From a virus, in the IMG/VR virus record IMGVR_UViG_3300019761_000005, positions 1 through 35,935 of that record: 35,935 nucleotides of DNA; one strand, written 5' to 3'. The notes below the pieces were generated by a model, which saw nothing but the letters and a program-made list of their open reading frames with translations, searched no databases and was not told where the DNA came from. Shown one piece after another: positions 1 through 35,935 of this stretch. Within the stretch, counting starts at the first letter, position 1. Each line of letters starts with the position of its first letter. The position numbers were made by a program, and so were the translations under genes.

Positions 1-44
1 AATCGTCATTTTTGTCATATACAACAAAGCAACCATTAGTAAAT
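1..44. repeat. Terminal overlap, copy 1 (circle closure)
   Basis: These 44 bases are identical to 35892-35935. They lie inside the YopX coding sequence, which reads in frame across the join, so the simplest reading is the assembly overlap of a circular contig rather than a biological terminal repeat. The unique circle is 35,891 bp. Confidence 0.95.
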
Positions 45-310
45 TTAACTGTGCCTTCTATTGTTTCATTTGATACAACATCATTCTCGTAAATTTCAAC
101 ATCACCTTTTCCGTTTAAGCCTGTGTATTCCATAAGTTTTATTTGTTGTGCAAAATATGGGTTTGCTAATACTTCATTTTCTTCTAAAGTTTGCTTGTCT
201 GATTTAAATAAAATCCAATCATTTCCTTCTGTCCCGCTTCTGATAAATTCAACATTATTATGCATAATTTTATTTCCTTCATCCCACGCCCTAAACTTAA
301 TCTCTCTCAT
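1..310 (-). CDS. YopX-family protein, N-terminal part (gene crosses the circle junction)
   Basis: The first part of a 131-residue protein that starts at 310 and continues at 35891-35806 after joining the ends. The N-terminus has the classic YopX signature (MREIKFRAWDE near the start, then LMEYTGLNGKGDVEIYENDVV around residues 59-79), and the C-terminus (in the other piece) carries the conserved EVIGNIYENPEL. YopX proteins are frequent in phages and prophages; their function is not established. The start codon overlaps the stop of the upstream gene (TAATG), so translation is probably coupled. A second YopX paralogue lies at 8117-8545. The gene is whole; only the linear cut splits it. Confidence 0.93.
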   Translation of the reverse strand, partial: MREIKFRAWDEGNKIMHNNVEFIRSGTEGNDWILFKSDKQTLEENEVLANPYFAQQIKLMEYTGLNGKGDVEIYENDVVSNETIEGTVKFTNGCFVVYDKNDD

Positions 311-798
311 TATTTATCCTTTTGTAAATAGTTTATTTTATTATAAATGTCTCTAAAAATAGCATATTGTTCTTTATTTGGTATTTGATTTAAGTAACTA
401 TGAGAACATAATCCGCTTTTTTCATCAAACTTTATTCGTGCTTTTTCCACTCCTGCAACAAACATAATTCTAGGATGTTTTCCCCATTGAATCAAAGTTC
501 CATTATCAATGAATTCTTGAATGTAGCTAGGCATAGCTTTATACCACTCTTTCACCCCGTAAATTTTCAACTCTTCTTTTTCAATAGCCTCTTTAGTCTT
601 TTGAATCTCGTCTCGCTGGTTGGCTATTCCATTACTTTTTCTGTCCCATCTGTCTAATACTGCTTGTCCTCCGCGTTTATCATTTAATGGCTGTCCATTA
701 GCCCGTGCTACATCTGAAAAATAATCTTCATATTTTTTATCTAACTTTTTATTTTTATTTTCAAGCGATTTGTTTAAAGCTTCTAATCTTTTACTCAT
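310..798 (-). CDS. Conserved phage protein with N-terminal coiled coil
   Basis: 162 residues. The first ~75 residues are charged and helical with a heptad look (KRLEALNKSLENKNKKLDKK), followed by a GQPLNDKRGGQAVLDRW segment. That segment resembles a motif I know from many phage proteins of unknown function, where it is usually NGQPMNDKRNG. The C-terminal half is unfamiliar. An AAAAGGGG ribosome binding site precedes the ATG. It sits in the leftward early operon with a TAATG overlap into yopX downstream. Function not recognised. Confidence 0.85.
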   Translation of the reverse strand: MSKRLEALNKSLENKNKKLDKKYEDYFSDVARANGQPLNDKRGGQAVLDRWDRKSNGIANQRDEIQKTKEAIEKEELKIYGVKEWYKAMPSYIQEFIDNGTLIQWGKHPRIMFVAGVEKARIKFDEKSGLCSHSYLNQIPNKEQYAIFRDIYNKINYLQKDK

Positions 799-800
799 TT

Positions 801-1076
801 CTAACCCCTTTTACTTTGTTCTAACATAGACAACGCATAATCAATAACCTCTTCTGCACTCATGCCGTCGATGTTTTTATTTGCTAGTTCTATGATAATC
901 TGCTCTGTTAATACGCATTGATGTAACGCTCTATGATAACCTATTGCATGACCTATAACCTCGTACGCTTCGTTTAATGCTCCCTCTGCTTTTGCATCGT
1001 TGATAAGCATTGTAATATTTGAATGTACAAGCTTTACTCTTGATTCATGTTTTTGCTTGAATTTAGTTACTTCCAT
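801..1076 (-). CDS. Hypothetical protein
   Basis: 91 residues, predicted mostly helical, with no motif I recognise. It has an AAGGA ribosome binding site and overlaps the upstream zinc-ribbon gene by 14 bases, typical of this operon. Two segments (EAYEVIGHAIGYHRALHQC; SAEEVIDYALSML) look like amphipathic helices. Real by context and coding compactness; function unknown. Confidence 0.8.
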   Translation of the reverse strand: MEVTKFKQKHESRVKLVHSNITMLINDAKAEGALNEAYEVIGHAIGYHRALHQCVLTEQIIIELANKNIDGMSAEEVIDYALSMLEQSKRG

Positions 1077-1278
1077 TATTTTCCTTTATGTTCCCAAAAT
1101 TATCACATTTATTATTTCTTTTAATAGCTTCTTCATCATCTTTTCTTGATTTGACATATATCACTTCAGGAACTTCAATATTTAAATCATTGTATTGTTG
1201 CTCAATAAAGTGCTCTTCATTGCAATTTATGCAATATCCAGAATATACTTTGCTTCCGCAATCCTCACAAGTTGTCAT
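1063..1278 (-). CDS. Small zinc-ribbon protein
   Basis: 71 residues with two CxxC knuckles near the N-terminus (CEDC at residues 4-7, CINC at 16-19), a compact zinc ribbon, followed by an acidic then basic hydrophilic tail. The motif and the following EEHFIEQQ resemble short phage zinc-ribbon proteins that accompany replication and recombination genes. The start codon overlaps the stop of the 42-residue gene upstream (ATGA). It could bind nucleic acid or protein; no specific role can be assigned. Confidence 0.8.
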   Translation of the reverse strand: MTTCEDCGSKVYSGYCINCNEEHFIEQQYNDLNIEVPEVIYVKSRKDDEEAIKRNNKCDNFGNIKENNGSN

Positions 1279-1403
1279 CTGTTCCCCTTTAAAAAATCTT
1301 CACATCGTTTTAAATTTTCAGTCTTAACACCTGTTTTCTCAAATGTCTTTTTGTCTTTTACTAGTTGTAGTCTTGCTAGTTTTAATGTTTGTGCGAATTC
1401 CAT
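1275..1403 (-). CDS. Small basic helical protein (42 aa)
   Basis: A 42-residue reading frame beginning MEFAQTLKLARLQLVKDKK. It has a strong AAAGGAG ribosome binding site and ends in a 4-base ATGA overlap with the zinc-ribbon gene, which supports real translation. It is basic and helical, without recognised motifs. Confidence 0.7.
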   Translation of the reverse strand: MEFAQTLKLARLQLVKDKKTFEKTGVKTENLKRCEDFLKGNR

Positions 1404-1428
1404 TTCTTACTCCTTTAATAAAACTCAA

Positions 1429-1452
1429 TAGAACACCTCGTGAGATGCTCTA
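1429..1452 (-). other. Intercistronic hairpin
   Basis: On the minus strand TAGAGCATCT and AGGTGTTCTA form a 10-bp stem (two G-U pairs) around a CACG loop, between the Gly-rich gene and the 42-residue gene, followed by TTGAGTTTTATT. It could be a weak terminator or an mRNA processing/stability hairpin. The wobbles pair only in the minus-strand RNA, which fits the direction of the operon. Confidence 0.5.
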
Positions 1453-1461
1453 TGAATGTTA

Positions 1462-1650
1462 CTAGCTATAGCCAGAGCCAGAGCCATAGCCAGAGCCATC
1501 GCCAGAGCCATCGCCAGAGCCATAGCCAGAGCCATAGCCAGAGCCATAGCCATCGCCATAGCCAGAGCCATAGCCATCGCCAGAGCCAGAGCCATGGCCA
1601 GAGCCATTCTTGTTTATTATGTCTTTAATTTTGTTTATTTGTTGTCGCAT
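1462..1650 (-). CDS. Gly-X dipeptide repeat protein
   Basis: 62 residues: a short basic head (MRQQINKIKDIINKN) followed by about 23 consecutive Gly-X dipeptides in which X is Ser, Tyr or Asp (one His), ending in S. I chose this frame among the several open ones because it is on the operon strand, has a GAAGAGG site 9 bases before the ATG, and overlaps the upstream gene by 26 bases as its neighbours do. Low-complexity Gly/Ser/Tyr tails are typical of flexible or condensate-forming segments; nothing here shows a function. Confidence 0.6.
   Translation of the reverse strand: MRQQINKIKDIINKNGSGHGSGSGDGYGSGYGDGYGSGYGSGYGSGDGSGDGSGYGSGSGYS
1465..1608. repeat. Hexanucleotide tandem repeat (24 units)
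   Basis: 144 bases made of 24 six-base units, mostly GCCAGA, GCCATA and GCCATC on the plus strand. Because the unit is six bases, gain or loss of a unit keeps the reading frame, and several frames on both strands stay open across it. It is much richer in GC than its surroundings and encodes the Gly-X tail. Confidence 0.95.
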
Positions 1651-2038
1651 TTTTAATAACCTCTTCCGCTTCTTTAGAACACACAGTGATTGAATAATCT
1701 TCGACTATAATTTTTTCTTTTACAGCATTAGATATTTTAGTATCACTTGAACAACCAACTGTTGCCACTCCCTCATACCAACTCATATTTTTGTCTAAAG
1801 GCTTATGATAATACAATCTTCTTGCTTCTGTCAAAACAATACCTGTATCATCTAATGCTTTTACATACCCTGCGTTAATACCCTCATTTCTTGAACGAAC
1901 AATTACGTATTCCCCAATATAATCTGAAAATAAACTTGATTGTTTTTTATTTGCTTCTAAACTAATTCCAAAATCTAAACCCTGAATCTCTCTAATCTGC
2001 TTTAGAGTTAAATCGTCTACTTTAATTTTCTTACTCAT
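1625..2038 (-). CDS. DUF6948-like phage protein
   Basis: 137 residues. The centre (EYVIVRSRNEGINAGYVKAL, then VLTEARRLYYHK, around residues 43-80) matches the pattern I associate with phage DUF6948 proteins: a VIVRs...aGyl strand pair followed by naRrlyyw. Function of that family is unknown. It has its own promoter: a -10 box at 2066-2071 with the GTAAC-N5-GTAAC element 59 bp upstream. The ribosome binding site is GAAAGGAAAG. It is the first gene after that promoter, so it is probably expressed separately from the genes upstream. Confidence 0.75.
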   Translation of the reverse strand: MSKKIKVDDLTLKQIREIQGLDFGISLEANKKQSSLFSDYIGEYVIVRSRNEGINAGYVKALDDTGIVLTEARRLYYHKPLDKNMSWYEGVATVGCSSDTKISNAVKEKIIVEDYSITVCSKEAEEVIKNATTNKQN

Positions 2039-2065
2039 CTTCTTTCCTTTCTTTTGATGTACTTA

Positions 2066-2145
2066 ACTATAACAAACCCAACCAACAAAGTAAAGCTTTT
2101 TAAGTTCTTCTTGGTTTAAATTGGGTTGTTGTTACTTTTGGTTAC
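2066..2145 (-). promoter_or_regulatory. Promoter with GTAAC-N5-GTAAC upstream element (site A)
   Basis: Minus strand: GTAACCAAAAGTAAC (2145-2131), 59 bp, then -10 TATAGT (2071-2066) preceded by TTTGT; a -35-like TTTACT sits 17 bp upstream of the -10. The same 15-mer and the same 59-bp spacing occur at sites B and C. The element overlaps the stop codon of the upstream gene. Confidence 0.75.
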
Positions 2146-2396
2146 TCTATCTCTAAGTGTTCTGTTAATTCTTTTACCGCTTTGTACGCTTTCCCAAATA
2201 ACAATCTTGTTTCTGAATCCTTAATATCTGAATAGCTACAATAATCTAGAAGTAGATAGCCTACTCCTTCATTTTCTGCGTGATATTTAACATCTTCATA
2301 TGTCATGTCTGCATCTTCCTTGGGCTCAAAAGTTTCTGCATCTTCTTCTACAGGAACTAATTTATACTCTCTATCACCTATTAATATTTTATTCAT
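2142..2396 (-). CDS. Hypothetical acidic protein
   Basis: 84 residues, strongly acidic (EEDAETFEPKEDADMTYEDV), beginning MNKILIGDREYKLVPVEED. No recognised domain. It directly follows the VRR-NUC gene, from which it is separated by a few bases that hold its ribosome binding site. Its stop codon lies inside the site A element. Acidic phage proteins of this size are sometimes DNA mimics, but nothing here shows that. Confidence 0.75.
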   Translation of the reverse strand: MNKILIGDREYKLVPVEEDAETFEPKEDADMTYEDVKYHAENEGVGYLLLDYCSYSDIKDSETRLLFGKAYKAVKELTEHLEIE

Positions 2397-2400
2397 CTCT

Positions 2401-2757
2401 CTATCCTTTATTTATTTCACTAACGATTTCAATCGCTTCTTTTGATCCATTCGCCACAAAGTATTCGCAATAATCAAAAACACTTACATCTTTCTCAAAC
2501 TGCTTTTGACTTTCACTTTGTCGACCACCTTTTTTCTTCTTCATCTCAATAAATAACACTTTGTCTTTTATCATTACTATTACATCGGCTACTCCATTTC
2601 TAAAGCCTGAAGCTTTTAATTGATTCATTTGTCTAGCACGTTGCATTGCGTTTCCTTTTAATACTGCTCCGTTTGGAACTGAAAAGAAAAATATATTTTT
2701 AATAGTTAGCCATTGAATAAATGCTTTTTGTTCGTCATCTTCTTCATGTCTACTCAT
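2401..2757 (-). CDS. VRR-NUC domain nuclease
   Basis: 118 residues covering a complete VRR-NUC domain (PD-(D/E)xK superfamily). The core is visible: GVAD with Asp58, then FIEMK with Glu71 and Lys73, followed by SQKQF, matching the D...ExK catalytic pattern. Stand-alone phage VRR-NUC proteins act as structure-specific nucleases, probably resolving branched DNA during recombination or before packaging. It overlaps the HNH-like gene upstream by 8 bases and belongs with the ERF and Gp157 genes in a DNA metabolism block. Family assignment is firm; substrate is inferred. Confidence 0.9.
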   Translation of the reverse strand: MSRHEEDDEQKAFIQWLTIKNIFFFSVPNGAVLKGNAMQRARQMNQLKASGFRNGVADVIVMIKDKVLFIEMKKKKGGRQSESQKQFEKDVSVFDYCEYFVANGSKEAIEIVSEINKG

Positions 2758-3031
2758 TGCTAAACTCGCTAAAGTTAAGTACTGCTATTTGCATTTGTTG
2801 CTCTAAGGGAAGCCCTGCATAAAATCCAGTTGATTCGTGTCCATGAGGTGAATATTTACCACGATGATGCTCTGGGCATAAAGGAATACACATTAAGTCA
2901 TTTCTTTTTCGAATCATTGGCATTTTCTTTATGTGATGTATTTCTACTCCATAAGTACCGCATATTACACATGGCTTGTTTTCTTTTACCCATCTTAAAA
3001 ACTTTTGGTTGTTATATTCGTATTCTTTCAT
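2750..3031 (-). CDS. HNH-like (DUF968/Ref-type) nuclease
   Basis: 93 residues with the zinc-binding and histidine pattern of HNH-type nucleases: Cys21-x2-Cys24, His32-His33, Cys52-x2-His55-His56, then GKYSPHGHES. The spacing and the C-terminal LPLEQQ segment resemble short phage proteins of the DUF968 / P1 Ref-like group, which cut DNA in a recombinase-dependent way in the one studied case. Co-location with ERF and VRR-NUC genes fits a recombination role. Subfamily placement is tentative; the HNH-like fold is likely. Confidence 0.78.
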   Translation of the reverse strand: MKEYEYNNQKFLRWVKENKPCVICGTYGVEIHHIKKMPMIRKRNDLMCIPLCPEHHRGKYSPHGHESTGFYAGLPLEQQMQIAVLNFSEFSNE

Positions 3032-3032
3032 G

Positions 3033-3116
3033 TTATTTCCTTAAAGCAAACCATGCAATAGTTAGAAGTATTGAAAAGATTGTGTATGTTGCTATTATTT
3101 GTTGATACTCTTCCAT
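3033..3116 (-). CDS. Tiny single-pass membrane protein (27 aa)
   Basis: 27 residues: MEEYQQIIATY then one hydrophobic helix (TIFSILLTIAWFAL) ending RK*. It fills the gap between two operon genes with near-zero spacing. The ribosome binding site is weak, so I rate it moderately. Small membrane peptides like this are common in phage early regions. Confidence 0.55.
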   Translation of the reverse strand: MEEYQQIIATYTIFSILLTIAWFALRK

Positions 3117-3117
3117 A

Positions 3118-3426
3118 TTATTTCTCTACTTTTTCCATAAAATCATTTATAGTTTTTTTAAGCAATTTACCAAGTTTCTTGTAGCTTTTTAAAAGTATAA
3201 TAAAATTCTCTCTCTCAATTTTAAGAGCCTCGTCATGATTTAACTGTACTTGTGATAGTTCCACTTGATACTTATTGCCTAATTCGTGTTGTTGTTGTTT
3301 TAATGTTTCTTCGTGATGGTCATATATTTCACTAATGAATCGAAGTGCTTCATTTTCAGTTATTCCATATTTATAGGCACTACACGATTCATATTTTATC
3401 AATTCATATGCTTTTTCTCTAGTCAT
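3118..3426 (-). CDS. Hypothetical coiled-coil protein
   Basis: 102 residues; the region from about 35 to 95 is a long amphipathic, Gln/Glu/Lys-rich helix (ETLKQQQHELGNKYQVELSQ), a probable coiled coil. It begins MTREKAYELIKYES with a GGGGAG site upstream. It is the first gene downstream of the structured intergenic region at 3447-3699, so that region would be its leader or lie just upstream of it in the transcript. No function recognised. Confidence 0.75.
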   Translation of the reverse strand: MTREKAYELIKYESCSAYKYGITENEALRFISEIYDHHEETLKQQQHELGNKYQVELSQVQLNHDEALKIERENFIILLKSYKKLGKLLKKTINDFMEKVEK

Positions 3427-3446
3427 ATTCTCCCCTTATTTTAAAC

Positions 3447-3699
3447 TAAATTAAACCCACTAAATAGGCTTGATTTAATTTAATACGTGGCGCAGCTTTG
3501 GACAACAAGACCACGTATTAATACTTTAATAAATTTATATGTCACATACCTATCGAAACTTAGATATGTAGGATTAGCCTTTCGGCAACTTTGGCTGACG
3601 TGCATACTATTCCTTTGTTTTTCTTGGTAGGAAATCGGAATAGTCGAGATAGCACACAAGCGAGGACACTTTATGCCCTCTGGTTTGTGCTAAATCCTA
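3447..3699 (-). ncRNA. Structured RNA region: four-way junction plus three hairpins
   Basis: No gene fits in 3427-3701. A stem P1 (3693-3699 with 3569-3575, 7 bp) encloses three hairpins: 3686-3692/3650-3656 (7 bp, with an inner GAGG/CCTC), 3637-3644/3606-3613 (8 bp) and 3593-3596/3576-3579 (4 bp). Two of these abut P1 with no gap. Outside are 3561-3569/3544-3552 (9 bp, one wobble), 3511-3520/3481-3490 (10 bp perfect) and 3474-3482/3447-3455 (9 bp). The wobble pairs only in minus-strand RNA. Class unknown; a leader, a stand-alone RNA or a structured DNA origin are all possible. Confidence 0.7.
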
Positions 3700-3701
3700 T
3701 T

Positions 3702-4268
3702 TTAGCCTTTAAATGTTTCAGGTAAATTTTTATGAGTTGTTAAGATGAAATCTTTCCAAATTTTCCACCACTCTAAAGCACCACTACCCATTCTTGAAAT
3801 TACTTCATCTGAAAACTTTTCCCATTGCTCTACTTTATGTACTTGACAGCCTATTTTTATAAACTCTGATGTTAAAATTACATAATATGTTGAGATATTA
3901 ATCATTGCATATTTGGTTGTTTTTTGACCGAATATAGAAAGCGACTGACCAACTTTAAGCGACTCACCAACTTGAAGCCACTCACCAACTTCAAGCGACT
4001 CACCAACTTCAAGCGACTCACCAACTTTAAGCGACTCACCAACTTCAAGCGACTCACCAACTTTAAGCGACTCACCAACTTTAAGCCACTTGCCAACTTT
4101 AAGCCACTTGCCAACTTTAAGCGACTTACAAATAATAGTTTTTTTTATAATTAGTGGTACTTTAATTTCGATATGTGCTTCAATATCTATAATATCTACA
4201 TCTAAACTAAAAAAATATCTCTCTTTTTTGATTCCTTTAAAATTCTCATCAATGATTATCTCTTTCAT
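3702..4268 (-). CDS. Six-residue-repeat (solenoid-like) phage protein
   Basis: 188 residues. An N-terminal ~47-residue region leads into ten tandem copies of [KEQ][SW]L[KEQ]VG (about residues 48-109), likely to stack as a beta-solenoid. A C-terminal domain follows (IKIGCQVHKVEQW, then WWKIWKDF) resembling the end of other phage proteins that carry LxVGGxL-type repeats. Function unknown. I chose the second of two closely spaced ATGs because AAGGAG lies 6 bases before it and abuts the first. The gene has its own promoter (site B) and is followed by the structured RNA region. Confidence 0.75.
   Translation of the reverse strand: MKEIIIDENFKGIKKERYFFSLDVDIIDIEAHIEIKVPLIIKKTIICKSLKVGKWLKVGKWLKVGESLKVGESLEVGESLKVGESLEVGESLEVGEWLQVGESLKVGQSLSIFGQKTTKYAMINISTYYVILTSEFIKIGCQVHKVEQWEKFSDEVISRMGSGALEWWKIWKDFILTTHKNLPETFKG
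3942..4133. repeat. 18-bp tandem repeat coding SLKVGE units
   Basis: Roughly ten copies of an 18-base unit (plus strand AACTTTAAGCGACTCACC and variants with AACTTCAAGC or GCCACTTGCC). Copies differ by a few third-position and K/E codon changes, so the array has diverged but keeps its reading frame. Confidence 0.9.
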
Positions 4269-4286
4269 CTTCATCTCCTTTTCTTT

Positions 4287-4366
4287 ATTATTACAAACCT
4301 AGCTTTTAAATGCAAGGATTTTAGCTAGGGTTATGGTTTAGTTTTTATTTTGTTACTTTTGGTTAC
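4287..4366 (-). promoter_or_regulatory. Promoter with GTAAC-N5-GTAAC upstream element (site B)
   Basis: Minus strand: GTAACCAAAAGTAAC (4366-4352), exactly 59 bp, then -10 AATAAT (4292-4287) preceded by GGTTTGT, with -35 TTGCAT (4315-4310) at 17-bp spacing. A 7-bp inverted repeat CCTAGCT...AGCTAGG (4298-4304 and 4323-4329) brackets the -35 and looks like an operator. The element lies 3 bases after the stop of the upstream gene. Confidence 0.75.
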
Positions 4367-4369
4367 GGT

Positions 4370-4816
4370 TTACATAAATAACACAAATCCTTTTTGTCTA
4401 CCAAGATTAAAACACTCTTTAAAGTCTTTATATGTATTTGCATCTCTACCATCTAGTTTGCTTAGAATCTCATCTTCATATTTAACAAACTCATTATATA
4501 AAATTTCACAGTATGAAGTTCCTATATATCCGTCACAATCAGAAAAATTGATTAACCAATAAAATTTTAGACTCTCATCTTCTTTTCCCCATAATTCTTT
4601 GGCTGTGATTCCATTTGCACTCTTACAAAGATTATCTCTAAACCTATTATAACCCCCGTAAGAACCTGCTCTGAACTTATAACATTCTTCACATTCAAGA
4701 GTTAACCCCTCTAGTTCTTTTAAATTCTCTTGCTTAAAACTACCACAACTACTAATCTCGATACTACCATCTTCATCTTTTACTATATTTGAATATCCTT
4801 TTATACCTAATCCCAT
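4370..4816 (-). CDS. Conserved hypothetical protein
   Basis: 148 residues. Two segments look conserved from proteins I have seen in phages and bacteria: AGSYGGYNRFRDNLC (about residues 50-64) and FYWLINFSDCDGYIG (about 84-98). The second is usually written as LINFSDCEG.IG in relatives. No function is known to me. It sits between the NinB-like gene and the site B promoter as the last gene of that transcript segment. Confidence 0.8.
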   Translation of the reverse strand: MGLGIKGYSNIVKDEDGSIEISSCGSFKQENLKELEGLTLECEECYKFRAGSYGGYNRFRDNLCKSANGITAKELWGKEDESLKFYWLINFSDCDGYIGTSYCEILYNEFVKYEDEILSKLDGRDANTYKDFKECFNLGRQKGFVLFM

Positions 4817-4831
4817 CTTCTTATCCTTTAT

Positions 4832-5248
4832 CTATTGTTTTGTTATCTCGTTCAGTCTGTCTCTGTTTGGAAACTCTGGAAGCGTGATACCTTTATGAGC
4901 CATATAGCGACATAGTGTGTCGATTATTAACTCAAACTCATTTGTGTTTAGCTTTGTAGTGCTGTCTTTTGTGTAAAGTTTTTTTACTACTGGCTTAAAC
5001 AACATTTCTTTTACTTTAATCATGTTCCACTTGGTGTTGATTTTGATTACTTCTTGAATAACCATATTTTCATTATTTAAAGTAGTCGCTATCATTTCAC
5101 ACCAAAGGTGGATCGCTGAATTTTGCCTGATAGTTCTAGTATCCATATTTTTAACCTCAGCAACATATACACCGTTTTTGATGTCTTTTAGTTGCTCTGG
5201 CTTTGTTGGTACTATATAACCATCTTTTATAGATACTTCTATTTTCAT
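4832..5248 (-). CDS. NinB-like recombination-associated protein (tentative)
   Basis: 138 residues. Features are RTIRQNSAIHLWCEMIATTLN (about residues 38-58), a central Trp/Lys segment around VKEMLFKPVVKK, and a STTKLNTNEFELIIDTL stretch. This resembles the NinB/recombination-mediator-like proteins that sit beside ERF or RecT genes in phages. The neighbours (Gp157 and ERF directly upstream, TAATG overlap) support a recombination role. I am unsure of the exact family. Confidence 0.6.
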   Translation of the reverse strand: MKIEVSIKDGYIVPTKPEQLKDIKNGVYVAEVKNMDTRTIRQNSAIHLWCEMIATTLNNENMVIQEVIKINTKWNMIKVKEMLFKPVVKKLYTKDSTTKLNTNEFELIIDTLCRYMAHKGITLPEFPNRDRLNEITKQ

Positions 5249-5757
5249 TATCTTACGCTTAAAATTGTATCTTCTGAAATTCTTACGCCCTCAACAGTTC
5301 CACCAGCTTTAATAAAAGATTTAATTTTTGTTTTGTCTAATTCTTCTTTTACTTTTACAAACGTAGGATCAACTGAAAACATATTTACATCTTCATAATT
5401 ATAAACATCAGAAGTTCTAACATTAAAGCTAAACTTTTCTGTCTTGTGCTTCATTTCTCCACTTTGGATAATTGCTTCTTTCATTAATAATTTAATTCTT
5501 TTCTCTCTGTTTTCAAATGCTTTTGCTTTTTCAGTTAATCTCTTTGCTTCTGCTTTTAGAGTTTCTGAATTTGATTTTAATTCTTTACATAAATAACTTG
5601 AAGCATCTAGTTTATCTTCTAGGCTTGTTTGTAGCTCTTGATATAATTCTGCTACTGCTTCACTATTGTCAATAATAACACCGTTTTCATCTGTTTCTAT
5701 TTCCTCTAATAATTCATAAAGGCTTTTATATTCGGTTCCGATTTCAAATAATTTCAT
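5248..5757 (-). CDS. Gp157-family (siphovirus Gp157) protein
   Basis: 169 residues with the family layout: an acidic N-terminal helix pair, a long coiled coil (about residues 50-95, KELKSNSETLKAEAKRL) and a C-terminal domain with DPTFVKVKEELDKTKIKSFIKAGG followed by GVRI. Gp157 proteins occur beside single-strand annealing proteins in many phages and were proposed to contribute to phage DNA metabolism or resistance. The ERF gene lies directly upstream and the NinB-like gene overlaps downstream. Confidence 0.88.
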   Translation of the reverse strand: MKLFEIGTEYKSLYELLEEIETDENGVIIDNSEAVAELYQELQTSLEDKLDASSYLCKELKSNSETLKAEAKRLTEKAKAFENREKRIKLLMKEAIIQSGEMKHKTEKFSFNVRTSDVYNYEDVNMFSVDPTFVKVKEELDKTKIKSFIKAGGTVEGVRISEDTILSVR

Positions 5758-5766
5758 AATATACTC

Positions 5767-6312
5767 CTATCTATTTTCAAGCATTTTAATTGCGTTTTGT
5801 TGGTTTTCGTAATTTAATTCACTTACTGAATTTACCTTGAAGTATTTAAAGAATTCAACCTTATTTACTTTCTTTTCTTTTAATAGTTTATTAATAGTTT
5901 GAATTGCTGTTGTTTGTGAATTATCTTGTGCATCTACTTCGTGGGTATTTGATGTGTCGTCCAGCATAAATAACTTCTGCATTGCACTTTTTGAAGCGTA
6001 TGAACTAGTAGAAATTGTTACCATAGAATCATCCATTCCTTTTTTAGACATACACTCTCTTGCAAAGGCTGTTGCACTTATTGAATCAGTTCCATCTGTA
6101 ATAGTTGCTGTTGCTTTTACATAAAATCTATCTCCGATTAAAACTAAATCTTCATCAATCTTAACTACTAATTCATCATTTAAATGTTTTTTTAGTGAAT
6201 CAAAAATACTTTCTAAGTTTCTATAATTATATTTTCCAAAAGCATTATATAATTTTTTTTCACAAACTAACTCTCTTTGAATCTTTGCTAACTTCTTTGT
6301 TATATTACTCAT
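5767..6312 (-). CDS. erf: ERF-family single-strand annealing protein
   Basis: 181 residues. The N-terminal ERF motif is clear (AFGKYNYRNLESIFDSLKK, residues 25-42), with a core strand region (DRFYVKATATITDG) and an AKxSAMQKLF-like segment (ASKSAMQKLFMLDD). ERF proteins anneal complementary single strands during phage recombination and circularisation or concatemer formation. I chose the ATG at 6312, one codon inside a GTG, because AAGGA lies 6 bases away and it forms a TGATG overlap with the upstream stop. The C-terminal ~50 residues are a variable helical tail. Confidence 0.93.
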   Translation of the reverse strand: MSNITKKLAKIQRELVCEKKLYNAFGKYNYRNLESIFDSLKKHLNDELVVKIDEDLVLIGDRFYVKATATITDGTDSISATAFARECMSKKGMDDSMVTISTSSYASKSAMQKLFMLDDTSNTHEVDAQDNSQTTAIQTINKLLKEKKVNKVEFFKYFKVNSVSELNYENQQNAIKMLENR

Positions 6313-6503
6313 CACTTATCCTTTTCAATCATATAAGCTTCATCCTCGTCCTTAAGAACTGGATAGCCGTTGTCGTTGTAAAAATCTTCGACAGCTTGTT
6401 CGATTCCTAATTCATTAGCCATTTCTACTATTGATACTAAATCTTCTTTTGTTACTTCATCGTCTTTTGCTATTGCTTCGAATTGTGTTGTGAATCTGCT
6501 CAT
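6312..6503 (-). CDS. Hypothetical small acidic protein
   Basis: 63 residues, acidic, beginning MSRFTTQFEAIAKDDEV, with a helix-rich composition. One-base overlap (TGATG) with the ERF gene downstream suggests coupled translation with it. No recognised domain. Confidence 0.78.
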   Translation of the reverse strand: MSRFTTQFEAIAKDDEVTKEDLVSIVEMANELGIEQAVEDFYNDNGYPVLKDEDEAYMIEKDK

Positions 6504-6680
6504 TTATTTATCCTTCTTTTCTAATGCTTCAATTCTCTTAAGTAAATCCTCTTTTTCTTTCTTCTCTTCTCTAGCTTTTCTATTGCAAGAATGACAAGTA
6601 TAAAAATTTGTTAATCCGTCAGAATCTACACTAGTTTCTCTCCCACATCTTGGGCAATCTGGATTTGAAAACCAACCCAT
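6504..6680 (-). CDS. Zinc-ribbon plus coiled-coil small protein (58 aa)
   Basis: 58 residues: two CxxC pairs (CPRC at 9-12, CHSC at 29-32) forming a zinc ribbon, then a highly charged helix (KAREEKKEKEDLLKRIEALEKK) likely to dimerise. The start overlaps the stop of the upstream gene (TAATG) and the stop abuts the downstream start, so it fills its slot exactly. It could recruit or bridge nucleic acid or protein partners; no specific role visible. Confidence 0.8.
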   Translation of the reverse strand: MGWFSNPDCPRCGRETSVDSDGLTNFYTCHSCNRKAREEKKEKEDLLKRIEALEKKDK

Positions 6681-6871
6681 TACTTATCCTTCTCAATTTC
6701 TTTTTCCAACTTCTTAACGTCTCTTAAAGTAGCCTCTCTCATAATCTGAGAGAAACTAATTTTATGTTCTCTGTCTGATTTACTTGCATTTACTTTTTTG
6801 ATAATTCCCTCTATCCACTCTGAATCATCATAAGTAAACTTAGTGTTTTTAACCTCTGTTAGTTTTGCCAT
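6680..6871 (-). CDS. Hypothetical small protein, first gene of leftward operon
   Basis: 63 residues, basic and helical in the second half (MREATLRDVKKLEKEIEKDK). It is the first gene left of the divergent promoter region, with a strong AAAGGAG site. Position suggests a very early gene. No motif recognised. Confidence 0.78.
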   Translation of the reverse strand: MAKLTEVKNTKFTYDDSEWIEGIIKKVNASKSDREHKISFSQIMREATLRDVKKLEKEIEKDK

Positions 6872-7034
6872 TCTATATCTCCTTTTTTTAATTGATTAGA
6901 AATTGTAACATGATAAAAATAAAACTATGCTTAAAAAAGATTACTTTTTATTTTACTTTGAGTATGCTATATTGTAAGCTATATTTAAGATTACTTCGTG
7001 TAAACTGCTTTTATTAATTTAAAGGAGTAGAGAG
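6872..7034. promoter_or_regulatory. Divergent promoter/operator region
   Basis: This is the only divergent gene junction apart from the moron island, with transcription leaving both ways. Rightward -10 candidates are TATATT at 6968-6973 (with TGC before it, an extended -10) and at 6980-6985. Leftward candidate is TACAAT (minus strand of 6902-6907). Direct repeats: AAGATTACTT at 6937-6946 and 6987-6996 (50 bp apart), and GCTATATT at 6966-6973 and 6978-6985 (12 bp apart). A GTAAC half-site at 6905-6909 lies 58 bp before the first TATATT. Confidence 0.7.
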
Positions 7035-7256
7035 ATGAAAATACAAGCACAAGAAGTAAAAGTAGAGCCAATAAACAGTAAATATATCGAGGTTACCTTA
7101 GAGAGTCCAGATATGGAATTCCTGCACGATATTAAAGTCGAGGATTTATTAGCAGGTTTCGATTGTCAAGAACTATTTGAAAAGATTATAGAGAATGACG
7201 AATTGATATTACATGACTATTTAGAGAAGAATGGTTATATCTTTAATAAAGCGTAA
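7035..7256 (+). CDS. Hypothetical protein, first rightward gene
   Basis: 73 residues, acidic, beginning MKIQAQEVKVEPINSKYIEV, with an AAAGGAG site 8 bases before the ATG. No recognised domain. First gene of the rightward operon. Confidence 0.8.
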   Translation: MKIQAQEVKVEPINSKYIEVTLESPDMEFLHDIKVEDLLAGFDCQELFEKIIENDELILHDYLEKNGYIFNKA

Positions 7257-7266
7257 GGAGATTGAG

Positions 7267-7638
7267 ATGAGTGAGATTATTAGTAAAGAGTTGTTGAGTG
7301 CGGTTTTAGGATACAGAATTAACAAGGTTAGTTTGTACAATAAAAGAAATAAATCAATTAATGTAACTGGTAAAACTGAAAAATATTGCCCAAATACAGA
7401 AGCTTGGGGCATATATGAACTAGTTCATAAGTGTAAAGAGTGGGCTTGGCATAATGGATTTGTAATTTGTGAAATAGGGGATACAACAAAAGTGTATGAT
7501 AGGTCAACAAAGTACGAACTGTTTTATATACAGAATAATGACCAATATAATAATTTTATTCCTTACGATACCAGACTAGTCTTTAAAGTAACTCAATGGA
7601 TATTAGACAACAAGGTTAAACAATGCAAGGAAAATTAA
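7267..7638 (+). CDS. Hypothetical protein (parent of the 10135 fragment)
   Basis: 123 residues starting MSEIISKELLSAVLGYRI. A longer in-frame start exists at 7231, but AAGGAG lies just before the ATG at 7267. The central segment (AWGIYELVHKCKEWAWHNGF) is typical of phage proteins of unknown function. The first 30 bases of this gene are repeated at 10134-10163, where they head a broken copy. It overlaps the HTH gene by 16 bases. Confidence 0.8.
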   Translation: MSEIISKELLSAVLGYRINKVSLYNKRNKSINVTGKTEKYCPNTEAWGIYELVHKCKEWAWHNGFVICEIGDTTKVYDRSTKYELFYIQNNDQYNNFIPYDTRLVFKVTQWILDNKVKQCKEN

Positions 7639-7991
7639 GAACATTCAAAACCAACAGCCAAAACTCAAAGATTCTAGCCTACTTAAAAACTGGCAAAACT
7701 TTAACAGTTGCACAGGGTCGAAAACTTGGCTTCGGGGATAACACGAGAAGCAGAATTTCAGAGATTAAAGAAGCTGGGTATCCAATAGAATCAAAACAAG
7801 TAAAGTTTGATGGTGGATTCATAGCACGATACAACATGAGCCGTTCATGGTTCTTGGAGCAAATCGGGGTTTGTCACGTTGTTTTCAAAGACAAAGACAA
7901 TAATTATGCGTTTGATAAAAACGGAAACTTAGAGTATTTAGCACGAGTTGTTAAAGATTTAGAGAATGGCTTTACTGCTGTTCTATTTTAG
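7623..7991 (+). CDS. Helix-turn-helix (HTH_39-like) DNA-binding protein
   Basis: 122 residues. Residues 12-57 (SQNSKILAYLKTGKTLTVAQ ... RSRISEIKEAGYPI) match the HTH_39 pattern: QN..IL.yLk.G..lT...a......RisEi...Gy.I. The rest (about 60 residues) is unassigned. It is the only clear DNA-binding regulator in the genome, so it is a candidate, by inference only, to act on the GTAAC repeats or the divergent region. Confidence 0.8.
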   Translation: MQGKLRTFKTNSQNSKILAYLKTGKTLTVAQGRKLGFGDNTRSRISEIKEAGYPIESKQVKFDGGFIARYNMSRSWFLEQIGVCHVVFKDKDNNYAFDKNGNLEYLARVVKDLENGFTAVLF

Positions 7992-8000
7992 GGGATAGGT

Positions 8001-8120
8001 GTGGATAATCAAAAATTACTTGAGCTTGTTTTTGTAGGTTGTTTTGTTATTTTACCGTTTACAGTAGGTGTATTTGGATTAATTAAATTATATTTAGACA
8101 TGAAAAGAGGAAGAAGATGA
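8001..8120 (+). CDS. Small membrane protein with GTG start (39 aa)
   Basis: 39 residues from a GTG preceded by GGGGATAGGT. One long hydrophobic stretch (LLELVFVGCFVILPF ... GVFGLIKLYL) ends in a basic MKRGRR tail. It ends in a 4-base ATGA overlap with the YopX gene, which supports translation. Probably a single-pass inner membrane protein; function unknown. Confidence 0.62.
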   Translation: MDNQKLLELVFVGCFVILPFTVGVFGLIKLYLDMKRGRR

Positions 8121-8545
8121 ATGAGTTTATAGCTTGGGATAGGAAAGAGGAAAGTTTTAAGTATTCAGGAAAAGACAAATATTATGAATTTACACCATTT
8201 CAGGGATTATGTAAATATTACACAGACGAAGTTGAAGATAGATTCACATTTCATAAACATATAGGTATAAAAGACATCAATGAAAAAAAGATTTATGCTG
8301 ATTGTTCGATTATTGAGTTTGATTTTACAGGATTCGGAGAAACTGAAAGTGAAAGATATAAAGGTTTTATCAAATGGAATAATGAAAGATACAGATATGA
8401 CATTGAGGTATTTTCTCATGGAGATAAGGACGGGGATAATTATATCTTTAATTTAGGAAAATGTATTAATAGAATAGAAACCCTAAAAATAATAGGAACA
8501 CTCCAAGAAGATGGAGAAAAATTTGGATTTTCATGCAAACAGTAA
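8117..8545 (+). CDS. YopX-family protein (second copy)
   Basis: 142 residues with the YopX layout: FIAWDRKEESFKY at the N-terminus, HIGIKDINEKKIYADCSIIEF in the middle and TLKIIGTLQED at the end. It is diverged from the other YopX gene at the circle junction, so this is an old duplication or an independent acquisition. YopX proteins have no settled function. It is the last gene before the small-RNA region. Confidence 0.88.
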   Translation: MNEFIAWDRKEESFKYSGKDKYYEFTPFQGLCKYYTDEVEDRFTFHKHIGIKDINEKKIYADCSIIEFDFTGFGETESERYKGFIKWNNERYRYDIEVFSHGDKDGDNYIFNLGKCINRIETLKIIGTLQEDGEKFGFSCKQ

Positions 8546-8568
8546 TATTAACATTTTCAGCGATAGAA

Positions 8569-8598
8569 TTAGACTTTTAAGGAGTTTTTTGCTATAAT
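8569..8598 (+). promoter_or_regulatory. Sigma70-like promoter for candidate small RNA
   Basis: TTAGAC at 8569-8574, an 18-bp spacer, and a perfect TATAAT at 8593-8598. Start expected near 8605. It faces a terminator at 8619-8671 with no open frame between, and lies 24 bases after the stop of the YopX gene. Confidence 0.65.
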
Positions 8599-8604
8599 AT
8601 GGTT

Positions 8605-8671
8605 TCTATACTCACTTTAAGCCCAATGAATTTTAAAATCGGAGACGTGGGAGTCGTCTAGTTGGGTTTTT
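8605..8671 (+). ncRNA. Candidate small RNA (about 67 nt) with intrinsic terminator
   Basis: From the promoter at 8569-8598 to a terminator: outer stem 8619-8626 with 8662-8669 (AAGCCCAA/TTGGGTTT, one G-U), inner stem AGACG/CGTCT around a UGGGAGU loop, then a run of five T. The loop carries GGGAG, which resembles a ribosome binding site and could pair with a CUCCC sequence. It could instead be a terminator for the yopX transcript, with promoter and hairpin as separate elements. Confidence 0.55.
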
Positions 8672-8710
8672 GTATAGTATAATACAAAATTAAGTTTTAA
8701 TAATTTATAG

Positions 8711-8794
8711 AATACTCTTTTGATTGAGTTTAATCTATGGCTAGGCTTCTTAGTCATTAGAGTGTTTTATTAAGTTATTGTAATAGTCTAGCCA
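8711..8794 (+). other. Possible pseudoknot leader or origin region
   Basis: Two interleaved pairings: AATACTCT (8711-8718) with AGAGTGTT (8759-8766), and TGGCTAG (8738-8744) with CTAGCCA (8788-8794), 8 and 7 bp, arranged as an H-type pseudoknot or as alternatives. A TATAAT at 8678-8683 lies upstream. It sits in the 311-base gap before the replication-type gene at 8857; I see no gene in it. Confidence 0.4.
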
Positions 8795-8856
8795 ACTATC
8801 TTTATTTATCAATCACTTAAATTTATTAATGTTCTGGCAAAACTAAAAGGTCAAAT

Positions 8857-9633
8857 ATGAGAAAATCTTTTTTACTGCATATTGATTCTTTATGTATATT
8901 AGACGATTTGACGGATGAGCAAAAAGGTCAATTATTTAATGCTATATATCAGTTTCAATTAGGTAATAAAATAGAGTTATCATCTATAATTAAAATTGCA
9001 TTTAGTCAATTTAAAAACCAATTTATGAGAGATGCCGAAAAGTATGAAAAGACTTGTGAGGCTCGAAAATTAGCAGGTTCTAAAGGTGGTAAGCAAAAAG
9101 TAGCAAATGCTACCAACTCTAAGCAAAAAGTAGCAAACGTAGCAGAGAGTGATAATGATAGTAAGAGTAAGAATAAGAGTGATAGTAAGAATAAAGAAGA
9201 ACCTATTAAACCTTTAGAAAATCTAAAGGACGAGTTTGAACCAATATGGAAAGATTATTCACTAACCTTTTTAAAAGCTAAAGGAAGAGGCGGAGGAGTT
9301 AAGAAAAAGGCTAAGGCTAATTTTAATAAGCTAATAGCTAAATATTCTTTGACTCAAATTTTAGATTTAATAGAGGCTCATAAAAAACTTAAAATAGGAC
9401 ATAAGGATTTAGAAAGACTTTTAACGATTAATTACATGAAGCAATTCTTAGAAGATAGTACAACCGCTCCTACTGGTTTAGTTCCCATTGATTGGATAGG
9501 TAAAAAATTTATATACGGGGAATACAGATGTGAGTTTACCGAAAAAGGATATTTTAATATAACCCAAGATTATGAAGTCACAAACACACAAGATGTAAAA
9601 AATATAATTGAAGGAATCAAGAATGCAGGATAG
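8857..9633 (+). CDS. DUF6291-type, probable replication initiation protein
   Basis: 258 residues. The N-terminal ~75 residues match DUF6291 (SFLLHIDSLCILDDLTDEQKGQLF ... FSQFKNQFMRDAEKYEKTCEARK with AGSKGGK after it), a domain found at the start of phage replication and DnaC-loader-like proteins. A Lys/Ser/Asn-rich linker (about 80-115) joins a helical C-terminal domain with FEPIWKDYSLTFLKAKGRGGG. No DnaC-type ATPase follows. Upstream lies a structured region that could be its leader or an origin. The ribosome binding site is AAAAGG. Confidence 0.78.
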   Translation: MRKSFLLHIDSLCILDDLTDEQKGQLFNAIYQFQLGNKIELSSIIKIAFSQFKNQFMRDAEKYEKTCEARKLAGSKGGKQKVANATNSKQKVANVAESDNDSKSKNKSDSKNKEEPIKPLENLKDEFEPIWKDYSLTFLKAKGRGGGVKKKAKANFNKLIAKYSLTQILDLIEAHKKLKIGHKDLERLLTINYMKQFLEDSTTAPTGLVPIDWIGKKFIYGEYRCEFTEKGYFNITQDYEVTNTQDVKNIIEGIKNAG

Positions 9634-10030
9634 TTATTTTATAGAATATGATTCACAAACGAAAGATAAGGTAGCTACACGCTTCAATCTAAGTGTAAAG
9701 CAACTCAATGTACTATTATTTGCTTACGACCACGTGTGTGTAATAGGAGGGCTTTTATTTAGAAGTGAGATTCAACTAGACGATATTAAATATCACGATG
9801 GAAAAAATTATTCTCCATTGCCTAGAATCATGAGAAGAGTTATTGAGAAGATACCTAAAAATGATTTTCATAAATTTTTTAGCCCTTTTAAATTTTCTTT
9901 GTTTTTTGAAAAGTTCGTAGAAAATGTTTTTAAAATGGAATTAAGAAATAGTAGAGATATTTTAGGGCAAGGGGTTATTTGTTATAAGAAAAGTTCTTCA
10001 ATAATTTTTGAGAATACTTTTTCTAGTTGA
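9623..10030 (+). CDS. Hypothetical protein
   Basis: 135 residues starting MQDSYFIEYDSQTKDKV. The ATG at 9623 is preferred over an upstream start because AAGGAA lies 7 bases before it; the overlap with the DUF6291 gene is 11 bases. The C-terminal region is Phe/Lys-rich (FHKFFSPFKFSLFFEKF). The KQLNVLLFAYDHVCVIGG segment could be a small helical domain. Not recognised. A degenerate GTAAC element (site E) follows 4 bases after the stop. Confidence 0.75.
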   Translation: MQDSYFIEYDSQTKDKVATRFNLSVKQLNVLLFAYDHVCVIGGLLFRSEIQLDDIKYHDGKNYSPLPRIMRRVIEKIPKNDFHKFFSPFKFSLFFEKFVENVFKMELRNSRDILGQGVICYKKSSSIIFENTFSS

Positions 10031-10034
10031 TTTT

Positions 10035-10115
10035 GTTACTTTAAGTAATACTATTTAAAAACCAAGCAAATAAGCCTTGAATTAATTGCTATTACGTAAA
10101 GATAGCTGGTAGAAT
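10035..10115 (+). promoter_or_regulatory. Degenerate GTAAC-type promoter (site E)
   Basis: GTTACTTTAAGTAAT at 10035-10049, then 60 bp, then TAGAAT at 10110-10115 with TTGCTA (10086-10091) 18 bp upstream as a -35. It points at the broken reading frame at 10135. The element is imperfect (GTTAC...GTAAT), consistent with decay after its gene was lost. Confidence 0.45.
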
Positions 10116-10134
10116 AAAATAAAAAGGATAGAGG

Positions 10135-10191
10135 ATGAGTGAGATTATTAGTAAAGAGTTGTTTGCTATGAAGACGATATTGAGATTATAA
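10135..10191 (+). pseudogene. Truncated duplicate of the 7267 gene (18 codons)
   Basis: ATGAGTGAGATTATTAGTAA and the bases after it, to 10163, are identical to the start of the gene at 7267 (30 identical bases including one before the ATG). The copy then diverges and stops after 18 codons (MSEIISKELFAMKTILRL). It is still preceded by AAAAAGGA and by the site E promoter, so it looks like the stump of a deleted paralogue. Confidence 0.7.
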
Positions 10192-10271
10192 GTAACCAAA
10201 AGTAACCATTCCGAAATACTTTACCATAAAGGGCAGTTTTGCTTTGTGTATTTCTTGTGGTGTGTTATAGT
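10192..10271 (+). promoter_or_regulatory. Promoter with GTAAC-N5-GTAAC upstream element (site C)
   Basis: GTAACCAAAAGTAAC at 10192-10206 directly after the stop of the broken frame, exactly 59 bp, then -10 TATAGT (10266-10271) preceded by GGTGTGT; a weak -35 (TTTGTG) is at 17-bp spacing. Same element and spacing as sites A and B but on the opposite strand, so it follows gene direction and not genome position. Confidence 0.75.
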
Positions 10272-10299
10272 TTGGTATTGAAATTAAAAGGAGATAGAA

Positions 10300-10728
10300 A
10301 TGGAAAAAGAATGTAATTTTGAAAAGTTTGGTTTTGAGAAGCCTGACTTTGAGTGTGAGTTATTAAAGAAAGACAAATTTGATTATATTTTTGGTTTTGT
10401 AGGTGATAATTGTTTATTGTGGCTTGAAAGTGGAAAGTGCTTTATGGCTACGCATAGTAATGAACAGGATATGCCTGAGTATAACCTAACCCCTATTAAA
10501 AAAGAGTGGTATGAAGATGCTGATAATTTTCCTGAAGTAGTTAAAAATGATGATGGTAGAATAGAATTAGCTATAGGATTTGACAAAAATAGACATATTT
10601 TTCTTTTTAGAGGAGATGATTATAGTAATATTTGTAATGGATGGAGAAAAATATTTAGTATTGAAAGATTTACTAGTGATTTAACAGTTAGTGACTTAAA
10701 AGAATTACAATCTAAATATAAACTATGA
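10300..10728 (+). CDS. Hypothetical protein under site C promoter
   Basis: 142 residues, acidic, with FGFVGDNCLLWLESGKCFMA and a YNLTPIKKEWYEDADNFPEV segment that resembles other phage proteins of unknown function. The site C promoter and an AAAAGGAG site drive it alone, and the convergent terminator at 10769 ends it. A stand-alone transcription unit at the end of the rightward operon is typical of an accessory gene. Function unknown. Confidence 0.8.
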   Translation: MEKECNFEKFGFEKPDFECELLKKDKFDYIFGFVGDNCLLWLESGKCFMATHSNEQDMPEYNLTPIKKEWYEDADNFPEVVKNDDGRIELAIGFDKNRHIFLFRGDDYSNICNGWRKIFSIERFTSDLTVSDLKELQSKYKL

Positions 10729-10768
10729 TATAATAACCCCTAACTTGACAGAGTTACTCAAAATTTGT

Positions 10769-10796
10769 CACAGCCTGTTTCGATGGGCTGTGTTTT
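10769..10796. terminator. Convergent intrinsic terminator
   Basis: CACAGCC (10769-10775) and GGCTGTG (10786-10792) form a 7-bp GC-rich stem with a 10-base loop, followed by TTTT on the plus strand; reading leftward the stem is preceded by AAAA. It lies between the ends of the rightward operon and the long leftward late operon and probably serves both. Confidence 0.8.
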
Positions 10797-11238
10797 ATCC
10801 TCTAAACCATCTACCAAACAATCTAACACCAGCCCAAAAACTCCAACCAACAACCGCAGATTTGAATCTGTATCTTAGTTTGTGGTGCTCTTCTGTTTCA
10901 ATGGCTATCTTTCTCTTATACTCTGATATTATCGCTAATCTGAACATTTTATCAGCAAAAGAACGCGGTACATCTTTTTGGGAATAAAGCCAATCATGAA
11001 GCACAGAAGGATACTTATAGTATTTATTGTCAGGTGGAATTAGCCAATGTAGGAATTTTGGAGTTGAAGCTAAGTTAGTCATAAACACAGTTTGATTCCA
11101 TGCCTTTCTAACTAACAACTCGTTTACACCGTTAAAAAATTTCATATCCTCTTTTAATGAATAAAACATAACTCCGTTTTCGTCAGGATATTCTTCTAAT
11201 AAATCTGGTCTATTAATAAACCCTATGTCTTTATTCAT
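10795..11238 (-). CDS. DUF1353-family protein
   Basis: 147 residues with the DUF1353 hallmarks: ASTPKFLHWLIPP (about residues 57-69) followed by YPSVLHDWLYSQ (76-87), in which His81 and Asp82 are the conserved pair, then ADKMF. DUF1353 proteins are small phage proteins found near lysis or tail genes; their role is unknown, though the HD pair suggests metal binding or hydrolysis. It is the last gene of the leftward late operon, overlapping the small membrane gene upstream. Confidence 0.85.
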   Translation of the reverse strand: MNKDIGFINRPDLLEEYPDENGVMFYSLKEDMKFFNGVNELLVRKAWNQTVFMTNLASTPKFLHWLIPPDNKYYKYPSVLHDWLYSQKDVPRSFADKMFRLAIISEYKRKIAIETEEHHKLRYRFKSAVVGWSFWAGVRLFGRWFRG

Positions 11239-11437
11239 TATGATTCGCCATTATAGAATACTCACACTCTTTTGTAAAAGTGTTTATACATATTACGTAT
11301 CCGTCACCATCATCTAAATAGCTAAATTGTGGAGAAACTAGATATAAGGTTATAATTAAAAACGTAGCTACTAATACTACAGTTCTTTTTATCCATTTTT
11401 TAATGCTTAGTTTGAATTCTTCATTTGTTTGTTTCAT
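11231..11437 (-). CDS. Small membrane protein of the lysis block
   Basis: 68 residues with one N-terminal membrane helix (about residues 18-38, TVVLVATFLIITLYL) and a short periplasmic tail containing two cysteines (YVICINTFTKECEYS). Its ATGA start overlaps the endolysin stop. Position directly after the endolysin suggests a lysis accessory or spanin substitute, but no coiled coil or lipobox supports a true spanin. The two cysteines may form a disulfide. Confidence 0.72.
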   Translation of the reverse strand: MKQTNEEFKLSIKKWIKRTVVLVATFLIITLYLVSPQFSYLDDGDGYVICINTFTKECEYSIMANHNE

Positions 11438-12006
11438 GTTCTTCTCGCTCTACCTCTCCAGCCTACTCTATATCTTTCAAGATTAATCCCGTGTTTAGCT
11501 TTACTTTTAATTACTTCTTCGATAAATTCTTCTTCAAAATCATCATACTGTCTGTCAAATAAATCTTCATTGTAACAGTTTAAAGCCTTTAAAGTCTTTT
11601 CCCCTAATATCCCGTCCACTTTTACGTCAATAACCCTCTGTGCTATCTTAACTGCAACGACACGACCACTTAATACGGCACGGTCAAAAAGTTCTGAAGC
11701 TATACGTTGACTATGGATTTCAGATAATCTTATTTTATCCCAATAGTAACGCTCAAATATTCCGTAAACTTGTGATTGTATTACATCGTCATAAAATAGC
11801 ATTTTGGAAGTTCTTTCTATATCGTGGCCACACATTAGATGTAAACTTTTTACAAACCCCCAATCTATTTTATTAGGGTTGGCCACCTCGTAAATTCCTC
11901 CAAGAGTAAAGCCTTTTTCACCCTTGTTTTTATGTAGGAATCTTTCGGGTATGCTACTAAATTCATCATCTTGGAGTTGCTTGTAAGCCTTGTTAAACTG
12001 TGCCAT
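11434..12006 (-). CDS. Glycosyl hydrolase 108 endolysin
   Basis: 190 residues. The N-terminal GH108 muramidase domain has the form seen in Campylobacterota: DDEF with probable catalytic Glu15, LHKNKGEKGFTLGGIYEVAN, then IDWGFV and ERYYWDKIRLSEIHSQRIA. A C-terminal peptidoglycan-binding-like module contains IDVKVDGILGEKTLKALN. It would cleave the glycan backbone. No signal peptide or SAR helix is visible, so release depends on the holin directly upstream (TAATG overlap). The family form is the main clue to the host phylum. Confidence 0.9.
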   Translation of the reverse strand: MAQFNKAYKQLQDDEFSSIPERFLHKNKGEKGFTLGGIYEVANPNKIDWGFVKSLHLMCGHDIERTSKMLFYDDVIQSQVYGIFERYYWDKIRLSEIHSQRIASELFDRAVLSGRVVAVKIAQRVIDVKVDGILGEKTLKALNCYNEDLFDRQYDDFEEEFIEEVIKSKAKHGINLERYRVGWRGRARRT

Positions 12007-12563
12007 TATTTATCCCTTAATGTAGCCATATGTAGAGTTTTCTCTTTGCTACCTTTTGAAGAACCAAAATAATAACCATAAATATCTTTTGCTACTGCAG
12101 CTACTATACCTGTTGCTTGACCAATTATAAAACTTTCTTCTTTTGTCATGTCTCCAAGTCCATTAGATAACATATAAGCTACCATTCCAAAAAATGCCAC
12201 TACTCCTAATGTTGCTAGAACTGGTTGTATTAAATTCTCTTTTCCTGCATCAGCTAAACCGATTTCTCTATTGTGTGCAGATACTCTTTCGGCTACTCTT
12301 GTTTTTTCGTATTCTAATTCTATTTGAGCCATTTCTTTTAAGTGATGATTTAATAACTCTGATTCTCTAACTTCAAGTTCTTTTAGTTTTACTGCTACAT
12401 CTGGATTCATTCTAATTGCTTCAATGACTGCGTCAGGTTCATTTGATACACCCAACACACTAGCTACTAAACTTCCAATTGCTCCACCTGCTGGACCACC
12501 CAAAACAGTTCCTAATATTGGGGCTGATTGTCCTACGACTTTTGCTATATCTTTCCACTCCAT
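12006..12563 (-). CDS. Holin of the 3TM family
   Basis: 185 residues with three hydrophobic segments: about 14-38 (Gly/Ala-rich, ILGTVLGGPAGGAIGS), 112-132 (LIQPVLATLGVVAFFGMVAY) and 144-166. A long charged helix (about 55-105) lies between the first two. This is the layout of the phage and GTA three-TM holins. It would form membrane lesions that release the GH108 endolysin encoded next. An AAGGGG ribosome binding site precedes the ATG. Confidence 0.85.
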   Translation of the reverse strand: MEWKDIAKVVGQSAPILGTVLGGPAGGAIGSLVASVLGVSNEPDAVIEAIRMNPDVAVKLKELEVRESELLNHHLKEMAQIELEYEKTRVAERVSAHNREIGLADAGKENLIQPVLATLGVVAFFGMVAYMLSNGLGDMTKEESFIIGQATGIVAAVAKDIYGYYFGSSKGSKEKTLHMATLRDK

Positions 12564-12572
12564 GCTATCCCC

Positions 12573-13052
12573 TTATTTAGTTAATTTAGTTAGTTCCCAT
12601 ATCCAATATAAAAAAGGCATCCATTTTTCATATCCCATGCCGAAAATAGTTCCAGCTGCAAACATTAATAAATATGTGGTTTTATTATTTGCTGCTTGAC
12701 TTTTTTTAATAAAATGAGTTTCTTTTAAAATATTTATAGCGTATGTGTGTATACTTTCTTTAACGTCTTGTGTTGCGTGTCTATTTTTAAGTAAACTTGT
12801 CTCAACTCGTGCTGTTTGATTATATAACTCTCGGTTATCTATGTCTTGCTTTGGCGTTTCCATTTTTTTAAACTCGCTATATTTTTTTTTAAGTTCTTCT
12901 TTTTTATCACTGTTCTTAACAATTTCTTCTATATTGTCTAACTGCTCTTGAACTATTTCTTTCAAATCTTCATCTTCTTTGGGTTCAACGCTTTTTCTAT
13001 GTCTTCTTAGTTCGTGTTCTAAGTCGTCCGAAGGTGCTTTAAATTCTGCCAT
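12573..13052 (-). CDS. Membrane-anchored coiled-coil protein of the lysis region
   Basis: 159 residues: a charged helical N-terminal two thirds (about 30-70 strongly coiled-coil-like) followed by one or two membrane helices near the C-terminus (TYLLMFAAGTIFGMG, then PFLYWIWELTKL). The orientation is opposite to a classic inner-membrane spanin, which has its anchor at the N-terminus. It sits between the fibre chaperone and the holin, so it may be a second holin-type or lysis accessory protein. Not recognised. Confidence 0.72.
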   Translation of the reverse strand: MAEFKAPSDDLEHELRRHRKSVEPKEDEDLKEIVQEQLDNIEEIVKNSDKKEELKKKYSEFKKMETPKQDIDNRELYNQTARVETSLLKNRHATQDVKESIHTYAINILKETHFIKKSQAANNKTTYLLMFAAGTIFGMGYEKWMPFLYWIWELTKLTK

Positions 13053-13468
13053 TATTCAACACCTACAATTTGACCTTTAGCTTCTAAGGCTAATCTCTTT
13101 GCTTCTTTAAGTTCTGCAAAAGTTACTACCTCGAAAGGTGCTTCTCCTCTTGATACTGTTTTCCACTCTGTTGTATATTCATCAGGAAGTTGGTTTATTA
13201 ATCCCTCCATAACTACATCTAAAATATCAGTCCTGCTTTCAGGGTCTGCGTAGAATATTTTACCTGATGTTGTTGTAACTGTTAAATTATTTAATTTCTG
13301 CTCTTTGCTTTGGACAGTATCATATTGTAAAGAATCTTTATTTAGTCCATCTAATAATTCTTGTGGCATAAAATCTTTTTGGTACTCTATCCAATCATCT
13401 GGAATTTTTTTGAAAGAACCAGTTGATGTTGTTCCGTCTTCTTGAATTTTATATGCTTGTTTATACAT
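13052..13468 (-). CDS. DUF4376-type tail fibre assembly protein
   Basis: 138 residues. The C-terminal half has the DUF4376 pattern (YADPESRTDILDVVMEGL, then TEWKTVSRGEAPFEVVTFAEL and an ending helix EAKRLALEAKGQ). Proteins of this family lie directly after tail fibre genes and are thought to help fibre folding or attachment. It follows the fibre gene without a gap (shared base at 13468) and overlaps the next gene by one base. Confidence 0.82.
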   Translation of the reverse strand: MYKQAYKIQEDGTTSTGSFKKIPDDWIEYQKDFMPQELLDGLNKDSLQYDTVQSKEQKLNNLTVTTTSGKIFYADPESRTDILDVVMEGLINQLPDEYTTEWKTVSRGEAPFEVVTFAELKEAKRLALEAKGQIVGVE

Positions 13469-14586
13469 TATCTTCCTCCTATTATGTGAAATGCTAAATT
13501 ATCCCAGTTTGTAGCTGTAAATCCATTATTGGCAACAGGTATAAAAGTAAAGCCATTAACGGTTTTATTTATAATTCTGTATCTCTCTCTAACATCTGTA
13601 TTTGGGATATAGTTAGCATATGGAATAATAGTATAATTAGTATTAGACATTGATGCAGAAAAAGTGACATTAAAGCCACCTGCGTTATTGATAGAGGCGA
13701 TATTAAAAGCATCAATTATTGATCCTGCATTATCAAAATATGCCCAGCTGGTACATTGATTTTTAATCCAGCTACCGTTTTGTTTTAAAATTTCTTCACC
13801 TGCATTCTGTCCTGCATAATCTTCATCGGATATATTTAGTCTAGTATCTGGTGTAGACTCTGTTTTTACTTTCCATTTATCATCCGCTAAGTCGTAATAA
13901 GGTATATACCCGTCTGCCAAGCCTGTAGTGTCAATTTCTTTATCTTTAATTCCACCTAGAAGAATGTCATAATCTGGCATCGTTGCTACTCTTGTTTGAC
14001 CGGCTGTTATTAAAGAAGCACTAAAAGATATTTTAGAAGTTACGCTAAATAATCTAAATACAGATGTGTCAAATTCGTTTTGCACCTGAACAGTACCTTG
14101 TTGCCATTCAAATCCATTCCCAGAAGCGTTAGCTTTTAGAAACCATTGGGGAATAGGTGCAGGAACTGCTGTGTTTATTCCTTGGGCAGATTCTGATAAA
14201 GTTAAATTTCTTGCATTATTTGCATCGTTTTGTTGTGTTAAATATGTTTGATAGTCTTGGTCATTGTTTACTGTTTTCGCTAACCAATCACCACCTGTTT
14301 GGTAGTCTGTTTCTCTTGTTATATCTAACTGTCTTACAAGAGTTACCATGTCTCCATCTGTTGCAGGAATAACAAGTGTTACTGTTCCTCCATTATCTCC
14401 ATCTATGACAAGAGTATAGTCTGTTACTATTGTCAAAATATCCGCAGCATCATCTGCAACGTTCCCCACTGGTGTTAGATATGCTATTAAATCAGATTCT
14501 GTAAATATCTTAAAATTAAATATAAAATCTGTATCTCCTGCTGATGCAGTAAATTCATTTCTTGGTTTGTTACTATTTAATGCCAT
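13468..14586 (-). CDS. T7-type tail fibre protein
   Basis: 372 residues. The N-terminal ~130 residues fit the tail-attachment domain of T7 gp17-like fibres (FIFNFKIFTESDLIAYL, DYTLVIDGDNGGTVTL, TLVRQLDITRETDYQ, then a helix DYQTYLTQQND). A low-complexity stalk follows. The C-terminus (FNVTFSASMSNTNYTIIPYA to HIIGGR) looks like a compact receptor-binding tip of the kind shared by many fibres. It would bind the host surface. Short for the family (T7 gp17 has 553 residues). AAAAAGGAG site; fibre chaperone follows. Confidence 0.88.
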   Translation of the reverse strand: MALNSNKPRNEFTASAGDTDFIFNFKIFTESDLIAYLTPVGNVADDAADILTIVTDYTLVIDGDNGGTVTLVIPATDGDMVTLVRQLDITRETDYQTGGDWLAKTVNNDQDYQTYLTQQNDANNARNLTLSESAQGINTAVPAPIPQWFLKANASGNGFEWQQGTVQVQNEFDTSVFRLFSVTSKISFSASLITAGQTRVATMPDYDILLGGIKDKEIDTTGLADGYIPYYDLADDKWKVKTESTPDTRLNISDEDYAGQNAGEEILKQNGSWIKNQCTSWAYFDNAGSIIDAFNIASINNAGGFNVTFSASMSNTNYTIIPYANYIPNTDVRERYRIINKTVNGFTFIPVANNGFTATNWDNLAFHIIGGR

Positions 14587-14598
14587 GCTTTCTCCTTT

Positions 14599-16716
14599 TT
14601 AATCAAGCCAGTCAAATTTATCTTGACCATATTCTTTTTTTCTTTTTCTTAATGATCTCTTTTCTTTTCTCTCATAGTCTTCATCAAATGCAATCTTTAA
14701 ATTTCTTGCTATATATCTCTCAATAAGTAGCTTTGTATAAAATGTATTAACTGGATTCGCGTGTCTATTTACAAAATCTACAGCTTCACTTCCGATGTTA
14801 GTATCATCTCCTTTAATTGCTTGCTGTAGGTTACCAACTGTTAATTTTACCGTATCTTCAATTAATCCACCCGTTGGACCACCAATACCAGGTGCGAACT
14901 TTTGCCCGTATCTTGTTTGGTCTGAGAAGAATAAATCTCCGAATATACCTGCTCCACCACCTTGCAATGCTGCAGCACTCCAAAACTTAGCTTTTGCCTC
15001 TTTGTCTAGTCTTTCATCAAATACGTTTCCACCCTCTCTGGGTGTAAATCCTTTTGCTGCATCTTTTGCCATCATTGCAGCAGCACCTAACAGCGTAGAA
15101 CTTGCTAATAGTGCAGAGCCATAAGCAACTCTACTTCCTAGACCTCTTTGCATGAAGATTCTTGCTCCGTGTTGTTGCATAAAAGTAATAGTGAATGATT
15201 GAAATTGAGTAGAAGTTCTCGTAAATTCTCCCATTCCCGTACCTTTCTCTCTACCTGCTGTGGTAATTGCTCTTACTCTTGCAGTAGGAACTAGCACCGC
15301 GTAGTCTGCTTGCTCTTGTACTTCTTCTAATAGTCTAATCATTTCAGGCTCTGATAAATCCTTTAAACTTCTTCCGTTTAAAAGTTTGTGCATATACTCA
15401 GTTTGGAAAGACTTCCTTGCTGCTTCCGTCCAAATATTCATAAAGGTAGCTCTCATAAGTGCCTCTGATGCTCTTGCCCAAAATCCCTCTCCAACTTCTG
15501 AAAACCTTTGAGTTACTTCACTGTTGAAAACCTCTGCTCCTAATCCTGCTCTTATTGCATCTTCTTGATTCTTTATTTTAAAGTTCTTTACAAATTCTTT
15601 CATGGTCTTAAAAGGATTCATTCCATGATATGCAGTGTTTACCATAAGTGACCCAAAGTCAGATACAGCAGAAAGTGTCGCAGCGCCTAGCATTGTTGCA
15701 GTATTTACACCTCTTAGTGTTTGTGCTGCTGGTCCAAGTAGTCCGATGCCTTGCAAGTCTGTGTCTACTTTTCCGCTCACTACATTAAACATTGCATCAG
15801 TATAGGCATCAAAGCCTTTACCTGTTCCCTCTTTTTTAACTTTTGTCTTAAGGGTATCGAACATATGTATAGGATTGGGACCTAGTATCTCAACTAAACT
15901 CATATCCGTAGTTAATCCTCTAATATGATTATCAATCGAAGCTAAGGGGTCAATGTTCCCATATTTCTCTTGGTATGTTATCCACGCATCAGAATCTTTA
16001 AAGTGCAGTATTCTTGGGTCACTATGCTTATTAGCGATAGACTTTCCTCTTCCTACTGAACCCTCTTTAACTTTATTTAATCCACCTGTAGAAATTGTGT
16101 TATACACATAACCTAAATCTAAATCATTTTCTTTTAATAGAGGCTGGATAAAATTAATCCACTCGTCTTTACCTGCTTTTTGTATCGCAACTCTATCGTG
16201 AGCCTGTGGCATATATCCATAATTTAATTTACCTAGATTTCCACCGAACTCATTAAACCTTGTTCTTAGCCATTCTGACACATCTGCCCATTCTCCTGCC
16301 ATCTTTTTGGCAGAATCACTTACATTAATATCTCCAAATACTGCTCTTACGAAATCTCGTGATAGTTCTTTGTTTCTATCAAATCCTAGTTTTGTAGTGC
16401 TTAGCTTTTGTTTTAATTCTACAATTTTACTTTCTGCCATTCCTTGAAGTGCTTTTTGTCTATAAAATACGTTTGAATTAGTAGCTTTTCCATACATGTC
16501 TTGGGCTAATATGCTTCTTAATCCAGTTTCTATACCCTCAGGATGGTTCTCCATTGTTTTAAATAGTCTTTGTTGTGCCTCTTTTGTTTTAGTAAGCAGT
16601 TCTTTTTTACGCTTTAGTTCTCCACGCATTACTTTTTCTGCTTCATCAATTCCTTTTGACTCTACAAATTTTCTAATATTCTCTGCATCTTCTAAGCCTA
16701 AATAACAATCAGCCAT
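14599..16716 (-). CDS. Large internal virion (ejection) protein, gp16-like C-terminal part
   Basis: 705 residues, mostly helical, with hydrophobic segments around TLRGVNTATMLGAATLSAV and YGSALLASSTLLGAAAMMA. The latter fits the C-terminal half of T7 gp16-like ejection proteins, which cross the inner membrane. I chose ATG 16716 because it forms a TAATG overlap with the upstream gene and has AAGAAGG before it; an in-frame ATG at 16737 is less likely. Together with the 376-residue gene upstream it replaces the single ~1300-residue gp16 of T7. I see no lytic transglycosylase motif. Confidence 0.82.
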   Translation of the reverse strand: MADCYLGLEDAENIRKFVESKGIDEAEKVMRGELKRKKELLTKTKEAQQRLFKTMENHPEGIETGLRSILAQDMYGKATNSNVFYRQKALQGMAESKIVELKQKLSTTKLGFDRNKELSRDFVRAVFGDINVSDSAKKMAGEWADVSEWLRTRFNEFGGNLGKLNYGYMPQAHDRVAIQKAGKDEWINFIQPLLKENDLDLGYVYNTISTGGLNKVKEGSVGRGKSIANKHSDPRILHFKDSDAWITYQEKYGNIDPLASIDNHIRGLTTDMSLVEILGPNPIHMFDTLKTKVKKEGTGKGFDAYTDAMFNVVSGKVDTDLQGIGLLGPAAQTLRGVNTATMLGAATLSAVSDFGSLMVNTAYHGMNPFKTMKEFVKNFKIKNQEDAIRAGLGAEVFNSEVTQRFSEVGEGFWARASEALMRATFMNIWTEAARKSFQTEYMHKLLNGRSLKDLSEPEMIRLLEEVQEQADYAVLVPTARVRAITTAGREKGTGMGEFTRTSTQFQSFTITFMQQHGARIFMQRGLGSRVAYGSALLASSTLLGAAAMMAKDAAKGFTPREGGNVFDERLDKEAKAKFWSAAALQGGGAGIFGDLFFSDQTRYGQKFAPGIGGPTGGLIEDTVKLTVGNLQQAIKGDDTNIGSEAVDFVNRHANPVNTFYTKLLIERYIARNLKIAFDEDYERKEKRSLRKRKKEYGQDKFDWLD

Positions 16717-17846
16717 TACTGCACCCTTCTTAAACATTTAAATAAATCTTCCATTTGAGTAGACTCTGTATCAATCTCGGTTTCTAATTCTTTGTAACTT
16801 TTTTGTATTGGAGATCCTTTCTCATCTGTTCCCATAGTTAATTGAAGATCTTCATCTTTTATATCTTTAAATTCCATTGCTTCTACTTCTCTTTCGCTTG
16901 GCATTTCGTTTAGTTCTTGTCCTTTTTTATTAGGGTTTTGAATCTCATCTATTCCACTTCCAAACTCTGTCTTGTGCATATTCTGAACGTGACCATCTAG
17001 GTCTTGTACTGCATTATCTTTAGCTAGATTTGTATAGTCTCTTGCTAACTCAGGGTCTTTAACTTTTAGTTGTGCTATGCCTTTAGCAGTTAAGTCATAA
17101 GTTGCACTTCCTGCTGCCCTAAATGCTCCTGCTGTTGCTATTGAGCTAAGGGCTGTTATTGATTCTTCTATAATAGAAGTCTTTAATTCTAGCTCTTTTT
17201 TAAATGAATAAACTTTAGGGGCAATAATTCCTTGCGCTCCCGTTTCAATTAATGCTTCTTGTCCAAATGCCCTTAAGGCGTTTAATCCTATTTTAGGACC
17301 AGCGATAAAAGTACCTAAAGGAAGTGTAGCTAGTGTAATAGGGTCAGTCATAACTCCACCCATTGTTCCTAACATTTTTGCAGATGTGTACTCTGATTTA
17401 CTTAAAGCATCTAAAGAAGTTAAATAGTCGCTCTTTGCTCTTGATTCTGAAGCATCTTTAATGCTCTTTAGATTCTTTAATCCGTATGCCTTTTCTAACT
17501 CTTTAAATTTTAAGTAAGCTTGCCCCCCAGTTAAACCACCTATCTCTGATTTGTCAGCTGCTATTGTTTCTATCTTTCCTTTGTTGTATAAATCCTCATA
17601 TTGCTCAATAGCATCAGGGCTCATAATTGCCACTCTTTTAAAAATATCTTTATTCTCTGGGCTTCTCTTTGCCCAATCACTTAATTCTGGTTTTAAATCC
17701 TCATAATAATAGTCTTGTTCTGATGTACTTAAATTTACAGAAGTAAAGTTTTTAAAAGAAGCGTTAAGCGTTTCTCCCCAAGTGGGCTTTGGCTGATATT
17801 CTTCTAAATTTGTTTGTGTCTCTACATCTGCATTATTATAATACAT
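16716..17846 (-). CDS. Internal virion protein, gp16-like N-terminal part
   Basis: 376 residues. After ~140 charged residues there is a hydrophobic stretch (MLGTMGGVMTDPITLATLPLGT) reading MTDP-(x)-LP, a pattern common in the middle of phage ejection proteins. A second Ala-rich helix (SIATAGAFRAAGSATYD) follows, then an acidic tail. The stop codon is shared with the start of the 705-residue gene (TAATG). That suggests the two products are made in fixed ratio and act together in the ejection channel. Confidence 0.78.
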   Translation of the reverse strand: MYYNNADVETQTNLEEYQPKPTWGETLNASFKNFTSVNLSTSEQDYYYEDLKPELSDWAKRSPENKDIFKRVAIMSPDAIEQYEDLYNKGKIETIAADKSEIGGLTGGQAYLKFKELEKAYGLKNLKSIKDASESRAKSDYLTSLDALSKSEYTSAKMLGTMGGVMTDPITLATLPLGTFIAGPKIGLNALRAFGQEALIETGAQGIIAPKVYSFKKELELKTSIIEESITALSSIATAGAFRAAGSATYDLTAKGIAQLKVKDPELARDYTNLAKDNAVQDLDGHVQNMHKTEFGSGIDEIQNPNKKGQELNEMPSEREVEAMEFKDIKDEDLQLTMGTDEKGSPIQKSYKELETEIDTESTQMEDLFKCLRRVQ

Positions 17847-19882
17847 TATTTTAACTCCAAGATAAATGGTTTGTTTCCTGCTTCTGCCAAGAAACCATTC
17901 ATATATTTTACCCTATATTTTCCATTACCTACTGAAATTAACTGACCGTCTTGAATAACTCTAATTGCGTTCTCTTTGCTCATACCTTGAAACTCATTTG
18001 TAAACATATCAGGGGTCAAGTCGTCCACATAGTCATCTATATCATCTTCGGTCTTTCCAAAAGGTAATATATAGTTTTGGTCGTTTCTAGTTCCTACTCC
18101 ACCTATTACACCATTTAATGCTTCTTTTCCATTATCATACTCTCCAAGCTCTCCTTGTTCTTCTGCTTTAAAAGCTGCATACGATAAAGTTGCTTCAATT
18201 AAAGCTTCTCTTTGTCCTGACCCTGCATATCTTAAAGCGTTTCCCATCTCTGCATTGAAGTCGCTCATAATATCTTTTGTTAAAATAGCACCCTTATTTT
18301 CTTTTCTAATTCTGCTACCCATAAGGATATTAGTTGCTAGTTGGTTATTACCTTGTTTTACAATGCTTCCAACATAAGAGAATAATTTTGCACCTTTTTT
18401 ATTTAGTTGTCTATATACAGCATTTGAGCTATCAGGAACACTTGTCTCAATAGTGTTGATTACTCCTAATATATCTTCTATTGGAGTCGTAGGGCTTGTG
18501 ATAAATGCAGTCATCTCTTTTGCTTCTTCATCTGTTAAAAGATAATCTGCACCCTTTCCGTACTTGCTCATATTAATACCAGACATTTGCTGTCTCTTCA
18601 TAAGTATATCGCTATTAGTTGCAATGTCATTAGATAAAGATATAGACTCTGTGGGTTCATTTAATCCCTCCGCAACACTCAGGCTAATTGGATCCTTTTT
18701 GCTCATTGTTGTCTTTTCTGACATTACTTTTTTAAGTTTTCCAATTATATCAACACTAAATTTACTTCCCTTTTCAGAACTTTCAAGTTTATTTACTTCT
18801 GCTTGTTGTTCAGGTAAACTCAATTCCTCAAACTCCGATATTATTCCAAAGGCTTGTTTGGATAATTCAAAGTCTTTTCTCTCGTCTTCTGAGAGTGTTA
18901 ATGATAGTCTGTCTAACTCTTCTGAGTTAACTGGTATCTTTCCTGCATCATATACAGCAGAACCATCTTTAAGATAACCCTTAACTTTTGTATCATAAAT
19001 CTTTTTTTCAGCCTTTATCTTGCTGTATGCGTTGTTATATATTTTATTAAGAGAGGCTTTTACTTTTGAGTATTGGTTGGGAGTATATCCTTTAGGAATT
19101 TCTTTATTAAATTCATCTACTACGCTTTTTGCTCCTGCAATATCTCCATCTTGAAGTAATCCATTTAACTCATTCTCTGCAACACCTTTATTAATAGTAA
19201 ATTCAAAGTCTGAAATCATTGTTATATATTCAGAATCAGAAATGACACCATCTGTCATAAGTGAAGTTGTGTACTCATCTAAAGAATGTCTAATTAGGTC
19301 TGCACTTTTCAAGTCTCCTGATGAGATAGCATTAATTAACTCACTTGATTTTAGTCCGGCATACTGTGTAAACTTTGCTCTTTGTAGTGTAATATCGTCA
19401 TTTTGTTTCTTAGTAGCTAATTTATTGTAAGTATTGCTCACTACTTTACTTGAAGATATTCCTAGTGCCATTTCTATATCAGGTATATTCGTTTCTTTTT
19501 TAATACCTTCTAAATATCCATCCATTGAAGCCATATAAGCGTCAGGGTCGTTTTTATGCTCTATCGCTAACTCGTTAGATTTATTTTTAATATCAATCTC
19601 TGTATCTGCCAGATATGTTGCTTTTCTTGTGCTATTATAAGCTTGACCGTAAATAGTATAAACACTTTCTTTGTGTAGTGGTTTACCAGACATTTGGTCT
19701 TTATATGCTTGTTCTTCCGCTTCAATTGCTCTTTGCTTTCCTGCTTCTTGCGTTGCAAAGCTACCCCATTGCTCCATTTTTGCTGAAAGATTTTGATAGG
19801 CATTTGCTTGTTGTTGTGCAATTAATCCACTTGCACTTACATTTGCTCTAACTTCAGGTGCTGAATATCTTGGTACTGGCAT
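17846..19882 (-). CDS. Internal virion protein, gp15-like
   Basis: 678 residues, helical and hydrophilic, with no membrane segment. The start (MPVPRYSAPEVRANVSASGL ... NAYQNLSAKMEQWGSFATQE) is typical of podoviral gp15-like core proteins, and the position between the gp14-like and gp16-like genes matches T7 order. A C-terminal segment (ENAIRVIQDGQLISVGNGKYRVKY) resembles the end of related virion proteins. Its product would sit in the head core and form part of the periplasmic ejection tunnel. Confidence 0.8.
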   Translation of the reverse strand: MPVPRYSAPEVRANVSASGLIAQQQANAYQNLSAKMEQWGSFATQEAGKQRAIEAEEQAYKDQMSGKPLHKESVYTIYGQAYNSTRKATYLADTEIDIKNKSNELAIEHKNDPDAYMASMDGYLEGIKKETNIPDIEMALGISSSKVVSNTYNKLATKKQNDDITLQRAKFTQYAGLKSSELINAISSGDLKSADLIRHSLDEYTTSLMTDGVISDSEYITMISDFEFTINKGVAENELNGLLQDGDIAGAKSVVDEFNKEIPKGYTPNQYSKVKASLNKIYNNAYSKIKAEKKIYDTKVKGYLKDGSAVYDAGKIPVNSEELDRLSLTLSEDERKDFELSKQAFGIISEFEELSLPEQQAEVNKLESSEKGSKFSVDIIGKLKKVMSEKTTMSKKDPISLSVAEGLNEPTESISLSNDIATNSDILMKRQQMSGINMSKYGKGADYLLTDEEAKEMTAFITSPTTPIEDILGVINTIETSVPDSSNAVYRQLNKKGAKLFSYVGSIVKQGNNQLATNILMGSRIRKENKGAILTKDIMSDFNAEMGNALRYAGSGQREALIEATLSYAAFKAEEQGELGEYDNGKEALNGVIGGVGTRNDQNYILPFGKTEDDIDDYVDDLTPDMFTNEFQGMSKENAIRVIQDGQLISVGNGKYRVKYMNGFLAEAGNKPFILELK

Positions 19883-19891
19883 ATCTTTCCT

Positions 19892-20281
19892 TTACTGTAA
19901 TTTAGAGTAATCCGAAGCACCTTTTAATAAAGAACTCCCTGCGTTTAAATACCCTTGTGATTTAGCACTTTTTCCTGCACTTCTTGATGCTTCTGCACTT
20001 GCTATTGCTCCTGACTCTATTAGTGTCTCGTCATATCTTTCTCTTCTAATGTCTTCTTGCTGTAGTGCAGATAATGAAGATATAGTTCTTCCTTGTGCTG
20101 CTGCTGATACATTTTGTGCTGCTAGTGTTTCTAATAAAGCCCTCTTTCTCTCAATCGTTGATGTTCTTGCATCTGCTTCGGATTGTCTCGATTGTGCTTC
20201 GTACGCTTTTGATTGTGCTTTGCCTTGTTGTACAGAACTGTATGTTTTGAGTAATGCTGACCCTATTGATACTGCTGTCAT
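19892..20281 (-). CDS. Small internal virion protein, gp14-like
   Basis: 129 residues, Ala/Ser/Gln-rich and helical (AQSKAYEAQSRQSEADARTS, then a Gly/Ser/Lys C-terminus). Composition, size and place directly after the tail tube B gene match the gp14-like internal virion proteins that form the outer-membrane pore in T7-type phages. A segment AQGRTISSLSALQQEDIRRER looks like the conserved part. It overlaps the tail tube B gene by 4 bases. Confidence 0.78.
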   Translation of the reverse strand: MTAVSIGSALLKTYSSVQQGKAQSKAYEAQSRQSEADARTSTIERKRALLETLAAQNVSAAAQGRTISSLSALQQEDIRRERYDETLIESGAIASAEASRSAGKSAKSQGYLNAGSSLLKGASDYSKLQ

Positions 20282-21945
20282 CTTGTTTGTACCTCTGTTT
20301 CTATACTTAGTAATCTAAAGGGAGTAGGAGTGTCGCTTGAAACTTTATAGCTTTGTAACCGTCCATACCCTAAATGCCTAATTTCTTTAATTCCGCTAAA
20401 AGGCTGTGTTGCTGTGTCCAACTTGTCTACATTAAACCGCCTAAATGCTATTACTTTCCCATCAACTTTCATTTCTTGTGTTTCATAAACCCTGTAAGTG
20501 CTTTTTAATATTCTCTTTTCTCTATTAACAGAACTCCCATCACCTACATTCGGACTTATTGGTAAAGGGTCTATTTCTGCATTATATCCAAGTCCTACTT
20601 TTACCTGAGTAAATGTTCTCTCAGTTGTTACCTGACCGCCTACTACTGTTTTGCTTTCCATAACACTATTATCTGCTAAAATTTGAACAACTTGACCTTC
20701 TAAATGATTTAGACCTGTTATGGTTGGTCCACCTGCTCCTGCTATAATAGAGGAATCTGTATATAGGTCATCTACTGCTTTTTCTAAATAATAGCCACCT
20801 GCTCTTTGAACTAAAAAATATAAATCGTCATAGACTGATTCAATACTTTTAAATGTTCCTTGCGTGACCCATCTTGTCCACCCTGCAACTTCTTCTACTC
20901 TTAATGTGTTAAATGCGGCCATTGTTCCATCATCATTTACAAGTAAAACTAAGTTTGAAATATCCTTACTTGTACCTCTAACAGCAGTTATATCAATAGG
21001 ATTAGATATAATATCATATGCCAATGTACTTGCACTTGTTGCTGTGTAGCCATCTTCTCCAAAGTTATAGATAAATTCTCTTAAATTTCTTCCGCTTCTA
21101 TCCATGAAAAGTGTAGATCCGTCTAAGAGTTCATTCCTAACTCCTTCTGTGCTTCCGTAATTAGTGTGTCTTGTCCACGAACTATCGCTAGGAGTAATAG
21201 GCTTTGCAGTATTACTAAATTCTCCACCTTCTGTAAAGATTTGTATTTGTCTACCAGGGAATATATTAACTATAGGATTTATTTGGTCAGTGTCTAAAGT
21301 GTCGTATATTCCTTCGTCTGCTAATCCAGTACCTGTACTTAAGTTGTAAAAATCATTTGTTTTACTTGCCGTGATTGTTTGAGGCCTTGATTTTAAACCA
21401 GCAAACCAAAGTCTACTCTCAAAAAAAGTACAATAACCAGGCCATCCTCTAGTAACACTTATAACTGGCTCGTTTCCAGAACCATAATCAAATAAAGGTA
21501 TGTTAGTCAATGTGATATTTGAAATACTCCACACTCCTGTGCCACTATCTCTTATAAGGGCTTGGGGCTGATGGTTTTTATGCGTTATTATCATAGTGTC
21601 TGCAGATTGTGCATAACCTAATTCTCTAACTTCTAAAAGTGTGAATGTGGTTGTAATATTCTGAATAAATACATCATTGAAATAAATAGCTATATTGTTA
21701 AGTGTAAATACTAAAATATATGATTGCGCGATGTTAAATGAAAACCTTGCAAGTCTACCATCAGACCCTATATCTGCAATAAATTCAGTTCCTCTTCTTT
21801 TAAATTGCCCTCCATGTGGATGACATATAGTGTTTAGTCCATCTGCTACCGATGTGTAATATTTAGTTAAATCTACTCTTGCATAAGCAGTAGGGGATAA
21901 TATACCACCGTTTAGAGAGTTTTGGAATACTTTTTTTCTACCCAT
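20278..21945 (-). CDS. Tail tubular protein B-like (tail nozzle) protein
   Basis: 555 residues, beta-rich. The start is diagnostic of the podoviral nozzle/stabilisation family: FQNSLNGGILSP then ARVDLTKYYTSVADGLN and GGQFKRRGTEFI. A later WPGYCTFFESRLWFAG segment (about residues 165-180) and TEGGEFSN also fit. It would form the distal part of the short tail below the adaptor. The adaptor gene directly upstream overlaps by one base. Confidence 0.88.
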   Translation of the reverse strand: MGRKKVFQNSLNGGILSPTAYARVDLTKYYTSVADGLNTICHPHGGQFKRRGTEFIADIGSDGRLARFSFNIAQSYILVFTLNNIAIYFNDVFIQNITTTFTLLEVRELGYAQSADTMIITHKNHQPQALIRDSGTGVWSISNITLTNIPLFDYGSGNEPVISVTRGWPGYCTFFESRLWFAGLKSRPQTITASKTNDFYNLSTGTGLADEGIYDTLDTDQINPIVNIFPGRQIQIFTEGGEFSNTAKPITPSDSSWTRHTNYGSTEGVRNELLDGSTLFMDRSGRNLREFIYNFGEDGYTATSASTLAYDIISNPIDITAVRGTSKDISNLVLLVNDDGTMAAFNTLRVEEVAGWTRWVTQGTFKSIESVYDDLYFLVQRAGGYYLEKAVDDLYTDSSIIAGAGGPTITGLNHLEGQVVQILADNSVMESKTVVGGQVTTERTFTQVKVGLGYNAEIDPLPISPNVGDGSSVNREKRILKSTYRVYETQEMKVDGKVIAFRRFNVDKLDTATQPFSGIKEIRHLGYGRLQSYKVSSDTPTPFRLLSIETEVQTR

Positions 21946-22502
21946 TATATAACTCTTACTCTAATATAAGGGTCATCTTGAATAGGTACAGATGGCTGAG
22001 ATTGGCTATCTGCATATGATGCCCTTCTTAATTCCATTTCATAGCCTTTTTGCATTAATTCTAATTTTTTATAATCTTCTGTAACTGATATACATAATTG
22101 TTTTGCCAAATAATATTCAAAAGCTTTAATAAAATAAGCGGGAAATTGATCTTCTTTTATTTTCCAAATATAATCTATTTCTATATCTTTATAGTCTGAA
22201 TATAATTTATCTCCTAATATTCTATATGTAGAAACAGGATATGTAGTTATAAGCATTATTAAATCAGTAGGAAGTTGAAATTGATATTTATATTCATTCT
22301 CTGGTGATGCTGTTAGTCTTGATAATTTCTTTTTTTTAGTTGCGAAATTCCATCTTTTAGAAGATAAGATTGCAAGATATGAACTTTCATACAAGTTTTC
22401 ACCTGCTGTTGCTCCTGCTCCCGGATTATCAAAAGAAGATATTGGTTCATCCCCTAAAAGGATTAACGCGTTTGAAACAAGTTTGATTTTACTAAATGCC
22501 AT
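21945..22502 (-). CDS. Tail tubular protein A-like adaptor
   Basis: 185 residues with the adaptor pattern: KLVSNALILLGDEPISSFD at the N-terminus, SSYLAILSSKRWNFATKK, and then the mid-protein YQFQLPTDLIMLITTY and AFEYYLAKQLCISVT. Such proteins attach the tail to the portal ring in T7-type and related podoviruses. AAGGAG site. A hairpin at 22518-22540 separates it from the head genes. Confidence 0.88.
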   Translation of the reverse strand: MAFSKIKLVSNALILLGDEPISSFDNPGAGATAGENLYESSYLAILSSKRWNFATKKKKLSRLTASPENEYKYQFQLPTDLIMLITTYPVSTYRILGDKLYSDYKDIEIDYIWKIKEDQFPAYFIKAFEYYLAKQLCISVTEDYKKLELMQKGYEMELRRASYADSQSQPSVPIQDDPYIRVRVI

Positions 22503-22517
22503 AAATACTCCTTAAAC

Positions 22518-22540
22518 GAGAGCATGTTCGCCATACTCTC
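22518..22540 (-). terminator. Intercistronic hairpin after the head genes
   Basis: On the minus strand GAGAGTATG and CATGCTCTC form a 9-bp stem (one G-U) with a GCGAA loop, followed by GTTTAAGG. The T run is short, so it would be a leaky terminator or an mRNA-stabilising end. It lies just where output should drop, between capsid/decoration genes and tail genes. Confidence 0.55.
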
Positions 22541-22548
22541 TATTAAAG

Positions 22549-22800
22549 CTATGCTAGTGCAACGCTAATTGTTGTGACTACTGTACCTGTGTTTGTAGCT
22601 ACACCCGTTACTTCCATTCCATCAGAAGCAGAAGTCATAATAAAATCGCCTACTTTTAATTGGTCTACGAGGTCATTAAAATAACCACTTGCTCCAATAG
22701 CTGCTTTATTATCTACTGTCGAACCATAAGAATGAACCTTTGGCGCGGCAGAACCTTGTGCGATACTTGAATATGAAAAATTATCTCTATCAAATGCCAT
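22549..22800 (-). CDS. Probable virion structural (capsid decoration-like) protein
   Basis: 83 residues, small, Gly/Ala/Ser/Thr-rich and probably beta (LKVGDFIMTSASDGMEVTGV, TGTVVTTISVALA). It follows the major capsid gene with an AAGGAG site. Size and place suit a head decoration or stabilising protein; family not firmly recognised. Confidence 0.68.
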   Translation of the reverse strand: MAFDRDNFSYSSIAQGSAAPKVHSYGSTVDNKAAIGASGYFNDLVDQLKVGDFIMTSASDGMEVTGVATNTGTVVTTISVALA

Positions 22801-22810
22801 TTTTTACTCC

Positions 22811-23701
22811 TTAAACCATTGTGTATTGTACTTTGATAACACCTTCGTTATCAATAATCACAGAAGAACCTTTAAAGTCTCCAGATGATAAGTACGATTT
22901 CTTTTGAGGAACCCAATCAACAGATGTTTGCATCTCGATTCCGATTGCTTCTCCAACTGATGCTTTATGCCAAGCAAACGCATCAACAACATCCCCAGCT
23001 ACAGGATAAGTACCAGCACCACCATGAGGTAAACCGCCTTCTTTTCTTCTACCAATTTTCTTAAAGTTTAGCCCGTAGAAAGAACCTATAGAACCTCTCA
23101 TAAGAGCCTGTACAGTTGTATAATCAGATGAAGTTAGTTTTGTATCTGAAAGTAATGATTTAAAACCATTTGCGTTCATTGCAACATATCTTTCTTCTTC
23201 TGGCACTTCTAAATCATCGAATCTCTCACCAATCGCTTGTAATTTATCAAGATTCATACCAGATGATGCTCCACCTACACTTGTAGCTACTAATAAACCT
23301 TCTGTCTCTGCAGGAGTTTCACTAAATGTACCTGCCGCCATTGCGTCAATACAAATCTGGTCTCTTCTTCTACCAATTGCTTTTTTGATTGTGTCAGATA
23401 ATTCTGAAATCTCATCAGGTAAAACTTCTTTTTGTTTGAAAATATCAGTATATTCTGATGCTTCCCAATCAGTTAAAGTTGCTTCAACCTTACTGTGGTC
23501 TACATTCATCGCGATTACATCACTTGAAGGTGCTGTTCTCTGTGATGCTTCACCTTTACCCATTCTGTTAAATGTGGCTTTCGAACCTGTTACATTGTTT
23601 CTTTGTCTGAAACACCCTCTAAGTACTCCCATTCCTTGATAGTCGTGCTTAGTCATTGTGTCAAATTGCGTAACTGCAATATTGTTTAAAAACTGACTCA
23701 T
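22811..23701 (-). CDS. Major capsid protein
   Basis: 296 residues, HK97-fold phage capsid type. Seen: an N-terminal arm, VEATLTDWEASEYTDIF, a helix segment IKKAIGRRRDQICIDAMAAG (spine-like), ERYVAMNANGFKSLLSD, and a C-terminal WHKASVGEAIGIEMQT followed by the closing strands. It forms the icosahedral shell. I chose the second ATG (23701): AAGGAG lies 7 bases before it but only 1 base before the first ATG at 23707. Its leader is about 150 bases long with several inverted repeats. The scaffold gene is separated from it by the plus-strand island. Confidence 0.92.
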   Translation of the reverse strand: MSQFLNNIAVTQFDTMTKHDYQGMGVLRGCFRQRNNVTGSKATFNRMGKGEASQRTAPSSDVIAMNVDHSKVEATLTDWEASEYTDIFKQKEVLPDEISELSDTIKKAIGRRRDQICIDAMAAGTFSETPAETEGLLVATSVGGASSGMNLDKLQAIGERFDDLEVPEEERYVAMNANGFKSLLSDTKLTSSDYTTVQALMRGSIGSFYGLNFKKIGRRKEGGLPHGGAGTYPVAGDVVDAFAWHKASVGEAIGIEMQTSVDWVPQKKSYLSSGDFKGSSVIIDNEGVIKVQYTMV

Positions 23702-23863
23702 AGTCATTCTCCTTGTTTTAATTAAAGATAATATTGCTGTTTGCTTTGGGTATCTCCCGAAAAAATCAGGAGGTCATAGCTAATAGCTACTAACTTCCAA
23801 ACTTTTTCAGGCTCTTGTGAGGTATCTGTGTAGTTTGTAAATTAAAATATTACCTCTATTATA
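23702..23863 (-). promoter_or_regulatory. Capsid gene promoter and structured leader
   Basis: Minus-strand TATAAT (23863-23858) with no good -35. About 150 bases of leader follow, carrying TAGCTATTAGCTA and a stem CTCCTG/CGGGAG around ATTTTTT, before the AAGGAG and ATG at 23701. The site D element lies 11 bp upstream of the -10, where a -35 would be. A strong separate capsid promoter is needed because the island interrupts the late operon. Confidence 0.6.
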
Positions 23864-23874
23864 TCATATAATTA

Positions 23875-23955
23875 GTAACTTTTGGTAGCAGTAAGGTAAA
23901 TTTATTTAGAATATTTATTAAATTTCTTCTTTTTGGATTGATTTTGTGTTATATT
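23875..23955 (+). promoter_or_regulatory. GTAAC-type promoter of the plus-strand island (site D)
   Basis: GTAACTTTTGGTAGC (23875-23889: GTAAC-N5-GTAGC), 60 bp, then TATATT (23950-23955) preceded by TTTGTGT, much like GGTGTGT before the -10 of site C. It points at the first island gene 20 bases on. The same element overlaps the -35 zone of the capsid promoter on the other strand. Confidence 0.6.
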
Positions 23956-23975
23956 TAAATAAAAATGATATAAAA

Positions 23976-24119
23976 ATGAGTTTTACACAACAAAATGAGT
24001 TTAGAACCGAATATTGTATGTGGAGAAAGAAATCAGGAGAGAAATGTATGTATCCTGGTTATTGTAAACATAAATGCTTGAGTGGTTGTTCTATAAAAAA
24101 TAAAAAGGATGTGAAATGA
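23976..24119 (+). CDS. Cysteine-rich small protein (47 aa)
   Basis: 47 residues with five cysteines (14, 24, 30, 34, 38) in a basic context (CMWRKKSGEKCMYPGYC, then KHKCLSGC), probably zinc-binding. It ends in a 4-base ATGA overlap with the next gene, the main evidence that it is real; the ribosome binding site is poor, so it may use a leader-poor start behind the site D promoter. First gene of the island. Confidence 0.65.
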   Translation: MSFTQQNEFRTEYCMWRKKSGEKCMYPGYCKHKCLSGCSIKNKKDVK

Positions 24120-24436
24120 AAGATGAAATTATTTTAAGTTTTATATATCATATTGATAAAGGAAGTTATATTGTTTTAGGATATAGTTTTTTTTATCAAA
24201 AATATTATAGGCTAGGTAGTTTTGAAGCTTATGAGAGAGATTCTGAAGACAAGTGTTACAACGAGTTTTTAGAAAAACATGGGATTGATAAGTTGAAAGA
24301 AGCATGTAGACAAATGATTAAAAAAGAAAGAGAAGTTGCAGGAGAGGATATAAGGAATGAAGATATAAAAAAAAGAATAAGAGCGTGTAATTTATATATA
24401 AAAGGAGTTGATGATGAGACTATTAAGACTTTATAG
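24116..24436 (+). CDS. Hypothetical island protein
   Basis: 106 residues. A Tyr/Phe-rich beta-like N-terminal half (SFIYHIDKGSYIVLGYSFFY) and a charged helical C-terminal half (KKEREVAGEDIRNEDIKKRI). The ribosome binding site is AAAAGGATG. Not recognised. It is part of the eight-gene plus-strand island between scaffold and capsid genes. Confidence 0.72.
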   Translation: MKDEIILSFIYHIDKGSYIVLGYSFFYQKYYRLGSFEAYERDSEDKCYNEFLEKHGIDKLKEACRQMIKKEREVAGEDIRNEDIKKRIRACNLYIKGVDDETIKTL

Positions 24437-24698
24437 GGTTATCTTTTTTATAATGTTTACTTGCTATTTTATAATAGGTTTATTTCCTAATATTACAATT
24501 GCAATTATTGTGTATATAATCACAGGAGATGATGGATATTTTTATGATGCCAATTTTGGAATTATTGAAAAGTTTGATTTTTGGTTTAATGAGAGTATAG
24601 ATAAATTAGAGAAAATAGAAAATCTTACTGCTGGTTTTTATTGTGCAGTAGAACAAGAGTGTATAATTAAGCTATCAGTTGAAGGGGAAAAACAATGA
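24414..24698 (+). CDS. Island membrane protein
   Basis: 94 residues. Two closely spaced membrane helices at about 7-27 and 30-42 (VIFFIMFTCYFIIGLF; ITIAIIVYIITG) are followed by a ~50-residue soluble tail with a cysteine pair region (FYCAVEQECIIKL). I chose the ATG at 24414, 6 bases after AAGGAG, over the ATG at 24411. It would sit in the inner membrane. With the lipoprotein two genes on, it suggests an envelope-directed function such as exclusion of other phages (inference). Confidence 0.68.
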   Translation: MRLLRLYRVIFFIMFTCYFIIGLFPNITIAIIVYIITGDDGYFYDANFGIIEKFDFWFNESIDKLEKIENLTAGFYCAVEQECIIKLSVEGEKQ

Positions 24699-24919
24699 AA
24701 GAGTTTAATATGGATAAGATTAAAGTGTTGTCTAATATGTATAAGGTGCAGTTGTCCGTTATTTGCTTTGAAGGAGAATGGCAGGTAAAATCTTTTTCAT
24801 TTAAAGATAGTAGGTGTAATATTGTTACTGCACATAGAAAAAATATTGAAGAGTGTCTTGATATAATAGTAGTCGAGTTGGAGATATTAAGAAAAGGAGT
24901 GAGTTATGAAACTATTTGA
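24695..24919 (+). CDS. Hypothetical island protein
   Basis: 74 residues (MKEFNMDKIKVLSNMYKVQL...), mixed alpha/beta, not recognised. Its start region GGGAAAAACAATGAAA is repeated word for word at the start of the lipoprotein gene (25066-25081). ATGA overlap with the membrane protein gene upstream. Confidence 0.7.
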   Translation: MKEFNMDKIKVLSNMYKVQLSVICFEGEWQVKSFSFKDSRCNIVTAHRKNIEECLDIIVVELEILRKGVSYETI

Positions 24920-25079
24920 AAATACCGAGGATTTAAATATCGAGCTTTCAGCAGTTGAAAATGTAGCAACTGTTGAATTGTGGTATCCTAGATTAGAACA
25001 TAATATAGATGATGAAATTTGCGATATGGACTGGAAAGAGGTTGCGTTTATTGAGTCTTGGGGAAGGGAAAAACAATGA
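24906..25079 (+). CDS. Small acidic island protein (57 aa)
   Basis: 57 residues, acidic with three Trp (TVELWYPRLEHNIDDEICDM, then MDWKEVAFIESW). AAAAGGAG lies 7 bases before the ATG; a 4-base ATGA overlap joins it to the lipoprotein gene. Not recognised. Confidence 0.7.
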   Translation: MKLFENTEDLNIELSAVENVATVELWYPRLEHNIDDEICDMDWKEVAFIESWGREKQ

Positions 25080-25204
25080 AATATATATTAGTAGTTCTAT
25101 TGCTTCTATTTAGTGGTTGTGCTGATAAAAACAGGATTATAATTAAGTTTATAGATATTCAGATAGTTCAAGAGGATGAGAAAAAAATTAAGGAGTTAAG
25201 ATGA
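25076..25204 (+). CDS. Small lipoprotein (42 aa)
   Basis: 42 residues: MKYILVVLLLLFSGC is a signal peptide with a lipobox (FSGC, Cys15), leaving a 28-residue mature lipopeptide, charged at its end (QEDEKKIKEL). Phage lipoproteins of this size include outer-membrane spanins and superinfection-exclusion proteins. As it lies far from the lysis genes and on the opposite strand, an exclusion or moron role fits better than lysis (inference). Overlaps both neighbours by 4 bases. Confidence 0.75.
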   Translation: MKYILVVLLLLFSGCADKNRIIIKFIDIQIVQEDEKKIKELR

Positions 25205-25497
25205 ATACAGTAGATGAAGTTGAAGAAATAACAAGAGAGAAACTTAGTAAATTATCCAATTCTGCACTTATTGATACTTGTATTGAGCTTATGGATATTA
25301 GGATTGATGACCTTTGCAAAGTAAACGACCTTAAGAAAGAGAATAGGGAATTAAAAGAAGAGTCATTAGAGTATAGAGATGAACGAAACGCATATAAGAG
25401 TAAATATACAGTGCTTAAGAATGGTGATTCTTCTATGGAGATTAAAGTATTAACAGAAAATAAGGAGGAGAATAAAAAAAAGGTTACAGAAGCTTGA
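25201..25497 (+). CDS. Coiled-coil island protein
   Basis: 98 residues, highly charged; residues ~35-65 (CKVNDLKKENRELKEESLEY) look like a leucine-zipper-like coiled coil. An AAGGAG precedes the ATG in the lipoprotein gene. Not recognised. Confidence 0.7.
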   Translation: MNTVDEVEEITREKLSKLSNSALIDTCIELMDIRIDDLCKVNDLKKENRELKEESLEYRDERNAYKSKYTVLKNGDSSMEIKVLTENKEENKKKVTEA

Positions 25498-25510
25498 AAA
25501 AATTATCAGT

Positions 25511-25612
25511 ATGCAAAGAAAACAATTATTAGCAAAAGATAGGGCAAGGGTTATACTAAGAGAAAAGTTTAAGAAACTGTGGGTGGAGTTTATAGAAAAC
25601 AAGAGGGGTTAA
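25511..25612 (+). CDS. Small basic protein (33 aa), end of island
   Basis: 33 residues (MQRKQLLAKDRARVILREKF...), very basic and helical. No good ribosome binding site, but the frame is open and its stop TAA overlaps the stop of the scaffold gene on the other strand (TTAA), so the two operons end tail to tail with no spacer. Could be a translated tail of the preceding gene by reinitiation. Confidence 0.45.
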   Translation: MQRKQLLAKDRARVILREKFKKLWVEFIENKRG

Positions 25613-26355
25613 CCTCTCATTCTACTTTCCGTTAATTTATCTATTTCTTTTTTATATTCTGGGTCTACAGAAATTTTTAGATTTCCGTTTGCATCTTTTG
25701 CCATAAGCTTGTCTGCATATTCAGACTGAGACATTTTTGCAATAGGAGTGGTGTTATGTGGTGCTAATGTACTTCCTTTTGATTTGTCAATGAAAAACTC
25801 TAACGCTTCAATTGCTTCTGCTGATGTTGCTAAAGGAGCAATCTTTTCAATCATTTCCTTAGGAGCATTTGTGTTAAGCCAATTTTGTACAGTACTAATT
25901 CTTTCTTCTGCTTTTTCTCCTAATTTTGTCATTGCATTTTTAGTAAGTTCTTCCTGTTGATCTAATTGGTAAGTCGCAACTTTAGAAACTAAATCATTAA
26001 ACATGTTTTGACTCATTTTATTTTCAAGTCCTATTTCTCTTACAATAGATAACATGCCTTCGTCTAACCCCGCATCCGAGAACCCTTCAGGCATTGCGTA
26101 TTCCTCTGGGCTTCCATCAAAACCTCCAAATCTTGATGACAATTCCTTATACCCTTTTGCTTGTTCTTCTACTGATTTGTATTTATCTACCATCATCCAT
26201 TCAGGAACTTCGCCATTTCCGCCAACTCCATCACGCTCATTCTCAATAGGTGACTGATAATACCATCTTGGGGCTTCTGCTTGACCTTGGTCTCCTGCTA
26301 AATCTTGACCTTGGTCTCCTGCTTCTTCTCTATAAACTACATTAAATCTTTTCAT
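25609..26355 (-). CDS. Capsid assembly scaffold protein
   Basis: 248 residues, acidic and helical. The central part (EEQAKGYKELSSRFGGFDGSPEEYAMPEGF) and long helices after it match podoviral scaffolding proteins. The N-terminus has a perfect internal duplication (AGDQGQDL twice; 24-base unit at 26281-26323), and the C-terminus is basic (DKLTESRMRG) as expected for capsid contact. It would shape the procapsid and leave on packaging. Usually directly followed by the capsid gene; here the plus-strand island intervenes. Confidence 0.85.
   Translation of the reverse strand: MKRFNVVYREEAGDQGQDLAGDQGQAEAPRWYYQSPIENERDGVGGNGEVPEWMMVDKYKSVEEQAKGYKELSSRFGGFDGSPEEYAMPEGFSDAGLDEGMLSIVREIGLENKMSQNMFNDLVSKVATYQLDQQEELTKNAMTKLGEKAEERISTVQNWLNTNAPKEMIEKIAPLATSAEAIEALEFFIDKSKGSTLAPHNTTPIAKMSQSEYADKLMAKDANGNLKISVDPEYKKEIDKLTESRMRG
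26281..26323. repeat. 24-bp tandem duplication in the scaffold gene
   Basis: TTGACCTTGGTCTCCTGCT occurs at 26281-26299 and 26305-26323, a perfect in-frame duplication giving two AGDQGQ units near the scaffold N-terminus. Recent slippage is likely since the copies are identical. Confidence 0.9.
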
Positions 26356-26388
26356 TTTATCTCCTTAGGGCTACTTTTGTAGGTGTCC

Positions 26389-26679
26389 TTATTTTGTGTT
26401 ATCAGATAATTCAATCTGTGCCAATATACTCTTAACTACTGATGCCTGACCTTGTCTTATTCCTGCTGCGAATTGTGTATCTCCTGGTCTTACAATATCT
26501 GCCATTAAATACCTTTTCACAAGGGCATTTAAGACTTTTCTTCCTTGAACACTATTAAAGGTTGTTGCTACATCGTGTGCAAAGTTAAGATGCTCTTGAT
26601 TGTCTTCATCTTTTTCCACCACATCAAATTGTTGCCAACCTTTTGTTTTTAGTAATGATTCGTTAGCTAATTCACTCAT
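26389..26679 (-). CDS. Bbp19-like phage protein
   Basis: 96 residues with the Bbp19-like pattern: ATTFNSVQGRKVLNALVKRYL (about residues 38-58) then FAAGIRQGQASVVKSILAQI. These small helical proteins are encoded between portal and scaffold in many podoviruses; their role in head assembly is not settled. AGGAG site; the gene lies in the expected order. Confidence 0.85.
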   Translation of the reverse strand: MSELANESLLKTKGWQQFDVVEKDEDNQEHLNFAHDVATTFNSVQGRKVLNALVKRYLMADIVRPGDTQFAAGIRQGQASVVKSILAQIELSDNTK

Positions 26680-26687
26680 TTAATCTC

Positions 26688-28256
26688 CTATACCAATGGT
26701 AATGGTTGTTGTTGTGGTGCTATTCCACCTAATGGAATATCTGCACCTGCTTGTGCTGCTTGTGTTGCCATTTCTGCTAAAGCTTCTTTTGATTGGTCCA
26801 CTTCGATAGAGTCTTTGTATAATTCTTTGTCAATTCCCATATTCTTAGCTAAGTTACTAGGCACTTTATCCAAGTTAATTGATGTCGCTATAACTTCCTC
26901 TCCTAAAGGCATAACATAAGATAGCCATTGCATCGTTTCTTTTACTTTAATACTTCCCTGCATCTTTGCAAATGGTGATGTGAATTTAAGTGCTACTTCT
27001 CTACCATCTACTTTTAAAGGAGGTAATACACCCTCTTTATTTAGAATATCTACAACTCTACGCATAAGCTTCTCTAAGAACTCTGTTTGTAATCTACCAA
27101 ATGCCGCAGCAGTTGATTGAAACATATCTGCTTCTCTTGCAGCAATCTCTGTAGCACTTCTTACAGGTGTCTCGTCAATTGCTCCAAAGGGATTAGCTAA
27201 AAAGGCTTCGTTTACAACTGCTCGCAATTGGTCCATTCTTCCCTGCTCATAAACATAATTACCGCCTACGTCTAAAGCTCTAATTGAAGGATTACCGTTG
27301 TCGTTAGACTGAACTACATTAACTGTTCCTGGTTGCAATGAAAACGTATATGGATTAAAACCATCATCAACTCCAGTGAAGATAGGCATACTTCTCATGC
27401 TATCTGCTCTTAGTTGGTTTTCAGCCATCTTATTAAGTGACTTTACATCTTCTAGTATTCTTAAGGCTCTTCCGAAACCGATAACATCACCTGGTCTTAC
27501 TGATTCTCTAAATACAATAATAGGCGATGTATCCATTTTCTCTTCATACATAATAACACACTCTGATTCCTCTATTACGTACATATCATAATCAGATGTT
27601 TTCTCATTAAATACTACACCTTCAAATACTTTTACCTTAAGCCCATCACCTTGCTGGGTAGACTTATCAATTAAGTTTTGTGGCACTTTAGCATTAGGCC
27701 AAATATTAGTAATCTCATCTACTTTGACCTCAAACTCTCTAAATACAGTATCAACACTACCTCTGTTGCTAGACTCTGGAATAATCTCACTCAATGGGAT
27801 ACTTCTACAGTTTAGCGCAGATGGTTCGTTTGTTCTTGTATTTCTCTCTACTATTACAGCTCCTGTGCTTATTCCTAAATCTAAAAAGGCTTCGTGTTCT
27901 GCTGTGTAAAAGTTAGAATGATGTATATGCGAAAAAGTAATCTTACTTGCTTCATCTAATTTCTCTTGAACTTCTGGTGCTTTATCTTCTGGAATATCTG
28001 CACCTGGTTGGAATTTTAACCATTCTTCCCAAGGTGGGGTTAGAAGATTTTGTAATTTTGTAGCATACTTCTCTAAAGCATTACAAGCAGTACTGTCAAA
28101 TTTAACACCTCTTTCGATTAGCGTGTCTTTGTTTCTAATAGTATCACGTAATGGTAAGATATACCTATAGGCTTCTTGTAGTTCATTCTCTCGTTTAAAC
28201 TTAGCTTCTTTTGCTCTTTCTATACGTTTTAAAAGTTCTTTAGCTTTTGTTTCCAT
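26688..28256 (-). CDS. Portal (head-tail connector) protein
   Basis: 522 residues, T7 gp8-like connector. Seen: RENELQEAYRYILPLRD at the N-terminus, LQNLLTPPWEEWLKF, AFLDLGISTGAVIVE (about residues 125-140), ESVRPGDVIGFGRALRILED, and PVRSATEIAAREADM (about 365-380), all typical of this family. It forms the dodecameric ring at one head vertex through which DNA is packaged and ejected. The C-terminus is Gln/Pro-rich. Overlaps the upstream zinc-ribbon gene by 17 bases. Confidence 0.93.
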   Translation of the reverse strand: METKAKELLKRIERAKEAKFKRENELQEAYRYILPLRDTIRNKDTLIERGVKFDSTACNALEKYATKLQNLLTPPWEEWLKFQPGADIPEDKAPEVQEKLDEASKITFSHIHHSNFYTAEHEAFLDLGISTGAVIVERNTRTNEPSALNCRSIPLSEIIPESSNRGSVDTVFREFEVKVDEITNIWPNAKVPQNLIDKSTQQGDGLKVKVFEGVVFNEKTSDYDMYVIEESECVIMYEEKMDTSPIIVFRESVRPGDVIGFGRALRILEDVKSLNKMAENQLRADSMRSMPIFTGVDDGFNPYTFSLQPGTVNVVQSNDNGNPSIRALDVGGNYVYEQGRMDQLRAVVNEAFLANPFGAIDETPVRSATEIAAREADMFQSTAAAFGRLQTEFLEKLMRRVVDILNKEGVLPPLKVDGREVALKFTSPFAKMQGSIKVKETMQWLSYVMPLGEEVIATSINLDKVPSNLAKNMGIDKELYKDSIEVDQSKEALAEMATQAAQAGADIPLGGIAPQQQPLPLV

Positions 28257-28482
28257 ATTGTGCTTCTTTTATTTTATTTGATAATGTAGCTTCTCCGATA
28301 TTGTTCGGAAAAGAAATGCCCATATTTTTAGCTATTTTTTTTAGTCTATCCATATTACTCTCCTTAGGAGCTTTATTACAATTACATTCAAAGTCTTTAG
28401 AGTTGTACTCTCTCCCTGGTTGAAATTGTTTAACCCACCCACACTTACTACATTTAATTGTTGTAAAGTTATCTAGTTTCAT
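28240..28482 (-). CDS. Zinc ribbon fused to HeH/LEM-like helix domain
   Basis: 80 residues. N-terminal cysteines (CSKC at 10-13, later CNC around 34-36) form a zinc ribbon. The C-terminal half (DRLKKIAKNMGISFPNNIGEATLSNKIKE) matches the HeH/LEM-like helix-extended-loop-helix motif that appears in small phage proteins beside head genes. Probably binds nucleic acid or protein. It lies just upstream of the portal gene. Confidence 0.75.
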   Translation of the reverse strand: MKLDNFTTIKCSKCGWVKQFQPGREYNSKDFECNCNKAPKESNMDRLKKIAKNMGISFPNNIGEATLSNKIKEAQYGNKS

Positions 28483-28797
28483 TTATCCTCCTAATGTTTG
28501 TTTTATTGGTCTAAATCTATTTTCATCATCATCTAGTAGACTAGAGTTTAATCTTCTTCTTTTTTGCTCTTCATCATATTTCTTTTCTATACCTGCTACT
28601 CTTTCTTTTTCTATTCTTTCCTCATATCCAGTTTTCGCGCCAATACTTAGCCAGTCGGCATCTGCTTGTGCTGCTTGAACATCTTTATTTTTAGAACGAT
28701 AAATAAGACCTCCAGGATCATGTTGAACACCCCAGCCTTCTTTAGGACTTTTTATCATAGCTTTTAATGCAGTTCCTATATTAGAGCCTTTTCCCAT
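28483..28797 (-). CDS. Hypothetical head-region protein ending in TLGG
   Basis: 104 residues, basic and helical in the middle (EERIEKERVAGIEKKYDEEQ), ending FRPIKQTLGG. It shares the closing TLGG with the next gene upstream. Not recognised; position between terminase/GNAT and portal suggests a minor head component. Confidence 0.75.
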   Translation of the reverse strand: MGKGSNIGTALKAMIKSPKEGWGVQHDPGGLIYRSKNKDVQAAQADADWLSIGAKTGYEERIEKERVAGIEKKYDEEQKRRRLNSSLLDDDENRFRPIKQTLGG

Positions 28798-28798
28798 T

Positions 28799-29011
28799 TT
28801 AACCCCCTAGTGTTGAGGTAGTCCCTTCTTCTGTTCCGCTAATTAAAGATGCTCTACCTCTTTTTTTTCTATTCATTGCCGCCATTCTGGAATCTTCTTT
28901 AGCTTGTAATGATGACAACTCTTGTTCTTGTGCTTTCTGCGCTCTTATTTCTGCTTCCGAAGGACCACTTGCACCTTTGCCTTTAAACAGTTCATATTCT
29001 TCCCAAATCAT
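28799..29011 (-). CDS. Small head-region protein with KKRGRASLISG motif
   Basis: 70 residues. The basic KKRGRASLISG near the end, followed by a short tail to LGG, resembles the KGRASTILTS motif of small proteins found near portal genes in many podoviruses. The rest is a Glu/Gln-rich helix. Function unknown; possibly a minor virion component. Confidence 0.75.
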   Translation of the reverse strand: MIWEEYELFKGKGASGPSEAEIRAQKAQEQELSSLQAKEDSRMAAMNRKKRGRASLISGTEEGTTSTLGG

Positions 29012-29022
29012 TTATTTTCTCC

Positions 29023-29472
29023 TTATGGTAATTTTTCAAATTTTGTAAATACTTTAATCCCTAACTTCTTGGCTATGTGGCTACTTTCTGTTATGTCACT
29101 TGCATTAGTAGATAAGATATATCCCATCTTCTTTGCATAATTTATAAATGTGTGATACATAAGATAAGCACTTCTGCTTTTCCTATGCTCGGGCTTAACA
29201 TAAATACATTCACCTTGGTAAAAATCTTCTGTGATTCCACCCATGCTATCTACATAAGACAAAGCAAATCCAGTTATTATATTTTCTTTTTCCGTAACTA
29301 TTATATCATAATTCCATTCAATCCAGTTCATAACATTCTTATAGAAAAATTGTTTTGATTTAAATTGTCTATGAGGGTATACATCTATACACATTTGATA
29401 ATACATTTCTACTACTTCTTCAAAATCGCTTTCCTTGTAGTCTCTTATTATTATTTCTGTTTTCTCTACCAT
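29023..29472 (-). CDS. GNAT-family N-acetyltransferase
   Basis: 149 residues with a full GNAT fold: an N-terminal IIIRDYKESDFEEVVEMYYQ strand-helix, central strands, and motif A (GECIYVKPEHRKSRSAYLMYHTF, about residues 87-109) for acetyl-CoA, then ANASDIT-like motif B and KKLGIKVF. It transfers an acetyl group to an unknown amine. It overlaps the end of terL by 7 bases. GNAT genes beside terminases recur in T7-like marine podoviruses; their role is unknown. Confidence 0.88.
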   Translation of the reverse strand: MVEKTEIIIRDYKESDFEEVVEMYYQMCIDVYPHRQFKSKQFFYKNVMNWIEWNYDIIVTEKENIITGFALSYVDSMGGITEDFYQGECIYVKPEHRKSRSAYLMYHTFINYAKKMGYILSTNASDITESSHIAKKLGIKVFTKFEKLP

Positions 29473-30752
29473 ATTGACCCCGTTTGTGCTTGGATTGCCA
29501 TCCCTTGACCTCTCATGCTCTGTGGTCTAACTTTTCTAAAAAAGTGCAGAGCTACCGAGTCTGCTTTATCAGGAGAACGTCCTATTTCTACTTTTATATC
29601 ATCTTTTGCAACTAACTGTATCTTACCACTCATTTTATTATAGAAGTATGTAAGTGCCAATAGTTCCTCTTTAAGTTCTGCATCATTAGGTAATTTACCA
29701 CCTCTTACTACAAATTCTTTAAGACTAAAGTACATTTCAGCCCTTTTATTCTGATATACCTTTTCTTCTTCTGCTCTCATTGCTGCATTTGCTTCTATTA
29801 GTCCTCTTACACCCATAGTTTTAAGTTTATCATATACTCCAGCACCTACACCAATTGTATCAACTGCAACTCCGTCAAATGGTCTTGTTCTAAATTCATT
29901 GTCTACTTTAGTTGCTAATTCTTCTGTGCTGTAGCCTTTATATGTTTTAAGGTCATATATCTTAAAGCCTTTACGTTTCGTAATAACCGAGTTATCTTTT
30001 CCATAACGTGCTACATCAACTGCCATTGTTTCAACACCTGTATCATCTACACCAACAAAGTCTCCGTTCATTGAAGATTCTATCTCACTATAAGCAAATA
30101 GTGCTCTATCATCTCCCTCTCTTGGAATCCCTTGATATAAATGTAGATATTCTTCGTAATCATTCTTTTTTTCTTCTTCTATTACGGCTAACATTGTGTC
30201 TGATAAGAAGATATTTTCATCATAATTAATCTTCCTAACTAATGAATTATCTCTTGGTTTCTCTACAAAGTTTTGAAATACAAAATCATTTCTATGTTGA
30301 GGATTAAATAATATTATCACTTCACTATGTTCTTTTCTAATTGTAGGATTAATAATATCCCATTGGTCTTTAGTTAATGCGTGTGCTTCTTCTATGTAGC
30401 AAATATCAATGTTTTCTGTTGATTTAATTTCATCTACATTACGACTGATACCCATAAATTTAAAGACCGACCCAGTTCTATGATGTCTAATCTCTGATAA
30501 TGTAAATTGAAATTCTTTTTGTAGTCCAGCTTGATAGATTAAATCTTTTATAAGTGTATAGATAGATTGTTTGATAGAGTTTTGGAGTTGTCTTAGGCAC
30601 AATATGTTAAGAGTTACCTCTCTACTTGCCATCATTACATGAGTAGCTGCTGAGTATGATTTTCCACTACCTCTACCACCATATAATACCTTTAACCTTG
30701 ATGGAGTAGTCCAGAAACTTTTAAGTCCTTCTATACATACTAGTTTACTCAC
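29466..30752 (-). CDS. terL: Terminase large subunit
   Basis: 428 residues. ATPase: Walker A GGRGSGKS (residues 25-32), Walker B ICYIEE (117-122), motif III ILFNP (148-152). Nuclease: AVDVARYGKDNS with Asp246, AVDTIGVGAG with Asp298, and a C-terminal SPDKADSVALHFF segment with the third acidic residue. This is the PBSX/phage terminase type with both domains complete. It packages and cuts concatemeric DNA with TerS. Packaging mode cannot be read from the sequence, but the circularised contig would fit headful packaging. Overlaps terS by 4 bases. Confidence 0.95.
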   Translation of the reverse strand: MSKLVCIEGLKSFWTTPSRLKVLYGGRGSGKSYSAATHVMMASREVTLNILCLRQLQNSIKQSIYTLIKDLIYQAGLQKEFQFTLSEIRHHRTGSVFKFMGISRNVDEIKSTENIDICYIEEAHALTKDQWDIINPTIRKEHSEVIILFNPQHRNDFVFQNFVEKPRDNSLVRKINYDENIFLSDTMLAVIEEEKKNDYEEYLHLYQGIPREGDDRALFAYSEIESSMNGDFVGVDDTGVETMAVDVARYGKDNSVITKRKGFKIYDLKTYKGYSTEELATKVDNEFRTRPFDGVAVDTIGVGAGVYDKLKTMGVRGLIEANAAMRAEEEKVYQNKRAEMYFSLKEFVVRGGKLPNDAELKEELLALTYFYNKMSGKIQLVAKDDIKVEIGRSPDKADSVALHFFRKVRPQSMRGQGMAIQAQTGSIW

Positions 30753-31201
30753 TTATTGACCTTATATAGTTCTGCCATACCTGATTTAACCAACATCTCT
30801 CCAGAATGTTCTGTTTTAGTAGGTGCATAATACCCTAACATTTTATTTAATGTATCAATAGCTTTATTTACTCCCGTAGAGTCATACTTAAACTCTCCAC
30901 TGTTGCCACCACTTTTATCTACTATCATTTCAGCTTGTGATGATTTAGCTATTACACTTTTTAGTTCATCTATTATCCACTCTCTTGTTACTACGTGTTT
31001 CTTTGACTCTTTCTCTTGAAGTTCTTTAAGTCTAAGCGTTACCTTAGCATCTTTTAATAACTTACTTGCATTAACATTAAGTGATGTTTCTTTCCAGGTC
31101 TTTGATGTTGGGTATGCTCTTCTATATGCTTCAGACGCATTGCCTCCAGTATTAACATACTCTTGTATAAAATGCTCTTGCTTAGGTGTTAATGCTCTCA
31201 T
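30749..31201 (-). CDS. terS: Terminase small subunit
   Basis: 150 residues with the Terminase_2 pattern: RALTPKQEHFIQEYVNTGGN then ASEAYRRAYP, AxKLLKDAKVTLRL and a basic EWIIDEL helix. It recognises the packaging site and stimulates TerL. I chose ATG 31201 over a TTG two codons upstream, as GAGGG lies 7 bases before it and the ATG overlaps the upstream stop (ATGA). Confidence 0.92.
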   Translation of the reverse strand: MRALTPKQEHFIQEYVNTGGNASEAYRRAYPTSKTWKETSLNVNASKLLKDAKVTLRLKELQEKESKKHVVTREWIIDELKSVIAKSSQAEMIVDKSGGNSGEFKYDSTGVNKAIDTLNKMLGYYAPTKTEHSGEMLVKSGMAELYKVNK

Positions 31202-31395
31202 TTGCAAACCCTCTTATTTTTTAATGCTTCTAATATATACCTGTCTATGTTTGGTATAGCTCCTATCATTGCTTTGCGATATTCCTCTTGTAACTCTTTA
31301 TGATTCATATCTTTAATAGGTGTGGATTCCCTATAATCTTTTACTGGTCCCAAGTTATAGTTTTTCCACCCTTTTGGTTTGCACATTAGCCCCAT
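31198..31395 (-). CDS. Hypothetical small basic protein
   Basis: 65 residues, basic (KPKGWKNYNLGPVKDYRES at the front, EALKNKRVCK at the end). GAGGAG lies 8 bases before the ATG, inside the previous gene (41-base overlap). It precedes terS with an ATGA overlap. Not recognised. Confidence 0.72.
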   Translation of the reverse strand: MGLMCKPKGWKNYNLGPVKDYRESTPIKDMNHKELQEEYRKAMIGAIPNIDRYILEALKNKRVCK

Positions 31396-31621
31396 TCTCT
31401 ATCTCCTCTTTTAACTCTAGATATTCTTCTGTGATATTAGTCTTACTCTTTAATTTCAGATAGCTTAACTCTTGGCTTAATATTCTATTCTCTTTCTTAA
31501 GGCTTTCTATTTGTGCCTTATCCTGCTTTCTCTCTGCTTTTAGTACTTCCCAAAATGTTTTCTCTATTTGTGTATGGCAAGTTACTTTCACTTCTCCGTT
31601 TTTTAATTCTTCTATATCCAT
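31355..31621 (-). CDS. Hypothetical coiled-coil protein
   Basis: 88 residues; about 25-80 is a strong coiled coil (LKAERKQDKAQIESLKKENR). The ATG at 31621 has AAAGGAA 7 bases before it; a longer TTG-started version (31660) lacks a ribosome binding site and was not used. Its first residues (MDIEELK) resemble those of the next gene upstream (MDIEEKL), perhaps a small duplication. Confidence 0.72.
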   Translation of the reverse strand: MDIEELKNGEVKVTCHTQIEKTFWEVLKAERKQDKAQIESLKKENRILSQELSYLKLKSKTNITEEYLELKEEIENGANVQTKRVEKL

Positions 31622-31643
31622 TACGCTATTCCTTTTCTTGTTG

Positions 31644-31871
31644 TTAAATACCGACAACAAAAGCCCCGCCTAGAAAATCATAATTATTACTGTCTCTTTT
31701 ACTTAAATATTCATTTTCTTCTTTATTTTCTATTATTTCTTCTTTATTTTCTATTATTTCTTCTTTATCATAAAAAACTTTTGCCTCTTTTTCTTCTTCT
31801 TCTTCAAGTTCTGCAATCAATAAGAGTCTGTCTTTTTCTTGCTCTGGAGAGAGCTTTTCTTCTATATCCAT
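31644..31871 (-). CDS. Hypothetical acidic protein with internal repeat
   Basis: 75 residues, very acidic, with a perfect seven-residue duplication (EEIIENK twice; 21-base unit at 31720-31740 and 31741-31761). No recognised domain. It lies between the structural gene at 31872 and the terminase-proximal genes. Confidence 0.72.
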   Translation of the reverse strand: MDIEEKLSPEQEKDRLLLIAELEEEEEKEAKVFYDKEEIIENKEEIIENKEENEYLSKRDSNNYDFLGGAFVVGI

Positions 31872-32201
31872 CTATTTACCTTTGTAATAGTATACCGAAA
31901 TCTCTGGGCTAAGTCCACCACTTAATGCTGTTATTTTTGCTTTTATAACTGGTACTGGCTTATTTACTACATGAAATATAGCGGTATTATTTAATAATTC
32001 AGATTGCGTTAGAACGTGCTTTGCGATACAAGTAAAATCTTCTCCGTTTATTGTGCCGTCAATCTCTATAGTGAGTTCGGTTGGGCTTCCGTTTGTTGAG
32101 ACCTGAAAAGAGTGTGTTGCGTTTGCCTCTTCTTTGCCCCACCCTACTGTGTATTTTTCGCTTTCGCCTATTGCTGTTGCGTCTTTTATTAGTATTATCA
32201 T
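31872..32201 (-). CDS. Probable virion protein, beta-rich
   Basis: 109 residues, beta-rich (KYTVGWGKEEANATHSFQVS, then LTIEIDGTINGEDFTCIAKH), resembling small phage structural proteins with a single beta-sandwich. I chose the second ATG (32201) because it overlaps the upstream stop (ATGA). Pairing with the 254-residue beta protein upstream suggests a common virion role. Confidence 0.68.
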   Translation of the reverse strand: MIILIKDATAIGESEKYTVGWGKEEANATHSFQVSTNGSPTELTIEIDGTINGEDFTCIAKHVLTQSELLNNTAIFHVVNKPVPVIKAKITALSGGLSPEISVYYYKGK

Positions 32202-32962
32202 ATTCTTACCCATCCATTAAGCCATGTTGATACAAGGTGTGTTCCTTGTGCAACTGTTCTTGCAGACACTTTCATCTTTGCACTTGGCGGGATTTCTATT
32301 GCTGGGTTAAATGGTATCCATACGGGAGCATCTGAAACCGTTAAGGGAACCTGATACAAGTAAACGTCACTAAAAACATCGCCACTATCATTTGAGGTGC
32401 TTCTTAGTGCTACTTCTAGCCCTTTTGATGATGATGACACTAGCATCCCTGTTAAGAAAAAAGATGAGCTTGGCAATAGATGTCTTAGAGAAGATTGTGA
32501 TTTATTTCCACCTGCCTTTATAATTGAGTAAACTGTATCTTCTGCAAGGTTTACTATTTCAATATCGCCTATTGGTGTATTGTTTGAACCTGTTTGGATT
32601 GCGTAAAAATCAATTACATCAGTCATATCAGTAACAGCCGTTATAACTGTGTTACTTCCATTCATATCAACTTCTGTGAAAGTAAGCTGATTGGCTGTGT
32701 TTAAATATTCTACTCTTACCTTTTGTGCGCCTATTCCTGATAGAGAATCACTCGCATTGTTTCCTCTAATTGCAATAGTTTCTCCGAGAGGACTTGGCTC
32801 TGGAATAATGTCTGTTGGTCCTTCCCATACATCAACCCACTCTCCCGTTTTTGAAACATCTGAATTTCTTCCCTCTATTCTTAATTTTCTACTCACATCC
32901 GATGGAATTCCTCCATTTGCGATAAGTTGTGAGTTTCCATCATATACTGTTGAGCAAGCCAT
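32198..32962 (-). CDS. Probable virion structural protein, beta-rich
   Basis: 254 residues. The motif VDVWEGPTDIIPEPSPLGET (about residues 43-62) and the mid segment QKVRVEYLNTANQLTFTEVD are familiar from podovirus virion proteins, particularly in marine phages, where they are annotated as structural. The rest is beta-rich with an Arg/Ser-rich region (SSLRHLLPSSSFFLTGMLVS). Possibly a capsid decoration or host-binding component. Confidence 0.72.
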   Translation of the reverse strand: MACSTVYDGNSQLIANGGIPSDVSRKLRIEGRNSDVSKTGEWVDVWEGPTDIIPEPSPLGETIAIRGNNASDSLSGIGAQKVRVEYLNTANQLTFTEVDMNGSNTVITAVTDMTDVIDFYAIQTGSNNTPIGDIEIVNLAEDTVYSIIKAGGNKSQSSLRHLLPSSSFFLTGMLVSSSSKGLEVALRSTSNDSGDVFSDVYLYQVPLTVSDAPVWIPFNPAIEIPPSAKMKVSARTVAQGTHLVSTWLNGWVRI

Positions 32963-33249
32963 TAAACTCTCCTAAAATTCTTTTTGTTTGGGATTATAAA
33001 AGGGTAATACCCTCCTGGAACTTTCTTGACCCTATAGTCTTTTGTCCCATCAGTTAATATGTCATTTACATATACAGAAGAATCATTCATAATAACTCCA
33101 GTATCTTCAAGTAATTCTATGTTTTCTAATTTCTCTGTATATATAAATATAGGATTAGAATTTGGTTGCTCCATTTGCACCTTCCTTTCAGAATAGTTAA
33201 TTGAAACAACCTTTGCTCTATGTTTTAATCTTTGGTTAAATGCTAACAT
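32962..33249 (-). CDS. Hypothetical protein
   Basis: 95 residues, beta-like (VVSINYSERKVQMEQ, VNDILTDGTKDYRVKKV). TAATG overlap with the virion protein gene downstream. It could be a small head-completion-type protein by look, but I cannot place it in a family. Confidence 0.72.
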   Translation of the reverse strand: MLAFNQRLKHRAKVVSINYSERKVQMEQPNSNPIFIYTEKLENIELLEDTGVIMNDSSVYVNDILTDGTKDYRVKKVPGGYYPFIIPNKKNFRRV

Positions 33250-33456
33250 TTATCCTCTACTAAAGTCTCTTTTTTCGTCTATATTAGACGTTTGAATGAT
33301 GTTGCTTTTTTCTGCAGCAGCTGAAAGCAAATCACACAACTGTTTTTTTGTCATTGGTGTAGGATCATCTAAATCCTCCTGAGTAAAAGCCATATCAATA
33401 CCGCTAAACCAAATTTCTTTAATTTCTTTTACTTCTGGTGTGTTTTGAACTTCCAT
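33250..33456 (-). CDS. Hypothetical protein
   Basis: 68 residues. The ATG at 33456 has a very strong GAGGAGG site and shares one base with the upstream stop (TGATG); a TTG one codon earlier is not needed. The middle (EDLDDPTPMTKKQLCDLLSAA) has a small helical look. Not recognised. Confidence 0.72.
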   Translation of the reverse strand: MEVQNTPEVKEIKEIWFSGIDMAFTQEDLDDPTPMTKKQLCDLLSAAAEKSNIIQTSNIDEKRDFSRG

Positions 33457-33620
33457 CAAGCCTCCTCATTTCTAATAAAATTAGATTTTTCTTCTTCTTC
33501 GGGGAGATAATCCTTTAACAATTCAGTTATTTCATTATCTGGCTCTCCATTTACAAGTCTTAATGTTACTTTCACTTCTAATTCAACAACATTATTTCTA
33601 TTTAATACCTCTACTGACAT
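33456..33620 (-). CDS. Small acidic protein (54 aa)
   Basis: 54 residues (MSVEVLNRNNVVELEVKVTL...), beta-strand followed by an acidic tail (LPEEEEKSNF). AAGGAG precedes the ATG; the stop overlaps the next start (TGATG). Confidence 0.7.
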   Translation of the reverse strand: MSVEVLNRNNVVELEVKVTLRLVNGEPDNEITELLKDYLPEEEEKSNFIRNEEA

Positions 33621-33673
33621 TTGTACTCCTTATAAGTTTAGTAATATCACTTATTATACCATAAATTGGTAAT

Positions 33674-33883
33674 TTACGCAATTAAACATTGCACCTTAGC
33701 TTTTTTCTTATTCTTTAGCTTCCATTGTCTTTGAAGTTCCACCTCCTTTTTAGTTAGTCCCTTTGTTTGGATAATCGGGCAGTTCTTATGTATTGCCTCG
33801 CTTATCTTATTGTTAAACAGGTCTTTATGCTCTTTGCTACAAAAGTCTCCTCTTGTTTCTGTTTGGCAGTATTTACATTTCAT
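33674..33883 (-). CDS. Small zinc-finger protein
   Basis: 69 residues with an N-terminal metal site (CKYC at 3-6, then FCSKEH with Cys and His), followed by a basic tail (KLKNKKKAKVQCLIA). I chose ATG 33883 because it overlaps the stop of the 39-residue gene (ATGA) and GGAG lies 8 bases before it; a longer in-frame start at 33937 falls inside that gene. Probably binds nucleic acid. Confidence 0.7.
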   Translation of the reverse strand: MKCKYCQTETRGDFCSKEHKDLFNNKISEAIHKNCPIIQTKGLTKKEVELQRQWKLKNKKKAKVQCLIA

Positions 33884-33999
33884 TCTATCGCTCCTGCTAT
33901 TGCGAACATCCCTAGCATTATCCAAAAACCAAGCCAACCTAAGCCTTGCCCTATCTTTATTCCTAATTGATAATATGGACTGTATTCTTCGTGTTTCAT
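33880..33999 (-). CDS. Small membrane protein (39 aa)
   Basis: 39 residues: a short polar head (MKHEEYSPYYQLG) and one membrane helix with many glycines (GLGWLGFWIMLGMFAIAGAI). An AAGGAG site lies 6 bases before the ATG, and an ATGA overlap leads to the zinc-finger gene. Function unknown. Confidence 0.68.
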   Translation of the reverse strand: MKHEEYSPYYQLGIKIGQGLGWLGFWIMLGMFAIAGAIE

Positions 34000-34021
34000 C
34001 TTCTATCTCCTTATATAATTA

Positions 34022-34041
34022 TTGAAAATTCGCGTTTTCAA
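34022..34041 (-). other. Hairpin downstream of the DpdA-like gene
   Basis: TTGAAAA and TTTTCAA form a perfect 7-bp inverted repeat around a 6-base CG-rich loop, 3 bases after the stop of the DpdA-like gene. A near copy lies at 35170-35189, just before the two-gene cassette. Could be a terminator-like end or a cassette boundary. Confidence 0.55.
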
Positions 34042-34044
34042 CTA

Positions 34045-34764
34045 TTAGTCAAATAAGTTACGACTAAACGGGCTTCTATTTAAACCCATGTACTTATATT
34101 TATTTGGACTATTAAATGGCTCTATATTGTTTAATAATTTAACCACTCCACCCTCACCATAATCCTTGTGATTACGTGCAACCGTTACACTATCCCCACT
34201 ATAAAAAGGATACTTTGTAAATATCTCATTTTTTAGACATCTAAGCATATGTATCTTAATTTTTGGTGTCCCTGTCTCGTCACAAACAAACTTCATTACC
34301 TCGTGCATACGACTATGCCATTTACTTGTACCTAATACTTGAAACTCTCCACTACTCCCAAAAGCCACATAATCAAAACTATTCATAAGTTTCTGTAATC
34401 TTTCAAAACTTTCTGCAACGTGCCAAACTGGAACTGCTTTTGTTTGATTGTCAAAATCTTGTGAATAATAGTTCTTAATTAAATTATTATTCTCTAATTC
34501 TGTACCATCTATCACATCAGGTATTATAAAATACGTGATTCTTTCATAGTGCTTTTTTACCCAATCGTAATATTTATCCCAATCTACTTTTTTACCTTGC
34601 TTCCATAAAGTATAAGCCCCATTATCAAAAATTATATTAGCTCCTGATTTTAAAGCTCTCTTTAGAGTATCTCTTCTACTGAAAGGGATTAATATATTTT
34701 TACCTTTCATGTGTTGTTCAAATAAATGAACTGGACTAAAAGGTGTGCCATGATATTTAATCAT
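34045..34764 (-). CDS. DpdA/TGT-like base-exchange enzyme (putative DNA deazaguanine transglycosylase)
   Basis: 239 residues. Landmarks follow the tRNA-guanine transglycosylase fold: FDNGAY (46-51, Asp47, like the TDSGGF acid/base), IPDVIDG (81-87), VWHVAES, AFGSSGEF (134-141, like the GGLxxGE base pocket) and YSGDSVTVARN (188-198, Asp191, like the nucleophile in FDCVxPTRN). Phage relatives (DpdA) exchange guanine in DNA for 7-deazaguanines, blocking host restriction. No preQ0 synthesis gene is seen, so the base would come from the host. Some phage members are annotated only as hypothetical. It follows a 130-residue partner gene (ATGA overlap). Confidence 0.72.
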   Translation of the reverse strand: MIKYHGTPFSPVHLFEQHMKGKNILIPFSRRDTLKRALKSGANIIFDNGAYTLWKQGKKVDWDKYYDWVKKHYERITYFIIPDVIDGTELENNNLIKNYYSQDFDNQTKAVPVWHVAESFERLQKLMNSFDYVAFGSSGEFQVLGTSKWHSRMHEVMKFVCDETGTPKIKIHMLRCLKNEIFTKYPFYSGDSVTVARNHKDYGEGGVVKLLNNIEPFNSPNKYKYMGLNRSPFSRNLFD

Positions 34765-35153
34765 AATAACTTCGCTATCTCTGTCTTAATTTTTCCAGCA
34801 TTTACAAAACCACCTTTTGAATGCTTACCTATTAGTTCTGCAACTTTCATATATAAAGGCATTTTGTTGTGGTCTGCAATATAATCCCAAGTATCAGCAA
34901 AAAACTTATCTAATTGATAATATAAATTTTCCCATGTTACAGCTGTAAAAGTAATAGGGTAATCTAAAGGGTTGTTCTCATTAGCTGATTTCATCCCTTT
35001 AATCATAATATCAATAGTTTTACTTTGGTATCTTCCCTTGATACTAATTGTTACTAAATTCTCATCATTAAAATCTTCTTTAGTAAAGCATTTATTTTTA
35101 ATACCAAATTCTAAACACTTTCTTTCTAATTCATCTAAATTAATTATTTGCAT
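34761..35153 (-). CDS. Hypothetical protein paired with DpdA-like gene
   Basis: 130 residues, alpha/beta (VTISIKGRYQSKTIDIMIKG, then AVTWENLYYQLDKFFADTWD). A strong GGAG site precedes the ATG, and it overlaps the DpdA-like gene by 4 bases, so it is the first gene of a two-gene cassette flanked by matching hairpins. Not recognised; a helper of the modification enzyme is possible but unproven. Confidence 0.72.
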   Translation of the reverse strand: MQIINLDELERKCLEFGIKNKCFTKEDFNDENLVTISIKGRYQSKTIDIMIKGMKSANENNPLDYPITFTAVTWENLYYQLDKFFADTWDYIADHNKMPLYMKVAELIGKHSKGGFVNAGKIKTEIAKLL

Positions 35154-35169
35154 CTTTTTCTCCTAATTT

Positions 35170-35189
35170 ATGAAAACTTGTCTTTTCAT
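35170..35189 (-). other. Hairpin upstream of the DpdA-like cassette
   Basis: ATGAAAA and TTTTCAT form a perfect 7-bp inverted repeat with a 6-base loop, 4 bases after the stop of the 35-residue gene. It shares TGAAAA-N6-TTTTCA with the hairpin at 34022-34041. Confidence 0.55.
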
Positions 35190-35193
35190 ATAA

Positions 35194-35301
35194 TCACATT
35201 CCTCTTAGTTGTCTAAAAGTATCAAAATCCATACAGTCAAAATACTCGCTGTTCTTGTATGGCTCGTATAGTTTTTCCATTAGTTTTCTATACTTGGTCA
35301 T
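35194..35301 (-). CDS. Small protein (35 aa)
   Basis: 35 residues (MTKYRKLMEKLYEPYKNSEY, ending RQLRGM), charged and aromatic. AGGAG lies before the ATG and the start overlaps the upstream stop (ATGA), which supports translation. Unknown. Confidence 0.65.
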   Translation of the reverse strand: MTKYRKLMEKLYEPYKNSEYFDCMDFDTFRQLRGM

Positions 35302-35504
35302 GATTGACTCCTGAAAACATCAAATAATACAAGCACTATCCATATAGAAGTAGACAAAATAAACACTCTTAAGAGTAATTCCATAAATTTATTTAGTTTC
35401 CTGTGGGTTTTCTTATTATCAATAAAAAGCAGTGTTGCTATAGAAAGTGATAAAAATACTACTACGCTTGAAAAAGCACCATATATTATTAGATATTCGT
35501 TCAT
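35298..35504 (-). CDS. Small two-helix membrane protein
   Basis: 68 residues with two membrane helices (about 5-27 and 45-62) separated by a basic loop (DNKKTHRKLNK). GGGGTGAG lies before the ATG. A holin-like topology, but it is far from the endolysin, so lysis is unlikely to be its role. Unknown. Confidence 0.7.
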   Translation of the reverse strand: MNEYLIIYGAFSSVVVFLSLSIATLLFIDNKKTHRKLNKFMELLLRVFILSTSIWIVLVLFDVFRSQS

Positions 35505-35505
35505 C

Positions 35506-35805
35506 TCACCCCTCCTTTAAATCAGGTCTTAACTCTAGTCTATAATCAGCCAGTTTTCTATCACACGTCAAAAACTCTCCATCGGGTGCAGTCATTATCT
35601 GCTTTTTATTAAACCCGTTCATTGCGTATCGGTAGCCATCGTGACACTCTATTAAATCTGGCATTAGTTTAGCGCAGCCGACCAATAACCATGTGACTGC
35701 GATAAGGCTAAGAATAAACACGATGTATCTTAATCGGTGTCTTTGCTCTCTTTGTAGTTTGTATGTGCCTTGTTTCTTCCATAGTTTGAATGGTTGTGTT
35801 CTCAT
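35506..35805 (-). CDS. Membrane or lipoprotein-like small protein
   Basis: 99 residues: 26 basic residues, a membrane helix (about 27-42), and LLVGC at 40-44, a lipobox-like end of the helix, then a cysteine-bearing periplasmic part (LIECHDGYRYAMNG, FLTCDRKLADY). The long basic head is unusual for a signal peptide, so it may stay as a transmembrane anchor. Its ATG lies directly after the stop of the yopX gene crossing the junction. Confidence 0.7.
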   Translation of the reverse strand: MRTQPFKLWKKQGTYKLQREQRHRLRYIVFILSLIAVTWLLVGCAKLMPDLIECHDGYRYAMNGFNKKQIMTAPDGEFLTCDRKLADYRLELRPDLKEG

Positions 35806-35935
35806 TTAGTTGTCCTTTATAAGTTCTGGATTTTCATAGATATTTCCTATTACTTCTAATGTTTTCAGATTGCAATTATCTAAAATAATATAATCGTCAT
35901 TTTTGTCATATACAACAAAGCAACCATTAGTAAAT
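35806..35935 (-). CDS. YopX-family protein, C-terminal part
   Basis: Continuation of the gene at 1-310; bases 35892-35935 duplicate 1-44. It encodes the last ~43 residues, including the YopX closing pattern EVIGNIYENPEL. The stop TAA at 35808-35806 abuts the start of the next gene. Joined length is 132 codons with stop, with no frameshift. Confidence 0.93.
   Translation of the reverse strand, partial: FTNGCFVVYDKNDDYIILDNCNLKTLEVIGNIYENPELIKDN
35892..35935. repeat. Terminal overlap, copy 2 (circle closure)
   Basis: Exact copy of bases 1-44. See the copy at the start; it closes the circle. Confidence 0.95.

Follow-up and report, generated by a model that had tools for sequence, protein, structure and literature searches.

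What is the function of a 15-bp element that lies at a fixed distance upstream of several -10 boxes in a phage genome? The window, that is, the whole stretch of DNA analysed here, is a contig of viral origin, 35,935 bases long. Its ends, 1-44 and 35892-35935, are identical (a 44-bp repeat), and L012/G010, an independent contig whose sample belongs to the same series, crosses the end junction at 100% identity. The genome is therefore complete, and either circular or terminally redundant. The closest cellular relative of its terminase is found in a Sulfurimonas endosymbiont assembly (55%). Because of this relative and of the promoter architecture shared with Campylobacterota, described below, a member of the Campylobacterota is the likely host. 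A tail-sheath search of 200 genomes for the host gave no match, and a search of the phage for tRNA genes, as host hints, found none.

The 15-mer GTAACCAAAAGTAAC occurs in three perfect copies, at 2145-2131 (-), 4366-4352 (-) and 10192-10206 (+). These copies had been noticed in a sequence-only reading, which placed each of them exactly 59 bp from a -10 hexamer, added degenerate copies at 10035 and 23875 with a gap of 60 bp, and assigned one accessory gene to each promoter. The three copies are where that reading put them, with no mismatches. The distance of 59 bp is exact for them (TATAGT, AATAAT and TATAGT), while the wider rule is 59-61 bp. Both degenerate copies are real, and both precede extended -10 boxes. 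The promoters, P1 to P5, and a weak sixth candidate are as follows.

2131-2145, minus strand: upstream element of P1, GTAACCAAAAGTAAC, exact match, 38.5 bits in the two-block matrix scan
2066-2074, minus strand: extended -10 of P1, TGT-TATAGT, 59 bp from the element
2094-2089, minus strand: -35-like TTTACT of P1
1625-2038, minus strand: P1-led gene, DUF6948 domain protein of 137 aa (PF22253, E 3.3e-14)
4352-4366, minus strand: upstream element of P2, GTAACCAAAAGTAAC, exact match
4287-4295, minus strand: extended -10 of P2, TGT-AATAAT, 59 bp from the element
4315-4310, minus strand: -35 TTGCAT of P2
3702-4274, minus strand: P2-led gene, SLKVGE-repeat protein of 190 aa
10192-10206, plus strand: upstream element of P3, GTAACCAAAAGTAAC, exact match
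10263-10271, plus strand: extended -10 of P3, TGT-TATAGT, 59 bp from the element
10300-10728, plus strand: P3-led gene, 142 aa, no function assigned, homologues in carriers G410 and G412 (see below)
10035-10049, plus strand: degenerate element of P4, GTTACTTTAAGTAAT, 20.9 bits in the matrix scan
10107-10115, plus strand: extended -10 of P4, TGG-TAGAAT, 60 bp from the element
10135-10191, plus strand: P4-led 18-codon ORF
23875-23889, plus strand: degenerate element of P5, GTAACTTTTGGTAGC, 27.8 bits in the matrix scan
23947-23955, plus strand: extended -10 of P5, TGT-TATATT, 60 bp from the element
23976-24119 (47-aa ORF), then 24116-25497, plus strand: P5-led operon of small genes, antisense to structural genes
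6895-6909, plus strand: weak sixth candidate with one good half site (GTAACA), 16.4 bits in the matrix scan, 58 bp from TGC-TATATT at 6968, upstream of gene 7035

A scan of the window for GTAAC-N5-GTAAC with at most one mismatch gave 7 matches, with 1.5 expected. Among the 67 extended -10 sites in the window, those with the best upstream GTAAC-N5-GTAAC match at 56-63 bp are exactly P1-P5. The -10 hexamers of the three perfect-copy promoters are each directly preceded by TGT, making them extended -10 elements, and a 13-bp block over the -10, GGTNTGTNATANT, has 10 of 13 columns identical when the element is used to align these promoters; 7 of 13 was the highest value among 200,000 random triplets. 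The spacers themselves, with the last 6 bp left out, have diverged (25/53, 19/53 and 13/53 identical positions between the three sites), and therefore no recent block duplication has occurred, as the sequence-only reading also held. The P1 element overlaps the stop codon of gene 2142-2396, and the P5 element is in the divergent region upstream of gene 22811-23707. One accessory gene per promoter is not general: P5 (-10 at 23950) heads an operon, and P4 (-10 at 10110) heads just an 18-codon ORF. Behind P4, a 30-bp exact duplication (7266-7295 = 10134-10163) repeats a gene start, leaving the 18-codon ORF.

Several other features lie near these promoters. Directly downstream of the P2-led gene, 3475-3705 (-) is non-coding and strongly structured (-66.2 kcal/mol, z-score -5.6, several stable hairpins), a candidate structured RNA that matches no Rfam family at the gathering threshold and has no convincing relative. 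Within the P2-led gene, a repeat array at 3939-4132 (-) encodes the SLKVGE units, with copies 87% identical. A degenerate hexamer repeat (GCCATAGCCAGA...) lies at 1440-1610 (-), downstream of the DUF6948 gene; in L136 and L137, too, the same repeat follows or adjoins DUF6948 genes, so gene and repeat move together. The region 8546-8860 is a long non-coding stretch, of which 48 bp are 85% similar to carrier G409 (L138 13011-13056); the part tested for folding, 8590-8700, folds no better than shuffles.

Is this architecture peculiar to one genome? Viral contigs were scanned for GTAAC-N5-GTAAC with TGNTATANT at 58-61 bp. Chance matches aside, the output consisted of four contigs, in which a Shine-Dalgarno sequence and a start codon follow the site.

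G409: 3300019766_000014, two scan matches
G410: 3300019758_000012
G411: 3300046163_000073
G412: 3300019763_000003

The architecture in these carriers is GTNAC-N5-GTAAC(A), 59-61 bp, TGN-TATA[G/A]T, a Shine-Dalgarno sequence and a start, with 3-12 occurrences per contig. The simple rule, applied to whole contigs, finds 3-5 sites in each of them. A two-block matrix at a threshold of at least 16 bits finds about 6, 5, 12, 4 and 5 sites in the window, G409, G410, G411 and G412, with 0.05 sites per genome expected from Markov-simulated sequences; the carriers themselves were the training set of the matrix, which makes their scores partly circular, whereas the following gap histogram is free of this. 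The histogram uses no matrix but an 8-position half-site rule together with a -10 and a start signal, and it takes its expectation from other distances. In the five phages it gives 30 element/-10 pairs at 59-61 bp, compared with 1.1 expected (Poisson p about 6e-32), and a Shine-Dalgarno sequence and start codon are found shortly downstream of nearly every site. The structural genes of G409-G412 are unlike those of the window, distant terminases excepted, and the only protein clusters found in all five carriers are YopX-like and Gp157-like. The coordinated set of promoters with an activator-type site near -79, proposed from the window, is thus borne out, since the same spacing recurs in other phages.

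The exact 15-mer is found in 60 stretches of viral contigs, none of which has the promoter geometry except the sister contig L012. A third viral pattern, GTTAC-N5-GTAAC with TGNTATAAT, was rejected; its matches mostly lack a downstream start codon and are likely due to chance. Related phages that have these genes had been expected to keep the element and its spacing, and here the outcome is mixed. DUF6948 homologues in other phages (L135-L137) lack the element, and the structural relatives of the window by terminase (G003, G005, G008 and G009) have no site of at least 16 bits in the matrix scan, yet the element is present in unrelated phages and in Campylobacterota chromosomes. Therefore, the architecture tracks neither those genes nor that lineage.

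Alignment of 20 sites gives GTnAC[CTA]-N4-GTAACA, a gap of 59-61 bp, a weak, TTG-like -35 at 17-bp spacing, a T/G-rich segment and TG-T-TATA[G/A]T. The two half sites (GTNAC-N5-GTAAC) have a 10-bp period, and in all sites the element is centred near -79, upstream of the -35 and not overlapping it. The phage gaps are 59-61 bp only. The middle base of the first half site may be A, T or C, which leaves each half nearly palindromic. In keeping with this, some elements serve a pair of divergent promoters, about 60 bp to each side. This is seen for the element at 6834-6848 of G409, with promoters at +6910 and -6772, and for that near 30756-30770 of G410, with promoters at +30831 and -30696. In G412 and G417, three GTAAC half sites occur in a row in 10-bp steps (L146 14510-14534 (-) and L152 15480-15504 (-)), which suggests that more than two subunits can bind. 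The driven genes are mostly small and have no function assigned; among their products are DUF6948, YopX, ERF-type annealing and ParB-like proteins. In G410 and G412, many of the driven genes stand alone as small genes antisense to the structural operon, often with 3 nt between the element and the start codon of the adjacent structural gene, for which the element provides the Shine-Dalgarno sequence.

Does the element also occur in host chromosomes? The strict pattern is not enriched in 397 Campylobacterota genomes (4 matches, 5 in the reversed control), and with the phage-type -10 it gave 0 matches and 1 in the control. A half-site search of 130 genomes gave 19 matches and 16 in controls, with 6 of the 19 at sdhA. 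As the chromosomes show no general enrichment, the host set is small, at least for this exact geometry, or has weaker sites. One of the four strict matches, however, precedes a flavoprotein gene of succinate dehydrogenase/fumarate reductase (TIGR01812) and is conserved. Among the sdhA/frdA orthologues of one Campylobacterota family (21 genomes), the element precedes a -10 in 15 of the 16 with readable upstream DNA, with gaps of 59-61 bp (7), 50-51 bp (7) and 71 bp (1), and GTAACA is present at 58-60 bp in 12 of 16 more distant sdhA/frdA loci of the class; the genomes are related, and these counts are not independent events. The gaps of 50-51, 59-61 and 71 bp differ by whole helical turns, a series predicted for a class I activator acting from one helical face. 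This conserved footprint points to a host-encoded activator of class I type. The gene order, sdhA, sdhB and then a cysteine-rich subunit, suggests that the operon is of the SdhABE/MfrABE type. A second sdhA/frdA paralogue lacks the element. Beside sdhA, no response-regulator gene was recognised by eye from N-terminal sequence in four genomes. A serine-transporter promoter was rejected as a conserved host site, since the site is not kept within its family. Another chromosomal promoter (L265, G035:C1:1223207-1223278) has the full element GTTACCATAAGTAACA, with TGATATAAT about 60 bp downstream, and lies upstream of a gene whose first residues resemble a carbon-nitrogen hydrolase.

The mechanism that we propose is as follows. 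The element would be the binding site of a host-encoded response-regulator activator of the OmpR/PhoB type. A dimer would occupy both half sites, which are spaced by 10 bp on a single face of the DNA and centred near -79, and would recruit sigma-70 RNA polymerase from upstream, by class I activation, to promoters whose -35 is weak and whose -10 is extended. The phage accessory genes would then be driven by the same host signal as the SdhABE-type succinate dehydrogenase/fumarate reductase operon. We give this explanation, that one host activator drives both sets of genes, somewhat better than an even chance of being correct. The class I reading had been put forward from the window, and the position near -79 and the whole-turn gap shifts in the host orthologues agree with it; such activation would involve contact with the alpha C-terminal domain of RNA polymerase. 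The element, its spacing, its presence in unrelated phages and the conserved footprint in the host are observations, whereas binding and activation by a protein, its host origin and its RacR or CemR type are inferred.

The element might instead bind a phage-encoded activator, with the carriers swapping the regulator gene along with their accessory genes. The density of sites, which reaches about 12 per 42 kb in G410, is far above that of any chromosome, and HTH_39 proteins are encoded in the window, G410 and G412. The window protein (7623-7991) had been suggested as the binder, within a phage regulon. No regulator is common to all five carriers, however, with no detectable HTH_39 homologue in G409 and G411, and the box before the host sdhA/frdA operons, at the same position, would be left unexplained. 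Neither an HTH_39 binder nor a purely phage regulon is supported, and we regard a phage-encoded activator as unlikely. The protein bound near -79, from host or phage, could also be a repressor, holding the accessory genes off. In C. jejuni, RacR acts as a repressor too, at fumarate genes (PMC5656828), and divergent promoters with a common element occur under repressors as well. The site is, however, well upstream of the -35 and -10, the core promoters have weak -35 boxes, and the helical-step spacing is better explained by contact with RNA polymerase than by occlusion, which makes silencing improbable. It is very improbable that the element bounds a mobile cassette of accessory genes, as a site of recombination or insertion, with the distance to the -10 inherited along with the cassette. 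Such a boundary would suit the position of the elements at gene boundaries, often 3 nt from a neighbour's start codon (G410 and G412), and driven genes that are often lone antisense insertions, but the 60-bp spacers have diverged while the distance is constant to 1 bp, and the host sdhA/frdA promoters have the element without a cassette. Plain duplication or chance, which three identical 15-mers in one 36-kb genome might suggest, is already refuted by the diverged spacers and by the unrelated phages of the carrier scan, which repeat the same gap in the histogram.

A promoter class common to unrelated phages and a conserved host respiratory operon is thus real and, to our knowledge, previously unreported. 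On the host activator explanation, structurally unrelated Campylobacterota phages may have placed their accessory genes under a single host response regulator, one that drives the SdhABE respiratory operon as well, so that these genes would be switched with the energy or redox state of the cell; we offer this broader view tentatively, at a little below even chances. The signature is searchable: in poorly known phages it points to accessory genes, and in Campylobacterota to a conserved site upstream of a central respiratory operon. Should the binder be encoded by the host, host respiratory control would read out phage accessory genes, and the sensing of host physiology by phages of free-living Campylobacterota would become directly testable.

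Which known regulators resemble the proposed activator? The best candidates for the binder are host regulators of the OmpR-family type, RacR or CemR/HP1021, neither of which is proven. RacR, an OmpR-family response regulator, controls the mfrABE fumarate reductase genes (PMC5656828) and binds the C. jejuni ggt promoter about 80 bp upstream of the start site; this promoter has -16/-10 elements only, and its activation requires the upstream RacR site (PMC4456614). The phage promoters are alike in the position of the site, about 80 bp before the start, in the extended -10 and in lacking a conserved -35. The primer GGT104 (-104 fragment, PMC4456614) puts GATAC at -87 to -83, the position expected for the first half. 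GATAC is also the first half in G409 sites, a sequence likeness that covers one half site, read from a primer, and the genes differ from those of the phage. We know of no link of RacR to phages.

The atypical response regulator CemR/HP1021 (Cj1608) is conserved in Campylobacterota and controls TCA and respiratory genes (PMC11334517). The HP1021 box is TGTTWCW, and the best C. jejuni site (Cj1509) is TGTTACA (PMC6052347), the reverse complement of the half site [AT]GTAACA. The element is absent at 20 citrate synthase loci (gltA is a direct C. jejuni target of CemR), and the literature cited here describes no paired boxes 10 bp apart at -79 for CemR/HP1021. RacR and CemR each fit in part, and therefore our claim is limited to a host activator of the OmpR type; that these promoters belong to the RacR or the CemR regulon is not established.

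In the E. coli OmpR box, GTTACAnnnnGTTACA, two GTTAC half sites are spaced by 10 bp (PMC7315122). The half-site form and the 10-bp repeat match the window element, whose reverse complement is GTTACTTTTGGTTAC, while the OmpR consensus TTTTACTTTTTGWAACATAT (PMC5559549) fits it in part only. OmpR is, however, a gammaproteobacterial protein, and the phage promoters have a single site at -79. The Pho box of C. jejuni PhosR consists of GTTTC repeats with an 11-bp period, whereas the period of the phage element is 10 bp. Finally, the driven genes resemble phage morons, which are small genes standing alone under a promoter of their own, often in antisense orientation inside a structural operon; here, too, accessory genes with their own promoter lie between the genes of another operon. 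Morons, however, have independent promoters, whereas the promoters described here have one common upstream regulatory site and a fixed geometry.
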